A stretch of DNA of 64,000 nucleotides. Source: Bacillota bacterium. GTDB lineage: Bacteria; Bacillota; DTU025; MWDF01. The position numbers and the translations under genes are program-made. This document shows positions 1-64,000 of the stretch, one piece after another. The DNA lies in NCBI GenBank assembly GCA_029565935.1, contig JAKQNF010000013.1, positions 62,001 to 126,000 on the forward strand. The letters run 5' to 3'. Position 1 is the stretch's first letter; each line of letters starts with the position of its first letter. A model generated the notes under the pieces. The model saw nothing but the letters and a program-made list of their open reading frames with translations. It searched no databases and had not been told where the DNA came from.

Positions 1-218
1 CTGCATCCGAGGGCAAGATGAAGGGCATACTCGGTTATTCTGACCTGCCCCTAGTTTCCATCGACTACAACCATGACGCCAGGTCTTCGATCGTGGACGC
101 GCTGAACACGATGGTGGTCGACGGCGACATGGTAAAAGTGCTCGCATGGTACGACAATGAATGGGGTTACTCTAACAGGATAATCGACCTCGCCAGATTC
201 GTAGCCTCGAAGATGTAA
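1..218 (+). CDS. gap: Glyceraldehyde-3-phosphate dehydrogenase, C-terminal end (partial)
   Basis: This is the last 71 codons of type I GAPDH, the glycolytic enzyme that oxidises glyceraldehyde-3-phosphate to 1,3-bisphosphoglycerate with NAD. The gene enters from the left edge, so its start is outside the window. The reading frame opens at base 3 with the family's ASEG segment, followed by [13 protein letters not shown] and the near-invariant [11 protein letters not shown] close to the C-terminus. It lies 23 bases upstream of pgk on the same strand, the usual order of a glycolytic operon. Identity is secure from these motifs; nothing can be said about the NAD-binding half. Confidence 0.95.
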
Positions 219-241
219 GCAGGGAAGGCAAGGATCCGAAC

Positions 242-1426
242 ATGAACAAGAAGACAGTCAGGGATATCGACGTAAAGGGAAAGAGAGTGCTCGTCAGGGC
301 CGATTTCAACGTACCCCAGGACAAGTCCGGTCAGATCACGGACGACAGAAGGATAAGAGAGGCCCTCCCCACGATAAAATACCTGCTGGAGAAAGGTGCC
401 AGCGTGGTGTTGGCATCGCACCTCGGCAGGCCCAACGGAGTAAGGAACGAGAAATTCACCCTTATGCCGGTAGCCGAAAGGCTGTCCGAACTTCTCGGGT
501 TTCACGTACCGCTTCTTTCCGATTGTGTAGGGCCTGAGGTTGATGCTCACGTAAGGGCTATGAAACCCGGCGAAGTGGCATTACTGGAGAACGTAAGGTT
601 CCACAAGGAAGAGGAGGCCAACGACACCGTGTTTGCAAAGGAGCTGGCATCGACGGCGGACATCTTTGTGATGGATGCTTTCGGCACAGCTCATCGCGCC
701 CATGCATCCACGGAGGGCGTGGCAAGGCACATCCCCGCCGTGGCAGGGCTTCTAGTCGAGAAAGAGCTCAGGATAATGGGCGATGCGCTGTCGAATCCCA
801 AGAGACCTTTCGTAGCAGTCCTGGGAGGAGCGAAGGTCAAGGACAAGATCGCCGTGGTCGAGAACCTTCTCGGGAAGGTAGACACCCTGATCATAGGTGG
901 GGGGATGGCGTATACTTTCCTGAGATCGGAAGGATATCCGACAGGCGGCTCACTCTTGGATTCTGAAAGGCTCGATTACTGCAAGGACATCATCTTGGCA
1001 GCGAAAGCCAAGGGAGTGAAGCTGTTGCTTCCCATGGACCATGTAGCGGCCACGAGCCTGGACGGGAACGGAACATCCAGAATAGTAGATGGCGAAGGAA
1101 TACCACAGGACATGATCGGTGTCGACATAGGACCACAGACGGGTAAGGCCTTCGCGGAAGAGATAAAGACGGCAAAGACGGTAGTATGGAACGGCCCGAT
1201 GGGCGTCTTCGAGGTGCCTGAATACAGCAAGGGCACGCTGGCCATAGCGAACGCACTTGTTGAATCATCAGCGGTGACGATCGTAGGTGGCGGGGATTCC
1301 GCCGCCGCGATAGAGAAGCTGGGGTTGGCCGATAAGGTAACCCACGTATCGACCGGAGGCGGCGCATCCTTGGAATTCCTCGAGGGGAAGGTCCTTCCCG
1401 GAATAGACGCCCTACAGGACCTTTGA
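242..1426 (+). CDS. pgk: Phosphoglycerate kinase
   Basis: Transfers the acyl phosphate of 1,3-bisphosphoglycerate to ADP in the cytoplasm. At 394 aa it has the normal length of a bacterial monomeric PGK. Visible signatures in order: VRADFNVP near the N-terminus, [20 protein letters not shown], then the C-terminal nucleotide domain with [28 protein letters not shown] and GGGDSAAA, ending in [14 protein letters not shown]. The ATG at 242 is preceded by AAGGA at a good distance. It is followed after 14 bases by tpiA, so gap, pgk and tpiA are probably co-transcribed. No odd features. Confidence 0.98.
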
Positions 1427-1440
1427 TAAGAGGTAGTTGT

Positions 1441-2211
1441 ATGAGAAGAAGGATTGCTGCTGGTAACTGGAAGATGAATATGGGGCTCGAAGCCTCTGTA
1501 GAACTTGCCCGTAAGGTCAAAGACTTTACGGGCATTCATGCGCATTCGGTCGACATCGTGGTATGCCCCACTTTCCTTTCGCTGGCCAGGACGGCCGGGG
1601 AGCTAGAAGGAAGCGGCATAGCGGTCGGCGCGCAGGATTGTTATCATGAATCGCAAGGCGCGTTCACCGGGGAGGTGAACCCGGAGCTGATAAGGGACGC
1701 AGGAGGATCGTACTGCATAGTGGGCCATTCCGAAAGGCGCACGCTCATGCATGAGACGGACAAAGAGGTCAACCTTAAGGTTAAGTCCCTGATCGGTGGA
1801 TGCATAGTACCGATAATATGCGTAGGCGAGACACTGGCCGAAAGGCAGGCGCTCGATACCATGAACGTCGTACGAGGGCAGGTAATGCGCGCATACGCAG
1901 GTATAGAGCCTGAAGCCGCAGCCAGGACCGTCATCGCGTATGAGCCGGTATGGGCCATCGGCACAGGCCTGAACGCCACCGCACAGGACGCACAGGCGGT
2001 ATGCAGGGCCATCAGGGACACCGTCCGTTACATCTACGACGATACCACTGCGGATTCTGTAAGGATCTTGTACGGAGGTTCCGTCAAGGCTGACAACATA
2101 TCGGACCTGATGTCAGAAAAAGACATAGACGGTGCATTGGTCGGGGGCGCCAGCTTGAAAGCGGCGGAGTTCGGCAAGATAATCCAGGCGATCGCCGGGA
2201 TGATACAGTAG
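1441..2211 (+). CDS. tpiA: Triosephosphate isomerase
   Basis: Interconverts dihydroxyacetone phosphate and glyceraldehyde-3-phosphate. The 256-aa product has the catalytic lysine in GNWKMN, the catalytic histidine in GHSERR, the catalytic glutamate in AYEPVWAIGTG, and the phosphate-binding YGGSVK and GALVGGAS segments. I chose the ATG at 1441, which has AGAGG at 1429-1433, rather than the in-frame TTG at 1423 that overlaps the end of pgk. The next gene is eno; no phosphoglycerate mutase gene lies between them, although gpmI is common at this spot in related clusters. Confidence 0.97.
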   Translation: MRRRIAAGNWKMNMGLEASVELARKVKDFTGIHAHSVDIVVCPTFLSLARTAGELEGSGIAVGAQDCYHESQGAFTGEVNPELIRDAGGSYCIVGHSERRTLMHETDKEVNLKVKSLIGGCIVPIICVGETLAERQALDTMNVVRGQVMRAYAGIEPEAAARTVIAYEPVWAIGTGLNATAQDAQAVCRAIRDTVRYIYDDTTADSVRILYGGSVKADNISDLMSEKDIDGALVGGASLKAAEFGKIIQAIAGMIQ

Positions 2212-2237
2212 CGGCGATCACGCCGCGCCAATACGAT

Positions 2238-3559
<1,322 letters not shown>

Positions 3560-3567
3560 GAGGCAGG

Positions 3568-4479
3568 ATGGACAGGCTGAAAAGGCTCATCCCGATAGAT
3601 GAGGAACCGGCGCAGGCAGGGCCGAAAACCCTGCCAGCGCCTTTTTCCGCCATGCCCTCAGTGAAGACGAGATATAAGCTGTTGATATCCGATCTGGACA
3701 ACACTCTTCTCGATGAGGAGAAGAAGGCCTGCGAAACGGATTTGAAGGCCATCAACAGGCTCGTGGAAGCGGGCTTCATTTTCACTTTCGCGACTGGCAG
3801 GGGCCCTGGAGCCACCGCCAGGCTGTATAGGGAACTAGGTGCAAACGCACCGGCAATTATATTTAACGGGGCGCGTATAGTGGATTTCGCAAAAGGCGGG
3901 AAGGTCATATTCTCGAAGGTTATGGAAAGAGGATCGGCCATAAGGGCGCTCGAGTATGCCGAAGAGCTCAACACCACTGTTATGGCTTTCGAGGGCGAGA
4001 ACTGCATGGCAGCAAGCCACGACAAGTGGGTGGATTTCTACGAAAGATCCACGTCTGCGAGTTGTCTTGTGGTGGGAGACCTTGTGAAATACGTCTCATC
4101 GCTTCCATCCGGGATGGAGCTGACCAAGTTGATTTTCTTCTCGGATCCTTCGGAAAGGGACCGGATAATCGAAAAGCTGCAGGACAATTTTCAGGAGTTC
4201 ACATCTGTGGCTACGACACCCTGTTACTCAGAGATGCTGCCATTGGGCGTATCCAAGGGGTTTGCGCTTACGAAACTGGCCAAGTACCTCGGCCTTGAGA
4301 TGGGTGAGATAGTGGCGGTGGGGGATGCTCCCAACGATATAGAGATGATGGAGGTCGCGGGGTTGGGTGCGGCCGTGATGAACGCCGATGACATAGTGAA
4401 AGCCTCGGCGGACATCATAGTCGGGCCGGGAGGCCAAGGCGGGATAGCGGAGCTCATAAGCATAGCGTTCGGGATATAG
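3568..4479 (+). CDS. Cof-type HAD-superfamily phosphatase
   Basis: Predicted cytoplasmic phosphatase of the Cof/YidA group; such enzymes act on sugar phosphates, flavin nucleotides or similar small substrates, and the substrate here is unknown. HAD motif I is DLDNTLLDE, motif II FATGRG, the motif III lysine is in SKGFALTKL, and motif IV is VGDAPNDIEMM; the cap domain lies between II and III. The start is uncertain. The ATG at 3568 has AGAGG four bases upstream but gives a 28-residue extension encoded across a terminator hairpin. The ATG at 3652 matches the normal family N-terminus but has no visible SD. I give the longer form. Confidence 0.88.
   Translation: MDRLKRLIPIDEEPAQAGPKTLPAPFSAMPSVKTRYKLLISDLDNTLLDEEKKACETDLKAINRLVEAGFIFTFATGRGPGATARLYRELGANAPAIIFNGARIVDFAKGGKVIFSKVMERGSAIRALEYAEELNTTVMAFEGENCMAASHDKWVDFYERSTSASCLVVGDLVKYVSSLPSGMELTKLIFFSDPSERDRIIEKLQDNFQEFTSVATTPCYSEMLPLGVSKGFALTKLAKYLGLEMGEIVAVGDAPNDIEMMEVAGLGAAVMNADDIVKASADIIVGPGGQGGIAELISIAFGI
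3609..3646 (+). terminator. Intrinsic terminator after eno, inside the phosphatase 5' end
   Basis: GGCGC (3609-3613) and GGCAGGG (3615-3621) pair with CCCTGCC (3629-3635) and GCGCC (3637-3641) around one A-A mismatch, with a seven-base loop, then TTTTT at 3642-3646. Its form is textbook rho-independent. It lies within the long version of the downstream phosphatase frame, so it may end the glycolytic transcript or act as an attenuator. Confidence 0.85.
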
Positions 4480-4482
4480 GAC

Positions 4483-4511
4483 TTGCATTAGACAGTACCC
4501 ATTGATAAAAT
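4483..4511 (+). promoter_or_regulatory. Candidate sigma-70 promoter for secG
   Basis: TTGCAT at 4483-4488 and TAAAAT at 4506-4511 are separated by 17 bases, in the short gap before secG and about 20 bases ahead of its SD. Four of six -35 and five of six -10 bases match consensus. Confidence 0.45.
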
Positions 4512-4546
4512 TACTTTTGTATAAATCGTTAGGAGGGGGCTTCCCA

Positions 4547-4777
4547 GTGGAGATACTTAGAATCGTGCTAATAATCATTCAGTTCTTACTCGCCTTGGGG
4601 CTTATAGCGATAGTCATATTGCAGCCTGCGAAGGGTGAGGGACTGGGCTCCATAGGAGGGGGCTCTAAGCTCTTTTTCAGCAAGAAGAAAGGTTACGAGG
4701 CAATGCTTGAGAAAGCGACCACTTGGGTCGCCGTTGCGTTCATGGTGACATCTTTCCTGTTCATCTTCGTCAAGTAA
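4547..4777 (+). CDS. secG: Preprotein translocase subunit SecG
   Basis: Small membrane subunit of the SecYEG channel. The 76-aa product has two hydrophobic segments (about residues 3-22 and 55-74) joined by a loop carrying LQPAKGEG and a glycine-rich run with a GGSKLFF segment, as in SecG. I chose the GTG at 4547 because AGGAGG at 4531-4536 is correctly placed; an upstream TTG would add 15 unrelated residues. A strong terminator follows, so it probably forms its own short transcript. Its position between eno and smpB is the usual one in many bacteria. Confidence 0.93.
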   Translation: MEILRIVLIIIQFLLALGLIAIVILQPAKGEGLGSIGGGSKLFFSKKKGYEAMLEKATTWVAVAFMVTSFLFIFVK

Positions 4778-4802
4778 GGTGGACCGTAAAGCGGTTTGAC
4801 GA

Positions 4803-4831
4803 GCCTCGCTTATATGCGAGGCTTTTCGTTT
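4803..4831 (+). terminator. Intrinsic terminator after secG
   Basis: GCCTCGC (4803-4809) pairs with GCGAGGC (4816-4822) over a six-base loop and is followed by TTTTCGTTT. Confidence 0.85.
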
Positions 4832-4851
4832 ATCGATGCGGAGGTAAGGCG

Positions 4852-5406
4852 ATGATAGCACGTGAAGAGGCGATGGAGCTCGTAAAGGGCAACGTAGCGA
4901 ACAAGAACTTGATAAACCATATGCTGGCGTCGGAGTTCATTATGAGAGCGCTCGCGGAAAGGTTCGGCGAGGATCCTGAAAAATGGGGATTGGCAGGACT
5001 GTTGCACGACATCGACTATGACAGCACATACACGGACATGATGCGGCACAGCAAGGTCGGGGCCGAGATGCTTAAGGAAGCGGGCGTGGCGGATGACATA
5101 TGCTACGCGGTCCTTGTGCATAACGACGCTCATGGAGAACCGCGCAAGAGCATGATGGACAAGGCGCTGCATGCCGTGGATCCACTGACCGGACTAATTG
5201 TGGCAGCAGCACTCGTCATGCCTGGGAAGAAGCTTGCTTCTGTGACGTCCGAGAAGGTGCTGAACAGGTTCAAGGAGAAGGCTTTTGCCAGGGGGGCGAA
5301 CAGGGAGCAGATAAAGACCTGTTCAGACATGGGCATCAGCCTTGAGGAGTTCGTCAGCATAGGCCTTGAGGCCATGCAGATAAGAGCGGCTGAGATAGGA
5401 TTATAG
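4852..5406 (+). CDS. HD-domain phosphohydrolase (COG2316-like)
   Basis: Predicted metal-dependent phosphohydrolase of 184 aa. Metal-ligand motifs are visible in order: the first histidine in NHMLASE, the HD pair in LLHDIDYD, a histidine in RHSKVG, VLVHND, and the terminal aspartate in HAVDPLTG. The substrate is unknown; members of this group are often called HDIG hydrolases. The ATG at 4852 has GGAGGT at 4840-4845. The gene lies 20 bases upstream of smpB on the same strand and may be co-transcribed with it, but a link to trans-translation is only positional. Confidence 0.85.
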   Translation: MIAREEAMELVKGNVANKNLINHMLASEFIMRALAERFGEDPEKWGLAGLLHDIDYDSTYTDMMRHSKVGAEMLKEAGVADDICYAVLVHNDAHGEPRKSMMDKALHAVDPLTGLIVAAALVMPGKKLASVTSEKVLNRFKEKAFARGANREQIKTCSDMGISLEEFVSIGLEAMQIRAAEIGL

Positions 5407-5426
5407 AGCTAAGGGGAAGAGCGTAG

Positions 5427-5912
5427 ATGCAAACGCAAGGCGATGCGATCAAGACTATAGCGACGAACAGGAAGGCACATAGGAACTTCTCAATTATCGA
5501 GACCTATGAGGCCGGCATAGCCTTGAGCGGAACCGAGATACAAAGCGCAAGGAGGGGCAGGGTCAACCTGTCCGACGCATGGGTGGAGATAAGGGATGCG
5601 GAGGCTTTTCTAATAGATTCGCATATCTCCGAATGGGAGTTCGGCAATATCTTCAACCATGAACCTAGGAGGGACAGGAAGCTCCTTCTTCACAAGGCCG
5701 AGATAAGGAGGCTTGACCAGAAGGTCAAGGAGAAGGGGTACACCATCACCGCCCTGAGCATGTATCTGAGCAAAGGAAAGGCAAAAGTGGAGATAGGTTT
5801 GGCGAAGGGCAAGACCGGCCTGGATAAGCGCGAAGATATCAAGGAAAGGGATATTAAAAGGTCGCTGGACACTGCCCGCAAATCGGGTAGGGCCGGTGAT
5901 TCGGATTGGTAA
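5427..5912 (+). CDS. smpB: SsrA-binding protein SmpB
   Basis: RNA-binding partner of tmRNA: it places tmRNA in the A site of stalled ribosomes so that trapped nascent chains are tagged and released. The 161-aa product shows ALSGTEIQSAR, the SHISEW segment, NHEPRRDRKLLLHK, and the basic tail beginning at KGKTGLDKREDIKERD, which in the family inserts into the mRNA channel. The SD is GGGGAAGAG just before the ATG at 5427. The tmRNA gene starts 22 bases downstream, which fixes the functional pair. Confidence 0.97.
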   Translation: MQTQGDAIKTIATNRKAHRNFSIIETYEAGIALSGTEIQSARRGRVNLSDAWVEIRDAEAFLIDSHISEWEFGNIFNHEPRRDRKLLLHKAEIRRLDQKVKEKGYTITALSMYLSKGKAKVEIGLAKGKTGLDKREDIKERDIKRSLDTARKSGRAGDSDW

Positions 5913-5919
5913 CATACGT

Positions 5920-5925
5920 TATAAT
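5920..5925 (+). promoter_or_regulatory. -10 element of the ssrA promoter
   Basis: A perfect TATAAT lies ten bases ahead of the predicted tmRNA 5' end. The -35 region falls in the last codons of smpB (near 5897-5902, TGATTC) and is poor. ssrA may therefore have its own start as well as read-through from smpB. Confidence 0.6.
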
Positions 5926-5934
5926 ATAGGTGTA

Positions 5935-6283
5935 GGGGGCGATACGGTTTCGACGGGGAGAGTTGCGACAGTCTAGGCGAGCCGAGTTGTCCGCAAACTC
6001 GATAAACAGGCGGAAAACACATAAAAGCCAATAATTACGCTTACGCTGCTTAATTAAAGCAGACGTCCGAAGCGGCCCCATCCCGGAGGACTGCAAGGGC
6101 GCCAAATAAACCGGGGATGCTCTTTCGGTAATTCTCGGAGCCGGAGGAAAAGATTATCGAGATAGCGACTGGAGAGCCGGCCGAAGGGCGCTTTAGGAGC
6201 GAAAATTGAAACTGCGGCTACGCTCGTAGAAGGGGCTGAAGTGACCTTTTCGGACCCGGGTTCGACTCCCGGCGCCTCCACCA
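5935..6283 (+). ncRNA. ssrA: Transfer-messenger RNA (tmRNA)
   Basis: One-piece tmRNA. The 5' end GGGGGCG pairs with CGCCTCC at the 3' end (one G-U) to form the acceptor stem, followed by discriminator A and an encoded CCA ending at 6283. The tRNA-like domain has GGTTTCGACGGGG at the 5' side and a T-arm with GGTTCGACTCCC. The tag reading frame begins at the resume codon GCC (6027-6029) and stops at TAA 6051-6053, giving ANNYAYAA. The hairpin CTGCTT-AATT-AAGCAG closes over the stop codon. The gene sits directly after smpB. The ends should be accurate to a few bases because of the acceptor stem. Confidence 0.95.
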
Positions 6284-6287
6284 TAAA

Positions 6288-6332
6288 TTGATCGAGGCAT
6301 TGATATGATACCTCGGTCAACACTTTAATTTT
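6288..6332 (+). terminator. Probable terminator of ssrA
   Basis: TTGATCGAGG (6288-6297) pairs with CCTCGGTCAA (6311-6320), with one G-U and a 13-base loop, followed by the loosely T-rich CACTTTAATTTT. It starts five bases after the encoded CCA. The tail is imperfect. Confidence 0.6.
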
Positions 6333-6346
6333 GCATATATGCAAAA
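6329..6346. repeat. Perfect 18-bp palindrome downstream of ssrA
   Basis: TTTTGCATATATGCAAAA equals its own reverse complement. It stands alone, just past the ssrA terminator at the left edge of the AT-rich island. It could be an operator, a recombination scar or chance in AT-rich DNA. Confidence 0.5.
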
Positions 6347-6493
6347 CCCGTAATACAAGGTATTTACCTCATGAGGAGAAATGAAATAGTCCTGCTAAAA
6401 ATAACAGGGGTATTGTTAAGAATCGGACCTTATCTATCTGTATCGTAGTCGTCATCACTCCAATTCAGATTTGCCTTAGATGCGCACAAACGC

Positions 6494-6525
6494 AAAAGCC
6501 CGTCAGACATCAAAATCTGACGGGC
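6494..6525 (-). terminator. Intrinsic terminator of the phosphoesterase gene
   Basis: On the minus strand GCCCGTCAGA (6525-6516) pairs with TCTGACGGGC (6507-6498) over an eight-base loop, followed by TTTT at 6497-6494. It is 60 bases past the stop codon of the minus-strand gene at 6584. Confidence 0.85.
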
Positions 6526-6583
6526 CATATTAATCGTTGATGTTCGTTGGAGCGAATATAGAATGCTTGGTGGCATACACCGT

Positions 6584-7894
6584 TTATTTGCTGACGCCTT
6601 CGCCAATATCTATCAGGGTACCATCCTCTGCAAAGCTGTAGAGCTTCGCCGTATCCTTCTCACCCGCAGTAATGACAGTAAAAGTACGGGCGGCATCTGG
6701 ATAGTTAGTATTATTGTCTATCCAAGTTCCGGTGTTGATGTAGTAGGTTCCGTAGCCGATGTTCCATAATGCTGGTACGTGGGTGTGACCAAACACGACG
6801 ATGTCCACAGTATCATTCGGATTGTCAATATACTGCGTCTTGGCTTGTTTAAAGAAATAATTCCAATCTAACGTACCGGATACCGCCTCGATAAAGGTGT
6901 TTTGAACCTTGATGTTATTGAGCTTCTGCCGCGCGTCCCATGTGCGCTGAATATTCCTGAACAGTACGGGCGCCGAGATCGTTCCGTCCGCCTGCTTGGC
7001 CGGGAAGAAATCGAGATATGTATAAGTGCCGTCAAAACCCGCGATATGCATATCGAAAATATTCTCATCGAGACTTTCGTTGGGTGTAATTCGCTCTGAG
7101 ATATTCTTGAGAAGCGAGTAATAGATGTAAGCACCGTACTGATCCGTATCGGCTTGATCCGGCACATTCTTAACTACTGGCAGCGCTTTTGCTACTTTTG
7201 GATAGCCTTCCAGCACCCATGTGGCGGCATATCGGGCATAAAGATACCCGGCTGGCAAAATCGTATCGTCGTTGCCGCACAGCTCCGCATTTGTTACCGT
7301 ATCCGGCGCAGAGAATACATCATATCGATGACCATGTTCAATCACGATCTCGTTCCTGTCTCCGGTATAATAAACACCCAGTCCTTCAGCATCTCTTGCC
7401 TGTATGATTCCGGGTATTGTTTCATCCAGTACGTTTGATTCAAGCAGCATATCATGATTCCCTATTACGTATACCAACTTTATACCGCTCGAAATGACGT
7501 TTTTCAATTCATCTATTACGCCCTGATTATTGATGATACAATCCTGATAAAACTTGGTTGAGTCAGAATAGCTTGGGTAATAAACCGGCAGGTACCATTC
7601 ATCCAGAAAATCACCTGCAATGACAAGTTCCCGCACATCGTCCGTCTGCTGCAACCGTTGCAGAAATTCAATCATAAGGGGCCGATTATCCAAGGTTTCG
7701 GTGTAACTATCATCTATGCCCAAGTGAAGGTCGCTTATGACGACGATCTTATTTCTTTCATCGCCCGCTTCCCACAAGGGCTTCGCCGCCTCAAGCGTGC
7801 TGGTTTTCGCCGCACTTCCGGTGATGAGCAGTGCGAGAGAGGCTACTATGCTGCATATCAGCATGAAAGACAGAATCAATTTTTTCATATTCAC
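6584..7894 (-). CDS. Exported calcineurin-like metallophosphoesterase
   Basis: Predicted secreted dinuclear-metal phosphoesterase of 436 aa. An N-terminal signal peptide (about residues 1-28) is followed by the metallophosphoesterase motifs DLHLG (residues 56-60 region), GDFLDEW, GNHDM, EHGHRYD and FGHTHVP. The substrate is unknown. Translation may begin at GTG 7894 or at ATG 7888; AAGGA is four bases from the first and ten from the second. The gene is more AT-rich than its neighbours and uses different codons, and it lies in the stretch between ssrA and position 11100 that appears to be acquired. It has its own terminator. Confidence 0.88.
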   Translation of the reverse strand: MNMKKLILSFMLICSIVASLALLITGSAAKTSTLEAAKPLWEAGDERNKIVVISDLHLGIDDSYTETLDNRPLMIEFLQRLQQTDDVRELVIAGDFLDEWYLPVYYPSYSDSTKFYQDCIINNQGVIDELKNVISSGIKLVYVIGNHDMLLESNVLDETIPGIIQARDAEGLGVYYTGDRNEIVIEHGHRYDVFSAPDTVTNAELCGNDDTILPAGYLYARYAATWVLEGYPKVAKALPVVKNVPDQADTDQYGAYIYYSLLKNISERITPNESLDENIFDMHIAGFDGTYTYLDFFPAKQADGTISAPVLFRNIQRTWDARQKLNNIKVQNTFIEAVSGTLDWNYFFKQAKTQYIDNPNDTVDIVVFGHTHVPALWNIGYGTYYINTGTWIDNNTNYPDAARTFTVITAGEKDTAKLYSFAEDGTLIDIGEGVSK

Positions 7895-8345
7895 ATTATC
7901 CTTCTATTCCATAGATATTTTGACTGCGCTTTTGGGCATTCACATACGCCCATTTCAATCGATTCTCTATATGAGAATCAGCTTACCGCATACCGGTAGA
8001 TCTGTTCCGGCACGCTTCCGTGCGGGGTGAAGGCGGGATAGTGCTGCTTTGGCCAGACATTTCCGCCGGAGTTGGGACAAACAGTGCCCGATCCTCCCTC
8101 CGCCTTGCGTTATTGCTCAAGAATGATTATTCCTCATAAATGCGGCTTTTGTAAATACAACATACTCTAACACAGGTGTTTTTTATTACCTGCCGCCTGA
8201 ATAAACAAAATATGATCATTAAAACAATGATGAATGACCCACTTACGATGATGAGTGACAAACTGGCAAGCCTATAAAAAGGAAGTCATTTCCACCCAGA
8301 TCATGATAAACGGCGTAGAGGGTGAAGAAGTAGAGCCTCAATGCT
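7895..8345. other. Degenerate intergenic stretch
   Basis: About 450 bases between the phosphoesterase and the first recombinase remnant. Short open frames exist on the plus strand, for example from 8255, but none shows family motifs, a good SD or a plausible length. I read it as decayed mobile-element DNA. Confidence 0.4.
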
Positions 8346-8690
8346 TCAACTCGATTTCGCTTCCACTATTTGACCGGTATTCAGTATGCCGTCGCGGAAC
8401 ACCGTCGCTCGGTCAAGGATCGCAACCCACAGCCTTTCGTTCCACTCTTCGATTACGAGGGGCTTTTTCTTTAGCTCCTCGATTGACAGCCGGATTTTAC
8501 GGTTTTGGTCATGCTTCTGCTCTTCTCTGCCGTTAGCCACGTAAACTATGCCAGGGCCTTTTCGTAGCGAGCAAGCAGCCCATTATATTTCTTAGCGGAT
8601 TCCTCCTGAGATTGAGCGGTGTATGCGTTTTCCTTACTGCATCCTGGACCAGTTCGCCAACAACCTCAGGAGGCATACCTTAAAAGTACG
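8346..8690 (-). pseudogene. Serine site-specific recombinase, C-terminal remnant 1
   Basis: The minus strand encodes a broken tail of a large serine recombinase (TndX/TnpX-like). From right to left the frames read PPEVVGELVQDAVR, then ENAYTAQSQEESAKKYNG with LLARYEKALA before a stop, and after a shift the segment running from GREEQKHDQNRK to EEWNERLWVAILDRATVFRDG. The coiled-coil pattern and the W-N-E-x-L-W region followed by V-F-R-D-G are typical of the C-terminal end of this family. The catalytic N-terminal domain is absent. At least two frameshifts or stops separate the parts. Confidence 0.7.
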
Positions 8691-8925
8691 ATGCCCTTAC
8701 TAAACGGTATGAGGCGGTGGCAGCAGATCTGTAGTGGTTGCAAAACCTTTGCATTCTTCGTCTGTAATAGGACAAAGCAATGTCCCTTTTCATCCGCACC
8801 TTAAAAAATTGCCGGAAGTCCTCGATGCCTGGAATGACACCATCTGGACGGTGATGCTCGAAAAGGCGGTTATCACAAGGACGGCAGTATTACGTTCGTT
8901 TTTTTGTGCTTTATTGCACGGTGAT
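8682..8925 (+). pseudogene. Serine site-specific recombinase, C-terminal remnant 2
   Basis: The plus strand carries a second, different remnant of the same family: KYDALTKRYEAVAADL, a stop-ridden gap, then MSLFIRTLKK, LPEVLDAWNDTIWTVMLEKA and, after another shift, KDGSITFVF. It corresponds to the same C-terminal region as the neighbouring minus-strand remnant but is not identical, so two recombinase genes contributed. It overlaps the 3' end of the MATE gene by about 15 bases. There is no catalytic domain, so it cannot be active. Confidence 0.7.
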
Positions 8926-10275
8926 TCTACCCAGATTCAGCAAACTCTTGAATGTAGGAATAAACAGTATGACACTGACAAGGCAAGCACACAGTTCTGC
9001 AATAGGAGTTGCCCATGCGACACCCACTGCGCCAACGAACCAATTCATCAAAAACATAAATGGCACATCGACTGTTCCTTTTCTTATAAAGGATAGGATA
9101 AGGGGCTGAGTTTGCTTCCCGATTGCTTGAAAAATGGTTATTACCATCATGGTGACGGCTTGCATTGGGCATATGAGGCAAAGAATCTTCAAAAACCTCT
9201 GTCCATATGCAACGGTTGCTTCGTCTGCAATGAAGAACCTAGATACCGGTACTGCACAGAAGAATAAGAAAAGCGTTGTTACTACGGCTAATGTCATGGT
9301 GTAAGCGGAATTTGTCTTGATCACACGATTCATGCGTTTGTAATTCTTTGCGGCATAGCTATAACCGATCAGAGAAATAACGCCTTGTGTCATACCAATG
9401 GACACCGCGAAGGTCAGCATATCAATTTTCTTTGCGATCCCCATGCCGGCGATAGCTGCATCTGAATAAGAGGACATCATGTTGTTCAGTATCGTATTGG
9501 ATAATATGCCCATCAAATTCATGATTAGGTTTGGAAGTCCGACAACGCAAACTTCTTTGGGAATTCCTTGCTTCCATGTAAAATAGGAGGGGCTTGCGGT
9601 AATGACTGTTTCGTTTTTTAGTCTATAGATGATGACAGCAAAATATAGCATGGCGATTACATTTGATAGGGCAGTTGCGATAGCAGCACCAGCAATGTCC
9701 ATCTTGAAAATAAATATGAAGATCGGGTCGAGAACAATATTCAAAACTCCGCCAAGGGCAACACCGAAGCCTGCTTGCTTTGCCAGTCCTTCTGCTCGTA
9801 TCAAATGGGCAAGGCAGGCATTCATAACCGTAGGAACCGCACCAACGGTCACAGTCCAGAATAAATAAGAGAAACAATGGTCATATGTTGTTGCTTTTGC
9901 CCCAAGTATAGGCAGAACAAATGGCTTAAGGAATAGGAATGATAGTCCGTAAACGAGTGCAACTCCAGCGGCAGACCATATACAAAAAGAAGCCGTTCTT
10001 TTTGCCTTATCCATTTCCCCCTTGCCAAGGCATCTAGAAATCAGGCTGGAGCCACCAATACCAAAGAGGTTAGCAATTCCCGTTAATAGAATAAAGGGTG
10101 GCATGCAAAGTGTTGCGGCAGCTACTTGTGAAGGGTCGTTCAGCTGCCCTATAAAGAAAGTGTCTGCCATATTGTAGATTACAGTGATAAGTTGACTGAT
10201 GACCGTCGGTATTACTAGAGACACAATTGCCTTGCTGACCGGCATTTTTTCGTATAGATATTGGTTATCCCGCAC
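8911..10275 (-). CDS. MATE-family multidrug/Na+ antiporter
   Basis: A 454-aa polytopic inner-membrane protein of the MATE family, which exports cationic drugs or metabolites by exchange for Na+ or H+. Twelve hydrophobic segments in two homologous halves are visible; the first half carries YNMADTFFIGQL and GIGGSSLISRCLG, both typical of the NorM/DinF-like branch. The start is a GTG at 10275 with a GAGAG-rich SD. The gene is AT-rich and intact, whereas the TetR-type regulator just upstream is broken, so expression may be unregulated. Substrate cannot be told from sequence. Confidence 0.93.
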   Translation of the reverse strand: MRDNQYLYEKMPVSKAIVSLVIPTVISQLITVIYNMADTFFIGQLNDPSQVAAATLCMPPFILLTGIANLFGIGGSSLISRCLGKGEMDKAKRTASFCIWSAAGVALVYGLSFLFLKPFVLPILGAKATTYDHCFSYLFWTVTVGAVPTVMNACLAHLIRAEGLAKQAGFGVALGGVLNIVLDPIFIFIFKMDIAGAAIATALSNVIAMLYFAVIIYRLKNETVITASPSYFTWKQGIPKEVCVVGLPNLIMNLMGILSNTILNNMMSSYSDAAIAGMGIAKKIDMLTFAVSIGMTQGVISLIGYSYAAKNYKRMNRVIKTNSAYTMTLAVVTTLFLFFCAVPVSRFFIADEATVAYGQRFLKILCLICPMQAVTMMVITIFQAIGKQTQPLILSFIRKGTVDVPFMFLMNWFVGAVGVAWATPIAELCACLVSVILFIPTFKSLLNLGRITVQ

Positions 10276-10279
10276 TTTT

Positions 10280-10849
10280 CATTTTCTCTCTTTCTGTATG
10301 CAGACCGCTGATAGAGCAACGAATGGCGATTTGGTAGCTTTCGTCTACACTTACGGTATGGCGAAGGAAAATCCCGGCATCCTCTTGTGAAATAGAGCCA
10401 TGGATTAATCCCCTCAAAACTCGCTGCCAGCATAAAGAATTGTTCTTCTTCCAGCCCGTATCCTGAAAGAGCCTGCAATATGGGGACAATTCTCTGAGAC
10501 GCAGACTGTATTTCAGAATTTTTCATCAGATGATGAGAAGACATGATAACTCTATTAAGTCCCTGTGTTCTTTTGTATAGGTTCTATATACAGATGCTAA
10601 TGCCAAAACTGCTTCATCCTCAGTCTTTCCGTTAGCATTAAACTAAACAATTCTTAGTTGCTCAGCAGCATATCGGCTAACCTCAGTAAGCAACTCATCA
10701 AGGCTCTTGATGTGATTATATAGTGAAGGTGTCTTTATTAGCAGCTTTTCCGCAAGTTCTCGCATAGAAATTTCCTCCTTTCCGCTTTCTTCAATCATTT
10801 CAACTGCTTGTTCAATGATTGCATCCTTAGTTATTCCTTTTTTTACCAT
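10280..10849 (-). pseudogene. TetR/AcrR-family regulator, disrupted
   Basis: The first 68 codons (10849-10643) encode a complete TetR helix-turn-helix with ISMRELAEKLLIKTPSLYNHI. A TAG then interrupts the frame, after which the same frame continues as NGKTEDEAVLALASVYRTY. Two frameshifts later the reading becomes ILQALSGYGLEEEQFFMLAA and then VSVDESYQIAIRCSISGL, the end of a WHG-type TetR C-terminal domain. One stop and two shifts therefore inactivate an otherwise recognisable gene of about 190 codons. It precedes the MATE gene in the same direction and probably once repressed it. Confidence 0.75.
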
Positions 10850-10851
10850 TA

Positions 10852-11052
10852 TTACTCATCCTTATCAACAACTATTGTCGTTATTTCACCAGAAGAAGAT
10901 AACGGCCGTTCGCAGCACCTCTCCGTTACCGATGAAAGGGCTTCCATGATATGTCCGATGCCGACCATAACGAATATCAACGCCTTTTTACAGATAACCT
11001 TGAGGCCGACTGCCGACAGCACAAGTTGAATCCAATTCCCAATAATTTTCAA
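10852..11052 (-). CDS. Small hypothetical protein upstream of the TetR remnant
   Basis: An open frame of 66 codons ending two bases before the TetR start, with a hydrophobic middle (about residues 8-35). Its last codons contain the AAGGA that would serve the TetR gene. I recognise no family, and the antisense strand is also open, so this may be a chance frame or the end of a decayed gene. It lies at the right edge of the AT-rich island. Confidence 0.2.
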   Translation of the reverse strand: MKIIGNWIQLVLSAVGLKVICKKALIFVMVGIGHIMEALSSVTERCCERPLSSSGEITTIVVDKDE

Positions 11053-11128
11053 ATCGGAGTGTGCAGTTGGATCCTTATAGGAGAAATAAATAGAACGTCA
11101 GATAATCAGCCAGGGAAATCATAGATAT

Positions 11129-12157
11129 TTATTTAAGCGTCATGGCTAATCTCATCACTAGCTTGATCGGCAGCGAAGCGTCAGCCATCTGGTTCAGATC
11201 GCCTACGAAATAGAGGTCCTCAACAGGATAGTAGAAGGCAAACGAGCCCGTTGACCCGGAGTGGCCTATGAGCTGGCCTTTTCCCAGGAAGAGCGTATGA
11301 ATGCCGCTCAGGGGTATCTGCATCAGGCCTCCGCCGTAGCGGATCGGGGAAAAAGAAGGTTGCAGTTCCTTGAAGCGGGAAATCTTTGTAAGCACGTCTA
11401 TATCGAACAGCTTTCCCCCGAAGAAAGCCTTCATGATTCTCATAAGATCGTTCGCCGTCGACACACAACCCCCGCTAGCGCGGCTGCTCTTTACGAACTT
11501 TGGCCGATGCAGCAGCTTTTCCCTACAATAGATGCCAGGGACAGGATCGTTTTCGTTTTCGGGCAGGTAAGTACCTTTCAAGCCCAAGGGCATGAATATA
11601 TGGCGATCGTACGCTTCGGATAATCCCAGACCCGTAGTATTTTCGATTATCCTGCCGAGTATGTCGTAGTTTATATCCGCATAATGCGCCTTGGCTCCAC
11701 CTCCGGGAGCGAAGTGGGGCCTGAGACTCTTTACTTCCCCTAGCAGATCCTCAAATGAAAAGCAGAAATCCTCGCGCATCAGTCTACGCTTTAGCGCGCC
11801 CTCCTCAAAAGCGTCAGGTAATCCGCTGATTTGGAACAGGAGGTCGGCTATCGTCAGCTCCTTACTATAATCCCTTCCATTCAAAACGTGTATACCTTCT
11901 AGTGCGGCATCATCGAAGCGTTCGATTGCCCTGTCCCTTAATGAGAGTTTCCCCTGCTGATCAAGAGCCAGAACGCAAGCAGCCGTCAACATCTTCGTGA
12001 TGCTGGCCATTAACATCGGCGTGTCCAAACCCTTGCCGCCGCAGCTTCTGTTGTATCGGAAGCCTCCGGAGGTATCCTCGATATAAAGGACAGCTTCATG
12101 TACGGCTTCCAGACCGGCGATTCTATCAAATATCATCCCTACTTTGTCAGTTCCCAT
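11129..12157 (-). CDS. Serine hydrolase, beta-lactamase class C / PBP4-like fold
   Basis: A 342-aa member of the beta-lactamase/D-alanyl-peptidase family. The catalytic SxxK is SITK (about residues 53-56), the second-motif tyrosine is in HYADINYD, and the third motif is GHSGSTG in place of KTG. Many such proteins are esterases or peptidases rather than true beta-lactamases, and I see no signal peptide, which argues against a periplasmic antibiotic-resistance role. The ATG at 12157 has GAGGAGG five bases upstream. The base composition is that of the core genome, so the island ends before this gene. Confidence 0.85.
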   Translation of the reverse strand: MGTDKVGMIFDRIAGLEAVHEAVLYIEDTSGGFRYNRSCGGKGLDTPMLMASITKMLTAACVLALDQQGKLSLRDRAIERFDDAALEGIHVLNGRDYSKELTIADLLFQISGLPDAFEEGALKRRLMREDFCFSFEDLLGEVKSLRPHFAPGGGAKAHYADINYDILGRIIENTTGLGLSEAYDRHIFMPLGLKGTYLPENENDPVPGIYCREKLLHRPKFVKSSRASGGCVSTANDLMRIMKAFFGGKLFDIDVLTKISRFKELQPSFSPIRYGGGLMQIPLSGIHTLFLGKGQLIGHSGSTGSFAFYYPVEDLYFVGDLNQMADASLPIKLVMRLAMTLK

Positions 12158-12787
12158 AGTGCCTCCTCGAAGTGATTATCTTCCTTGGATCTATTTTATG
12201 GTATCATGTTTGCTTCTAGACCTCAGATCCATCAGCGTCGTTCTTAGATGGTAATGCGCCATCACTTATGTCCCTACGATCAGCTCGGACCAAGTACAGG
12301 CACTGACGGTAGGAAAATATGCAATGGCGCAAGTAGCTTAAGCACCCTATGAACTAGTAGTTAACCATGCATTTCTGTGTCCTCTTGTTACGTGAGAAGG
12401 AGAACCTAGAAAGGAGAGCCCAGGTGGAACTTAAGGACTTATGTAACAGCGTTCTTAGATAATCCTCGTCTACGTTCTCGTTCAGGCAGTACTCCCTTAC
12501 GTTATCATGGACTCTTTTGTCCGCGAACTCGTATCCATATAACATCAACATCTCTAAACCTCACATTCCGGTTTTCCTCCATGTTTCATCCTGGAACTTA
12601 CGCCGGGCTTTTACATCCCGTCGCAGGATAGCATAATCGGTTCCTGTAAAAGATACCTATACCTAACCTACCGTTCAGAGCGATGAGGTGAAAAACCTTG
12701 ATAATTAGTATCCATCCGAGGGGCATCATTCCCCTTCGGTCGTCATATCGCTCAAATCGATCATCATTACGTTTATGTCCTGTTCAT
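12158..12787. other. Long intergenic region with one weak small frame
   Basis: About 630 bases between two minus-strand genes. Apart from the weak 65-codon frame listed separately, I see no coding signal, strong hairpin or RNA gene. Confidence 0.5.
12354..12551 (-). CDS. Possible small protein of unknown function
   Basis: A 65-codon frame beginning MLMLYGYEFADKRVHDNVRE. A GAGG lies six to seven bases ahead of the ATG. The first 40 residues are mixed and charged and look protein-like; the last 25 are rich in Ser, Arg and Lys and less so. No family recognised; it may be a remnant. Confidence 0.2.
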   Translation of the reverse strand: MLMLYGYEFADKRVHDNVREYCLNENVDEDYLRTLLHKSLSSTWALLSRFSFSRNKRTQKCMVNY

Positions 12788-13654
12788 TCAGTAATACCTA
12801 ATCTCCACTTCAGATCCATTTTCATTGAAGTACACGACGTCGCCCTCGGGGTAATGCCAAATCGACTTAAGCACCCTTGGCTGTCTGATGCCGTTCACTT
12901 CCCGATAGTCACCAAATGACGCAGTCCACGTAGCTTCCCGTTCTTTCCCGTCCATGGAGGTCGCTATCCTATCGTCTGTCGAGAAAGAGATGAGCGCACC
13001 GCTAATATCGAAAGTGAAGATCCCGCTCGCGCTGATGCCATCATGGCTTATCCTTGCCCTCACATGGGTCTCATCAATAGCCTCCCATACGATGTAGTCC
13101 TGAAGAGCTACATTGGGCACGAGAAGGCATTCAGCCAGCACGGTTACAAGGCTTGCCCTGTCCATGTTCCTACCATCCTGGTCGAAGAGCGTCACTACCT
13201 TGGCTATGACCCCTTTCATCCTGCCTGAGCCGCTTGTGAAAGAATCGAAACCTTCGAAAGGTACCGCATACATCGAAGACGAGATATATGCTATACGAGC
13301 CGGCTCATTCACGAAATTGTACTGCGTATAGTCGATCTTGACGGTCTTGTCGTCCGACAGCACAAAGTCTACGTCCTTGAAGGTCGCCTTCATGTATTTC
13401 ATCTTTAGGGTACCCAGGTAACCGCAGTACCTGAAATATCTACCGACCGGAGAAGGCAGGCCTTCAATATCCTCCTCAGAGAAGTAACCTAAATATGTAG
13501 AAGCGGCCTCGGTCCTGGTCTTGACCGTCCTTTCGAATTCGGCCTTCGTCTTGGACCAAGGGAGCAAGAAGAATGCCGCTACGAGCGCCAGCAATATTAA
13601 AATAAAAAATGCAGCGTTTACCATGGCCCGTTTAATCCTTGTCCTCGTAGTCAT
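12788..13654 (-). CDS. Membrane-anchored DUF6544/DUF6920-type protein
   Basis: About 288 aa with one N-terminal transmembrane segment (about residues 11-31) and an outside or periplasmic domain. Family-like features are GLPSPVGRYFRYCG after the membrane anchor, the central VPNVALQDYIVWEAID, and a C-terminal part with WTASFGDYREVNGIRQPRV ending in EVEIRYY. The function of the family is unknown. I chose the ATG at 13654 (GGGTGA upstream), which overlaps the end of the marR gene by about 20 bases; ATG 13624 is the alternative. The overlap implies translational coupling with marR and shared control. Confidence 0.75.
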   Translation of the reverse strand: MTTRTRIKRAMVNAAFFILILLALVAAFFLLPWSKTKAEFERTVKTRTEAASTYLGYFSEEDIEGLPSPVGRYFRYCGYLGTLKMKYMKATFKDVDFVLSDDKTVKIDYTQYNFVNEPARIAYISSSMYAVPFEGFDSFTSGSGRMKGVIAKVVTLFDQDGRNMDRASLVTVLAECLLVPNVALQDYIVWEAIDETHVRARISHDGISASGIFTFDISGALISFSTDDRIATSMDGKEREATWTASFGDYREVNGIRQPRVLKSIWHYPEGDVVYFNENGSEVEIRYY

Positions 13655-14096
13655 ACAGATCACCCATTTCCGCGATGTTCTTCTCGAGCTTCGATATCCC
13701 ATTGCTGAACCCATCGATCGCCAATATGTCAAAGCCGATGAATAATCGCTCTAAGAATTCGATTTCCCTTTTTCCCCTTTTCTCGATATGTTCCCTGCAC
13801 TTGTCCGTAGGATTTATCCTTAGGATCCTGGCGTCGCTCCCGTCCTTCTCAAGGTTTACGAAGCCCGCCCTTTCTAGAGCTACGGCCATTTTCTTGACGT
13901 TCTGCCTCGAACTGCCTATAAGCGATGCTACCTCCGTCAGGGTAGGGGCCCCCTTCCCTGAGTTGAATATGCCTGCCAGGAGCAGCCACTGCTTGACGGT
14001 CAGCTCTTTGTCGAACTTATCCCCGATTACCTGCAGCTTGTTCGATAGGGCAAAGATGGAGGCGAATATGTACGCCTTCTTTTTGAGTGTTTCCAT
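13632..14096 (-). CDS. MarR-family transcriptional regulator
   Basis: A 154-aa winged-helix regulator. The core LTVKQWLLLAGIF, the recognition-helix region TLTEVASLIGSSRQNVKKMA, and the wing with EKDGSDARILRINPT are typical of MarR. I chose ATG 14096, which has AAAGGAG in good position, over the longer frame. Immediately upstream is a promoter with an inverted repeat exactly filling its spacer, so the protein most likely represses its own operon with the DUF6544-type membrane protein. The inducing ligand is unknown; phenolic compounds are common for MarR but nothing here proves it. Confidence 0.9.
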   Translation of the reverse strand: METLKKKAYIFASIFALSNKLQVIGDKFDKELTVKQWLLLAGIFNSGKGAPTLTEVASLIGSSRQNVKKMAVALERAGFVNLEKDGSDARILRINPTDKCREHIEKRGKREIEFLERLFIGFDILAIDGFSNGISKLEKNIAEMGDLYDYEDKD

Positions 14097-14135
14097 GCTT
14101 CTCCTTTCGAAAGACAAATTCGGCAACTGGTTACT

Positions 14136-14164
14136 AATATACGTAACAAGTTACGTATCGTCAA
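14136..14164 (-). promoter_or_regulatory. marR promoter with embedded operator
   Basis: Reading the minus strand: TTGACG (14164-14159), a 17-base spacer, then TATATT (14141-14136). The spacer and the first -10 bases hold the inverted repeat TACGTAAC-AA-GTTACGTA (plus-strand 14140-14157), eight perfect base pairs per arm. The partial half-site GGTTACTAATA continues downstream. A protein bound here would block RNA polymerase, as expected for MarR autorepression. Confidence 0.85.
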
Positions 14165-14504
14165 GAGGGGAGGCAGAATATATTTACCGACCGGATTTTG
14201 AGCACGGGGCTTTCTACTTGAGGTGTTCAAAATGGTAACGGGGAAGATATAGCGGAAAAAGGTCGTTGTGTACAGAGGGGACGATCGTCTGACACGTTCA
14301 TCGTGCCTAGATATATGGAGATTGCACTATCGAGCGGCGAGGCATGATAATATGCGTAGTGGTTTTATGGACTTGGTTGATTGGCAAGGTACGACGCCAG
14401 GATTAGTTCTATGAAGGGCCCTACCGCTAGACTGCTCTTATGTGTGAAGAACTTAGCCAGACAACTAAGCCATAGGAGGGAGAGCAGGCTTGGGAAGAAG
14501 CATT
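14165..14504. other. Intergenic region before the CDP-alcohol enzyme
   Basis: About 340 bases between the divergent marR and CDP-alcohol phosphotransferase genes. No convincing promoter hexamer pair, hairpin or gene was found besides the marR promoter at its left edge and AGGAGGG near 14475. Confidence 0.5.
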
Positions 14505-15059
14505 ATGACGTCATTGGCCAACTATCTCTCGATAACGAGGATAGCGCTTGTCCTTTCGCTTTTGCTCATAAAGCCGCTGAGCACGCCCTTCTTCGTCATC
14601 TACATCGTGAGTGGCCTGACCGATACCCTAGACGGTTATGTAGCCAGGAAGACCAACTCCGAGAGCAAGCTAGGCGAAAAGCTTGACTCGGCTGCAGATC
14701 TTGTCATGGTAATCGTGCTCCTGGTGATATTCCTACCTTCGTTCAAGATAAATCCCGTACTGATCGTCTGGATAGCAGTAATCATTATCACAAGACTGAT
14801 TACTATGGCCTTGGTCAAGCTCAAATACAAGACGTTCGGCATGCTTCACACCTACGGCAACAAGATCACTGGTTTCCTTCTTTTCCTTGCTCCGATATTC
14901 CTGAAATTAGTGGAGATCAACGCGATGCTCAAAGCGCTATGCACGGTAGCAAGCATAGCGTCGCTGGAGGAGCTTGCGATACATATATCCTCTGATGAGT
15001 TCGTCGCTAACAGGAGGAGCTTGATTATGATCAAGGGGCGGACGGATAGGCAGGCCTAG
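14505..15059 (+). CDS. CDP-alcohol phosphatidyltransferase family enzyme
   Basis: A 184-aa integral membrane enzyme that transfers a phospho-alcohol group from a CDP-activated lipid or head group. The family signature D-G-x2-A-R-x8-G-x3-D-x3-D is complete in the stretch from DGYVARKT to GEKLDSAADLV (about residues 40-62), with several hydrophobic helices after it. It resembles PgsA/PssA-type enzymes, but the exact substrate is not decidable. ATG 14505 is chosen; a TTG at 14490 would add five residues and lies ten bases after AGGAGG. It is followed by the ACP/oxoamine synthase gene, which raises the possibility that it adds a head group to a sphingoid-type lipid. Confidence 0.82.
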   Translation: MTSLANYLSITRIALVLSLLLIKPLSTPFFVIYIVSGLTDTLDGYVARKTNSESKLGEKLDSAADLVMVIVLLVIFLPSFKINPVLIVWIAVIIITRLITMALVKLKYKTFGMLHTYGNKITGFLLFLAPIFLKLVEINAMLKALCTVASIASLEELAIHISSDEFVANRRSLIMIKGRTDRQA

Positions 15060-15185
15060 ACACGGCTACCTTCCTCGTGCTGCATGATTTGGTATATTAT
15101 TAGATAAGTAATAGTTGCCGATCAAGTACAGCCGTGTCCCCGATTGTCAGGCGAATGGCATTTGATTACTACCTGGGAGGCATTG

Positions 15186-16721
15186 ATGAAGCCGATTGAT
15201 ACAGCAGGAATTACGTCATTGGACGTCGAGGAGAAAGTCAGGGAAATGGCGGCAAAGGCCATTGGGATAGATTCAAGCACCATTGGATCTGCCGATGCGC
15301 TCTCCGAGAGGTTCAAGCTCGACAGCCTACAGGCGATGGAGATCCTCGCGAAAGTAGAGGATGAGTTCTCGGTACTGATTCCAGACGAGGAATATTTCAA
15401 GTGCAAGTCCGTAAGCCAGATCTCCAAGCTCGTGATGAAGGCATTGGGCCTTGAGCAAACGGAAGGAGAGCCCGAGAAGGAAAGGGCTAAGCCCACAGCA
15501 AGGAAAAGGATTGCGGATTTCGCATCATCCAGGGAGTACGCAGCATTTCTAGAGAGGAAGAGATCCATCGAGGAGCTCGGGAATCCATATTTTATAAAAC
15601 ACGATTCAAAGGTAGCCGATACTTCGATCATTTCAGGGAAGAAGACGCTTAATTTTGGATCGTATAACTATGTGTGCCTATCGGGTGATCCGGAGACCGT
15701 AGAAGCTGCAAGAGAAGCTGCATCCACTTACGGGACATCGGCTTCAGGAAGCAGGCTGCTGGCAGGGGATAAGTCGTTATATAGGCAGCTGGAAGCCGAG
15801 ATAGCAGATTGGAAGCACACAGAGGACGCCATAGTCATGGTCAGTGGGCACGCGACGAACGTGACTACGGTAGGTTGCTTATGTAACGAGAACGACCTGA
15901 TACTTTACGATATCCTGTCCCATAACTCGATAGTCCAAGGTTGTTTGCTCTCGAAGAGCACGTCGAAGTCATTCCCGCATAATGACTTCGATGCGTTGGA
16001 ATCTCTCCTCAAGGAGCACAGGGACGAATATGAGAAGGTGCTTCTCATCGTCGAGGGCGTTTATAGCATGGACGGCGACATAGCACCCATACCGGAGTTC
16101 GTAAGGCTGAAGAAAAAGTACGGGCTGCTTCTTATGGTGGATGAAGCGCATTCGACTTGTGTGCTGGGAGAGCACGGAGGGGGCGTGGACGATTACTTCG
16201 GCCTTGCTCCAGACGACATCGACATAAAGATGGGGACGCTTTCGAAGGGGCTGGGAACCTGCGGAGGATACATCGCCGGCAGTAAACAGCTGGTCGAATG
16301 GCTGATGTACAATGCCCCGGGTTTCGTCTTCTCAGTCGGCATAAGCCCTGTACTGGCCGCGGCTTGCCTCGCTGGCATCAAGAAGCTCAGAAGGGACAAG
16401 ACGCCTGTCAAGAAGCTCCATGACAATATCGCATACTTCATGGCAGAAGCCAGGAAAAGAAGGTTGGATACGGTGCTCGCGGGCGAAACGCCCATCATCC
16501 CCATCATGGTCGGTCCTGACGAGCAGTCATTCGCACTCAGCGTGAAGATGCTCGAAAAAGGGGTGTTCGTACCTCCGGCGGTCTATCCTGCGGTACCGAA
16601 GGGAAAGTCTAGGCTACGGTTCTGTTTATGCAGCAAGCACGAACCCTGGCAGATGCAGAAAGCACTGGACGAGCTTGAGAGCGCTGCGCGTGAACTGGGA
16701 ATTGAGCTCCCTAGGAAATAG
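15186..16721 (+). CDS. Acyl carrier protein fused to alpha-oxoamine synthase
   Basis: A 511-aa fusion. Residues about 12-85 form an acyl carrier protein with the phosphopantetheine serine at residue 47 in KLDSLQAMEI. A Lys/Glu-rich linker follows. Residues about 130-505 are a PLP-dependent alpha-oxoamine synthase like KBL, BioF and serine palmitoyltransferase: SGSRLLAGDKSLYRQLE, VDEAHSTCVLGEHGGG, and the Schiff-base lysine at residue 354 in GTLSKGLGTCGGYIAG. The enzyme should condense an acyl group, probably loaded on its own ACP, with an amino acid to give an aminoketone. ATG 15186 has GGGAGG five bases upstream. BioF alone would not need the ACP, and no other biotin gene is near. Confidence 0.9.
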   Translation: MKPIDTAGITSLDVEEKVREMAAKAIGIDSSTIGSADALSERFKLDSLQAMEILAKVEDEFSVLIPDEEYFKCKSVSQISKLVMKALGLEQTEGEPEKERAKPTARKRIADFASSREYAAFLERKRSIEELGNPYFIKHDSKVADTSIISGKKTLNFGSYNYVCLSGDPETVEAAREAASTYGTSASGSRLLAGDKSLYRQLEAEIADWKHTEDAIVMVSGHATNVTTVGCLCNENDLILYDILSHNSIVQGCLLSKSTSKSFPHNDFDALESLLKEHRDEYEKVLLIVEGVYSMDGDIAPIPEFVRLKKKYGLLLMVDEAHSTCVLGEHGGGVDDYFGLAPDDIDIKMGTLSKGLGTCGGYIAGSKQLVEWLMYNAPGFVFSVGISPVLAAACLAGIKKLRRDKTPVKKLHDNIAYFMAEARKRRLDTVLAGETPIIPIMVGPDEQSFALSVKMLEKGVFVPPAVYPAVPKGKSRLRFCLCSKHEPWQMQKALDELESAARELGIELPRK

Positions 16722-16749
16722 ACCGGCAGAATGATTTGGAGTGGTTTGT

Positions 16750-17109
16750 GTGGATTATAAGGAAATGGCCGCCAAGGCAAGCGCGTTCTCCGATGCCAAC
16801 AGGTTAAAGATAATGTGCATGATCGCGAAGAAGGAGACATGCGCCTGCAACATCCTCGAATACATAGGCATAACACAACCGACGTTGTCATACCATATGA
16901 AGCTCCTTACCGAAAGCGGACTAGTGAGGGCCAGGCGGGAGGGCAAATGGACTCTTTACTCGTTGGTAGGGGAGGAATTCGAGAAGTTCGCATCGTCCGT
17001 GAATGAGATAGCCATATGCGACATTGAGGGGCTTCCGGATTTGGATTGCATGTCGGATGAATGTGCGGCGAAAATGGATGAGCAATCGGTGGCCGAAGAG
17101 ATGGAATAG
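16750..17109 (+). CDS. ArsR-family metal- or redox-responsive regulator
   Basis: A winged-helix regulator of about 119 aa. SDANRLKIMCMIAKKETCACNILEYIG carries the CxC of the ArsR metal site on helix 3, and the recognition helix is TQPTLSYHMKLLTESGLV with wing REGKWTLYSL. More cysteines occur in the tail (CDIEGLPDLDC, DEC). GTG at 16741 or 16750 can serve as start; GGAGTGG fits the second. It lies 28 bases after the oxoamine synthase on the same strand, but whether it controls that gene is unknown. A shared terminator follows. Confidence 0.88.
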   Translation: MDYKEMAAKASAFSDANRLKIMCMIAKKETCACNILEYIGITQPTLSYHMKLLTESGLVRARREGKWTLYSLVGEEFEKFASSVNEIAICDIEGLPDLDCMSDECAAKMDEQSVAEEME

Positions 17110-17162
17110 AAGAACTCATAGCCTTCGCTTGGAACGTACGATATTGCCTAACAAAAGGGCTG

Positions 17163-17195
17163 AAAGGTGGACTGCCTGAAAGCAGCCCACCTTTT
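17163..17195. terminator. Bidirectional terminator
   Basis: AAAGGTGG-A-CTGC (17163-17175) pairs with GCAG-C-CCACCTTT (17182-17194) around one mismatch, with T-runs on both outer sides. It separates the plus-strand arsR gene from the converging minus-strand PPC-domain gene. Confidence 0.8.
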
Positions 17196-17218
17196 ATGCT
17201 GTCTAGGCTATCCGTGGC

Positions 17219-18712
17219 TTATTCTTCCCACTTGATGTCTATCGAATAATCCTTTAAGGCAGGTTCTTTTGAAACGCCTACTAGCAAGTAGTATTTTCCA
17301 GGTTCCAGGTCATAGTTGATGGAGACGTTATCCCTGCCGACCCTCTTGGTGGCCTTGAGGATACTATCCCCGTTTTCGTCAAGGAGCTCGATTTCAGCGT
17401 CCAGGCCCACAGCGGTGAGGTTTATCTTCACCATGCCGAAGTCTTTGACCGAGAATGCGAAGTAATCCCTGTCCTCCGGCCCTGAGATCTTGCCGCTGAT
17501 AGTCTTCGATGCCCGGTAAGCTGTTCCGAAAGCTTCCGGGAAAGCCTCCTTGGTGGCGTTTTCGATGTCATTGTTAGGTTCCCAGTCATCAAAACCGCCC
17601 ACGGTCAATGAAAGGCTTCCTGCCTTGGTCATGCTGAAGATGTCAGTAGGCATCAGGTTCAGCATGTATGTCGTATCGGGATCCAGGCCCGTTATGGTAA
17701 CCGATCCGTTGGAATAATATACCTTGAGGTTGCCGGATTCCGCTATGAGCTTCCCGTCCGGTGCCACGGTCCCTTCGGATTGCGCTAGTCCTGCCTGTGC
17801 GGCTGCCGCCTGTGCCTCGTTCATCAGGGAGAACTTGTAGGTACCCGGAAACGACATCCTCACTTCAACGTAATATTTCCCGGGTTGTTTTATCTCAACC
17901 CTCTGGCTTACCGTATTGGACGCATCCTCTAGCAAGATTTTCTCGAAACCAGCATTGGACTTCATGGACTCGTGCGCGGCCCCCTTCGCGTTGATTACGG
18001 AAAGGTTGGAGCCGTCAAGGTCGGTCATGTACAGATCACCGGTGAAGAACCCGTCAGAGACGCACTTGAAGTCATATATGCCCGCTTCTTTTACTTCAAT
18101 CAGGTAGAAGTCCACATAATCGCCTGATGATGCCTGCTTCTCGTATTCGGCGCCGTTGCCGCCAAGAAGCCTTCCGGTCATGACCGTGCCCGTCTCTAGG
18201 GACATCGCATCGGCCTTCTTGTCATTTGGCTCCTTGTCCGCTGCGGTGAACAGCTTGTCGTACGAAGCCAGGAACATGTAGTTCGTGATGCCCGTCGTAT
18301 TGGCCCTTAGGAAGTACTCCCCCTTGCTAAGAACGAACACTCCCTTGTAGCCGGACTTTGCATCGACGCTGATCCCCTGCGTACTGCCGTACGACCACTT
18401 GCCGTTCATGTCCTGCCAGTACATGATCCCTGCCATCCAGGTATCTACACCGTCGTTATCGGCCAGCTTCCAGTTCAGACCAAGCGTATAAGGCCTATCT
18501 ACCATGTAAGATTCAATCGACACCCACGAATCTTCCTTGAGCACCAACCTGAAATACTGTGGGTTGGGATTATCCGAAGGATTATAAGAGCCCATCATCG
18601 GGAATTCGTTTATCAGGTCTCCCACCATTACTGGAGCAGCTACGGCTGGCATAGAGATAAGTGCTGCCAACATAAGGGCCGAAAGAGTAAAACGGATCAG
18701 CCTTGCGGACAT
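17219..18712 (-). CDS. Exported protein with two PPC-type beta-sandwich domains
   Basis: About 497 aa with a signal peptide (roughly residues 1-26, ending AVAAP). Two regions match the bacterial pre-peptidase C-terminal (PPC) pattern: one starts at EPNDKKADAM with DYVDFYLIEV, the other at EPNNDIENATK with DRDYFAFSV, AEIELLDENGD and LEPGKYYLLVG. The N-terminal 150 residues, with YFLRANTTG, look like a further diverged copy. PPC domains usually accompany secreted proteases, but no protease domain is present here, so this may be a stand-alone envelope or binding protein. ATG 18712 follows AAAGGAG by eight bases. Function unknown. Confidence 0.8.
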   Translation of the reverse strand: MSARLIRFTLSALMLAALISMPAVAAPVMVGDLINEFPMMGSYNPSDNPNPQYFRLVLKEDSWVSIESYMVDRPYTLGLNWKLADNDGVDTWMAGIMYWQDMNGKWSYGSTQGISVDAKSGYKGVFVLSKGEYFLRANTTGITNYMFLASYDKLFTAADKEPNDKKADAMSLETGTVMTGRLLGGNGAEYEKQASSGDYVDFYLIEVKEAGIYDFKCVSDGFFTGDLYMTDLDGSNLSVINAKGAAHESMKSNAGFEKILLEDASNTVSQRVEIKQPGKYYVEVRMSFPGTYKFSLMNEAQAAAAQAGLAQSEGTVAPDGKLIAESGNLKVYYSNGSVTITGLDPDTTYMLNLMPTDIFSMTKAGSLSLTVGGFDDWEPNNDIENATKEAFPEAFGTAYRASKTISGKISGPEDRDYFAFSVKDFGMVKINLTAVGLDAEIELLDENGDSILKATKRVGRDNVSINYDLEPGKYYLLVGVSKEPALKDYSIDIKWEE

Positions 18713-18826
18713 TGCCGACACTCCTTTCGAGGCACGATTGGTGTTTTGCTGTGGTACAATTCCATATATATTCTATACCAGCCCTATGCGTTTTGTTAGC
18801 CAATAGGGGCGTAAAGGAGTGATTAT

Positions 18827-19402
18827 ATGCCGTATTATAAGAAATTGCAGGGAGAGAAGTGCTATCTTTCGCCGGTCGACCCTAACGATTATGCATCGTT
18901 CACCGGATGGGTTAATGACATGGACGCGGCCCTGGGTATGATATTCCTTGGTTCGGTAATAGGCGAGCAGAAAGAAGCGGAGGTCATGAACAGGCTAAAG
19001 GATGGCCTGAACTTCGCTATAGTAGACAATGCTACGAACAGACCCATGGGTACTTGCGGCATTCCCGGCATCGACGAGAGGAACAAGTGCTGCATGGTGG
19101 GCATATTCATAGGCGATCCGGATAAGCGCGGAAAAGGATATGGAACAGAAGCCCTTTCCCTGCTTTGCGACTTTGCGTTCAACGTGCTGAACATGCACAA
19201 TGTCTCCCTTAGGGTATACTCTTTCAATAAGCCTGCCATAAGGTGTTATGAGAAGGTCGGCTTCAAGCTTGTCGGAAGGTTGAGGGAGGCAAAGAGGATA
19301 GGCGGACGATGGCATGACGAAATCATAATGGACATACTCGAAAGCGAATTCAGCTCCCCTTTAGTGGCGGATGCGGTCAGAGAACGGGAGAGGTGCGTGT
19401 AA
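18827..19402 (+). CDS. GNAT-family N-acetyltransferase (RimJ/RimL-like)
   Basis: A 191-aa acetyltransferase. The acetyl-CoA pyrophosphate loop is DKRGKGYGTEAL, preceded by the beta-strand MVGIFIGD, and the C-terminal NKPAIRCYEKVGFKLVGRLRE is typical of RimJ/RimL-type GNATs that act on protein N-termini or small amines. The substrate is unknown. AAAGGAG lies eight bases ahead of the ATG. The gene ends one base before the next ATG, so it is probably co-translated with the hemolysin III-type gene. Confidence 0.9.
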   Translation: MPYYKKLQGEKCYLSPVDPNDYASFTGWVNDMDAALGMIFLGSVIGEQKEAEVMNRLKDGLNFAIVDNATNRPMGTCGIPGIDERNKCCMVGIFIGDPDKRGKGYGTEALSLLCDFAFNVLNMHNVSLRVYSFNKPAIRCYEKVGFKLVGRLREAKRIGGRWHDEIIMDILESEFSSPLVADAVRERERCV

Positions 19403-19403
19403 A

Positions 19404-20042
19404 ATGGCCCGTCAATGGGTGATGAGCACCGAAGAGGAAGTGGCCAACTCGATAACACACGGCATCATGGCAGCGCTCGCTTTGTTGGCGCTTCCTTATC
19501 TTGCCATAAGAGGATACCTTGAAAATGGGAACATGGGGGCGGTAACTAAAAGCATCTTCATGATCAGCATGTTCTTGATGTTCCTTACCTCATGCCTCTA
19601 TCATGCAATGGCGTTTGACAGTAAGCACAAGCTAGTATTCAGGATCCTGGACCACATCTGCATCTACGTCGCGATAGCGGGAAGCTACACCCCGATTGCG
19701 CTACTGACGATAGGAGGGGCCGTAGGATGGGCAGTCGTGTGCCTGCAGTGGGGGCTAGTCATTTTTGGAGCCCTGAACAAGTCGCTGTCGGTCAAGTCGG
19801 TCCTCGGCGTAAGCCTTGCATTCTATCTGATCATGGGCTGGACGGCGGTCATCCTGCTTCCCGTTCTTCTTAGGAAAGGCAGCGTAGAGCTTATTGCCGC
19901 CATACTGGCCGGGGGCTTGTTCTACTCCATCGGAGCCATCTTCTATGCGCTCAAGGGCTTTAAGTACCACCATATGGTATGGCATCTTCTTATAAACTTG
20001 GGTGCGGTTTCGCACTTCATCGCCATCATGATGTTCGTCTGA
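19404..20042 (+). CDS. Hemolysin III-family (TrhA-like) membrane protein
   Basis: A 212-aa protein with about seven hydrophobic helices. Conserved metal-type ligands of the HlyIII/adiponectin-receptor superfamily are visible: ANSITHG near the N-terminus, SCLYHAM, and the C-terminal MVWHLLINLGAVSHF. TrhA proteins affect membrane energetics and fluidity; a true hemolytic role is not implied. I chose ATG 19404, one base after the stop of the acetyltransferase, with GGAGAGG as SD inside that gene. The longer upstream frame is unlikely. Confidence 0.9.
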   Translation: MARQWVMSTEEEVANSITHGIMAALALLALPYLAIRGYLENGNMGAVTKSIFMISMFLMFLTSCLYHAMAFDSKHKLVFRILDHICIYVAIAGSYTPIALLTIGGAVGWAVVCLQWGLVIFGALNKSLSVKSVLGVSLAFYLIMGWTAVILLPVLLRKGSVELIAAILAGGLFYSIGAIFYALKGFKYHHMVWHLLINLGAVSHFIAIMMFV

Positions 20043-20077
20043 TCAGCGACGCCATGGGAAGCCGAGCATAAGGCCTG

Positions 20078-20105
20078 TTGACTATACCCCCATAGGGTAT
20101 ATAAT
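20078..20105 (+). promoter_or_regulatory. copA promoter with CsoR-type operator
   Basis: TTGACT (20078-20083), a 16-base spacer, and TATAAT (20100-20105) form a strong promoter. The spacer holds the inverted repeat TATACCC-CCATA-GGGTATA (20083-20101), close to known CsoR operators with a TACCCC/GGGGTA core. CsoR is encoded as the second gene of this operon. Confidence 0.85.
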
Positions 20106-20125
20106 CCAAGTGGGGGTGAAAAGTC

Positions 20126-22483
20126 ATGGAAAGACATGACATTGGGAAAGATAAACGAGCCATAAGACCGGATTCGCCAGTGGCGGTCGGTTCTGAAGAT
20201 ATTAGCACAGCACATCAAACTAGTGAACAGGACACTGCGGAGCTAGAGATAGGCGGTATGACGTGCGCAGCCTGCTCTGCGGCAGTTGAAAGGGCCTTGG
20301 GCAAGCTGAAGGGCGTCTCTGAAGCCAGCGTCAATCTAACGACGGGTATGGCCAACGTCAAGTACGATAGTAGCGTCACGAGTACTGAACAGATGGAGAA
20401 GGCCGTCAAAGAGGCCGGTTACACCGCTTCTTATGCAGACAAGAAGGAAGGATCCGAAGCGCGCATATCCAAGGGCGACGATAGGGCGAAGGTCCTGAAA
20501 AAGAGGCTTACGCTCGCAATCACGTTTACGATACCTCTCCTTTATATATCCATGGGACACATGATCCCAGGAATCAAGCTCCCCGTACCGAGTTCCATAG
20601 ATCATATGAAAAACCCTGGAGGGTTCGCTTTAGCGCAGCTCCTGTTAACAATACCCATAATCGTAGCGGGCATCGATTTCTTTACACACGGCATCCGTGC
20701 CCTCATCAAAAAGAATCCGAACATGGACTCGCTGGTCGCCATAGGCACCGGCAGCGCCTTCTTGTACAGCCTCTACAACACGATCATGGTATTCACCTCG
20801 GGCCATGAGTACGCCAAGGACCTGTACTATGAATCTTCGGCCGTTGTGATTACGCTCGTGATGCTGGGGAAATATCTGGAAACACTCAGCATTGGGAGGA
20901 CTTCGGACGCTATAAGGAAGCTTATGCGCCTGTCTCCTCCTACCGCCGTCGTGATCCGTTTCGACGAAGAGGTCGAAGTACCTATTGACGAAGTAGAGAA
21001 AGGCGACACGGCGGTTGTTAAACCCGGAAGCAGGATTCCCGCGGACGGCGTCGTGATAGAAGGCAACAGCGCCGTGGATGAATCGATGATCACGGGGGAG
21101 AGCATACCCGTTGACAAGGGACCGGCGGATAAGGTGATAGGAGGCACTGTGAACGTTTCTGGTATGATGAGGTTCACGGTTACCGGCATAGGGCAGGATA
21201 CGGCTCTAGCCAGGATAATCAGGCTGGTAGAGGACGCGCAGGGCAGGAAAGCGCCCATAGCGAGGCTCGCCGACAAGATCTCCGGCATATTCGTCCCTGT
21301 CGTAATGTCGATAGCGACGATCTCGGCACTAGGCTGGGCCATAGCGGGAGAGGGGCTTTCCTTCGTGCTGAAAGTCTTTGTATCGGTCCTGGTAATAGCC
21401 TGCCCTTGCGCCCTCGGGCTCGCGACGCCCACCGCTATCATGGTGGGGACCGGTAGGGGGGCTGAGAATGGGATCCTCATAAAAGGTGGTGACGCGCTCG
21501 AAATCCTCAACAGAGTGGATCATGTCGTTCTCGACAAGACGGGTACGTTGACTACCGGAAGACCCCAGGTTATCCAGGTAGTATCTTACGGCATGTCCGA
21601 GGAGGAGCTCCTTATGCTGGCGGCTTCAGCCGAAAGCGGCTCTGAGCATCCCATCGCCAGGGCTATAGTGGAAAAAGCCAAGTCGAAGGGGACCAAGATC
21701 CGAAATCCAAAGTCGTTCAGCGCCTACCCAGGAGGCGGAATAAGGGCGGAAGTAGATGGCATGGACGTTCTTATGGGTTCACCGAAGTTCTTCAATGGAC
21801 GGGGAGTAGGAGTCGGCCCCGATGTAGACGCTGATGTGGCTGCCTTATCGTCAAAAGGCAGTACAGTCATCCTCATCGCTCTAGAGGGGATCGTAAAGGG
21901 ATTGTTCGCCGTGGCAGATACGTTACGTCCTGAAAGTAAGAATGCGGTGCAGAAACTGAAGGCCATGGGCATTAAGGTTGTGATGCTTACGGGCGATAAC
22001 GAAAGGACGGCAGCGGCGATCGCTGAAGCGGCTGGCATAGAAGAGACGATGGCAGAGGTGCTGCCGGAGCAGAAATCGGACCATGTAGCCGCATTGCAGG
22101 CGAACGGGTTCAAGGTGGCTATGGTCGGAGACGGGATCAACGATTCCCCAGCACTTGCTAAAGCGGACATAGGCATAGCGATAGGAACAGGCACGGAGAT
22201 AGCGATAGAGGCGGCAGATGTAGTCCTTATGAGATCCGATCTGTCCGGGATATCGGAGGCGGTATATCTTAGCAGGCAAACGATGAGGAACATAAAACAG
22301 AACCTGTTCTGGGCATTCTTTTATAATACGTTGGGGATTCCCGTCGCGGCTGGTGTGCTGCATATATTCGGTGGGCCTTTGCTAAATCCGGTCATAGCGG
22401 GGGCTGCGATGGCATTCAGCAGCGTTTCCGTAGTCAGTAATGCGCTCAGGCTCAGGAAGTTGGACATCAGGAGGCGGTATTGA
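20126..22483 (+). CDS. copA: Copper-exporting P1B-type ATPase
   Basis: A 785-aa Cu+ pump. There is one N-terminal heavy-metal domain with MTCAACSA (Cys47, Cys50), eight predicted membrane helices, the TGES actuator motif, the membrane metal site CPC (residues 426-428), the phosphorylation site DKTGT (Asp470), the nucleotide-domain SEHPIA, MLTGDN and GDGINDSPALAKAD. The first 38 residues are an additional hydrophilic segment with three histidines. SD GGGGGTGA fits the ATG at 20126. Control by CsoR is indicated by the operator upstream and the overlapping csoR gene. Confidence 0.97.
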   Translation: MERHDIGKDKRAIRPDSPVAVGSEDISTAHQTSEQDTAELEIGGMTCAACSAAVERALGKLKGVSEASVNLTTGMANVKYDSSVTSTEQMEKAVKEAGYTASYADKKEGSEARISKGDDRAKVLKKRLTLAITFTIPLLYISMGHMIPGIKLPVPSSIDHMKNPGGFALAQLLLTIPIIVAGIDFFTHGIRALIKKNPNMDSLVAIGTGSAFLYSLYNTIMVFTSGHEYAKDLYYESSAVVITLVMLGKYLETLSIGRTSDAIRKLMRLSPPTAVVIRFDEEVEVPIDEVEKGDTAVVKPGSRIPADGVVIEGNSAVDESMITGESIPVDKGPADKVIGGTVNVSGMMRFTVTGIGQDTALARIIRLVEDAQGRKAPIARLADKISGIFVPVVMSIATISALGWAIAGEGLSFVLKVFVSVLVIACPCALGLATPTAIMVGTGRGAENGILIKGGDALEILNRVDHVVLDKTGTLTTGRPQVIQVVSYGMSEEELLMLAASAESGSEHPIARAIVEKAKSKGTKIRNPKSFSAYPGGGIRAEVDGMDVLMGSPKFFNGRGVGVGPDVDADVAALSSKGSTVILIALEGIVKGLFAVADTLRPESKNAVQKLKAMGIKVVMLTGDNERTAAAIAEAAGIEETMAEVLPEQKSDHVAALQANGFKVAMVGDGINDSPALAKADIGIAIGTGTEIAIEAADVVLMRSDLSGISEAVYLSRQTMRNIKQNLFWAFFYNTLGIPVAAGVLHIFGGPLLNPVIAGAAMAFSSVSVVSNALRLRKLDIRRRY

Positions 22484-22803
22484 TGAGGACTTGCGATAGC
22501 ACGGGATGCGATAAGGGCGAAGTGACGAGAAAGAAGGTCAGGACTGCTGACGAGATAAGGGCGATTTCCAACAGGATAAACAGGATAGAAGGTCAGGTAC
22601 GGGGAATAGGCAACATGATAAAGGAGAATCGTTACTGCGATGACGTACTTACGCAGATCGCAGCGGCAAAGGAGTCTCTTGCAGGGCTTGGTAGGATCAT
22701 CCTAGAGGAGCACCTTAGGACCTGTGTAGCCGAACGGCTTTCAGATGGTGATTATAGCGTGATCGACGAGCTGGTTTCCACGCTAGAGAGATATCGCGGT
22801 TAG
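22483..22803 (+). CDS. csoR: Copper-sensing repressor CsoR
   Basis: A 106-aa DUF156-family all-helical repressor. The Cu+ ligands of the family are visible: Cys in RYCDDVLTQI and the His and Cys of EEHLRTC; RINRIEGQVRGI is the DNA-contact helix. The N-terminal tail adds two cysteines (TCDSTGC). The ATG overlaps the copA stop (TGATG), so the two are translationally coupled. Copper binding would release it from the operator upstream of copA, giving copper-induced export. Confidence 0.95.
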   Translation: MRTCDSTGCDKGEVTRKKVRTADEIRAISNRINRIEGQVRGIGNMIKENRYCDDVLTQIAAAKESLAGLGRIILEEHLRTCVAERLSDGDYSVIDELVSTLERYRG

Positions 22804-22933
22804 GCATCCGATTTGCCTAGCGGTGAGGCCAAATCTGACAGGCGGTGCATATATTAATCAGGGCTTATTATGCACAAATGAGGGCGCTCTCTGGCGCGTC
22901 ATGGTATGATTATACTGTGGGGGTGTGCCTGTA

Positions 22934-24181
22934 ATGAAAAGGACTATCTACGTGATCATAACCATATTTCTCCTATTATTGGCCATATCGGCAGGCACTG
23001 GGGCCTACAACTATAAATCTCACAGGACTATAGCGGCAGAGGCGTTCCACGCACTGGCCGTATATTGGCCTGATGAATACAAGGATTACCTGAGCCTAAA
23101 AGGTTATAGTACCGAAGTAAGGTCGTTGAGGCTTAGGCCTGCTTCGTTCTATCAGTTGGATAATGTGCAGATGACGGTGGATGAGGCGCCCGAGGTCGAC
23201 AACTACAATGACGTTGAGCTGGTCCAGGTTAAATCGAGGCTGGACAATCCGCACATAGAAGAGGACTTTGTCGTGAACGATACTGCGTCGTTCAGTTATG
23301 GGAGCTCGAACTTCACGTCCTTCAACCACTTTATTGACATCAAGAAGGGCGCAGGGGAGTTCGACGATTACGACGGATACTCATTCGAAAGAGGATCTGC
23401 CAAATACGGCGGCTATCAAAAGGCATCGGATGCAGCGACTAGCTTCCTGGAAAAAGTATTCGCCGGGTTGACGGGATATGATGTCGACAAGGGCATCAAC
23501 TGGTGGTTCAGGGACAGCTATGTCCACGTTCTCGGCCAGGAATGGTACAGGGACTGCTCCCCGGCGACACAGAGGTACTCGTACCCTGAAGAGAAGGGCA
23601 AGTATGCAAGCGTGGAGGCGGAACTAACAGCGAGGTTCCCAAGGCTGGAAGATGGAGCGAAGACGGGCAGGGGATTACCCTATTCTGTATTCATGCCGTT
23701 GGACAACATGGCTCGCTATTGGTATGAGAACTTCCTAAAGACGAAGGATCCCGTGGCGATGGGAGCAGTGCTGCATGCTTTGGCTGATGCTTGCGTACCT
23801 CATCACTCATCAGGGTATTCTGGCAACTGGCATGACCAGTACGAAAAGGACATAGAAGCCAGGATATCCAACTGGGTATCGAAGGAAGGATACCTCAAGA
23901 AAGTGAAGGACACAGCAGATTCTTGGTTCTGGCTGGATCCAGACCCACCCAGGACCCTAAGGGGAAACGACTGGTCGAGAAAACCGGCCGTGAACTGGGA
24001 TATAGACATGCTCGTGACATGGCTTTCCCTTAATAGCTTCAAGGCGTACTGGGAAGTATACGGAGAGTTCAGGAACGGTTATATACTGAACGAGGAGAGC
24101 GCAACCGAATTGACTGAGCTTGCGACCGCGATGAGCCTTCTTGTGATAAGGAAGACGATAGCAGAGATCTATATCAAGTAG
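22934..24181 (+). CDS. Exported zinc-dependent phospholipase C-like protein
   Basis: About 415 aa with a signal peptide (roughly residues 1-24). The mature N-terminus has NYKSHRTIAAEAF and a later FNHFIDI. The key stretch GAVLHALADACVPHHSSG followed by NWHDQYE has the H-x3-D...H pattern of Zn-dependent phospholipase C / S1-P1 nuclease folds. Spacing differs from Bacillus PLC, so the identification is to fold, not substrate. It may act on phospholipids or be a structural relative. ATG 22934 is chosen over the GTG at 22925 because GGGGGTG fits it. A strong terminator follows. Confidence 0.7.
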   Translation: MKRTIYVIITIFLLLLAISAGTGAYNYKSHRTIAAEAFHALAVYWPDEYKDYLSLKGYSTEVRSLRLRPASFYQLDNVQMTVDEAPEVDNYNDVELVQVKSRLDNPHIEEDFVVNDTASFSYGSSNFTSFNHFIDIKKGAGEFDDYDGYSFERGSAKYGGYQKASDAATSFLEKVFAGLTGYDVDKGINWWFRDSYVHVLGQEWYRDCSPATQRYSYPEEKGKYASVEAELTARFPRLEDGAKTGRGLPYSVFMPLDNMARYWYENFLKTKDPVAMGAVLHALADACVPHHSSGYSGNWHDQYEKDIEARISNWVSKEGYLKKVKDTADSWFWLDPDPPRTLRGNDWSRKPAVNWDIDMLVTWLSLNSFKAYWEVYGEFRNGYILNEESATELTELATAMSLLVIRKTIAEIYIK

Positions 24182-24229
24182 GCTGGGATAACATCTAGTC
24201 AGGATACATCATAGATGCTAGAGGATGTC

Positions 24230-24260
24230 AGGTCCGGACTTCATGCCCGGACCTTTTCTT
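24230..24260 (+). terminator. Intrinsic terminator of the phospholipase-like gene
   Basis: AGGTCCGG (24230-24237) pairs with CCGGACCT (24247-24254), with a nine-base loop and a TTTCTT tail. Confidence 0.8.
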
Positions 24261-24470
24261 ATGGATTCTAAGGCAGTCCTCATATCCAGTAAACGACAAT
24301 ATTAGGTAGAAGTACGCAGCCTTTCACAGCACCCACAGTACTTATGCAATAATCATAGCTGTGATGAGCAACTAGAGATGGTAAGTATGCAACATGAACG
24401 AATATGTCGGGCGCGTATTAGGTGGATTGAGTCGGCTATTCGAAAAGGAGTGGGGCGAACAGCGTTAGAA

Positions 24471-24501
24471 TATAAAAGCCCGGGCGCACGGCCCGGGCTT
24501 T
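24471..24501 (-). terminator. Intrinsic terminator of the opp operon
   Basis: On the minus strand AAAGCCCGGGC (24501-24491) pairs perfectly with GCCCGGGCTTT (24485-24475) over a five-base loop, followed by TATA. It lies just past the oppA stop. Confidence 0.85.
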
Positions 24502-24518
24502 CATTTTTGCTATCGGAC

Positions 24519-26087
24519 TTACTTTGTGCTGCAGTTGAAGAAGTACTTGAAGCCGAAGGGCGAAATCACGACGCCCTGCAGGCTAGTCTTCTGGAGATAC
24601 TCGTCTGTGTAGAAGAATATCGGAGCAGCTGCTGCATCGTCCATGAGTACCTTCTCAGCCTGGTGCAAGTAGCTATAACGAACTTTTGCATCGTTAGTGT
24701 TAGCTGCCGCCTTGGCCATGAAGTCGTCATACTTCGGGTTGGAGTACTGACCGTCGTTATTGCCGTTGCCGGTTACGAACAGATCCAGGAAAGAGGTAGG
24801 ATCGTCGTAGTCGGCGAGCCAGCCGTTACGGGCGATCTGATAGTTGCCCTTGCGGCGCATGTCGGTGAATACGTTCCACTCTACGTTGGCTAAGGTCACG
24901 TCGATGTTGAGGGCCTTCTTCCACATCTGCTGCAGAGCTTCGGCGATCTTCTTGTGGCCGGAGCTGGTGTTGTAGACGTACTCCATCTTCGGGAAGCCCT
25001 TGCCGTCCGGATAACCGGCGTCGGCCAGGAACTTCTTGGCCATCTCTACGTTCTTTGCGTACTGGCTCGGGTCGATGAACTTCGACTCAGGCTTCTGAGA
25101 GAAGTCTTTGTTGTCGGAGTCGGTGATGCCGAAAGCTACCATCGCATTGGCAGGGAGAGCGCCGCCACCGCGGACTTCCTCTGCGATGTACTTGGTATCG
25201 ATCGCATACCAGAGGGCCTTGCGGACCAACACGTTGTTAAGCGGGGCAGCCTTCACGTTGAAGGATATGTAGTAGGTACCGATCTGTGGAGCTACTTTAT
25301 ACTCGGGCATCTTTATGACGCTCTTGTACTCGTCGATCGGGTAGGTATCAATTAGCGAGAGCTGGTTGTTCTTGAAAGCCGCGAATACGGCGTTGTCGTC
25401 CGAGAACAGCTTGAAGATGAGCTTAGGCACCTTCACGACGGCCTTGTCATGATAGTAACCGTTGGCGATCATCTCGATGGTGCTGTCCTGTACCCTCTTG
25501 GAAAGCTTGTACATTCCGTTGGAAACGAATGCCTTCGGGTCGAGGGTCCACTTGTCGCCGTACTTGTCGATGATGTCCTTACGTACGGGCATGTATGTCG
25601 GGAATGCGAACAGGGACTTCATGTACGGCACTCTGAACTTCACCGTAACGATGATCGTCTTTTCGTCCTTTGCGACAGTCTTGTTTAGATCAAGGTAGTC
25701 AGTGATGAGGTATGCGTATGGTGAAGCAGTCTCTTCGGCAGCGGCGCGCTTCCATGCATATACGAAGTCCTCTGCTACCAGCTTCTTGCCGTCGCTCCAA
25801 AATAGGTTGTCCTTGAGGACGATCGTCCAGGTCTTTCCGTCAGCCGACTCTACGCAGCTCTTTGCTGCACCAAGCTTCAAGGCGGCATCGGTACCGTAGG
25901 TATAGATGCCCTCGAAGAGGTGGCCGATGTAAATAGCGCCATCGACAGATGAGTTCAAAGCCGGGTCGATTGTCTCGGGCTCAGAACCGACACATACTGT
26001 CAGGCTTTGTAGCGGCGCGCTCATTACGATGCCAGTAAGGCTCGCAAAAGCGAGGACTACAGATAGAATTAGTGCGATCCTCTTCAT
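24519..26087 (-). CDS. oppA: Oligopeptide ABC transporter, periplasmic binding protein
   Basis: A 522-aa family-5 solute-binding protein. A cleavable signal peptide (about residues 1-23, ending VMSA) lacks a lipobox cysteine, so the mature protein should be free in the periplasm. Family features are SEPETIDPALN, HLFEGIYTYG, the SPYAYLIT region and the C-terminal FYTDEYLQ. It should capture di- or oligopeptides for OppBCDF. It is the last gene of the operon, behind a 110-base gap with a small hairpin, whereas binding-protein genes usually come first. GGAGGAG fits the ATG. OppA and DppA cannot be separated here. Confidence 0.92.
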   Translation of the reverse strand: MKRIALILSVVLAFASLTGIVMSAPLQSLTVCVGSEPETIDPALNSSVDGAIYIGHLFEGIYTYGTDAALKLGAAKSCVESADGKTWTIVLKDNLFWSDGKKLVAEDFVYAWKRAAAEETASPYAYLITDYLDLNKTVAKDEKTIIVTVKFRVPYMKSLFAFPTYMPVRKDIIDKYGDKWTLDPKAFVSNGMYKLSKRVQDSTIEMIANGYYHDKAVVKVPKLIFKLFSDDNAVFAAFKNNQLSLIDTYPIDEYKSVIKMPEYKVAPQIGTYYISFNVKAAPLNNVLVRKALWYAIDTKYIAEEVRGGGALPANAMVAFGITDSDNKDFSQKPESKFIDPSQYAKNVEMAKKFLADAGYPDGKGFPKMEYVYNTSSGHKKIAEALQQMWKKALNIDVTLANVEWNVFTDMRRKGNYQIARNGWLADYDDPTSFLDLFVTGNGNNDGQYSNPKYDDFMAKAAANTNDAKVRYSYLHQAEKVLMDDAAAAPIFFYTDEYLQKTSLQGVVISPFGFKYFFNCSTK

Positions 26088-26110
26088 TGAATCTCCTCCT
26101 CTGTTATTTG

Positions 26111-26126
26111 AACGCCTTCTGGCGTT
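26111..26126 (-). other. Intercistronic hairpin between oppF and oppA
   Basis: AACGCC-AGAA-GGCGTT on the minus strand forms a six-pair hairpin with a four-base loop in the 110-base oppF-oppA gap. There is no T-run. It may stabilise the downstream message or mark a processing site. Confidence 0.45.
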
Positions 26127-26197
26127 ACCTACAATCTCAGTTATTCTTTGAATTTACAATAAATCCTACCTATTATCTAAAGATATTGGCTAATTAG

Positions 26198-27163
26198 CTA
26201 TTTGTCCAACAGGTAACATGCACACCAATGGCCGGGGCCTACTTCCTTCAAGACCGGATCGGCCTCTGCGCAGATCGGCATAGCGTATTTACAGCGCTGC
26301 CTGAACCTGCATCCTGGCGGCGGATCTATCGGTGAAGGGACGTCTCCTTCAAGGGGGACTCTCTTCCTGCTGCGGCTTATCTTCGGGTCCGGGACCGGTA
26401 TGGCGGAAAGAAGGGCCTGCGTATACGGGTGCAAAGGAGACTTGTAAAGCTCCTCCGTATTCGTAATCTCCATCATCTTTCCAAGGTACATGACCCCTAC
26501 GTTGGTGGAGATGTGCTTTACCACCGCCAGGTCGTGGGCTATGAACAGGTAGGTCAGCTGGAAGTCCCTTTGCAAGTCCTCAAGCATGTTCATTACCTGC
26601 GCCTGAATGGAGACGTCCAGCGCCGAAATAGGCTCGTCGCACACTATGAATTCGGGGCGCACCGCAAGTGCCCTGGCGATGCCTATGCGCTGCCTTTGCC
26701 CGCCGGAGAACTCGTGCGGATACCTGCAGCCGTGCTCAGGTGACAAGCCCACAAGGGTGAGCAGATCATGTATCTTCGCATCCCTTTCTGAGCGTGTGCC
26801 GGACAACTTATGTATATCCATTGCCTCTGCGATTATGTCACCGACCGTCGTCCTTGGGTCCAAGGACGCGTAGGGATCCTGGAATATTATCTGCATCTTG
26901 CGCCTATACGGCAGCATATCCGCCTTCGTGATGTCTTTGCCGTCATAGATTATACTGCCGGACGTAGGTTCGTACAACCTTAGTACGGTCCTTCCGACGG
27001 TGGTCTTGCCACAGCCGGATTCTCCGACAAGCCCGAAGGTCTCCCCTTTATTGATGGAGAAGCTAATGTCATCGACCGCATGGACGAACCGAGTCGGCTC
27101 AAGCCAGTTCGACTTAACGGGGAAGTACTTCTTTAGGTTCTTGATCTCGAGGAGCTTGTTCAT
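26198..27163 (-). CDS. oppF: Oligopeptide ABC transporter ATPase OppF
   Basis: A 321-aa ABC ATPase. Walker A is GESGCGKTT, the signature is [14 protein letters not shown], Walker B is [12 protein letters not shown], and the switch histidine is in LFIAHDL. The C-terminal extension has the cysteine cluster CRFRQRC...C of OppD/OppF proteins, which in relatives binds an iron-sulfur cluster. It pairs with OppD and powers peptide uptake. Its ATG overlaps the oppD stop by four bases, so the two are translationally coupled. Confidence 0.95.
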
Positions 27164-28188
27164 CTCCGCACCTCTTTTCCGGAAGGGATACCCTCTGGTT
27201 GATCAGCCAGTCCCTTGAAATCCTCGTGAAGGAGCCAGCAGGCTGCCTGGTGTTCATCTCCTACTTCGAAGAACGGGGGCTGGTTGTCAATACATACCTT
27301 CATGCAGCTCTCACACCTCGGTGCAAAGGAACAACCCGGAGGCGGACACAGAAGGTCGACAGGCGTGCCTTCGATCGGTATCAGCCTTTCCTTCTTGTCC
27401 AGGTGCAGGCGGGGTATGGACCTAAGTAGGCCTTTCGTATAGGGGTGGGCCGGCTTTTCGAAGATGTCGAATATGGACGCCTTCTCCACGATCTTGCCGG
27501 CATACATCACCATCACCCTGTCGCACACATCCGATATGATCCCCAGGTCGTGCGTGATCAGGATGACCGACATGTTTATCTTTGCCCTCAGGTTCTTAAG
27601 AAGGTCCAGTATCTGGGCCTGGATCGTGACATCTAGGGCCGTGGTAGGCTCGTCGGCTATCACGAGCTTAGGGTTATTCGCAAGCGCCATCGCTATCATG
27701 ACTCTCTGTTTCATGCCGCCTGAGAACTCATGAGGATACTGTTTCATTCGCCTTTCAGGGAAAGGTATCTCTACGAGGTCCAGAAGGTGTAAAGCCCTTT
27801 CATGGGCTTCCTTCTTGGATGTCTTCCCGTGTGCGAGTATCGACTCTATGAGCTGGTTTCCTATAGTGTAGACAGGGTTCAGGCATGTAGTCGGGTCTTG
27901 GAATACCATCGCGATATCGCTACCCCTAATTGCCTGCATCTGCTTCTCTGGCAGCGACAGCATGTCCTTGCCGTCGAACTCTATCGAGCCGCTCACTACC
28001 CTGCCCGGAGGGGTCAGGAGTCCTATAAGGGCATATACCGATACCGATTTTCCGGAGCCTGACTCACCTACGATGCCGATTACCTCGCCCTTGTCTAGTT
28101 CCCAGCTGATTTCCCTTACTGCCTGCACTTCGCCGGCTGGTGTAAAGAAAGAAACCTTCAGATCCTTGATGTTTACTAGATCACCCAT
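27160..28188 (-). CDS. oppD: Oligopeptide ABC transporter ATPase OppD
   Basis: A 342-aa ABC ATPase. Walker A is GESGSGKSV, the signature [14 protein letters not shown], Walker [12 protein letters not shown], followed by ILITHDL. The C-terminal region has the typical [12 protein letters not shown] followed by C-x3-C cysteines. It precedes oppF with a four-base overlap and follows oppC by 27 bases. Together with OppF it forms the nucleotide-binding pair of the transporter. Confidence 0.95.
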
Positions 28189-28215
28189 TGTACACCCTCT
28201 CTTCCTGCCAATCGG

Positions 28216-29223
28216 CTACTTCTTCATCTTCGGGTCCAGAGCGTCGCGCAGACCGTCACCCAGCTGGTTGAAGGCCAGGATGATCAACGCGATGATCAGG
28301 GATGGGAAGAGAAGTCTGTAGGGGTAGGAATAAACGCCGTTCATGGCATCGGACGCAAGGGAGCCAAGCGAAGCCATAGGAGCAGAGACGCCTAGCCCGA
28401 TGAAGCTCAAAAACGATTCTACGAAAATCGCTGAAGGTATCTGGAATGTGGCCGTTACGATGATCGGCCCTATGCTGTTAGGGATCAGATGCCTTAGTAT
28501 GATCCTCCTGTTGCTAGCACCGAGTGCCCTGGCGGCCGTCACGAACTCCTGCTCCTTGATCTGCAGGACCTGGCCGCGCACCATCCTGGCCATCCCGACC
28601 CAATAAAGAAGTGCGAAAGTTATGAATATCGATATCAGGCCGGGGCCGACTCCGGCAAGGCCGCGCAGCAAGCCGCCTGATTCGAACATGATTGTCAGAG
28701 GATCTTTAAGCGTGACCGAGAGCAGGATCACTATCAATATGTCGGGCACCGAATAGAGGATCTCAACGAACCTCATCATGATATTATCCACCCAACCTCC
28801 GGCGAGTCCTGCGATCGCTCCGTAGAGCGTGCCGATGATGAGGATTATGAACGTGGCGATCAGGCCTACCAGCAACGATATCCTGGTGCCTACCATGACC
28901 CTCACCATTAGGTCTCGTCCGAGGCCGTCCGTGCCCATCCAGTGCCTCAACGAGGGCGGCTGGTCAACATCCTCTCGGATCTGCTCCTCATAAGTGAATC
29001 CCGTCGTGGCCTTCATGATATAGGGGCCGAGGAATGCGAATGCAAAGACCGCAAGGATAACAACTATCGAAATCATGGCGACCTTGTTCCTCTTCAGCCG
29101 CCTGCTTGCGTCCTGCCAATAGGTGGTCGAAGGGCGCATAGTCACTAGCTGCACGCGCTCCTCCTTGGGAACCGGCTTGAACATCTCGGGATCTAACTGT
29201 AGACTAAGCGGATTCTTGTTCAT
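28216..29223 (-). CDS. oppC: Oligopeptide ABC transporter permease OppC
   Basis: A 335-aa inner-membrane permease. A long cytoplasmic N-terminus precedes the first helix (about residues 50-70); the binding-protein-dependent permease motif is EFVTAARALGASNRRIILRH, which docks on the ATPases. Six hydrophobic helices are seen, with the second-permease type of N-terminal region containing RRLKRNK. It lies between oppB (13-base gap) and oppD in one operon. Confidence 0.94.
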   Translation of the reverse strand: MNKNPLSLQLDPEMFKPVPKEERVQLVTMRPSTTYWQDASRRLKRNKVAMISIVVILAVFAFAFLGPYIMKATTGFTYEEQIREDVDQPPSLRHWMGTDGLGRDLMVRVMVGTRISLLVGLIATFIILIIGTLYGAIAGLAGGWVDNIMMRFVEILYSVPDILIVILLSVTLKDPLTIMFESGGLLRGLAGVGPGLISIFITFALLYWVGMARMVRGQVLQIKEQEFVTAARALGASNRRIILRHLIPNSIGPIIVTATFQIPSAIFVESFLSFIGLGVSAPMASLGSLASDAMNGVYSYPYRLLFPSLIIALIILAFNQLGDGLRDALDPKMKK

Positions 29224-29236
29224 CCTCCAACCCCCC

Positions 29237-30154
29237 CTACCTAATCTTAATTCTTGGGTCGATCAGAGGATACAGCACGTCGACCACAAAGTTCATTATT
29301 ATGATGAAAGAGGCCAGGAAAATGGTGGTTCCCATTATCATCGGATAATCCCTGGCGTTGATTGAATCGATGAAGAACTTACCAAGGCCCGGGATCGTGA
29401 ATATCTTCTCGACCACGAAACCTCCGGTGAGTACGTATGCGGTCAAAGGACCGACATAGGTCACGACCGGCAAAATGGAGTTCTTAAGGGCGTGTTTTCC
29501 TATGACGATGAACTTGTTGAGGCCCTTCGCCTTTGCGGTCCTTATGTAGTCCTGGCTGATCACGTCAAGCATCGAAGACCTTGTCAGCCTGGTTATGTAA
29601 CAGGTTGGATACAGCGAAAGCGCTATTGAAGGCATGATGTAGTTCTTCCAAGAATCTAGGCCGAAGGTCGGCAAGATGGGGAATATGACCCCGAACGTTA
29701 TTAGTAGCAGGGTACCTATTACAAAACCGGGTACCGCGATGCCGAAGGTAGTGAACAGCATTATGAGCCTGTCACCTATTTTTTCATGATTGAGCGCCGC
29801 AAGGCTTCCGAGCGGTATGCCTATCGCAAGGGCCAGACCCAGTGAGAGGGCTCCTACCTTAGCCGAGATCGGGAACTTATCCCTTATGATCTCGTTGACC
29901 GTCCTGCCCTTGTACTTGATGGTAGGCCCGAAATCGAATTTAGCCACGTTTTTCATGTAGGTGACGTACTGCTCGAACAACGGCTTGTCCAAGCCGTACT
30001 TTGCCTTAAGCGCCTCGATAATCTGCGGGGGCAGACCTTTTTCCGAGTTGAACGGGCTTCCCGGTATGATGTTCATCAACAGGAAAGTCAACGAAGCGAT
30101 CAGGAAAATGGTCACCACGGCAGAGACCAAGCGCCTAAAAGTGAATTTCCACAT
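29237..30154 (-). CDS. oppB: Oligopeptide ABC transporter permease OppB
   Basis: A 305-aa inner-membrane permease and the first gene of the opp operon. The N-terminus has the family's FRRLVSAVVTIFLIASLTF helix and the NIIPGSPF motif; the EAA loop is YIRTAKAKGLNKFIVIGKHA. With OppC it forms the membrane channel for peptides. The sequence upstream (30155-30297) is AT-rich and holds TATAAT on the minus strand near 30204-30209, but no good -35 at the right distance, so the promoter is uncertain. Confidence 0.94.
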   Translation of the reverse strand: MWKFTFRRLVSAVVTIFLIASLTFLLMNIIPGSPFNSEKGLPPQIIEALKAKYGLDKPLFEQYVTYMKNVAKFDFGPTIKYKGRTVNEIIRDKFPISAKVGALSLGLALAIGIPLGSLAALNHEKIGDRLIMLFTTFGIAVPGFVIGTLLLITFGVIFPILPTFGLDSWKNYIMPSIALSLYPTCYITRLTRSSMLDVISQDYIRTAKAKGLNKFIVIGKHALKNSILPVVTYVGPLTAYVLTGGFVVEKIFTIPGLGKFFIDSINARDYPMIMGTTIFLASFIIIMNFVVDVLYPLIDPRIKIR

Positions 30155-30297
30155 GTGCCCAACTCCTTGGTTAGTTTTATACTAGGAAATCTTTTGGCTA
30201 CAAATTATATAATAATACACCTTTACCGCCCACATCACTATTATTATCATAAACGTATTAATGCAAGATCAAACAACAATATGCACGGTCGTATCAT

Positions 30298-31890
30298 TCA
30301 GATGTTTATTAGGGGCCTCGCCCTCTCCATTATACCCCCCCAGAAGTTATATACGTCCTCATTCAGCCTTCTTTCGACTTTCAGCTCCTCTCCCAAGAAG
30401 AGGCTCTGCGGATCATCGTATCCGTATAATGGCCACTCGATCCCCGTTTCGTAAGAGGGATGCCCTTTTATAGCGAAAGAAGTCCAGTAATCAACGATCG
30501 TCCTTGCCATGACCCTGTCCTCCTTCGAGAAAGCCGGTGTGTCTACTATACCGAACACGAAGAAGATGTCAAGTGCATGGAAGGTGCCGAATCCCGCCGA
30601 TTTCAACAGTCTGGTCATATAACCGAAAATATAGTGGTAAACCGGATTGCCCGCCTTAGAGTGGAGGTCTGCCGTCAGCCTTGACGTATATACGAAGACG
30701 GCGTCCGATATGGCTGACATGTACGCCCTTCCCGGTGATGTTCCTTCTGCAGGGTATTTGGCCATGATCATGTCCTCGAAACCGGGGAACGAGCTGGAGA
30801 GCCATAACCTGTACTGTTCCTCGTCCTTAGGTCCATAGGGGGAAGCTATCCCCAGCTCGTCGGCGTTACACCCGACTATCAGCGGTATGCGCGCTTCGCC
30901 ACCCTCCATGAATGTATCCAGGGGCTGTTCGACCAGCAGATAACCATCTATGCACATCAGCTCCAGGATGCTCCTGGCCGGCCTTGCTGCTTCGCTCAAA
31001 GGGTTCATGTTCAGTAGATCGGTCCATTCCATGGCCTTCAACGTTTCGAGCGAGCCGTCGAAATCCTCGATGCCAACCTTCTTCGCCATGACCTCCCAGA
31101 AAGCGCAAGCATCTTCTTTCGGCTTCAGGTTGAAAGGAATCGCCCCGCTTTGCGCTATCGCCTTTTCGAACATGCCTTCCGAAAGCCTGGATGACATGAG
31201 TGTGAATACGCTGACTGCCCCTGCGGATTCTCCGAACAGCGTAATATTGTCAGGGTCGCCACCGAAGCCCTCGATGTTGCGCTTTATCCATTTGAGGGCC
31301 TGCAGCTGGTCGAGCAGGCCGTAATTGCCGTAAGAGCCTTGGGTCTTCGGGTCAGCCAGCCCCGGGTGGCAGAAAAATCCGAAAACCCCCAGCCTGTAGT
31401 TTACGGTAACTACGATTACCCCCTTTGAGGCTAGGTAAGCGCCGTCGTAATATCTCTTTGAAGTAGAACCGGTAAGGAAGGAACCGCCGTGGATGTACAC
31501 CATCACGGGAAGCTTGGAAGCCGTATCATCTGCGTTCGTCCAGATATTGAGATAGAGGCAGTCCTCGCTGAAGGTCTCGAACGCAAGGTCGATGTCCGTG
31601 GCGCTGGGGTATGAGGGACAAGCGCTCTTAAAAGTGTCGCATAACAACGGCAGCTCCCTTACGGCAGGTTCCGCCGGAGCATGCCACCTTAATTCTCCGA
31701 CAGGCGGCGCCGCATACGGGATGCCCTTGAAGACCCTGACATCACCTAAGCTGAGGGAGCCTATGACCGGCCCTTGGAGCGTATTCACCATTAGGGGAAT
31801 CTTCGCGGATGTGGCGCTTGAAGTAAGGAACACAAGCGCCGACGCCACAATCAACAGGGCAGCGTGCTTCAGCGGCTTAATAGTACGCAC
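30298..31890 (-). CDS. Exported type-B carboxylesterase
   Basis: A 530-aa alpha/beta hydrolase of the carboxylesterase/lipase type-B family, with a signal peptide (about residues 1-29). The oxyanion-hole region is YIHGGSFLTGST, the nucleophile elbow is FGESAGAVSV, SEDCLYLNIW precedes the core, and FGTFHALDIFFVF carries the catalytic histidine. Such enzymes hydrolyse simple esters, para-nitrobenzyl esters or xenobiotics; the natural substrate is unknown. It lies upstream of the opp operon on the same strand but 143 bases apart, so it is likely separate. Confidence 0.92.
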   Translation of the reverse strand: MRTIKPLKHAALLIVASALVFLTSSATSAKIPLMVNTLQGPVIGSLSLGDVRVFKGIPYAAPPVGELRWHAPAEPAVRELPLLCDTFKSACPSYPSATDIDLAFETFSEDCLYLNIWTNADDTASKLPVMVYIHGGSFLTGSTSKRYYDGAYLASKGVIVVTVNYRLGVFGFFCHPGLADPKTQGSYGNYGLLDQLQALKWIKRNIEGFGGDPDNITLFGESAGAVSVFTLMSSRLSEGMFEKAIAQSGAIPFNLKPKEDACAFWEVMAKKVGIEDFDGSLETLKAMEWTDLLNMNPLSEAARPARSILELMCIDGYLLVEQPLDTFMEGGEARIPLIVGCNADELGIASPYGPKDEEQYRLWLSSSFPGFEDMIMAKYPAEGTSPGRAYMSAISDAVFVYTSRLTADLHSKAGNPVYHYIFGYMTRLLKSAGFGTFHALDIFFVFGIVDTPAFSKEDRVMARTIVDYWTSFAIKGHPSYETGIEWPLYGYDDPQSLFLGEELKVERRLNEDVYNFWGGIMERARPLINI

Positions 31891-31943
31891 CCCCCGAATT
31901 CATCTGTGCATGAACATTCTAGCACAGAGAAGCCGGGTTTGAG

Positions 31944-33110
31944 CTATGTGCGCCTTTTCGAGTCGATCATGAGATATGAGCCCGAGATTAGTTTCCTCGA
32001 GCCGTACCTCTTCCGGATCTCATCGACCGTCCGTGTCATATCCTGCCATGCCCTGTCGCTCGGGAGGATGGATGTCTGCAACTCACCATCAGAGGCAGAT
32101 ATGAGGCCAGACAGCCCGAGCCCGATTAGTCTGAGCTTCCTGCCCTTCTTATAGTGTGCGTCCCATAGGGGCAGAGCGAATTCGGCGAGCTGCTGGGCGT
32201 AACTTACATAATATGGAAGCGTCCTGGACCTGGTAGAGGTCGAAAAGTCGTTATATCTAGCAGTGACGGTCAAGACCTTAGCGCACATGCCCTCCCTGCG
32301 CAGACGCCAGCTCACATGGTCGCATAAGAAACGAAGGTGGTGTGCGATATCCTCAGCCTCGAGGGTGTCGTAGGCGAGGGTCATCCTTGAAGATATGCTC
32401 TTCGGGGGCATATCGGCCCCGTCGTCGACGATGTCGCACTCACCGCAAAGGACTCCTCGGATAGTGCCGTGGTCATACCCGAATTCTGAAAGCACCTCGT
32501 CGGGCGCAGCAAGAAGGGATCCCAAGCTGTGTATGCCCCTGCTTCGAAGATACGCGGCGGTCACCTTGCCTATCCCGAGGAGCCTGCCTACCCCAAGGTA
32601 ACTTATCGAATCGGGAAGCGTCTCTGGAGTAAGCACTGTGAGCCCTCTGGGCTTGACGATCTCAGAGGCGAGCTTAGCCAGCGTCCGGGTAGGGGCGAGG
32701 CCGATCGACACGGTGATGCCCAGCTCAGATTCCACCCATGCCGAGAAACCTCGCAGCAGATTCTCGGCTTCCGCGTATTTGCATCCCAGGTCCACATAGA
32801 ACTCATCGATGGAGGAGACCTCGACGTCGAGTCCCATAGAGCGAAGCTTGGTTTCCATCATCTTGTTGTAAGTAATGTACAAGTCGAAATCCCCTGGCAG
32901 GAAGACGGCGCCGGGGCAGAGGCGTTCGGCCTCAATGGGGGACATGCCCGCCTTCACCCCTTGCCTCTTAGCCTCATAGGAGGCAGAGGAAACTACGGAC
33001 CTGCTTCCAGCAGGTCCGGACACGAGCACCATCTTACCTTTTAAGGAGGGGTTCTTCGCCTGTTCGCACGAGGCGAAGAAGGCGTCGCAGTCGATAAGGG
33101 CCTTAGGCAT
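31944..33110 (-). CDS. dinB: Y-family DNA polymerase IV
   Basis: A 388-aa translesion polymerase. It has the N-terminal metal-binding IDCDAFFASCEQ, the second catalytic site EVSSIDEFYVDLG, the thumb helix-hairpin-helix with GIGKVTAAYLRSRGI, and a little-finger domain with MTLAYDTLEAEDI. It should copy past damaged bases with low fidelity. The start overlaps the stop of the DUF72 gene by eight bases, so both are expressed together. I see no clamp-binding QLxLF-like ending. No LexA-type operator was recognised upstream of the pair. Confidence 0.93.
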   Translation of the reverse strand: MPKALIDCDAFFASCEQAKNPSLKGKMVLVSGPAGSRSVVSSASYEAKRQGVKAGMSPIEAERLCPGAVFLPGDFDLYITYNKMMETKLRSMGLDVEVSSIDEFYVDLGCKYAEAENLLRGFSAWVESELGITVSIGLAPTRTLAKLASEIVKPRGLTVLTPETLPDSISYLGVGRLLGIGKVTAAYLRSRGIHSLGSLLAAPDEVLSEFGYDHGTIRGVLCGECDIVDDGADMPPKSISSRMTLAYDTLEAEDIAHHLRFLCDHVSWRLRREGMCAKVLTVTARYNDFSTSTRSRTLPYYVSYAQQLAEFALPLWDAHYKKGRKLRLIGLGLSGLISASDGELQTSILPSDRAWQDMTRTVDEIRKRYGSRKLISGSYLMIDSKRRT

Positions 33111-33891
33111 CCTCCATCAGCTTCCTCCTTAGTTGCCTCGCATTACGCGCGGCTTTGCCCATGTGGCAGTTATTCATGTAGATATAAGAATCGCCTACTT
33201 CTCCCGCTACCTTCCTGATGCCCGGCACCCATTCGTCGAGTTCGTCGTCGGTGTATTCATAGTCATACCTGTCGCGGCCCGGTTTCGAGCCCCACCAATC
33301 GTGGGAGTTCCTCCCATGGAAGCGGAAGTAGGAAAAATCAGTGGTGGAGGCCGTAAGGGGAGGGAAAAGGCCAGGTAACCGCGGCTCGTCCACGCAGCAG
33401 AGCGCAAGGCCGTTATCCCTTAGAACCTTGAGCATGCGCTCGTTGGCCCAAGAGTCATTCCTGAACTCGACGGCCACCTTGAGCTCCTCGAAGCTACCGG
33501 TCGCTGTAAGCATGCGTTCGATGTTCTCGGGGCTCATCCTGAATGACCATGGATATTGGATCAGGACGCATGCGAGCTTGCCGGAATCGTACATCGGCGC
33601 CAGCGCGGCTTTGAAACCGACGGCAGCGTTCCTGACATCCTCAGATGAAGCGGACTTGTCGTGGGTTATGGATTTATGGGTCCTTACGCTGAAAAGGAAG
33701 CCATCCTTTGCCCTTTCGGCGAGGGAGGCCATGGTCCTTAGGCTCGGGAATGTATAGTACGTATAATCGATCTCCACCGTGTCGAAGTTGTCTTGGTAGA
33801 AAACGAACATATCGGCGGCAGATGTGCCCTCTGGGTAGAAGCTCCCCACCCAGTCCTTGTAGCTGAAACCCGAAGTGCCCACGAGCATCAC
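33103..33891 (-). CDS. DUF72 (YecE-like) protein
   Basis: About 262 aa, a TIM-barrel family of unknown biochemical role. Typical features are VGTSGFSYKDWVGSFYP at the N-terminus, the EIDYTYYTFPS segment, VRTHKSITHD, AVEFRNDSW, and YFRFHGRNS with YIYMNN toward the end. A GTG at 33891 has GGGAGG eight bases upstream; ATG 33888 is the alternative. It overlaps dinB by eight bases, which hints at a role in DNA damage tolerance, but this is positional only. Confidence 0.85.
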   Translation of the reverse strand: MMLVGTSGFSYKDWVGSFYPEGTSAADMFVFYQDNFDTVEIDYTYYTFPSLRTMASLAERAKDGFLFSVRTHKSITHDKSASSEDVRNAAVGFKAALAPMYDSGKLACVLIQYPWSFRMSPENIERMLTATGSFEELKVAVEFRNDSWANERMLKVLRDNGLALCCVDEPRLPGLFPPLTASTTDFSYFRFHGRNSHDWWGSKPGRDRYDYEYTDDELDEWVPGIRKVAGEVGDSYIYMNNCHMGKAARNARQLRRKLMEDA

Positions 33892-34058
33892 GGCAGCCAC
33901 CTCCCATCGAAAGGAACATATGTTCTATATCATATTACCATTGGATTATTTATCAGTCAATGGTCATAATTATTAGTAAGCCGTGCCGGGTACATTAATT
34001 GTAAAAAACTGATGTATACTGGATTCACGATTCTCATTAAGTAATGGAGGTAATAATG

Positions 34059-35174
34059 ATGATCATCGGGGTTCCAACTGAAATCAAGGCAGCTGAGAAC
34101 AGGGTGGGTTGCACACCTACCGGCGTAGCATCTCTTATTGCGCACGGTCACCAGGTAATAGTCCAGAAGGGCGCAGGGTTAGGATCTGGTTTCGCTGACG
34201 CTGAATACGAAGCGGTTGGATCGAAGATTGTTGAAACTGCGAAAGAAGTCTATGCGAAGGCCGACATGATCTATAAGGTGAAGGAGCCTCTCGCGGCAGA
34301 GTACGAGCTCATCAAAGAGGGGCAGATAATGTTCACTTACCTCCATCTGGCACCGGAGCCGGAGCTGACCAAGGTACTCAAGGAGAAGAAAGTAGTCTCT
34401 ATAGCCTACGAGACAGTACAGACGGCCGACAACAAGCTTCCCCTGCTCGAGCCCATGAGCGAAGTGGCAGGGAGGATGTCTGTCCAGATCGGCGCCACTT
34501 TCCTTCAGAAGGCGAATGGGGGAGAAGGAGTGCTCCTTGGCGGAGTCCCGGGCGTGCCTCCTGCGAAGGTGGTCATAATCGGCGGCGGCACCGTCGGCAC
34601 CAACGCTGCGAAGATCGCCTTGGGAATGGGCGCCGACGTGACTATATTCGACAACAACCTGGCAAGGCTCCGTTACCTGGACGATTTGTTCTTCGGCAGG
34701 CTGAAGACGCAGTACTCGACCCCGCATGCTATAGCTCAGGCCATGCCCACCACGGACCTTCTAATCGGGGCCGTCCTGGTTCCAGGCGCCAAGGCTCCGA
34801 AGCTCGTAAGCGAGGCGAACGTAAGGGCCATGAAGCCCGGCGCCGTTATAGTCGACGTCGCTATCGACCAGGGAGGCTGCGTAGCTACATGCGACAGGGT
34901 GACGACCCACCAGAATCCTACCTTCGAGAAGTTCGGCGTCGTTCACTATTCAGTCGCCAACATCCCGGGCGCCGTACCCAGGACCTCTACGATAGCGCTT
35001 ATGAACGCGACTTTACCATACGCGCTTGCGATCGCCGACAAGGGCTGGCTGAACGCCATCAAGCAGGACGTAACCCTAGCAAAGGGCGTTAATGTCCTCG
35101 ATGGCAAGATCACCTGCAAGGGCGTGGCCGAAGCGCACGGGGAGAAGTACTATCCTATCAACGAGCTCATCTAA
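34059..35174 (+). CDS. ald: Alanine dehydrogenase
   Basis: A 371-aa NAD-dependent enzyme that interconverts alanine with pyruvate and ammonia. Key family residues are visible: GVPTEIKAAENRV at the N-terminus, the substrate lysine in YKVKEPL, the catalytic histidine in FTYLHLAP, the Rossmann loop GGGTVGTNAAKIALGMGA, and the catalytic aspartate in VAIDQGG. ATG 34059 gives the canonical MIIGVPTE start; ATG 34056 is equally possible after GGAGG. In a peptide-using fermenter it would deaminate alanine or form it as an end product. Confidence 0.97.
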   Translation: MIIGVPTEIKAAENRVGCTPTGVASLIAHGHQVIVQKGAGLGSGFADAEYEAVGSKIVETAKEVYAKADMIYKVKEPLAAEYELIKEGQIMFTYLHLAPEPELTKVLKEKKVVSIAYETVQTADNKLPLLEPMSEVAGRMSVQIGATFLQKANGGEGVLLGGVPGVPPAKVVIIGGGTVGTNAAKIALGMGADVTIFDNNLARLRYLDDLFFGRLKTQYSTPHAIAQAMPTTDLLIGAVLVPGAKAPKLVSEANVRAMKPGAVIVDVAIDQGGCVATCDRVTTHQNPTFEKFGVVHYSVANIPGAVPRTSTIALMNATLPYALAIADKGWLNAIKQDVTLAKGVNVLDGKITCKGVAEAHGEKYYPINELI

Positions 35175-35228
35175 AGAGAACTGGCCGTTGTGGATATTGT
35201 GCCATTATGAACAGCGAAAGAGGGGCTC

Positions 35229-36062
35229 ATGGGCTACATAAAACTCATCTGCACCGACGTGGACGGCACTTTAGTTCTGGACGACCATAAAAGCATACCC
35301 GAAGTCAACCTAAAAGCGCTGCTTGGAGCCCAGGAAATGGGCTCCAAGCTTGCGCTCGTCTCAGGCAGGGGCACCTTCAGCCAGAGGGCGTTCATTAAAA
35401 GGCTCATGCTGGACAGGCATAATGGTTTCATTGTCGCCTACACAGGCGCCAGGATAGTGGAAGCATGCGGGATGAGGGAGCTCTACCGCATGCCCATCGG
35501 CATGTCGGACGCGAATGAGCTCTGGGATTATGTAAGGCCGTTGGGCCTGGACGTCATGGTATACGACGACGAACGAGGAGCGATACTAGCCACGGCGGAC
35601 AACGAGCACACGAGATTCGACGAGAAGGTCACGGGCATGTCCTTCGAGCTTACGGACAGGATCGACACGTCATTGGGCTTCACCACCTTCAAGTGCATAA
35701 TCGCAGGCAAGCCCTCCTTACTGGATGAGAACCTCGCCTCGATAAAGAGGAGGTTCTCCAAGGGCTTCGAGATAACGAGGTCCTCGGACGTGTTCGCTGA
35801 GTTCAACAAGAAGGGCGTCAGCAAAGGCAACGCTGTCCTTATGTTGGCCGATGCGATGGGCATAGGTGCGGGGGAGATCCTTGCTATAGGAAATGGGGAA
35901 AACGACGCATCGATGCTGATCGCGGCCGGAATGTCGGCGGCGCCGGCGGATTCCATGCCTGAGGCGAAGGCGGCTGCTAAGTACGTATGCAGGAAGAACA
36001 ACGACGAAGGGGCGCTGGCCGAAGCGGTAAGCTATTTCATGGGATTGCAGCCGATTATATGA
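35229..36062 (+). CDS. Cof-type HAD-superfamily phosphatase
   Basis: A 277-aa phosphatase. Motif I is TDVDGTLVLDD, motif II LVSGRG, the motif III lysine is in KKGVSKGNAV, and motif IV is IGNGENDASML; the cap domain is of the C2 type between II and III. It is a distinct second member next to the one following eno. Substrate unknown; sugar phosphates are likely. GAGGGGC precedes the ATG. It follows ald by 54 bases and may be co-transcribed. Confidence 0.9.
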   Translation: MGYIKLICTDVDGTLVLDDHKSIPEVNLKALLGAQEMGSKLALVSGRGTFSQRAFIKRLMLDRHNGFIVAYTGARIVEACGMRELYRMPIGMSDANELWDYVRPLGLDVMVYDDERGAILATADNEHTRFDEKVTGMSFELTDRIDTSLGFTTFKCIIAGKPSLLDENLASIKRRFSKGFEITRSSDVFAEFNKKGVSKGNAVLMLADAMGIGAGEILAIGNGENDASMLIAAGMSAAPADSMPEAKAAAKYVCRKNNDEGALAEAVSYFMGLQPII

Positions 36063-36126
36063 ATTCTCAAATTAAAAGATATGATGCATAATCGAATAAA
36101 GCCAACTACTAAAAGGAGGTAAACCC

Positions 36127-37182
36127 ATGCGAAAGTTCTTCGTCATAGCTCTCGCGCTGCTGATGATAGTAGGAGCAAGCATGCTGGGCACTGCGGCGGA
36201 GCCCAGCGGCAAGCTGTCCGTGTTGATCATCATCCAGGAAGGTGAAGGAAAGGCCGTCATAGAGGGCTTCAAGAAGCTCTATCCGAAAGTGGCCGTAGAT
36301 TCGCTGAGGATGTCCGCATCAGAGGGCACCGCAAGGATAAAGGCCGAGAAGATAGACCCGACCTTCGACGTGATACTAGGCGGTCCGTCCGACAACTTCG
36401 AGATACTCAAGAAGGAGAAGGCCCTGCTTAAGTACGTGCCTGTCAACGCCAAGGAGATACCGGCGGATTATCAGGACAGCGAAGGGTACTGGTATGGGCT
36501 CTACGTCGGACCTCTAGCAATAGCCATCAATACTAAGAGGTATGCAGAGAAGGGCTACAAGGAGAAGCTAGGCAAGGAATGGAACCAGGTAACTCTGGAC
36601 GATCTTACCAAAGTGTTCGCCGCAAGCGGGATAAAGGACGTAACGGTGGCCAACCCGAAGTCGTCCGGAACGGCCAAGATGTTCATATCCGGACTGTGGC
36701 AGTACTACAACTCGCTGGGTCAAGACGGTAAGGCCAAGACCAAGGAATGGTACAAGGCGCTGCATCCTAACGTGGGCAACTACCAGACCTCCGGTACAGG
36801 CCCCGTCAAGTCGGTCAGCCAGGGCGAATTTACCTTCTGTATCACTCCGATGCATGACGTATACCTCTATAAACTCGATAATCCTGCGATCGGCGTGGTC
36901 GAGTTCAAAGAAGCCGGTTGGGAGATCGGCGCCGTCGGCGCCATCGCGAACTCGCCGAACTCTGTGAACGCGAAGCTGTTCATGGACTATCTGACTTCTG
37001 CTGCAGCCGGCAATGTCCTGTCGAGCTACTCGCAGAAGATACCGTGCAACCTGAACTCCGACGGGCCCACCGTAGGCAAGCCCCTTTCCAAGACCGTATA
37101 CTTCAAGCAGTACAACTATGATTTCACCACCGTGCATGATGCCGAGATCAAGGAGCTGTTCGGCGACATAACCGGACTATAG
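36127..37182 (+). CDS. ABC transporter binding protein, iron/AfuA-type
   Basis: A 351-aa periplasmic binding protein with a signal peptide (about residues 1-24, ending GTAA) and no lipobox cysteine. The fold follows family 1 binding proteins for ferric iron, phosphonates or related anions: FDVILGGPSDNF, GLYVGPLAIAINT, and the C-terminal FMDYLTSAAAGNVLSSYSQ, which matches the FbpA/AfuA pattern. The typical tyrosine pair for Fe3+ is not obvious, so iron is a guess from the permease type. It leads an operon with a fused permease and a PotA/FbpC-like ATPase. Confidence 0.82.
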   Translation: MRKFFVIALALLMIVGASMLGTAAEPSGKLSVLIIIQEGEGKAVIEGFKKLYPKVAVDSLRMSASEGTARIKAEKIDPTFDVILGGPSDNFEILKKEKALLKYVPVNAKEIPADYQDSEGYWYGLYVGPLAIAINTKRYAEKGYKEKLGKEWNQVTLDDLTKVFAASGIKDVTVANPKSSGTAKMFISGLWQYYNSLGQDGKAKTKEWYKALHPNVGNYQTSGTGPVKSVSQGEFTFCITPMHDVYLYKLDNPAIGVVEFKEAGWEIGAVGAIANSPNSVNAKLFMDYLTSAAAGNVLSSYSQKIPCNLNSDGPTVGKPLSKTVYFKQYNYDFTTVHDAEIKELFGDITGL

Positions 37183-37205
37183 TAAGAAGACGGGCCAAAG
37201 CTCAG

Positions 37206-37232
37206 GCAGTGGGCGGTTGATCCGCCCACTGC
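37206..37232 (+). other. Intercistronic hairpin between binding protein and permease
   Basis: GCAGTGGGCGG (37206-37216) pairs perfectly over 11 bases with CCGCCCACTGC (37222-37232), loop TTGAT, with no T-run. Such hairpins after binding-protein genes often protect the upstream mRNA from 3' decay and partly stop transcription, so that the binding protein is made in excess of the permease. Confidence 0.7.
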
Positions 37233-37257
37233 ATATATTGAAGGAAAGGGAGCTGAC

Positions 37258-38949
37258 ATGGTACAAACTCAGGTCAAAGAAAGGAAAGGCTTCCTAAACC
37301 AGGCACGGAACGTGCTGAGCGACCCTTCGCTCCTTATAATGCTGGCCATCGCATTCGCTTTCGTAGGCCTTTTTATAATCTATCCTCTCGCAAAGCTGAT
37401 GGCTAACACCACGCTTGAGACGTGGAGGAACTTCTTTACCAAGATGGCATACAGGAGGGCTTACGCACGCACGGTGTATTCTTCGCTCCTGTCCGCCTTC
37501 ACAGCGACAGCGCTGGCTTTCCTCTATGCGTATTCGATCGAATACACGGAGATCAAGTTCAAGAAGTTCTTCCGTTTCATAGCATTCCTTCCGATGCTCG
37601 CCCCGTCCTCGATGACGGGCATGGCACTTATCATGCTCTTCGGGAGGAACGGCCTGCTCACGACCAAGCTCATAGGAGTGGAGGTCGAGATATACGGCCT
37701 GCCGGGGATATGGCTGGCCCAGACGATTGCCTTCTTCCCGATGGCCTTTGTTGCGATATCGGCCGTCTTAAGGGCGATATCGCCGAACATCGAGATAGCG
37801 GCCCAGAACCTCGGGGCGAAGGGGACGGAACTCTTCCGCACCGTCACGTTGCCGCTCGCGGCACCCGGGGTACTGTCGGCTTTCTTGCTGGTCTTCATCA
37901 ATGCCATGTCCGACTTCGCGAATCCGAAGCTTTTAGGAGGATTGTTCGTAACGTCCCCGGTGCAGGCCTATGGCGTTGTCACTGGCGATGCTGATTTCGG
38001 CATGGCCGCTACCATTTCGGCGATGCTTCTGATTCCCTCATTGGCGATATTCCTGATACAGGCATACATAATGTCGAAGAAATCCTACGTTACTGTGACC
38101 GGCAAGCCTGTAGCGGGACTAAAGCGGATAACGATGGGCAAGGGGGCTGAGATCGTAAGCCAGGTGTACGTATTCCTGGTAGCCGCTCTTTTCTTCATGG
38201 TGATAGGCATAGTGGCTTTCTTCGCCTTCGCCGACCCTAAAGCATATTATCTAGGTAAGTTCGTCTTTACTCTGAAGGGCTTCACCGAGACCATGACCTT
38301 CAATGCGTATACGTTCAGGAACTCGGCGATAATAGCTACCGCGGCAGGCATCCTGGCCTCCGTGGTAGGGCTGCTCCTTGCTTTCTTGAATTCGAGGAAG
38401 GATTTCCCCGGCAAGAAGATCCTCGATTTCTCGGCGATACTTCCCAACACGCTGCCCGCTACGTTCCTGTCGCTGGCCTTCCTGCTGTCGTTCCAGAGGA
38501 TGCTCACTCTAGGGCCCATCCCGATACTGCCAAAGCTCACGAAGACCATATTCATAATGATAATCATACAGGCGGTAAGACAGCTGCCGATAGGCTACAG
38601 GAACGCCCTGTCGGGCTTTAAACAGATAGACAAGTCCATTGAAGAGGCGGCGACCAACCTAGGAGCGAACGTCGGCAAGACGATCAGCTCGATAGTCCTT
38701 CCGATGCTTAGGCCCGCGTTCATATCCTCTGCCGTTTACAACTTCATATCGGCGATGATAGCCGTGTCGGTTATCATATTCGTCGTTACCCCGCAATGGA
38801 ACGTCGCATCCATAGTTGTATACAGCAGGGCCGATTCTGGATATTACTCCGAGGCGGGCGCCATGTCGATAGCGATAATGGCAATCATCCTGGGCACCTT
38901 ATGGCTGGTGAACTTTCTGTCCAGGGGAAGGATCAAGGTATTTGACTGA
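37258..38949 (+). CDS. ABC transporter permease, fused FbpB-type
   Basis: A 563-aa permease with two homologous halves in one chain, as in FbpB/SfuB iron permeases. The first EAA loop reads IEIAAQNLGAKGTELFRTV and the second IEEAATNLGANVGKTISSI; about 12 membrane helices are visible. It should carry substrate from the preceding binding protein through the inner membrane. The gene follows the intercistronic hairpin by 25 bases and overlaps the next ATG. Confidence 0.93.
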   Translation: MVQTQVKERKGFLNQARNVLSDPSLLIMLAIAFAFVGLFIIYPLAKLMANTTLETWRNFFTKMAYRRAYARTVYSSLLSAFTATALAFLYAYSIEYTEIKFKKFFRFIAFLPMLAPSSMTGMALIMLFGRNGLLTTKLIGVEVEIYGLPGIWLAQTIAFFPMAFVAISAVLRAISPNIEIAAQNLGAKGTELFRTVTLPLAAPGVLSAFLLVFINAMSDFANPKLLGGLFVTSPVQAYGVVTGDADFGMAATISAMLLIPSLAIFLIQAYIMSKKSYVTVTGKPVAGLKRITMGKGAEIVSQVYVFLVAALFFMVIGIVAFFAFADPKAYYLGKFVFTLKGFTETMTFNAYTFRNSAIIATAAGILASVVGLLLAFLNSRKDFPGKKILDFSAILPNTLPATFLSLAFLLSFQRMLTLGPIPILPKLTKTIFIMIIIQAVRQLPIGYRNALSGFKQIDKSIEEAATNLGANVGKTISSIVLPMLRPAFISSAVYNFISAMIAVSVIIFVVTPQWNVASIVVYSRADSGYYSEAGAMSIAIMAIILGTLWLVNFLSRGRIKVFD

Positions 38950-38966
38950 TGCAAGGGGTGGCACAT

Positions 38967-40034
38967 GTGAATAAGTATCTGATAGAGCTTAAGGGAATCC
39001 ATAAGGTTTTCGGCACCAATGCGGTCCTTAACGACATAAACGTCGGGTTCGAGGAAGGGTGCTTCGTTACGTTCCTCGGGCCTTCGGGGTGTGGCAAGAC
39101 TACGCTCTTAAGGACAATAGCGGGATTCTACAGGCCGGACGGGGGAGAAGTCTGGATTGACGGGAAGAGGGTGGACATGCTTCCGGCCCATAAGCGTAAC
39201 ACCCCCATGGTGTTCCAGGAGTACGCCTTGTTCCCCCATCTTAACGTATTCGACAACGTAGCCTACGGCTTAAGGCTCCAGAAGCTGCCCCGCAAGGAAA
39301 TTGAAAGCAGGGTGCGCGAAGCGCTGGATCTCACGAACATGGCCCAGTTCAAGGACAGAAGCCCGAACCAGCTGTCCGGCGGCCAGCAGCAGAGGGTCGC
39401 TATAGCCAGGGCTATAGTGATGCAGTCGAAGATACTTCTGCTTGATGAGCCGCTGTCCAACCTGGACGCCAAATTACGAGAAAGCGTAAGGGTAGAGCTA
39501 AGGATGCTGCAAAGGCAGCTCAACAGGACCTTCATATACGTTACGCACGACCAGAGCGAAGCGCTGGCCATGTCGGACGTGATAGTCGTCTTCAACAAAG
39601 GAAGGATCGAGCAGGTAGGATCGCCCATGGAGGTCTACTTCAAGCCGGTTACGAAGTTCGTAGCGGATTTCATCGGCGTATCCAACTTCATAGAGGGCAA
39701 GGCAAGGGTGAAGGACGGCTCCGTGATGCTCGAACATGCCGGCCGCAGCTTCTCAGGGCTCACTACGAGTGACTTCAAGGATGGGGACCATGCGATATTC
39801 TCGATAAGGCCGGAATCCATAACGCTTGGAAAATCGGAATGCACGTTCGATTCTCAGGCCTGCCTTCCCGTCAGGATCCTGCAGGGCATGTTCATAGGAG
39901 AGAAGGTAAGGTACGTCGTGAAGGACCAAGTCGGCATGGATTGGGTAATAGACCAGCATGACACCCAGGAGGTGCTGACAGGGGACGCATACATATCGAT
40001 ACCTCCGGACAAGGCCCACGTCATAAAGGAATAG
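38967..40034 (+). CDS. ABC transporter ATPase, FbpC/PotA-like
   Basis: About 355 aa. Walker A is GPSGCGKTTLLR, the Q-loop is VFQEYALFPH, the signature LSGGQQQRVAIARAI, Walker B LLLDEPLSNLDA and the switch YVTHDQSEAL. A C-terminal TOBE-type region (after about residue 240) with SIRPESITLG is present. GTG 38967 follows AAGGGG by eight bases and gives MNKYLIELKG; an upstream ATG at 38949 overlaps the permease stop and is possible. It drives the transporter with the two genes before it. Substrate could be iron, spermidine-type or phosphonate-type. Confidence 0.92.
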   Translation: MNKYLIELKGIHKVFGTNAVLNDINVGFEEGCFVTFLGPSGCGKTTLLRTIAGFYRPDGGEVWIDGKRVDMLPAHKRNTPMVFQEYALFPHLNVFDNVAYGLRLQKLPRKEIESRVREALDLTNMAQFKDRSPNQLSGGQQQRVAIARAIVMQSKILLLDEPLSNLDAKLRESVRVELRMLQRQLNRTFIYVTHDQSEALAMSDVIVVFNKGRIEQVGSPMEVYFKPVTKFVADFIGVSNFIEGKARVKDGSVMLEHAGRSFSGLTTSDFKDGDHAIFSIRPESITLGKSECTFDSQACLPVRILQGMFIGEKVRYVVKDQVGMDWVIDQHDTQEVLTGDAYISIPPDKAHVIKE

Positions 40035-40041
40035 ACCAAAC

Positions 40042-40073
40042 GGCGCGGAGCAGATTGCCCGCGCCGATCTTTT
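40042..40073 (+). terminator. Intrinsic terminator of the iron-type ABC operon
   Basis: GGCGCGG (40042-40048) pairs with CCGCGCC (40059-40065) and is followed by GATCTTTT. Confidence 0.7.
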
Positions 40074-40103
40074 AACGTTCTATATAGCCCGGAGGAAGGA
40101 AAG

Positions 40104-40601
40104 ATGAAGAAACTGATACTGGTGAGCGGGACGATGGGGGTGGGGAAGACCACCACATGCAGGCTGCTCTACAAAATGGCCCCTAGGACGGCATGGCTGG
40201 ACGGGGACTGGTGCTGGCTGATGAACCCCTGGAACTTCTGCGATGAGAACAAGGAGATGGTTATGTCCAACATTACCGGCGTTCTCGGTTCGTTCCTGTC
40301 GAACTCCACCCTTGACAATGTAGTTTTCAGCTGGGTGATGCACAAGAAGGAGATCATTGACGACCTCCTGGGGAGGATTTCGAAGCACGAGTTCGAGCTC
40401 CACCTGTTCGCTCTCGTATGCTCTCCGGTAGAACTATCGTCCAGGATGGAGGAGGACGAAAGGGATGCGCAGAACATCAAGGCAAGCATAGACAGGCTGC
40501 CACTCTATCAAGGCATGGGATGGGAGGTCCTCGACACTACGTGCATGAAGGCAAAAGAAGTAGCCATTGAGATAGCCAAGAGGTCGGGGCTCGTGAAATA
40601 G
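40104..40601 (+). CDS. Small P-loop kinase-like protein
   Basis: A 165-aa nucleotide-binding protein. The Walker A GTMGVGKTT is at residues 9-17, and WLDGDWCW resembles the acceptor or DxD region of AAA_33-type small kinases; RMEEDERDAQNIKAS is like the lid region. It may phosphorylate a small molecule, but no specific substrate is indicated. GGAGGAAGG precedes the ATG. Neighbours give no clue to the pathway. Confidence 0.75.
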   Translation: MKKLILVSGTMGVGKTTTCRLLYKMAPRTAWLDGDWCWLMNPWNFCDENKEMVMSNITGVLGSFLSNSTLDNVVFSWVMHKKEIIDDLLGRISKHEFELHLFALVCSPVELSSRMEEDERDAQNIKASIDRLPLYQGMGWEVLDTTCMKAKEVAIEIAKRSGLVK

Positions 40602-40706
40602 CAGCACAACTGCAGGCGAAACCCATACCTTCTATGCAATGGGTCGACTTCCAAGAAGATCGTGCGCGAACTAAGGCACAATTTCAGGACGCCATCTTGT
40701 CGTCCC

Positions 40707-40715
40707 TGCTATAAT
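40707..40715 (+). promoter_or_regulatory. Extended -10 promoter candidate
   Basis: TGCTATAAT is a perfect extended -10, 53 bases before the predicted start of the hydroxyacid dehydrogenase. There is no good -35 at 17 bases, as is common for extended -10 promoters. Confidence 0.45.
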
Positions 40716-40768
40716 AGCTGATGACACTATCGTCACAGTCAAGATGATCAAGATTGGAGGAGCGAAGA

Positions 40769-41647
40769 TTGAAGGTAGGTTTTGTTGGATTAGGACTCAT
40801 GGGAGGCCCCATGGCCTTGAACATCCACAAGGCGGGCTTTGAGCTCATGGTCTACAACCGGAGCGTGGAAAGGCTCGTACCTTTCACTGAGCTCGGTATA
40901 AAAGCAGCGTCGTGTCCGGCCGAGCTCGCCAGCGAATGCAGCATCATAGTAACCTGCGTGAGCGATTCTCCTGACGTGGAGCAGGTCTACATGGGTAAGG
41001 GCGGTGTGCTGGAGGGGGCCGTACAGGGCCTGATAACCGTAGACTGCAGCACGATATTGCCTCAAGTCGAACGCAAGATATACGACAAGGCGGCGGAACT
41101 CGGGGTGTCCCATCTTGACGCTCCGGTATCCGGCGGGGTCAAAGGCGCCAAGGCAGCCACGCTGGCGATAATGGTAGGAGGCGACGAGATCGCCTTCCTC
41201 AAGGCACAACCGGTTCTCGACGCGATGGGCAAGAACGTGACCTACATGGGCGAAAGCGGCTCTGGCCAGGTGATCAAGCTGGCGAACCAGACGGTCTTAG
41301 CTGGGAACATGCTCGGACTTTGCGAAGGCTTGGTCATAGCCATGAAACACGGGCTCGACATGGACAAGACCGTAGCGGTCCTGTCAAACGGTACGGCATC
41401 GAACTGGACGCTGGTGAACCAGGGTAAACAGATGATAGATTGCGACTGGAGCGCGGGTTTCTATGCGAAACTGTTCAAGAAGGACCTTTCGATAGTACAG
41501 GCCCTAGCGCGTGAGACAAACAGCAGCCTGCCGTGCTCGGCCCTTGCGCTGTCGCTCTATAATGCCCTCAGCAACATCGAAGGCGGGGACGATATGGGCC
41601 ACCAGGCGCTGTTGAAAGTGTTCCGCGGGCTGTCTGGCCTGGAATAG
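40769..41647 (+). CDS. Beta-hydroxyacid dehydrogenase (3-hydroxyisobutyrate dehydrogenase-like)
   Basis: A 292-aa NAD(P)-dependent dehydrogenase. The N-terminal Rossmann motif is GFVGLGLMGGPMALNI, substrate binding is shown by DAPVSGGVKGAKAATLAIMVGG, and the catalytic lysine is in GQVIKLANQ. This family covers 3-hydroxyisobutyrate, tartronate semialdehyde and related acids; the exact substrate is not decidable. I chose TTG 40769, because GGAGG lies eight bases upstream and the protein then begins MKVGFVGLG; the longer frame contains the SD itself. Confidence 0.9.
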   Translation: MKVGFVGLGLMGGPMALNIHKAGFELMVYNRSVERLVPFTELGIKAASCPAELASECSIIVTCVSDSPDVEQVYMGKGGVLEGAVQGLITVDCSTILPQVERKIYDKAAELGVSHLDAPVSGGVKGAKAATLAIMVGGDEIAFLKAQPVLDAMGKNVTYMGESGSGQVIKLANQTVLAGNMLGLCEGLVIAMKHGLDMDKTVAVLSNGTASNWTLVNQGKQMIDCDWSAGFYAKLFKKDLSIVQALARETNSSLPCSALALSLYNALSNIEGGDDMGHQALLKVFRGLSGLE

Positions 41648-41732
41648 GGAAGCACAAAGACCGCGGCTCCGGAAGAGGGCCGTCGGATGGATACAGGGTG
41701 GCGGCATCCTTTGACGAATGGAGAGGAGCATC

Positions 41733-41876
41733 ATGAGGAGATTCCCTATCATCGTAGCCATCATGGCATTCATACTCGGAACGGCGCTGATCGTGGCAGG
41801 AGGATTGGGCGGAGAGTTCCGCGCCATCTACCTCAACGCCACCATTCTATGCCTTTCGTGCATAGGGGTGCAGTAG
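41733..41876 (+). CDS. CD1871A-type small CXXC membrane protein
   Basis: A 47-codon gene. The product starts MRRFPIIVAIMAFILGTAL and is one transmembrane helix followed by a short loop and the C-terminal motif ILCLSCIGVQ, with a CxxC. Small proteins of this type (CD1871A family) occur directly upstream of a 4Fe-4S membrane protein, as here. AGAGGAGC lies just ahead of the ATG. The stop TAG abuts the next ATG (TAGATG), so the two are translationally coupled. A redox or cluster-assembly role is possible but unproven. Confidence 0.75.
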   Translation: MRRFPIIVAIMAFILGTALIVAGGLGGEFRAIYLNATILCLSCIGVQ

Positions 41877-42704
41877 ATGTTAAGAACCGAGAAGTTGAGG
41901 AACTACGTACAGATCGGAGCTGCTCTCCTGCAGAACTCATATTTCTTCAAGGGACTCAAGTTCTGTCCGACACCGTCCCTAAACTGCTATGCGTGCCCGC
42001 TAGCGGTGACCGCCTGCCCCATGGGCAGCCTGCAGAACCTGATATTGAAGGGCTACCTGCCGCTCGCCATGACTGGGTTCTTCGTATCGCTGGGCGCTGC
42101 CGTGGGAAGGGCATCTTGCGGCTGGGCGTGTCCTTTCGGATACATACAGGAGCTTTTAGGAAGGCTTGGGAAGAAGAAGCTCAGAATCTCCAACGAATAC
42201 GGATGGTTACGATACGTAGTACTTGCCATAACGGCCCTGGCGCTTCCTTTCGTACTGAAGAGCCCCATATTCTGTAAGTTGTGCCCTGCAGGCACGCTCG
42301 AGGCGGGAATCCCGCTGGCGGCGCTCGATGAGGAGATAAGGGAGATAATAGGGCCGCTGTTCTGGCTGAAAGTGTCCCTCCTCATGGCTGTGATCTGGGC
42401 ATCGGTTAAGATCAAAAGGCCGTTCTGCAGGTTCATCTGTCCGCTCGGGGCCGTATACTCTCCCTTCAACAGGATCAGCGCGCTGAGGATGACGGTGCAC
42501 GAGAAGTGCGTCAAGTGCGATGCCTGCAGGGAAGTCTGCCCGGTGGACATGTCGATATACGAAGGGCCCAACTCAGGAGTATGCATCAGGTGCATGAAAT
42601 GTACCGGATGCTCTGCTGTGGGAGTGAGCTTCCTTGGGAAAGACATCATCAAGGCCGGCCGTGACGGGAAGATCGGACGAGCGGCCTATGAAGAGCAGAG
42701 GTAA
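41877..42704 (+). CDS. Membrane 4Fe-4S ferredoxin-type protein (NapH-like)
   Basis: A 275-aa integral membrane iron-sulfur protein. Several cysteine clusters alternate with membrane helices: CPTPSLNCYACPLAVTACPMG, CGWACPFGYIQE, FCKLCPAG and FCRFICPLGA. At the C-terminus lies a ferredoxin-like CVKCDACREVCPVD and CIRCMKCTGC. The CGWACPFG and CPLGA patterns are those of the NapH/RdxA/NosR-type proteins. It probably passes electrons across or along the membrane. It starts immediately after the small CXXC gene and is followed by rnhC with a six-base gap. Confidence 0.9.
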   Translation: MLRTEKLRNYVQIGAALLQNSYFFKGLKFCPTPSLNCYACPLAVTACPMGSLQNLILKGYLPLAMTGFFVSLGAAVGRASCGWACPFGYIQELLGRLGKKKLRISNEYGWLRYVVLAITALALPFVLKSPIFCKLCPAGTLEAGIPLAALDEEIREIIGPLFWLKVSLLMAVIWASVKIKRPFCRFICPLGAVYSPFNRISALRMTVHEKCVKCDACREVCPVDMSIYEGPNSGVCIRCMKCTGCSAVGVSFLGKDIIKAGRDGKIGRAAYEEQR

Positions 42705-42709
42705 ATAGA

Positions 42710-43387
42710 TTGGATGAGTTCAAGGGCATCAGGCGAATTGGAATAGATGAATCAGGCAAAGGCGACTATTTCGGCCCCCTGGTGATAGCTGCAGTCCTGG
42801 TCGAGCCGGAAGACGAGGACTACTTGGGAGAGGCAGGGGTGAAAGATTCCAAGAGGCTGACCGACAGAAGCATCGAGCGGCTCGCCGCGGTGATATCCGG
42901 TAGATGCAGATACTCGGTCGTAAGGATCGGCCCCTCAAGGTACAACTCGCTATATGAGAAGATAAGGAACCTCAATAGGCTACTGGCATGGGGGCACTCG
43001 AGGGCCCTAGAGAACGTCCTGGAGAAGTCCCAAGGATGCGAAATCGCCATATCGGACCAGTTCGGAGACGAATCGTTTTTGATGAACGCATTGATGAAGG
43101 GCGGGCGCCAGCTGAGGTTGGTGCAGATGCCAAAGGCAGAGCAGGACATAGCCGTGGCCGCTGCGTCGATTATGGCCAGGGCCGAGTTCGTGAAGTCAAT
43201 GGAGACCCTTTCGGGCGAAGCCGGGATGAAGCTTCCCAAGGGAGCCTCGGATCCCAACGTAGCCGTGACGGCAAAAGAGCTGTTGGGAAGGGGAGGAACC
43301 GAGGAACTTGCGAAGTACGCCAAGGTCCATTTCAAGATAACAAGGCAGGTAACGGAAGGATTGCCGGCCGTTAAGCGGGGTGTATGA
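42710..43387 (+). CDS. rnhC: Ribonuclease HIII, without N-terminal domain
   Basis: A 225-aa RNase H type 2-family enzyme that cleaves RNA in RNA/DNA hybrids. The RNase HIII signature GIDESGKGDYFGPLVIA gives the first catalytic acids, with VKDSKRLTD, ISDQFGDE, and AAASIMARAEF for the others. Typical RNase HIII is about 300 aa because of an N-terminal TBP-like substrate-binding domain; here the protein begins at the catalytic core. The TTG at 42710 has AGAGGT seven bases upstream, and the frame cannot extend far because the previous gene ends at 42704. It may rely on the core alone. Confidence 0.9.
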   Translation: MDEFKGIRRIGIDESGKGDYFGPLVIAAVLVEPEDEDYLGEAGVKDSKRLTDRSIERLAAVISGRCRYSVVRIGPSRYNSLYEKIRNLNRLLAWGHSRALENVLEKSQGCEIAISDQFGDESFLMNALMKGGRQLRLVQMPKAEQDIAVAAASIMARAEFVKSMETLSGEAGMKLPKGASDPNVAVTAKELLGRGGTEELAKYAKVHFKITRQVTEGLPAVKRGV

Positions 43388-44855
43388 TTTGTTCGTCGAG
43401 GTCTTGCTGATAGTGTTCATGGCACTGGCTGCAGTGTTCATACTCATGCTCCTTAGGGCGGCGTACATGCCGACCAAGCAGATAGCTTCCAAGAAGGCGC
43501 CGGAACCTATGGAATTCGACCTGGACGCTGCATCGGAGAAGCTGGCGGCATCCTTGAGGTTCAGGACGGTGAGCGGCGCCGGTTTTGACGAAGAGGCGGA
43601 AGCCGAGTTTTTGAAACTACACGAACATCTCAGGAAAAGCTACCCGAACGTGTTCTTGAAATCGGAAGTGACGGTCCACGGGGGCCGATCCCTTCTTCTG
43701 CGGTTATTCGGGAAGGACAAGACGTTAAAACCCGTCATATTCATGGGGCATATGGATGTAGTCCCGGTGGAGGCAAGTAGTACCGACAGATGGCTGAAGC
43801 CAGCTTTCGGAGGGACGGTGGAGGAGGGCTTCATCTGGGGCAGGGGAGCGCTGGACTGCAAGCACGTCGTTTCCGGGCTGCTAGAGGCAATGGAGACGCT
43901 CCTGGTCTCCGGATATGAGCCGGTCAGGGGCATCTACCTTGCTTTCGGGCATGACGAGGAGACCGGAGGGGCAAACGGGGCGGCAGCTATAGGGACGTTC
44001 CTCGAGGCAGAGGGTACGAAGGCATGGATGGTGCTTGACGAAGGCGGCAAGGTGGATTGTCCAGGTCATATTACAGGAAGGCCACTTGAAGCCGTGGTCA
44101 GCATCGTCGAGAAAGGTTTCGCAAGCTTCAGGCTCGATGTTGATATACCCGGCGGGCACTCGGCAAGGCCGCCGAAGGAAAACGCGATCAGCGTGCTGAT
44201 AAAAGCTGCGGACAGGGTAAACAACCATGTCTTCACGCCGAGGTTGAAAGGGCCTCTGGCTGACCTGCTCGGTTTTGCCGGGACTGAGATGGGCTTCTGG
44301 AAGAGGCTTGCGATCGCGAACATGTGGATAGCGAAGCCGTTCGTGGTGGGCTGGCTCGGCTCTTCCCCTTCTACCGACTGCTTGATGAGGACGACCGCGG
44401 TTACTACGATACTCAAGGCAGGTATGAAGGACAACGTGATTCCCTCGCACGCAGAGGCGATTGTGAACACCAGGCCCGCTTTCGGTGAGACGCCCGAGAG
44501 CGTAAGGTGCGAGCTGGAAAGGGCCATATGTGACAAGAGGGTGAAGATAACTGCCTCGGGGCATCAGCATACCCCGTCCAACGCTTCTTCCGTAGACTGT
44601 GACCAGTTCAGGCTTCTTCAGGAGGCGATAGCCAGGCATTTCGAAGATCCCGTAGTCATACCTGGCATACTGACCGGAGGGACCGACACGAAGCACTACG
44701 CGAATCTGAGCGATGCCGTCTACAGGTTCATCCCCATAAAGCTTGCTCACGAGTTGGCGGAAGGGGTCCATGGTATCAACGAGAGGATACCGGTGGACGA
44801 GTACGGAAGGATGATAGCCTTCTACATGGATTTCATGAGGGAAGCAACAAGATAG
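43380..44855 (+). CDS. M20-family zinc peptidase, membrane-anchored
   Basis: A 491-aa peptidase of the carboxypeptidase S/ArgE-DapE group with an N-terminal membrane helix (about residues 5-28). Zinc ligands are visible as GHMDVVPVE (His, Asp), GRGALDCKH, HDEETGG (Glu pair), LDEGG and the C-terminal VHGINERI. The dimerisation domain starts at IPGGHSARPPKENAIS. It should remove C-terminal amino acids from peptides, fitting peptide use by this organism. GTG 43380 overlaps the rnhC stop by eight bases; the SD there is weak. Confidence 0.88.
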   Translation: MYDLFVEVLLIVFMALAAVFILMLLRAAYMPTKQIASKKAPEPMEFDLDAASEKLAASLRFRTVSGAGFDEEAEAEFLKLHEHLRKSYPNVFLKSEVTVHGGRSLLLRLFGKDKTLKPVIFMGHMDVVPVEASSTDRWLKPAFGGTVEEGFIWGRGALDCKHVVSGLLEAMETLLVSGYEPVRGIYLAFGHDEETGGANGAAAIGTFLEAEGTKAWMVLDEGGKVDCPGHITGRPLEAVVSIVEKGFASFRLDVDIPGGHSARPPKENAISVLIKAADRVNNHVFTPRLKGPLADLLGFAGTEMGFWKRLAIANMWIAKPFVVGWLGSSPSTDCLMRTTAVTTILKAGMKDNVIPSHAEAIVNTRPAFGETPESVRCELERAICDKRVKITASGHQHTPSNASSVDCDQFRLLQEAIARHFEDPVVIPGILTGGTDTKHYANLSDAVYRFIPIKLAHELAEGVHGINERIPVDEYGRMIAFYMDFMREATR

Positions 44856-44882
44856 TCGAACATACCTTCGGAGGTGTATCAG

Positions 44883-46070
44883 ATGTCAAAAAGGGTAAGG
44901 ATTTCGGACAGGGTAGATTACGTTGGATCCCAGGACTGGGACAGGGAGATATTCGACTCTTTGATCCCGCTCCCGGACGGGACGAGCTATAATTCCTATG
45001 TCGTCAAAGGTTCTGAGAAAGTCGCGCTCATCGATACTGTGGACCCGAAATTCGGCCGGGAGCTGGAAGGCAAGCTCAAGGGAATCGAAAAGGTCGACTA
45101 TGTAGTGATCAACCATGTGGAGCAGGACCACAGCGGATGCTTGAACATGGTGCTGGAAAGGTATCCTGAGGCCAAAGCCCTCTGTTCTGAGAAGGCCAAG
45201 GATCTCATAATCACCCATCTGCACACCGATCCTGAGAGGATAGTGACGGTAAAGGATGCGGAGGAGATCAGCCTCGGGGACAGGACGCTGAGGTTCGTGT
45301 ACGCACCGTTCGTCCACTGGCCTGAGACCATGCTGACTTACCTTGTCGAAGAGCGCATGCTATTCACCTGCGACATGTTCGGCTCGCACCTGGCATCGTC
45401 CGAGGTGTTCGCGGTAAAGCCGCTTCATGATTACGTCGAATCGTGCAAGAGGTATTATGCCGAGATAATGATGCCGTTCGCCCTGCCGATCAAGAAGAAC
45501 TTGGAAAAGGTGGAGTCTCTTTCCCCTTCGACGGTATGTCCGAGCCATGGGCCTTGCTGGACGGAGCCCGGTTTCGTGATCAACCTATACAGAAGATGGT
45601 CACAAGGCGAACCCGAAAATAAAGCGCTCCTGCTCTACATCTCGATGCACGGAAGCGTATCCGCGATGGTGGAGAGGATGACCGACAGGATAAGCGGCGG
45701 GGGCATATCGGTGGCGAGGGTGGATCTGACGGATCCGGACCTCGGGAAGATAGCGATCAACCTTGTGGACGCACATACTGTAATAATTGGCACGCCTACC
45801 GTGCTTGGCGGACCGCATCCTAAGGTAGCCTCAGCGGTCGTGCTTGCCAATGCGCTAAGGCCTAGAACGAAGCTCATAGGGATAATCGGCTCATTCGGAT
45901 GGGCGGGCAAGGCCCCCGAGGCGCTGGCGTCGCTGGTACCCAATCTTTCCGGAGCGGAACTGCTACCACCTCTGATGCTAAAGGGCCTCCCTGATGAAGA
46001 CGGCATGCAGAAGGTGGACGAGTTCGCGGATATGATCATCGAGAGGCATGCTAAGTCATTCCCGAGATAA
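44883..46070 (+). CDS. fprA: FprA-family flavodiiron protein
   Basis: A 395-aa A-type flavoprotein. The N-terminal metallo-beta-lactamase-like domain has the diiron ligand motif NHVEQDHSG (H-x-E-x-D-H) and further HWPETMLTY, CDMFGSH and CPSHGP ligands; the C-terminal flavodoxin domain begins at LLLYISMHGSVSAM and contains IIGTPTVLGG and IGSFGWAGKA. Flavodiiron proteins reduce O2 or NO and protect anaerobes. GGAGG is eight bases ahead of ATG 44883. It follows the M20 gene by 27 bases on the same strand. Confidence 0.95.
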   Translation: MSKRVRISDRVDYVGSQDWDREIFDSLIPLPDGTSYNSYVVKGSEKVALIDTVDPKFGRELEGKLKGIEKVDYVVINHVEQDHSGCLNMVLERYPEAKALCSEKAKDLIITHLHTDPERIVTVKDAEEISLGDRTLRFVYAPFVHWPETMLTYLVEERMLFTCDMFGSHLASSEVFAVKPLHDYVESCKRYYAEIMMPFALPIKKNLEKVESLSPSTVCPSHGPCWTEPGFVINLYRRWSQGEPENKALLLYISMHGSVSAMVERMTDRISGGGISVARVDLTDPDLGKIAINLVDAHTVIIGTPTVLGGPHPKVASAVVLANALRPRTKLIGIIGSFGWAGKAPEALASLVPNLSGAELLPPLMLKGLPDEDGMQKVDEFADMIIERHAKSFPR

Positions 46071-46108
46071 GGCGATAACTGCAGGGCGATGCCACCTATC
46101 ATGACGAT

Positions 46109-46150
46109 TGCGAGCGCTACGCCTGGACGAAGGTCCTAACGGCGCTCGCA
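46109..46150. other. Hairpin after fprA
   Basis: TGCGAGCGC (46109-46117) is complementary to GCGCTCGCA (46142-46150) with a 24-base loop. There is no T-run. It may be a weak terminator, or an mRNA end between converging genes. Confidence 0.4.
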
Positions 46151-46272
46151 TAGATTCTCAGTCCATCAAACCGATGGTCCCTAAAAGGGCAAAGGCGATG
46201 GCATAAAATGCGTTGATCCTGACTTCTCGTGGATAGTCCTCATTACCGCGACCTGCGGCGTCATGGGACACT

Positions 46273-47067
46273 TCATGTATCGCAGGGCTCTGTTGTTTGG
46301 CCTAGTACTTCTTCGTCACTGGACCTGCCCATCGCCATTTCATTGAAGCTAGACCTGAGGACGGCCTCCAATCCCAGCGGATCCCTGTACATCACTTCTG
46401 CATACGAGGATATGGTAGATGACATATATGCCGCTTCTGGCAATACGGTGGGCCATATTACGCGTACCGTCAGGTTATTTGGGTCGGCGATGATCGCGAA
46501 ATCGCGGCCTCCTTCATAACTGACCCCCACGGTCCGTACTTCCTTGTTGCCCATCGAATACCAATCATAATGGGCCACGGCCAGCACTTTAAGTACATCG
46601 TCCGATATATCTTGGATTTCGACCTCGCTATCGAGCAGGCTCTCGGCTCGGACTATGACGGACGCTATGTCTTCAGAGAGGTCCTTCAAGGTGCAGTAGC
46701 CGCTTACGTAGTATTCAAGACCGGCAAATCGTGGCTTACCTGAGCCCTTAACCAGCAATACCAGAAGCCTCGCCGTATGCCCTATGGCTCCGTTCACGCC
46801 CGGCACACAGCACGGTTTCATCTCTGGTTCTGCTTCTAGGACGGGAATGCCGTTCATGTCGGTTGCCTGTACTGCGTTTATTATCCCGAGGGCCGTGATA
46901 GCCTCGCCAACCGTAGGGAGTGAGCCTGGCGCCTCATTCATGAGAAGGGAATGCTCGTGAAGCAAGCTAATATCATAGCCAGGTTCGATGATGACACCGA
47001 CCGAGGATACCGCGGTCAACAGTATTAGCGGTACTATGGCTAGACATAAAGCAGTCCTGGTCTTCAT
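46273..47067 (-). CDS. Exported protein of unknown function
   Basis: About 264 aa with a signal peptide (roughly residues 1-24 from ATG 47067, MKTRTALCLAIVPLILL...). I recognise no family. The mature part is a mixed alpha/beta-looking sequence with CCVPGVNG, GLEYYVSGYC and a C-terminal half containing HYDWYSMGNKEVRTVGVSYEGGRDFAIIAD. Three or four cysteines could form disulfides. ATG 47067 is chosen because AAGGAAGG lies eight bases ahead. It converges on fprA and lies downstream of pckA, which ends in its own hairpin. Confidence 0.7.
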   Translation of the reverse strand: MKTRTALCLAIVPLILLTAVSSVGVIIEPGYDISLLHEHSLLMNEAPGSLPTVGEAITALGIINAVQATDMNGIPVLEAEPEMKPCCVPGVNGAIGHTARLLVLLVKGSGKPRFAGLEYYVSGYCTLKDLSEDIASVIVRAESLLDSEVEIQDISDDVLKVLAVAHYDWYSMGNKEVRTVGVSYEGGRDFAIIADPNNLTVRVIWPTVLPEAAYMSSTISSYAEVMYRDPLGLEAVLRSSFNEMAMGRSSDEEVLGQTTEPCDT

Positions 47068-47128
47068 AACCATATCCTTCCTTATGACAGGATGTAATAA
47101 AGATAACATACGCTTTTGAATGAAGGAA

Positions 47129-47152
47129 GGCGGCCCCTATGAAGGGACCGCC
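47129..47152 (-). terminator. Probable terminator of pckA
   Basis: On the minus strand GGCGGTCCC (47152-47144) pairs with GGGGCCGCC (47137-47129), one G-U, loop TTCATA, followed by TTCCTTCATTC. The tail is pyrimidine-rich rather than pure T. Confidence 0.6.
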
Positions 47153-47178
47153 AAACCGGCAATGGTATTACTAGGCCC

Positions 47179-48753
47179 TTAAGCCTTGGGTCCTGCCGCT
47201 ATGATCTCGGGTGTGGCATCCTTGAACTTGGCGAAGTTCTTAACGAACCTCGATGCCAGGTCCTTGGCCGTCCTGTCATAAGCTTCCTTGTCGGCCCACA
47301 TGCTCCTCGGGTCGAGTAGGTGCGAATCGACTCCGTTGCAGCTAGTCGGCACCCAAATGTTGAAAATAGGATGGAGCTTGAACTCCGCCTTCTTCAAAGA
47401 GCCATCGAGTATGGCGGTGATTATGGACCTGGTGAGCGTTATGTCCATCCTCTTGCCGACCCCGTAGGATCCGCCCGCCCAGCCGGTGTTGACGAGCCAT
47501 ACGGTAGAGCCGTGTAGCTTAACCTTCTCGGCGAGCATCTCGGCGTATTTCACCGGGGAGAACGGTAGGAAAGGCTCTCCGAAACAGCTCGAGAACGTTG
47601 TCTGCGGTTCCACTATGCCGCGTTCGGTGCCGGCCAGCTTCGACGTGTAGCCGCTCATGAAATGGTAGCTGGCCATGTTGGGATCCAGCTTCGCCACCGG
47701 AGGCAGCACTCCGAAGGCGTCAGCCGTAAGGAAGATGACCGCCTTGGGATGGTCGCCGATGCTGGGTATGACTGCGCCGGGTATGTAATCCAGCGGGTAG
47801 GCTCCCCTCGTGTTCTCCGTATACAGTTCGGAATCATAGTCCGGTACCCTGGTTTTGTCGTCTATGACCACGTTCTCCAGGACCGAGCCGAACCTCATGG
47901 CGTCCCAGATCTGGGGCTCCTTCTCCTTCGAGAGCTTGATCATCTTCGCGTAGCATCCACCCTCGAAGTTGAACACGCCGTTCTCCGACCATCCGTGCTG
48001 GTCGTCGCCTATGAGACGGCGCTGCGGGTCGGCCGATAACGTGGTCTTGCCCGTTCCGGACAGTCCGAAGAATAGCGCCGTGTCGCCGGCTTTGCCCATA
48101 TTGGCCGAGCAGTGCATCGAAAAGACGTTTGCCTTGGGCATGAGGTAGTTCATGACCGTGAACGCCGACTTCTTCAGCTCTCCGGCGTACTGTGACCCGG
48201 CGATGAGCACCACCCTGCGCTTGAAGTTAAGTATGATGGCGGCTTCTGAGTTCGTGCCGTCCCTCTGGGGGTCGCAATGGAAGTTGGGCGCGCACACCAC
48301 AGTGAATCCGGGCGCGAAACCCTTCATCTCCTCGGCATCTGGCCTTATGAACAGCTGCTTCACGAACAGGGAGTGCCATGCGAACTGGGTTATGAAACGA
48401 ATGGGAAGCGTGTACTTGGTATCAGCACCGCAGAAGCTGTCTGTTACGTATACGGGCTTGTCCTCAAGGTAGCCGAGGATCCTGTTGAGCAAAGCGTCGA
48501 ACTTCTCCTCGCTGAAAGGTACGTTTATCTTGCCCCAGGCGATGTCGTTCTTCGTCAGGTCCTCCTCGACGGTGAACTTGTCGTTAGGTGACCTTCCCGT
48601 GTACTTTCCGGTCCTTGCCACTAGAGACCCGGTAGACGCCAAATAGCCTTCCTTGTTCGCGAGGGCGTGTTCTACTAGCATCGCAACAGGCAGATTATGG
48701 AACAACTGCTTGCATCTGATCTTCTCGATGCTGGAATCGAACGTTCCTGGCAT
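47179..48753 (-). CDS. pckA: Phosphoenolpyruvate carboxykinase (ATP)
   Basis: A 524-aa ATP-dependent PEP carboxykinase. The nucleotide P-loop is FGLSGTGKTTLS, with FNFEGGCYAK, SGYTSKLAGTERG and NTGWAGGSYGVGKRM further on, as in the bacterial ATP form. It interconverts oxaloacetate and PEP; in fermenters it often runs in the ATP-forming, CO2-fixing direction. GGAGG precedes the ATG at 48753 and a promoter with an extended -10 lies about 40 bases upstream. Confidence 0.97.
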   Translation of the reverse strand: MPGTFDSSIEKIRCKQLFHNLPVAMLVEHALANKEGYLASTGSLVARTGKYTGRSPNDKFTVEEDLTKNDIAWGKINVPFSEEKFDALLNRILGYLEDKPVYVTDSFCGADTKYTLPIRFITQFAWHSLFVKQLFIRPDAEEMKGFAPGFTVVCAPNFHCDPQRDGTNSEAAIILNFKRRVVLIAGSQYAGELKKSAFTVMNYLMPKANVFSMHCSANMGKAGDTALFFGLSGTGKTTLSADPQRRLIGDDQHGWSENGVFNFEGGCYAKMIKLSKEKEPQIWDAMRFGSVLENVVIDDKTRVPDYDSELYTENTRGAYPLDYIPGAVIPSIGDHPKAVIFLTADAFGVLPPVAKLDPNMASYHFMSGYTSKLAGTERGIVEPQTTFSSCFGEPFLPFSPVKYAEMLAEKVKLHGSTVWLVNTGWAGGSYGVGKRMDITLTRSIITAILDGSLKKAEFKLHPIFNIWVPTSCNGVDSHLLDPRSMWADKEAYDRTAKDLASRFVKNFAKFKDATPEIIAAGPKA

Positions 48754-48790
48754 GACTGCGCCTCCTTATCGTTATTAAGCATACACATTA

Positions 48791-48799
48791 ATTATACCA
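48791..48799 (-). promoter_or_regulatory. Extended -10 promoter of pckA
   Basis: On the minus strand TGGTATAAT (48799-48791) is a perfect extended -10, about 40 bases before the pckA ATG. The -35 (around TTCCGC) is weak. Confidence 0.5.
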
Positions 48800-48897
48800 A
48801 GCTGATTTTTTAGCGGAAGAGCGTTTATAATATTGTATAAGAGGCAGGACAGGGCTTCGGGCCATGTGTGCTAATAAGTACAATGCAGAGGTGTCAT

Positions 48898-49782
48898 ATG
48901 TTGAGGACGAACAGGGACAAGGTAGTCATGATAAGCGTCATGGGGGCAGTGGCCCCTCCGGTAAGGAGACTGGATTACCGCGTATCGGCCGATGGGGAGC
49001 CTTTCGTACTTCCGGGGACGGGAGGGATCACCTATAACGTCCTGGTGGGCGACCCTTGTTTCGGCTGGGCAGGCGACCACGTTGAGCCGGGCGTTTCGAC
49101 CTGCTCGGACATCGACCGGCGCTCCGAGGGCAAGAACGCGGGATACAACACCTATGCTTGCATAGGCAACAAGGCCAGGGTGGCCACGGGCGACGCAAAG
49201 GGCGCCGAGGGCGTCGTGGTAGGACACCACGGCGGCATAGAGCACGTACTGATAGACTTCGAGCCTGAGGCCATGGAGAAGATGCTCATCGACGACAAGA
49301 TACTCGTCAAGGGCTATGGGCAGGGTCTTAAGCTGTTGGACTATCCGAGCGTGAAGGTCATGAACGTTGACCCCGACCTTCTTGACAAGATGGGGATTAA
49401 AGAGGAAGGCAGCGTGCTGGACGTTCCCGTGGCGCTAGAGGTGCCTGCGAAGCTCATGGGTTCGGGCCTCGGCATGGGCAACTGCTACAGCGGGGATTAT
49501 GACATAACCACCACAGATAAGAGGCTGATCGCCGACCTTGGGATAGACAAACTGAGATTCGGCGACGTCGTGGCGATAACCGACGCCGACAACAGATTCG
49601 GAAGATCCTACATGTCCGGAGCGGTTACCATCGGCATAGTCGTCCACAGCGACTGCCTGATCGCAGGGCACGGACCAGGAGTGGCGACTGTTCTCACTGA
49701 CGTGGAGGGCAAGATAAGGCCGGTCCTGGACAAGAAGGCTAACATAGCGGCATACCTGGGCCTGGGCAGGTACCGCAAATAG
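48898..49782 (+). CDS. DUF4438 protein
   Basis: A 294-aa protein of the DUF4438 family, whose function is unknown. Typical features are GTGGITYNVLVGDPCFGWAGDHVEPGVS, the glycine- and histidine-rich EGVVVGHHGGIEHV, the GSGLGMGNCYSGDYDI stretch, and VVHSDCLIAGHGPGVATVLT near the end. The repeated HHGG, GDYD and GHGPG segments look like metal or substrate sites but are unproven. ATG 48898 has AGAGGTG seven bases ahead. It heads a long plus-strand run that continues with an exported protein and the 5-oxoprolinase genes. Confidence 0.85.
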   Translation: MLRTNRDKVVMISVMGAVAPPVRRLDYRVSADGEPFVLPGTGGITYNVLVGDPCFGWAGDHVEPGVSTCSDIDRRSEGKNAGYNTYACIGNKARVATGDAKGAEGVVVGHHGGIEHVLIDFEPEAMEKMLIDDKILVKGYGQGLKLLDYPSVKVMNVDPDLLDKMGIKEEGSVLDVPVALEVPAKLMGSGLGMGNCYSGDYDITTTDKRLIADLGIDKLRFGDVVAITDADNRFGRSYMSGAVTIGIVVHSDCLIAGHGPGVATVLTDVEGKIRPVLDKKANIAAYLGLGRYRK

Positions 49783-49797
49783 GCGGAGGTGGCATCT

Positions 49798-50268
49798 ATG
49801 CGCAGGAGGCTGGTTACGCTCGTCGTATTGTCCATCATGCTGTTTGCGGCGATCAACGCATGCGGGGCGACGAAGTACTTCTACCTCGGCCAGGACCTTA
49901 ACACCGATATCACGCTGACCAAAGGCGAGCTGGCAGCGCTACAGCTCACCGCCTACTACAACAACACCGGGGCTTTGACGGGCAAGCTCGTAAGGCAGAG
50001 CCTGAGGGCGATGCTCGGCTCGATGTCGCTAGACGTCTTCGTGGACACGGTGGTGCAGGAGGGTTGGCCGGTCTACAAGTCTGGTACCCAGTTCACGGTC
50101 TCTGACGCTGAGCTGATGCTCGCCTATATTGAAGCGGGTGACGTGGTGCTGGGCTGGGTCAACAAGTACTTCCCGAACATAAGCCCGAGCGCCGTGAACA
50201 TCGTGTTTACGGTGAAGGGCTTCCAGATAGGGACGTATAAGCAGGGTAAATTCACGCTTCAAAGATGA
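49798..50268 (+). CDS. Exported hypothetical protein
   Basis: A 156-aa protein with a signal peptide (about residues 1-23) and no recognised family. The mature part is hydrophilic with AALQLTAYYNNTGALTG and a C-terminal VNIVFTVKGFQIGTYKQGKF. A cysteine occurs at the end of the hydrophobic stretch (INACGAT), which could be a lipobox-like site but is not canonical. ATG 49798 follows GGAGGT. It lies 15 bases after the DUF4438 gene; a hairpin follows. Function unknown. Confidence 0.65.
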   Translation: MRRRLVTLVVLSIMLFAAINACGATKYFYLGQDLNTDITLTKGELAALQLTAYYNNTGALTGKLVRQSLRAMLGSMSLDVFVDTVVQEGWPVYKSGTQFTVSDAELMLAYIEAGDVVLGWVNKYFPNISPSAVNIVFTVKGFQIGTYKQGKFTLQR

Positions 50269-50281
50269 AGAATACCAATCC

Positions 50282-50322
50282 AAGGCGGCACGGGACCATA
50301 AAAAAGGCCCTTGCCGCCTTTT
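50282..50322 (+). terminator. Hairpin terminator before pxpA
   Basis: AAGGCGGCA-C-GGG (50282-50294) pairs with CCC-T-TGCCGCCTT (50308-50320) with one mismatch, followed by TT. AATCC upstream also pairs with GGATT downstream. The T-run is short, so it may only attenuate. Read-through would still feed pxpA. Confidence 0.55.
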
Positions 50323-50349
50323 GGATTATCCCCATCGGAGGTGCCTAAG

Positions 50350-51132
50350 ATGAGGTTGATAGACCTAAACTGCGACGTCGGCGAATCTTTCGGGGCTTTC
50401 GTAAAAGGCTGCGACAGGAGCGTGCTGCAGTCCGTTACAAGCGCCAACATCGCTTGTGGATTCCACGCAGGGGACCCTGGAGTCATGCAAAGGACCATGG
50501 CCGCCTGCAAGGAACTGGGAGTGTCGCCGGGTGCGCATCCAGGTTACCCTGACGTGCAGGGCTTCGGCAGGAGGGAGATATCGGCATCCCCCGACGAGAT
50601 AGAAGGATACGTCCTCTACCAGATAGGGGCGCTCGATGCTTTCGCCAGGACGGAGGGCCTGCGCCTGAGGCACGTCAAACCTCATGGCGCGCTCTACAAC
50701 AGGGCCGCTAAGGACGAGACGGTGGCTGAAGCCATCTCACGCGCCGTATTCCGGTACGACAAGGACCTGATAATGGTGGGACTGGCCAGTTCGTTGATGC
50801 TTGAAGTGGCCAGGGACATGGGATTGAAGATTGCGGCCGAGGCCTTCGCTGACAGGGCGTACAGACCGGACGGGACCTTAGTGCCCAGGACCGTGGAGGG
50901 TTCGGTGATCCACGACAAGGACGAGGTCGTAGCGCGTGCCGTCAAGATGGCGTCGGAAGGAGTCGTCCTAGGGGTCGACGGAACCCCGATCAAGCTTGAC
51001 ATCACTACCATATGCCTGCACGGCGACACCGAAGGGGCCGCGGCGCTGGCTAAGGGGATAAAGGAAGCCATCGAGGCCCTGGGTGTGGGCCTTGTGCCGA
51101 TGCATGTGGTTCTCGGAGGTGCTGAATCATGA
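50350..51132 (+). CDS. pxpA: 5-Oxoprolinase subunit A (LamB/YcsF family)
   Basis: A 260-aa subunit of the ATP-dependent 5-oxoprolinase PxpABC. It has the family's NCDVGESFG, NIACGFHAGDP, GAHPGYPD, VKPHGALYN and AEAFADRAY motifs. With PxpB and PxpC it hydrolyses 5-oxoproline (pyroglutamate) to glutamate, which is useful when peptides are a main food. ATG 50350 has GGAGGT eight bases upstream. A DUF1445 gene overlaps its 3' end by four bases. Confidence 0.96.
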   Translation: MRLIDLNCDVGESFGAFVKGCDRSVLQSVTSANIACGFHAGDPGVMQRTMAACKELGVSPGAHPGYPDVQGFGRREISASPDEIEGYVLYQIGALDAFARTEGLRLRHVKPHGALYNRAAKDETVAEAISRAVFRYDKDLIMVGLASSLMLEVARDMGLKIAAEAFADRAYRPDGTLVPRTVEGSVIHDKDEVVARAVKMASEGVVLGVDGTPIKLDITTICLHGDTEGAAALAKGIKEAIEALGVGLVPMHVVLGGAES

Positions 51133-51932
51133 CCGATTACTCTAAGGCTACTCCCCAGCAGGTAAGAGATGCCGCCAGGAAGGGGCTCCTTGTCGGACAG
51201 ACATCAGGGATGGCCCAGGGTTACGTTCAGGCGAACTTGGCCGTCCTGCCCATGAATCTGGCTTATGACTTCCTTTTGTTCTGCACGAGAAATCCTAAAC
51301 CATGCCCCCTTATAGAAGTCGGGAGCGAGGGCGACTACCTAACTAGGTTCATAGCGGACGGAGCAGACATCAGGACCGACATTCCCAAATACAGGGTGTA
51401 CAGGGATGGCATCATGACCGAAGAACCGCTAGACCTTCTGGAGCTCTGGCAGGATGACTTCGTGTTCTTCCTCTTGGGGTGCAGCTTCTCGTTCGAGAAC
51501 AGGCTGATGGCCGCCGGAGTGCCGGTGCGTCACGTAGAAGAGAAGACCAACGTGCCCATTTACGTCACTAACATCCAGTGCCGTCCGGCCGGTGTGTTCC
51601 ACGGCCCTCTGGTGGTTAGCATGAGACCCATACCCGGAAGGCTGATCAGCAAGGCTGTCGAGATAACGTCCAGGTTGCCAGCCGTCCACGGATCGCCTGT
51701 GCATATTGGAGACCCTTCGGTCATAGGCATAAAGGACATAGGCAAGCCCGATTTCGGAGATCCGGTAACGATAAAGCCGGGTGAGGTGCCGGTGTTCTGG
51801 GCCTGCGGTGTAACACCACAGGCGGCAGCTTTGGCGACCAAACCGGATATAATGATCACCCACAGCCCCGGGCACATGTTCGTCGGCGATATAAAGGACT
51901 CGATGATCCAGGAGTTCATATACGGCGTATAG
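51129..51932 (+). CDS. DUF1445 putative hydro-lyase / D-glutamate cyclase-like protein
   Basis: A 267-aa DUF1445 protein. Typical features are GLLVGQTSGMAQGYVQANL, LLFCTRNPKPCPLIEVG, the DFVFFLLGCSFSFE segment, TNIQCRPAG, FHGPLVVSMRP, and the C-terminal ITHSPGHMFVGD. In mammalian D-glutamate cyclase this domain takes part in forming 5-oxo-D-proline from D-glutamate. Its position inside the pxpABC operon, overlapping pxpA by four bases and 10 bases ahead of pxpB, fits a 5-oxoproline/glutamate link. The exact reaction is inferred. Confidence 0.88.
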   Translation: MTDYSKATPQQVRDAARKGLLVGQTSGMAQGYVQANLAVLPMNLAYDFLLFCTRNPKPCPLIEVGSEGDYLTRFIADGADIRTDIPKYRVYRDGIMTEEPLDLLELWQDDFVFFLLGCSFSFENRLMAAGVPVRHVEEKTNVPIYVTNIQCRPAGVFHGPLVVSMRPIPGRLISKAVEITSRLPAVHGSPVHIGDPSVIGIKDIGKPDFGDPVTIKPGEVPVFWACGVTPQAAALATKPDIMITHSPGHMFVGDIKDSMIQEFIYGV

Positions 51933-51942
51933 GGGGCACCGG

Positions 51943-52677
51943 ATGGGTTACGATCTTATAACTAATGCCTCGGATGATTCTGTGCTCATCAGATTCGATG
52001 AGCGCATAGACCCCAAGATCGCTTCAAAGGTCAGAAGCGCAGTGCTTTCCGTGAGGAAGGCCGCTTTGCCGTGGGTGACGGAGATTATACCCTCGTACAA
52101 CGAGCTGCTGATCATATTGGATCCGCGCCAGATCGGACCGACCGAGGCGCTTGGCATCATAACTGAGGTCGTAAAGGGCGGGAAAGATAGCGAAGGGCTA
52201 AAACCGCGCTTGTTGATGATACCGGTCTGCTACGGAGGAGAACTCGGCCCGGATATGGACAACGTTTGTAGTTTTACGAACTTGACGGAAGAAGAGGTCG
52301 TGCGGCTGCATTCGGCCCCCGAGTACCTCATCTATATGATCGGATTCACTATCGGCTTTCCTTACCTTGGAGGCATGGACCCGAGGCTGGAGACGCCAAG
52401 GCTTGAGAAACCAAGGAGCATGGTTCCCAGAGGCTCTGTTGGCATAGGGGGCAAGCAGACGGGCATCTATTCCTTGGACACGCCGGGTGGGTGGCAGATA
52501 ATAGGCAGGAGCCCGGTGGAGCTGGTGGACATCAGAAAGATGCCGCCTTCTTTGCTGTCTGCTGGGGACCATGTCAAGTTCGTACCGATAGACAAAGAAA
52601 GGTACGAGCAGATAAGCAGGGCGGTTTCGTCCGGCTCTTTTAACTTAGGATCTCTCACCGGGGAGGAACGGCGATGA
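51943..52677 (+). CDS. pxpB: 5-Oxoprolinase subunit B (KipI-like)
   Basis: A 244-aa subunit of PxpABC, formerly KipI. Features are LIRFDERID at the N-terminus, the IPVCYGGELGPDM, FTIGFPYLGGMDPRL and RGSVGIGGKQTGIYSLDTPGGWQIIG segments, all hallmarks of the allophanate hydrolase subunit 1 family. GGGGG is six bases ahead of the ATG. It overlaps pxpC by four bases. Length is normal, nothing odd. Confidence 0.95.
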   Translation: MGYDLITNASDDSVLIRFDERIDPKIASKVRSAVLSVRKAALPWVTEIIPSYNELLIILDPRQIGPTEALGIITEVVKGGKDSEGLKPRLLMIPVCYGGELGPDMDNVCSFTNLTEEEVVRLHSAPEYLIYMIGFTIGFPYLGGMDPRLETPRLEKPRSMVPRGSVGIGGKQTGIYSLDTPGGWQIIGRSPVELVDIRKMPPSLLSAGDHVKFVPIDKERYEQISRAVSSGSFNLGSLTGEERR

Positions 52678-53702
52678 GTGGATCGGTCAGGATACTGAAG
52701 CCGGGCCTTCTAGCGACGGTGCAGGACTTGGGAAGGAAGGGCGCGATGGCTTGGGGCGTTCCCGGCTCGGGAGCGGCTGATCAGGTATCGATGAGGATAG
52801 CCAACCTCCTTGTAGGGAACGAACAGGAAGATGCCACCATAGAGTTCACCATGGGCGGCTTCGAGGTGGAGTTCCTCGACGACGTACTGTTCGCGATATC
52901 GGGCGTATCAGGGGATGCATCGCTTGACAAGGTTCCGATCGCTACGACTAGGGCGGTGTATGCCAGCGCTGGATCGGCGCTTGCGATGGGGCCGCTCAGG
53001 TCGGGTGCCAGGCAGTATCTTGCGCTAAGCGGCGGAATTGACGTTCCTGTCGTCCTTGGATCGAGGTCCACCTACCTTAAAGGGGGCCTTGGCGGATATG
53101 AGGGCAGGGCCCTCAAAAGGGGAGACGTCCTAAGGACTTTCCCCGGCAGACCGGAAAACAAGTTGGGTTCTCTCAAGGAAGGATTCCATCTTCCTTCGCT
53201 AGAAAAAGATGCACGGGGGATCTCGGTGTTAAGGGTGACGGAGGGGACCATGTCAGGAAGGTTCCAATCCGATGCCATAGATCGCATGCTTTCAGCCGTG
53301 TACGAAGTATTGCCGGAGAGCGACCGAATGGGCATAAGGCTTGCGGGCGAGAAGGTGCTGCATAAAGAAGGCGCCGATATCCTGTCCGGAGGCATAGAGC
53401 CCGGCGCCGTGCAGGTACCAGGTTCTGGGAATCCGATAATCCTCATGGTCGACAGACAGACCACTGGAGGTTATACGAAGGCATTCTCGGTCATAAGCGC
53501 CGACAGGTCGAAGCTTGGTCAACTCAGGCCCGGCGACAAGGTGAGGTTCAGCATGGTAGGCCTTGAAGAGGCGCACGGCGCATTTCTCGGACTGGAGGAG
53601 AGTATCAAGGACAGCGTGCGATTCGATGATGCCGGCCCTAGACGTTTTTCGGTCAAGGTAGACGGTAGAACCTACGCCGTGGAAGTGGAGGAAGTCCTAT
53701 GA
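52674..53702 (+). CDS. pxpC: 5-Oxoprolinase subunit C (KipA-like)
   Basis: A 342-aa subunit of PxpABC with the biotin-dependent carboxyltransferase-like KipA fold. Motifs are ILKPGLLATVQDLGR, GVPGSGAADQVSMRIANLLVGN, LALSGGIDVPVVLGSRSTY, SDRMGIRLAGE, and IILMVDRQTTGGY near the end. It completes the complex that opens 5-oxoproline with ATP. It overlaps pxpB and the next gene by four bases each, so all are one transcript. Confidence 0.95.
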   Translation: MSGSVRILKPGLLATVQDLGRKGAMAWGVPGSGAADQVSMRIANLLVGNEQEDATIEFTMGGFEVEFLDDVLFAISGVSGDASLDKVPIATTRAVYASAGSALAMGPLRSGARQYLALSGGIDVPVVLGSRSTYLKGGLGGYEGRALKRGDVLRTFPGRPENKLGSLKEGFHLPSLEKDARGISVLRVTEGTMSGRFQSDAIDRMLSAVYEVLPESDRMGIRLAGEKVLHKEGADILSGGIEPGAVQVPGSGNPIILMVDRQTTGGYTKAFSVISADRSKLGQLRPGDKVRFSMVGLEEAHGAFLGLEESIKDSVRFDDAGPRRFSVKVDGRTYAVEVEEVL

Positions 53703-54448
53703 GCAGCTCTTTCGATGGCGGGAAAATGCTGGTATTCGCACACAGGGGCGCCAGCGGAGGCGCTCCGGAGAACACGATGGCGGCATTCAAGCAGGCGATT
53801 GAGAAGGGCTCGGACGGAGTGGAACTGGACATACACCTCACCGCTGACGGAAAGGTCGTTGTCATCCACGATGCGACGGTGGACAGGACCTCTGACGGCA
53901 AGGGCGAGGTCGCATACAGGAACTACGGCGAACTGGCGAGGCTTGACATGGCTGCCCGTTGGAAGGGAAGCAAATGGGGGGCTCAGAGGATACCTCTTCT
54001 TGAAGAGGTCATAGAGTGCGTCATACCGGCAGGGCTGGTGATGAACATAGAGATAAAGGGAGGGAAGGCCAGCCCGGCGCTTGCAGAGCGGGCGGTGGGC
54101 ATCATAAGGAGCTATGATGCGATGGACAGGGTGGTCTTCTCATCCTTCGACCCTTCTCAGATAAACAAGGTCAGGACGCTGGTGCCGTCTTCACGGCGGG
54201 CGCTGCTCTCGTATTTCCCGCCTCCCCTATCCGTAGGCAAGGCGGATGACCTCTGGGGATGCCATCCGAACCATCTGCTGGCTTCCAAAGGGGCGGTGGA
54301 AAGATGGCATTCGGAAGGGATGCACGTACAACTTTGGACAGTGAATACAAAGAAGAGCATGCAAAGGGCCCTGAGGATGGGAGCGGACGGGATAATCACG
54401 AATCACCCCGCGCTCGCCTTGGCGGTAAGGGATGGGAAAATCAGCTAA
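53699..54448 (+). CDS. Glycerophosphodiester phosphodiesterase
   Basis: A 249-aa GDPD-family enzyme that cleaves glycerophosphodiesters to glycerol-3-phosphate and an alcohol. HRGASGGAPENTMAAF holds the first catalytic residues, ELDIHLTADGKVVVIHD the second metal ligands and histidine, and NIEIKGG the next metal ligand; the C-terminus has VQLWTVN and MGADGIITNHP. No signal peptide, so it acts in the cytoplasm, unlike exported GlpQ. It overlaps pxpC by four bases and lies ahead of an MFS carrier. Confidence 0.93.
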   Translation: MSSSFDGGKMLVFAHRGASGGAPENTMAAFKQAIEKGSDGVELDIHLTADGKVVVIHDATVDRTSDGKGEVAYRNYGELARLDMAARWKGSKWGAQRIPLLEEVIECVIPAGLVMNIEIKGGKASPALAERAVGIIRSYDAMDRVVFSSFDPSQINKVRTLVPSSRRALLSYFPPPLSVGKADDLWGCHPNHLLASKGAVERWHSEGMHVQLWTVNTKKSMQRALRMGADGIITNHPALALAVRDGKIS

Positions 54449-54474
54449 CACATGATTGCTAGCGGGGTGAAGCG

Positions 54475-55695
54475 ATGAAGATCAACTACGGAAGGCTGTT
54501 CGTCCTGGGACTCGGTTTCATGTCCATTTCGCTTACCTGGGCGCTCTACAACTCCTACGTACCTGTGTTCTTGGATGCTGCGCTGCCGGCTATGGCGTTT
54601 AAGGGACTCGCGATCGGATTCATAATGACACTAGACAACATAGCGAGCATCACGCTCCAGCCTTTCTTCTCAGCCATGTCCGACTCTACTTGGGGCAGGC
54701 ATGGCAGGAGGATGCCGTATTTGATGGCCGGGATACCCGTAGCCGCGCTGAGCGTGACGCTCATCCCGGTGCTTAGGGACAACCTGGCCCTTATGATAGC
54801 CTCGATAGTCATCATGAACATATCGATGGCGGTGTTCAGGGCCCCTACCGTGGCGCTTATGCCCGACATCACACCCAGGGAGCAGAGGTCGAAGGCGAAC
54901 GGCGTCATAAACTTGATGGGCGGCCTGGGGGGCATAACGGCCCATTTCATAGGCTCAAGACTTTATAACATGGACCCGGTCGTACCGTTCGCCATGTCCG
55001 GCGTGGTCATGCTCATATCGTTGCTGATCCTAAAGTCCGCGATCAAAGAGCCCGAGAAAGTCGAAGGCGTAGAGGGGGACGAAAAGCCCGTAAGCATATT
55101 CGCCGCTCTCAAGGAGGCCTTCAGCCCGGATAAGAAGAGCCTTCTCTACCTTCTGCTGGCGATATTGTTCTGGTTCATGGGCTGGAATGCGGTGGAGACA
55201 TTCTTCACCCTCTATGCAAAGAGCATCTGGGGCATCAGGGAATCTACTGCGGCGCTCTACCTGGGCATCGGCTCGGTGGCCTTCCTTTTGTTCGCGATCC
55301 CCTCGGGTTTGCTCGCCAGCAAGTTCGGCAGGAAGGCGGTCATAACGTCAGGGATCATCTGGTTGAGCTGTGTCATGACGATAATGACGATCCTTGGCAT
55401 AGTAAGCAAGGCAGGTATCGGACCTGCGCTAATAGCGATGTTCGTGGCCGCCGGGATTGGCTGGGCGCTCATCAACATACACTCGTTCCCGATGGTAGTG
55501 GACATGACGACGTCGGCCAAGACAGGCGCCTACACGGGCCTGTATTACTTCTTCTCGGCCCTTGCAGCAATCCTGGCACCTCCGCTGTTCGGGCTGGTTA
55601 GGGACATTGTGGGCAGCATGGTCCCGCTGTTTCCGTTCTCTGCAGTTTTCTTCCTCCTGGCGTTATGGAGCTTCTCCAAAGTAGAAGCTAGATGA
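54475..55695 (+). CDS. MFS carrier (SLC45/GPH-like)
   Basis: A 406-aa transporter with about 12 membrane helices. The cytoplasmic loop after helix 2 contains SDSTWGRHGRRMPYLMAG, and YVPVFLDAALP lies near the N-terminus; these resemble the SLC45/sucrose-proton symporter-like group of MFS and GPH. The substrate may be a sugar, but this is not decidable. GGGGTGAAGCG precedes the ATG. It follows the phosphodiesterase by 26 bases. In context it could take up a glycerophosphodiester product, which is a guess. Confidence 0.85.
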   Translation: MKINYGRLFVLGLGFMSISLTWALYNSYVPVFLDAALPAMAFKGLAIGFIMTLDNIASITLQPFFSAMSDSTWGRHGRRMPYLMAGIPVAALSVTLIPVLRDNLALMIASIVIMNISMAVFRAPTVALMPDITPREQRSKANGVINLMGGLGGITAHFIGSRLYNMDPVVPFAMSGVVMLISLLILKSAIKEPEKVEGVEGDEKPVSIFAALKEAFSPDKKSLLYLLLAILFWFMGWNAVETFFTLYAKSIWGIRESTAALYLGIGSVAFLLFAIPSGLLASKFGRKAVITSGIIWLSCVMTIMTILGIVSKAGIGPALIAMFVAAGIGWALINIHSFPMVVDMTTSAKTGAYTGLYYFFSALAAILAPPLFGLVRDIVGSMVPLFPFSAVFFLLALWSFSKVEAR

Positions 55696-55734
55696 GGTAT
55701 AATAAAAAAGTCAGCTTGAAATGGGGTGGTGTTC

Positions 55735-56796
55735 ATGAAGCTTTATGTTTCCCTCCTAGGATTCGGTAAGGTCGGAAGGCAGTTCGTCAAACTCGTCAGG
55801 GCGAAAGAGCAAGATATCCTCAACTGGCACGGCATAGAGCCTAAGTTCGCCTCCGTATCGTCTTCTAGAGGATACGTGGCCAACCCGGAAGGACTGGACA
55901 TAGATGTCCTGGCGGGTATGGCGATAAGGGAGCAGAACCTTGCGGAGCATCCCGACTTTGTGCCCTATGGCACCAAGGACAGGATGGACGGCGTCCTGCC
56001 AGAAGTGGCAGGAAAGGACTGCATAAAGGTCCTCGTGGCGGCAGCTTCTTCTGACTTCGAGACAGGAGAGCCCACTCTTTCGATAATGAAATCGGCGATT
56101 GCTAGAGGATGGAACATAGCCAGCATGGAGAAATCCCCCCTGGTCGCGGCATTTGACGAGCTGACAGAGATGGCGCGGAAATTCGGCGTCGAGCTGAGAT
56201 ATTCTGGCGCGACTGCAGCAGGCCTGCCGACGATCGACATAGCCAAGATATCCTTGGCAGGGTCGAAGGTAATGGCCATAGAAGGGATCTTGAACGCGAC
56301 CACGAACTACGTGCTCACCCTAATGAGCGAGGACGGGATTTCTTACGAAGAAGCACTATCCATGGCCAGGGCGCATGGTTATGCCGAACCGGATCCGACC
56401 AGGGATGTCATGGGCATCGACACGGCATGCAAGATCCTTCTGATAGCAAATGCCGCCATGGGCTGCAGGAAGAAGCTCTCGGACGTGAAGATAACCGGCA
56501 TCACCCACATCACCCCCAGGGACGTAGCGAGCTGGGCGATAGAACAAAGGACGCTGAAGATGATAGGCAGGGCCTGGAGGGAGGACGACGACGTCAAGAT
56601 CGAAGTGTCGCCCATGGCCGTGCCTTACTACGACATGTTCGCCAAGGTGAACGGGAGCGGAAAGGCCGTGAGATTCGTAACAGACCTGTTCGGCGAGCTG
56701 GTTGTGACAGTCCAGGAGGGCGGACCGGTCGCCGCGGCCGGATCGGGCTTCAAAGACGTGATCAACATCTTCAGAAGTTTCCAAGGCAGGATTTGA
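55735..56796 (+). CDS. hom: Homoserine dehydrogenase
   Basis: A 353-aa NAD(P)-dependent dehydrogenase of the aspartate family pathway. It has the N-terminal Rossmann GFGKVGRQFV, the SGATAAGLPTI region, GILNATTNYVLTLM, and AEPDPTRDVMGIDTACK with the catalytic lysine. The usual C-terminal ACT domain, which binds threonine, is absent, so feedback control may differ. ATG 55735 follows GGGGTGG. No thrB or thrC lies near. It is followed after 12 bases by the YhaM-like gene. Confidence 0.93.
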   Translation: MKLYVSLLGFGKVGRQFVKLVRAKEQDILNWHGIEPKFASVSSSRGYVANPEGLDIDVLAGMAIREQNLAEHPDFVPYGTKDRMDGVLPEVAGKDCIKVLVAAASSDFETGEPTLSIMKSAIARGWNIASMEKSPLVAAFDELTEMARKFGVELRYSGATAAGLPTIDIAKISLAGSKVMAIEGILNATTNYVLTLMSEDGISYEEALSMARAHGYAEPDPTRDVMGIDTACKILLIANAAMGCRKKLSDVKITGITHITPRDVASWAIEQRTLKMIGRAWREDDDVKIEVSPMAVPYYDMFAKVNGSGKAVRFVTDLFGELVVTVQEGGPVAAAGSGFKDVINIFRSFQGRI

Positions 56797-56808
56797 CCGG
56801 AGGTACCA

Positions 56809-57843
56809 ATGTCCAATAAGCAGACCAGGCAATTCGTCAACTCTCTCAGCGAAGGCGACATAGCCAGGGGCATCTACCAAGTGATAGATGCAAGGGTAAT
56901 AAAGAACTATCTCGACTTGAGGCTGGGGGACAAGACCGGAAGCATCCCGATGAAGATCTGGGATTGGCGCGACAATGATGAAGAGATGGGCTTCCTTGCG
57001 GTTAAGGGCGAGAAAGCGATGTTGAACGGGATCAGGGTCGAGATCTTCGACGGCAGGGTCTTGCAGTTCGCGGCGGCGCGCCTTTCCGACATCAAGAGGA
57101 ACGGGACTATCACTTATGCGCAGCCGGGCACCTACGACGAGGACGATTTCGTGGCCAGTTCGGACCGCAACGCCGAGGAGCTGCTGGAGGAGCTTGGGGC
57201 GTTGGTATCGAGTGTTAAGAACGCCAGGTACAGGGCCCTGCTGGACAGGTTCTTCCAGAAGGAAAGCGCGGCTTACGCCCAGTTCGCCATATGGCCGGCC
57301 GCAGTCGGGCAGCACCACGCCTACAAGGGCGGATTGCTGGAGCACACGGTAAACGTGACCAAGCTATGCGATTTCCTTTGCTCGAACTACAAGCACATAG
57401 ACCGCGACTTGCTGATAACCGGAGCGCTACTTCACGATATCGGGAAATTGAAGTCATACGACAGCTCAGGCAACGGAACTAAGCCCGAGGTGTCGCTCGA
57501 CGGCGTATTCATGGACCACATAGCGCTAGGATGCTCCATGATAGAAGAAGCGATCGACGAGCTGGAGGCCGACAAGGGCATATTCGGGACCGGACAGTGG
57601 GAGCCGATGGAAAGAAGGCTCATGCTCCATATGATCTTGGCACATCACGGGGAGCTCGAATGGGGATCTCCCGTAAAGCCCGTTATCATGGAAGCGCAAC
57701 TGCTGCACTTCGCCGACAATACCGACGCTTGGGCGAACCGTTTCGAAAGGGCGCTGGAGTATGCGGGCGAAGGAGAAAGAGGGACGATGAAAAGGCTCGA
57801 GAACATGGATCGTTTCATATACATTCCTTTGAAGAAAATCTAG
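56809..57843 (+). CDS. YhaM-like 3'-5' exoribonuclease (OB fold + HD domain)
   Basis: A 344-aa protein with an N-terminal OB fold (about residues 15-95) and a C-terminal HD domain: HHAYKGGLLEHTVNV, GALLHDIGKLKSY, then DHIALG, AHHGELEWGSPV and QLLHFADNTDAW for metal ligands. This architecture is that of YhaM/CbfI, which degrades single-stranded RNA or DNA from the 3' end. GGAGGT lies a few bases ahead of the ATG. It is the last gene of the plus-strand run that begins with DUF4438, and a hairpin follows. Confidence 0.92.
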   Translation: MSNKQTRQFVNSLSEGDIARGIYQVIDARVIKNYLDLRLGDKTGSIPMKIWDWRDNDEEMGFLAVKGEKAMLNGIRVEIFDGRVLQFAAARLSDIKRNGTITYAQPGTYDEDDFVASSDRNAEELLEELGALVSSVKNARYRALLDRFFQKESAAYAQFAIWPAAVGQHHAYKGGLLEHTVNVTKLCDFLCSNYKHIDRDLLITGALLHDIGKLKSYDSSGNGTKPEVSLDGVFMDHIALGCSMIEEAIDELEADKGIFGTGQWEPMERRLMLHMILAHHGELEWGSPVKPVIMEAQLLHFADNTDAWANRFERALEYAGEGERGTMKRLENMDRFIYIPLKKI

Positions 57844-58229
57844 CCATAGCCAACTTATTCTGTGGGGGCTTCACAATGAAGCCCCCACAATGTATACTTA
57901 AACAAATCGGTTCGGAGGAAAATACGATATACAACCTAGACACCAAATCAATCATGCACATCTATACGGCCGGGGGTTTAGCTAAGCTCTCGGACGTTCC
58001 TCATGCCATCTTGAGACCCACGCCAGTCCGAATGTGTATGCGCGGCTGATGTCCCTCTTCAAAAAACGCGTCCGTTGACACGTCCAGGGCAGGCAGGGGG
58101 GCATCAGAGTAGACCGGAGCGTCAAGCTCCGGGCCAGCCTGGCGATTAACACCGCCCTATTTTGGCGTACGATCGTCAGATTCTGCGCATTCAGGCCGCC
58201 CGCACTACTCATACGGATGGTGACCCGCT
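57844..58229. other. Leader region upstream of metN
   Basis: A 386-base gap before the methionine transporter. It holds the 13-pair hairpin at its left end and CCGGAGC-GTCAA-GCTCCGG at 58114-58132. It also has TTGACA at 58075-58080 with no matching -10. I found no SAM-I, SAM-II or T-box core, and no coding frame with motifs. A structured leader of unknown type is possible. Confidence 0.4.
57861..57889 (+). other. Perfect 13-pair hairpin after the YhaM-like gene
   Basis: TGTGGGGGCTTCA (57861-57873) and TGAAGCCCCCACA (57877-57889) pair completely over a three-base CAA loop. There is no T-run, so it may be a rho-linked or mRNA-stabilising end rather than a classic terminator. Confidence 0.65.
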
Positions 58230-58997
58230 TTGAAACACATAGAGCCGATAATCGTATTCAAGAAGGCGAGCAAAGTCTTCCCAACCGCGGAAGGAGGGGA
58301 GAACGAGGTGCTGAAGGACCTCGACCTATCCATAGGAAGGGGCCGCATATTCGGCATCGTCGGCCTTTCGGGGGCAGGCAAGTCCACGCTCATAAGGCTG
58401 ATAAACCAGTTGGAGAGGCTCACTTCGGGGAGCCTGCTGATAGACGGGCAGGATGTGACCAAACAGCACGACGGGGACCTCATCAATCTTAGAAGGCATA
58501 TTGGGATGATATTCCAGAACTTCAACCTGATGAGAAACTCCACTGTCTTCGAGAACATCGCCTTCCCTCTTAGGATAACGAACTACACGAAGGAATACAT
58601 AGAGAACAGGGTCAACGAGCTCTTGGAGACGGTAGGGATAAAGGAGTATGCGCAGTCGTATCCCTCAAAACTCTCGGGAGGTCAGAAACAGAGGGTAGCG
58701 ATAGCAAGGGCGCTTGCGCTGCACCCGGACATCCTGCTTTGCGACGAGGCTACCTCGGCGCTCGATCCTAGGACCGCGAAATCGATCCTGGACCTGCTTA
58801 AGTCGGTCAATAACGACCTTGGTGTTACGGTGATCATCGTTACGCACGACATGAGCGTCGTCAGGTATGTATGCGACGACGTAGCGGTCCTGGACGGCGG
58901 GGAGATCGTAGAGCAAGGCCTCGTCTCGGACATCTTCGCGAATCCGCAGTCGCTCATAAAGACGTTCCTGCACGGATTCGGAGGTGGCCAGGCATGA
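58230..58997 (+). CDS. metN: Methionine ABC transporter ATPase, short form without NIL domain
   Basis: A 255-aa ABC ATPase. Walker A is GLSGAGKSTLIR, the Q-loop MIFQNFNLM, the signature LSGGQKQRVAIARAL, Walker B LLCDEATSALDP and the switch IIVTHDMSVV. Most MetN are about 340 aa with a C-terminal NIL/ACT-like domain that binds methionine and inhibits transport; here the protein ends just past the ABC core. The TTG at 58230 with GGTGA upstream is the likely start. It overlaps metI by four bases, and metQ follows, so the name fits by context. Confidence 0.88.
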   Translation: MKHIEPIIVFKKASKVFPTAEGGENEVLKDLDLSIGRGRIFGIVGLSGAGKSTLIRLINQLERLTSGSLLIDGQDVTKQHDGDLINLRRHIGMIFQNFNLMRNSTVFENIAFPLRITNYTKEYIENRVNELLETVGIKEYAQSYPSKLSGGQKQRVAIARALALHPDILLCDEATSALDPRTAKSILDLLKSVNNDLGVTVIIVTHDMSVVRYVCDDVAVLDGGEIVEQGLVSDIFANPQSLIKTFLHGFGGGQA

Positions 58998-59689
58998 TGG
59001 TGTATTCCTGGCAAGACTTGCTCTCCTCATTCAGGATCCTTCTGGGAGAACCGCTGCTAAACACGATGGCCATAATGCTCGGCTCCACTTTACTTGCATG
59101 CCTGGGCGGCATACCCCTCGGGGTGTATCTAGTCCTGACATCGCCGGGATATCCGCTCGCCGCAGAGAGGCTCTATGGAGTCGCTTCATCCGTTATCAAC
59201 ATACTTAGGTCGATACCGACAATAATCCTGGTGATACTCATATCCTCATTGCTGTACTTCCGTTACTCGGTATACAGGCCTACCGACTTCGCGCTCCTTT
59301 TGGAGGCGGTCGTGATGTGGGCGATCGCCGCGATCCCTCTATGCGCAAGGCTGGTGGAATCTGCGATCAAAGAAGTTGACAAAGGGCTCTTGGAGGCTGC
59401 TTTGGCCTGCGGGGCGACCGTGAGGCAGCTGGTAAGGAAAGTGTTGCTCAAAGAGGCCCTCCCCGGCCTTATACTCGGCATCACGACACTTTCGATAACG
59501 ATACTGGGCACCACCGTGATGTCAGAGACGATAGCCATAAGGACGATCGCCTCCCGAGCGGTCGTGCGCGCCACCATCGACAACGACGGAGAATTCATAG
59601 TCTCCGGTATAGCCATACTCGCAGCGATAATCACCCTGGTTCAGACGATCGGCACGAAAGCTGCAAGGCATGCCGACAAATCAAGATGA
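58994..59689 (+). CDS. metI: Methionine ABC transporter permease
   Basis: A 231-aa permease with five or six membrane helices. The permease loop motif is KGLLEAALACGATVRQLVRKV, and ILRSIPTIILVIL in the helix before it is typical of MetI. The start ATGATG at 58994/58997 overlaps the metN stop, with GGAGGTGG in metN as SD. It pairs with MetN and MetQ to import D- or L-methionine. Nothing odd. Confidence 0.92.
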   Translation: MMVYSWQDLLSSFRILLGEPLLNTMAIMLGSTLLACLGGIPLGVYLVLTSPGYPLAAERLYGVASSVINILRSIPTIILVILISSLLYFRYSVYRPTDFALLLEAVVMWAIAAIPLCARLVESAIKEVDKGLLEAALACGATVRQLVRKVLLKEALPGLILGITTLSITILGTTVMSETIAIRTIASRAVVRATIDNDGEFIVSGIAILAAIITLVQTIGTKAARHADKSR

Positions 59690-59706
59690 GATGTGGAGGT
59701 AATGAT

Positions 59707-60558
59707 ATGAAGAAATCGATTACGATAGCCATCCTGTTGGCATTGATCCTGGCGATCGCAGGTGGAGCGCTCGCCAAGGAGACTATTATCATAGGGACCG
59801 TGGTAGGGATACAGGAGAGCCTTATAAACGAGTTCATAGTCCCGGCACTTAATAAGAAGGGCTATGACGTAAGCGTAAGGGTGTACACATCGTTCGGACT
59901 AAACATAAACACCGACACGGTGCAAGGAAAGACAGATGTAAACTTTTTCCAGCACGAACCTTACCTGAAGGGTGATTCGGTCAACTCGGGGAAACTAGAG
60001 GTACTATGGCCTGTGGCATCTTTCAAGATGGGCCTTTACGGTGCTAGCGCCAGCGTCAAGGACGTAACATCAGGCGGCCGAGTGGGCGTGCCCAACGATA
60101 AGTCGAACCTGCAAAGAGCGCTCAAGCTGCTGGCATCGGAAGGATACATAACGCTAAAGCCCTCATTCGATGCTGAAGTAACAGCAGACAACTACAAGAG
60201 CCATATCGAGGGAAGATCGCTAAAGGCAGGCGACATAATCGCCCTGGATCAACCAGGGCTCAAGGCCGGCTTCAGGACCAGGTACAGCGCAGTTGTGCTC
60301 TCCGTCGCCGTCGCTTACGATCCGGATCCTGCGAAGTCGCTGTTCGGGCTGGTAATCGGCAGGGAAGACAACTCCGTAACGGACGGTTTCGTGAATGTAT
60401 TCGTATCCAGGCAGGTCGACCTCAAGGGGCAGGACGCGTATTCGAAGAAGATACTGGATCTGAAGGCGGCTTTAAAGGGTCTTACGGAAGATCCGGCATT
60501 CTTGAAGATCCTGGCCGACAGGTACTCCGGTGTAGTTTACGTACCGGGCGCAAAGTAG
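59707..60558 (+). CDS. metQ: Methionine-binding protein, NlpA/MetQ family
   Basis: A 283-aa periplasmic binding protein. The signal peptide (about residues 1-23, GGALAKE) has no lipobox, unlike most MetQ lipoproteins. The mature protein shows TVVGIQESLINEFIVPAL, the INTDTVQGKTDVNFFQHEPYL region with the ligand-contacting aromatic and NFFQH, and VGVPNDKSNLQRALKLL, all MetQ-like. It is the third gene of metN-metI-metQ. GGAGGT lies seven bases ahead of ATG 59707. Confidence 0.92.
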   Translation: MKKSITIAILLALILAIAGGALAKETIIIGTVVGIQESLINEFIVPALNKKGYDVSVRVYTSFGLNINTDTVQGKTDVNFFQHEPYLKGDSVNSGKLEVLWPVASFKMGLYGASASVKDVTSGGRVGVPNDKSNLQRALKLLASEGYITLKPSFDAEVTADNYKSHIEGRSLKAGDIIALDQPGLKAGFRTRYSAVVLSVAVAYDPDPAKSLFGLVIGREDNSVTDGFVNVFVSRQVDLKGQDAYSKKILDLKAALKGLTEDPAFLKILADRYSGVVYVPGAK

Positions 60559-60573
60559 AAAACACATATTCTT

Positions 60574-60616
60574 ACGGAGGCGAAGAGGCCGTCATGCACG
60601 GAATTTTCGCCTCCGT
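60574..60616 (+). terminator. Hairpin at the end of metNIQ
   Basis: ACGGAGGCGAA (60574-60584) pairs with TTCGCCTCCGT (60606-60616). The loop is 21 bases and the tail (TCCATT) is only weakly T-rich, so termination is probable but not certain. Confidence 0.5.
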
Positions 60617-60695
60617 TCCATTATGCGAGGGCATTTTACGATGGACTGCTTTGACTTAGAATGTAGGTGGCAATAATTAGTGGATGGTGGACGAC

Positions 60696-62000
60696 ATGGC
60701 CTACACTACTTCGAAAGATTTGAGGACAAACTTCATCTACCAGGTGTTCGTGAGGAATTACTCCGAAGCGGGGGATTTTGCGGGGCTGACGAAGGACCTC
60801 GAGAGAATCCGCTCCCTTGGTGCCGATATCATCCACCTGCTGCCCATACATCCCATCGGGGTTAAGAATAGGAAGGGTAGCCTTGGCTCCCCGTACGCAG
60901 TGAAGGACTATACGAGCATAGATCCTGCCTACGGCGATGAAGAGGACCTGTCGGAACTTCTGGGGAAAGCGCACTCTCTCGGCATGAGAGTGCTCATGGA
61001 CGTTGTCTACAATCACACTTCACCAGACTCAAGGCTTTTTTTGGAGCATCCGGACTGGTTCTACTATAAAGGTGGAAAACCTGGCAATAAAGTAGGAGAT
61101 TGGTCGGATGTCATCGACCTTGACTTCACTAAAGCAGGACAAGGACTGGAGCGTTACCTCATCGATAACCTTTCCAGATGGGCGAAGTTAGGTTTCGATG
61201 GTTTTAGATGCGATGTAGCTTCATTGGTACCCCTTGATTTCTGGATAAAAGCACGCAATGAAGTCGATAAAGACAAGCCCGGGTTGATTTGGCTTGCCGA
61301 ATCAGTTCATGGGGAGTTCATAAAGCGGTTAAGGCGCCTAGGCTTCAGGGCGCACAGCGACAACGAACTCTACCAGGCCTTCGATATCTGTTACGATTAC
61401 GATACGCATGACAGGTTCCAGGAATATGCATACGGAAGGGCCGATCTTAGGCAATACCTTCAGTCCCTTAGGTCGCAGGAGTTCATCTATCCCGAGAATT
61501 ACGTGAAGCTGAGGTATCTAGGGAACCATGACTTCGAAAGGCCAGCGGCGCTCTTCGCCGACAGGCATAAGCTTGAGGCTTGGACGGCGTTCACCTTCTT
61601 TAACAAGGGGACCGTACTGGTTTATATGGGGGATGAAACGCTAACGAAGCACAGGCCGGACCTTTTCGAGAAAGATGCCATCGATATCGACAATGCCGAC
61701 TTGCGTCATGTGAAGCTGATTAAAGATCTAGCTAAGATGCGGATATCGAACTTTTTCTCGGAATCTTGCGCTTTCGAAGTGGCGGAGGATGAAGACGACA
61801 ACATCGTCGCATATCACGAACTGGAAGGTAGAAGGCTCTACGGCATATTCAACGTGGGTACCAAAGGCATGCCGGCCTGTGTAAGCGCGGTCGGCGTAAA
61901 GGACGGGGTCAAGGAGCAGTTGCTAGGAGGACATGTCACTGTGAAGGGCGGTTATGCCTCGATAGATGCACCGTTCTCGGTTTTCGAGCAGGTCTACTAG
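60696..62000 (+). CDS. GH13 alpha-amylase-family glycosidase
   Basis: A 434-aa cytoplasmic GH13 enzyme. Conserved regions are DVVYNHTS (I), GFDGFRCDVASLVP with the nucleophile aspartate (II), WLAESVHG with the acid/base glutamate (III) and YLGNHDFERP (IV). The N-terminal barrel start IYQVFVRNYSEAGDF is near the beginning and no signal peptide is seen, so it acts on imported or stored alpha-glucans or on maltooligosaccharides. ATG 60696 is chosen (GGTGG upstream); ATG 60684 would add four residues. A promoter-like TTGACT-N17-TAATTA lies at 60651-60679. Confidence 0.9.
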   Translation: MAYTTSKDLRTNFIYQVFVRNYSEAGDFAGLTKDLERIRSLGADIIHLLPIHPIGVKNRKGSLGSPYAVKDYTSIDPAYGDEEDLSELLGKAHSLGMRVLMDVVYNHTSPDSRLFLEHPDWFYYKGGKPGNKVGDWSDVIDLDFTKAGQGLERYLIDNLSRWAKLGFDGFRCDVASLVPLDFWIKARNEVDKDKPGLIWLAESVHGEFIKRLRRLGFRAHSDNELYQAFDICYDYDTHDRFQEYAYGRADLRQYLQSLRSQEFIYPENYVKLRYLGNHDFERPAALFADRHKLEAWTAFTFFNKGTVLVYMGDETLTKHRPDLFEKDAIDIDNADLRHVKLIKDLAKMRISNFFSESCAFEVAEDEDDNIVAYHELEGRRLYGIFNVGTKGMPACVSAVGVKDGVKEQLLGGHVTVKGGYASIDAPFSVFEQVY

Positions 62001-62021
62001 GGGAACGCAGAATAGATTATA

Positions 62022-62035
62022 CATATCAATATATG
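62022..62035. repeat. AT-rich inverted repeat, possible ArsR-type operator (copy 1)
   Basis: CATATCAATATATG forms an imperfect dyad and shares the core ATATSAATATATS with a second site at 62121-62139. It lies 13 bases after the amylase stop, ahead of the arsR-type gene. Confidence 0.3.
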
Positions 62036-62053
62036 CGGATAAGCAGATATTGA

Positions 62054-62091
62054 AAGTGCCCGTTAACATTGACCGGGTACTTTTATTTTTA
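62054..62091 (+). terminator. Intrinsic terminator after the GH13 gene
   Basis: AAGTGCCCG (62054-62062) pairs with CGGGTACTT (62074-62082), one G-U, loop 11, and is followed by TTTATTTTT. Confidence 0.8.
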
Positions 62092-62120
62092 TGAAGGAAA
62101 AACGAAGGCGATGTAATATT

Positions 62121-62139
62121 ATATATGAATATATCAATA
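62121..62139. repeat. AT-rich inverted repeat before the arsR-type gene (copy 2)
   Basis: ATATATGAATATATCAATA is a near-dyad sitting directly upstream of the SD of the ArsR-type gene, where an autoregulatory operator would lie. It shares its core with the site at 62022-62035. Confidence 0.4.
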
Positions 62140-62154
62140 AAACAGGAGGCATCC

Positions 62155-62874
62155 ATGAAGAAGCTGGTAGGCACGATGAAGGCTATGGCTGATGAACCTC
62201 GCATGAGTATATTGGTAGTGCTGGCTTTGAGGGGTGCCGTTTGCGTAAGCCATCTGCAAGAGGCGATGAGAGTGCCCCAACCCACGGTATCTAGGTACCT
62301 TGCGATACTCAGGAACGCCGGGCTTCTCGATGCGGAGCGCAGGGGTCAATGGGTCTACTACAAGCTTAACGAAGAAGATAACGGGATAGCTCTTGATGTA
62401 ATAAGAAAATCGGCCGAGCAGCTGGGGCAGACGTCCCGCATTAGGAAGGTGATGGAAAGGCTAGACAAGATAGAGCAGCAGCCGCCTTTAGACGAGCAGA
62501 TGTCTGAAACCTCAAGCAGAAGCATCAAGGCGGAAGCAAGGCCGGCGACAAGGGTGAGGAAGCATACGGTAAGCCAGGTCGCAAGGAAGAAGGCGGCACC
62601 TAAAACGGCCGAGGAGGCGCCTAAGGCCAGTGAAGGACTAGCGTCAATTGAGAACGCCGTGACACCCGTCCAGGCATATGGCAACAAAGGAACTGCTGCT
62701 GAGGATATCGTCGCGATTAACTTCCAGCAAGAGGAGGCACTCCTCAACGAAACAAAGGAAATCGCGGCTAAAGAAGCAGAATCAGATCATGCATTAAAGG
62801 CCGAGGATGAAAAGGAGAAGAAGGGCAGGAAACGCGAGAAGAAACCTCAGCCGCCCAGCCTTTTCGACATCTGA
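62155..62874 (+). CDS. ArsR-family regulator with a long charged tail
   Basis: A 239-aa protein. Residues 1-90 are an ArsR winged helix: MADEPRMSILVVLALRGAVCVSHL, recognition helix PQPTVSRYLAILRNAGLL and wing RRGQWVYYKL. A long tail of about 150 residues, rich in Lys, Glu and Ala and probably disordered, ends in KPQPPSLFDI. No CxC metal site is present on helix 3. The tail is unusual for the family and suggests an added interaction. AGGAGG precedes ATG 62155. The gene ends two bases from the converging gene to its right. Confidence 0.85.
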   Translation: MKKLVGTMKAMADEPRMSILVVLALRGAVCVSHLQEAMRVPQPTVSRYLAILRNAGLLDAERRGQWVYYKLNEEDNGIALDVIRKSAEQLGQTSRIRKVMERLDKIEQQPPLDEQMSETSSRSIKAEARPATRVRKHTVSQVARKKAAPKTAEEAPKASEGLASIENAVTPVQAYGNKGTAAEDIVAINFQQEEALLNETKEIAAKEAESDHALKAEDEKEKKGRKREKKPQPPSLFDI

Positions 62875-62876
62875 TC

Positions 62877-64000
62877 TCAGATTATCGGAGATATTCCGAC
62901 AAAGTCCCTGAATGAATCTATAAGAGGCTGTCCTTGCTGCATGGACCAGCCCGTGAATCTGTCCGGTCTGTAAAGCTCGGATTTAGTTGGCTTAACAAGC
63001 GGCAATACCAAACCGCTGGAGAATATGGAAGCCTCCAACTTCATCGCGCAGGACAGCATGTCATCGAACGAGATTGGATTCTTTATCGAATCAACGAAGG
63101 ACCTTACGTCGATGTTCGTTTGGATCAGAGCATCAGGCAAGAACCCCCCTTCCATTATGGAAGTAGCGAGCCCCCTGAAAGCAGGCTGCAGCCATCCGGT
63201 GGAGATCAAAGCGTCATAAGATCCTGCAGCCATCTGGATACGATAGTCCGTTTCAACCGTAGCTGCGATGATAGAGACCTGAGCCCCTAGTCTCTCCCAC
63301 CATGACTTCACCATCACGGCGCAGAGCATCTCCAGCGAATACGCCTTGTCGGATGCGACGAGGAGTCTTATCTTCGCTCCTTTAAGCAAGGCTGCCGACT
63401 CGGCAGGTTGAAGTCCTTGGAAATAGAGCCCGGAAGCGGCAGTCGCTCTCCCTGGGATCGTCCTCAGCACCAAGTAGGGCTTTTCTATGGCCCTAGAGGC
63501 AGAGGACCTTAGTGAGTGATCAGCAAATACGCTCGACGAAGGATTGTATGAGATCATCGTAACGGCCGGGGTATCCGAAGACCAATACGTGCCCTTGACG
63601 GCAGCCGCCGTCCTTGAGAGGTCGGTGGAAACATAATGGAGCTCTCCAGCCGTGAACGAAGACAGCATGGATTGCGCGTCGGCATATCCTCTAACCATAA
63701 CGGGCGCAGGGCCTTGTGATACGGGTTCAAGGAAATAGGCGCCCGCCTCGCATTTTTCCAGTCTATAAGGAGGGTCGCCTGCGCCGACTAGACATCCTGC
63801 CGAATCGAAGGCATAGATGGGGGCGAAGGCAAACAAAGTCCAGAATACGCCCAAATCCTGGCCAAGGCTGAAGACCAGCGAATTACCTTCATTACCGGGA
63901 GAAATCGTCACAGCGCTCCCCTGAGGGATCCTCTTGGACAAGCAATCGGCGATGGATACTGCATCGAAAAGGGACGGCTCCTTCAAACTAGTGCCCGACT
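62877..64000 (-). CDS. Family-5 solute-binding-protein-like protein, C-terminal part (partial)
   Basis: The minus strand is open from the right edge (64000) to 62877, so the gene starts outside the window; no in-frame stop is seen between the TTG at 63986 and the edge. The visible part of about 374 residues lacks a signal peptide. The region around KIRLLVASDKAYSLEMLCAVMVKSWWERLGAQVSII, then YDALISTGW and the C-terminal SGLVLPLVKPTKSELYRP, resembles the lobe-II end of OppA-type binding proteins. It could be a degenerate or divergent binding protein. It converges on the ArsR-type gene with two bases between stops. Confidence 0.6.
   Translation of the reverse strand, partial: SGTSLKEPSLFDAVSIADCLSKRIPQGSAVTISPGNEGNSLVFSLGQDLGVFWTLFAFAPIYAFDSAGCLVGAGDPPYRLEKCEAGAYFLEPVSQGPAPVMVRGYADAQSMLSSFTAGELHYVSTDLSRTAAAVKGTYWSSDTPAVTMISYNPSSSVFADHSLRSSASRAIEKPYLVLRTIPGRATAASGLYFQGLQPAESAALLKGAKIRLLVASDKAYSLEMLCAVMVKSWWERLGAQVSIIAATVETDYRIQMAAGSYDALISTGWLQPAFRGLATSIMEGGFLPDALIQTNIDVRSFVDSIKNPISFDDMLSCAMKLEASIFSSGLVLPLVKPTKSELYRPDRFTGWSMQQGQPLIDSFRDFVGISPII

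Follow-up and report, generated by a model that had tools for sequence, protein, structure and literature searches.

A fused acyl carrier protein-oxoamine synthase beside a CDP-alcohol phosphotransferase in a Bacillota genome: a candidate long-chain base synthase on the SgaB/LCB2 side of its family

Eukaryotic serine palmitoyltransferase (SPT) is a membrane heterodimer of LCB2 (SPTLC2) with LCB1, which uses acyl-CoA and has no acyl carrier protein (ACP). In Pseudomonas fluorescens MYb115 the alpha-oxoamine synthase (AONS) SgaB is paired with the PKS SgaA; it binds L-serine, almost exclusively in preference to alanine and glycine, and with acyl-CoA surrogates forms 3-ketodihydrosphinganine (PMC12134224). 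The same cluster includes the KDSR-like SDR SgaC; C24-C28 sphinganines are products of the strain, which most likely forms phosphoglycerol sphingolipids as well (PMC12134224). The SPT of Rhodobacteria (Caulobacter) uses a dedicated ACP (AcpR), charged by a dedicated acyl-ACP synthetase (AasR) (PMC9386255). Carrier and synthase can also be parts of one protein. A layout termed A-CP-AOS was catalogued in 2013 for Blastopirellula (the planctomycete Blastopirellula marina, A3ZWL3) and Microscilla, without a product, and PigH has two ACPs (PMC3870968). Sphingolipid synthesis is described in the literature for Bacteroidota, Proteobacteria, various other phyla and small Gram-positive groups, and no description for Clostridia was found. 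In the open-access literature, to which our search was mostly confined, we likewise found no described clostridial protein joining a ligase, an ACP and an AONS, and no described Firmicutes sphingolipid enzyme.

The window, ie the whole 64,000-nucleotide stretch of Bacillota DNA that was analysed, encodes a fusion of an ACP with an AONS directly downstream of a CDP-alcohol phosphotransferase (CDP-AP). This arrangement had been proposed in an earlier note on the DNA and was confirmed at the same positions by Pfam domains, intact active-site residues and a gene order kept in a second species. The features are as follows; G000 is the window's own genome and G001 that of the second species in its genus ('Firmicutes bacterium ADurb.Bin153').

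14505..15059, + strand: CDP-AP, 184 aa; PF01066, 76.7 bits (cut-off 22)
15186..16721, + strand: ACP-AONS fusion protein, 511 aa; ATG start with Shine-Dalgarno GGGAGG; 89% identical ortholog in G001 (L045)
15231..15434, + strand: ACP domain, residues 16-83; PF00550, 45 bits; DSL motif
15324-15326, + strand: codon of the phosphopantetheine Ser47 of the fused ACP, in the DSL motif
15624..16703, + strand: AONS domain, about residues 147-506; PF00155 (Aminotran_1_2), 162 bits; PDB matches over 147-506, residue columns and tree
16245-16247, + strand: codon of the PLP lysine Lys354 of the AONS, from residue columns
16741..17109, + strand: ArsR/SmtB-family regulator, a possible operon member 19 bp downstream of the fusion; NF033788, 80 bits (cut-off 55); order kept in G001
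G000 C36:72605-73411 (L134:9989-10822), outside the window: KdsR-like SDR, 277 aa; best family NF049977, 276 bits (cut-off 400)

A Pfam search found a single PP-binding domain and a single Aminotran_1_2/AONS domain in the fusion, and the expected functional residues are all intact (Ser47, His246, Asp319, His322, Ser353, Lys354 and Arg478). Comparison of residue columns placed His246, Ser353 and Arg478 at the positions of His137, Ser242 and Arg366 of SmSPT, where Ser242 is predicted to bind the serine hydroxyl (SPT residue roles from PMC3870968). Ala469, in a PAxP loop, is common to all the SPT and LCB2 sequences compared and is absent from Kbl, BioF and PigH; with LCB2 the fusion shares, among others, Tyr160, Glu290 and Glu320 as well. 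In the AlphaFold model (mean pLDDT 84.9) a helical, ACP-like domain accompanies a part with the AONS fold, and its best match in the PDB is the Sphingobacterium SPT.

The relationships of the synthase domain were determined with IQ-TREE on 61 AONS rows, supports being given as bootstrap/SH-aLRT. SgaB itself is absent from this tree and is represented by PKS-adjacent AONS from Pseudomonas and Burkholderiales, which were assigned to the SgaB type by gene order. The window synthase lies inside a clostridial clade (100/99). That clade and its sister, which holds the SgaB-type, RkpG, PKS-linked and planctomycete AONS, form a single group (100/99), and the next neighbour of this ACP-AONS group is eukaryotic LCB2 (100/96), not the classical bacterial Spt. 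Kbl, BioF and a PigH homologue from a Thioclava plasmid cluster together elsewhere in the tree. The earlier note had called for a phylogeny against Spt, BioF, Kbl and PigH, and had named firm grouping with Kbl or BioF, together with no condensation activity on acyl-ACP, as the outcome that would count against its reading; when the clostridial clade was forced together with Kbl and BioF, the AU test rejected the tree (p=4.6e-5). Joining the ACP-AONS group to bacterial Spt without LCB2 was also rejected (p=2e-5), and uniting LCB2 with bacterial Spt gave p=0.011 in the same test. The placement of LCB2 next to carrier-linked AONS is to be taken as a lead, because it depends on three LCB2 sequences on a long stem. 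Should LCB2 indeed belong beside the carrier-dependent group and not with bacterial Spt, the origin of eukaryotic sphingolipid synthesis would become a testable question.

In the standard family models the window synthase scored below the cut-offs of the bacterial Spt models NF047599, NF047600 and NF047603 (269/500, 309/640 and 233/670 bits, respectively), of the BioF model TIGR00858 (354/426 bits) and of two Kbl models (311/460 and 258/493 bits), and all three assignments were rejected on these scores together with the AU tests above. The genome's true Kbl is at another locus (L136), beside a threonine-dehydrogenase (Tdh)-like gene, whereas no tdh adjoins the fusion. G000 encodes a further, unassigned AONS (C31; L135:9053-10315), kept across the window's order, which is also below the cut-offs of all the NCBIfam models that it matched (at best bioF 393/426; Spt 385/640). 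The Thioclava plasmid that supplied the PigH homologue carries, within L152:1-9194, genes in the order class-III aminotransferase, methyltransferase, ACP, PigH-like AONS (545 aa), AMP ligase and KS, an arrangement like that of a prodigiosin-type cluster.

Genomes of bacteria and archaea were scanned and yielded further relatives (L046-L067 and L080), nearly all from clostridial metagenome assemblies, that are 50-59% identical to the fusion over the shared part; among L046-L066, many assemblies come from the rumen or gut. By Pfam, most of these proteins are about 1100 aa long and consist of an N-terminal AMP-binding acyl ligase, followed by an ACP and then the AONS. The clostridial clade has 24 members with the window included: 16 are ligase-ACP-AONS proteins, three are ACP-AONS (the window, L045 and L063) and five are AONS only, L067 having given no single open frame in this count. 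The window protein has the same ACP-AONS C-terminus as, for example, L046 (1107 aa), with one ACP directly N-terminal to an AONS of the same clade, but is without the ligase domain of about 600 aa. Nine of the 24 loci have a KdsR-like SDR gene adjacent to the synthase, on the same strand and within about 30 bp in eight cases and divergent at 11 bp in the other. For the two adjacent SDRs tested, each with more than 200 models matched, the best NCBIfam model was NF049977 (3-ketodihydrosphingosine reductase), with 194-204 bits where the cut-off is 400. To make sphinganine from a free fatty acid, a cell needs a ligase, a carrier, a synthase and a ketoreductase.

Each of the known systems shares some of these properties with the window. 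The SgaB/RkpG-type AONS form the sister clade, have the acyl chain delivered by a carrier and are associated with a KDSR-like SDR, but an iterative PKS, a protein of its own, supplies the chain, the AONS has no fused ACP and the organisms are Pseudomonadota; no iterative PKS adjoins the window's pair. The planctomycete A-CP-AOS protein A3ZWL3 shares the ACP-AONS C-terminus and differs in having the ligase domain. In Rhodobacteria the SPT is likewise fed by a carrier, but Spt, AcpR and AasR are separate proteins and the synthase is on another branch of the AONS tree. PigH and the SxtA-type CP-AOS proteins resemble the window fusion in having a carrier protein fused N-terminal to the AONS. On a Diaphorobacter plasmid (L141) the genes for a fatty acyl-AMP ligase, an ACP and an SPT follow one another in the order of the domains in the clostridial fusion. 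Proteins of about 1130-1220 aa from planctomycetes and Desulfobulbaceae (L069-L109 and L076), with the AONS at the C-terminus, fall inside the SgaB/RkpG/PKS-linked group, and they too would be expected to make a long-chain base.

Comparison of the sequences leads us to consider it rather probable that the fusion makes 3-ketosphinganine, a long-chain base, as an ACP-dependent synthase of the SgaB/LCB2 kind. Ser47 of the fused ACP would carry a fatty acyl chain in thioester linkage and pass it to the PLP site, where decarboxylative condensation with L-serine, as the external aldimine at the Lys354-bound PLP, would give a 3-keto long-chain base; the unlinked KdsR-like SDR would then reduce this to sphinganine. 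In most of the clostridial relatives the N-terminal acyl-AMP ligase would charge the ACP. The window fusion has no ligase domain, and a family search for AMP-binding ligases (PF00501), which was positive in 12 of 14 control genomes, found none in G000, G001 or the third congener G002, so the ACP is presumably charged in another way. Genome-wide absences reported here for the window's genome are from family searches of an assembly that is 98% complete. Loading from fatty acid synthase II is most likely, the ligase domain having presumably been lost and the chain being either transferred to the fused ACP or elongated on it. We infer the serine substrate, the chain length, the loading route and reduction by the C36 SDR from sequence comparison. 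In all three congeners that SDR is on a contig other than the fusion's and adjoins aminotransferase and transporter genes; G002 has it too, although no fusion was found in that genome's assembly, which is 77% complete.

The part played by the CDP-AP is less readily assigned. Its family motif DxxDGxxAR...GxxxDxxxD is complete (DTLDGYVAR...GEKLDSAAD), and the order CDP-AP, ACP-AONS, ArsR is the same in G001, where the fusion is 89% and the CDP-AP 80% identical to the window's; since a second species keeps this order, the observation is not due to chance. Head-group transfer is nevertheless one of two readings. We put at just under an even chance the reading that the CDP-AP is the cell's phosphatidylglycerol-phosphate synthase, an accidental neighbour of the synthase with no common pathway, and this would be compatible with the synthase being as proposed above. 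The family search found no other PF01066 protein in G000, and likewise only one in G001; CdsA, the source of CDP-diacylglycerol, is present in the window's genome; and the best named families of the CDP-AP are ClsA and PgsA. Yet its score falls well short of the PgsA cut-off, and short of that of every functionally named family (NCBIfam equivalogs: PgsA 48.6/109, PssA 39.8/107 and ClsA 51.1/240 bits). The two genes are also adjacent and co-directional, and in each of the three genomes of the genus either the two were found together or neither was. In addition, eight of nine genomes from the order's other genera (G003-G011) had no CDP-AP (PF01066), although CdsA was present in all nine of the genomes tested for it. 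Since most genomes of the order show no CDP-AP, it is probably not a gene that the order requires, and accompanies the fusion in this genus. Six genomes that are 96-99% complete, four of the same order (G003, G004, G006 and G009) and two of the same phylum (G012 and G039), have CdsA (PF01148) with no PF01066 detected.

That the CDP-AP is simply the phylum's usual PgsA or PssA was rejected, because the CDP-AP genes of 17 other genomes align with it only in short stretches, at 24-52% identity; several of those genes adjoin a phosphatidylserine decarboxylase-like gene, as PssA does. The idea of a CDP-AP and AONS cassette kept beyond the genus was likewise rejected. None of the clostridial relatives' loci has a CDP-AP beside the synthase, the pairing being seen only in the window's genus, and a tblastn search of plasmids with the CDP-AP gave no match. 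A better homologue of the CDP-AP (34% identity, E 8e-22) is found in G082, a genome with the fusion, apparently on another contig. An ACP and Spt pair on a Roseomonas plasmid (L140:5989-10396) lies near a diacylglycerol-kinase-like gene and a CDP-alcohol phosphotransferase, an independent case of CDP-AP/SPT proximity.

The adjacent CDP-AP might add a phospho-alcohol head group to the synthase product. A sphingolipid-like pathway, as the earlier note had suggested, is well supported as far as the synthase is concerned, by the tree and AU tests, the kinship with SgaB and the ligase and SDR of the relatives. The head-group part did not fare as well, the adjacency being confined to the genus and the CDP-AP scoring below the named-family cut-offs. 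It seems unlikely, if conceivable, that the genus makes a complete eukaryote-style sphingolipid, in which an SPT step, by an ACP-dependent synthase with LCB2 as its nearest neighbour, is followed by a KDSR-type reduction, and that the divergent CDP-AP attaches a phospho-alcohol directly to the long-chain base or to its ceramide, giving a sphingophospholipid.

A different product was also considered. The AONS superfamily includes enzymes for several amino acids, and PKS-linked AONS without a known product are in the same larger group as the fusion. An enzyme of the same class could thus join alanine, glycine or another amino acid to an ACP-bound acyl chain, forming a deoxy-long-chain base or an amino-ketone that serves as a free metabolite or signal and not as a membrane lipid; apart from the SDR, the loci of the clostridial enzymes have no head-group or ceramide gene as a conserved neighbour. 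We regard this as doubtful, as Ser353 and Ala469 are SPT-like, the adjacent SDRs resemble 3-ketodihydrosphingosine reductase, and SgaB, of the sister clade, is nearly exclusive for L-serine (PMC12134224). Use of the long-chain base to prime or anchor a capsule or glycolipid, as with the rhizobial rkpA/rkpG-type genes, appears improbable. Many of the sister-clade AONS do adjoin PKS and capsule genes, but none for capsule or glycosyltransferases was seen among the genes next to the window's pair (ArsR, MarR, DUF6544, a PPC-domain protein and a P-type ATPase), and the chemistry would in any case begin with a sphingoid base. The alternative of a PigH/prodigiosin-type or other natural-product AONS, raised in the earlier note on account of the ACP-AONS layout that PigH also has, is very improbable and was discarded for the synthase domain, since the fusion has one ACP and not two, the AU test rejected union of the clostridial clade with the Thioclava homologue (p=1e-4) and no pig-like, PKS or NRPS gene is among those neighbours.

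The proposed long-chain base synthase is in a lineage where it was not expected, as the earlier note had remarked: in an even sample of 250 genomes from the window's phylum, none of the 249 others has a match to the fusion at E<=1e-110. In the tree, the closest row from beyond the genus belongs to an assembly of Oscillospiraceae (L052, 97/92), and acquisition of the gene from Clostridia by transfer is therefore conceivable. Such a transfer would not be recent, because the codon composition of the gene pair is ordinary (GC3 0.63-0.67), which led us to reject recent horizontal transfer of the pair, and because the fusion has diverged to 89% between the two species. As far as our searches reached, what appears to be new is the connection of the clostridial ligase-ACP-AONS proteins with the SDR that accompanies them and with the SgaB/LCB2 side of the AONS tree, with the window fusion as a putative ligase-less variant in a lineage not known for sphingolipids. 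If the assignment is correct, gut and rumen Clostridia have a sphingoid-base factory in a single protein, for which the standard Spt models give scores under their cut-offs, and surveys of microbiome sphingolipids would therefore miss these producers. Elsewhere in the window, within positions 5935-12200, the tmRNA gene (5935-6283) has a lower-GC stretch on its downstream side, as an insertion at ssrA would give; the phosphoesterase-like gene (6584-7894) and MATE-like transporter gene (8911-10275) have a GC3 of 0.44-0.52, compared to about 0.65 elsewhere.
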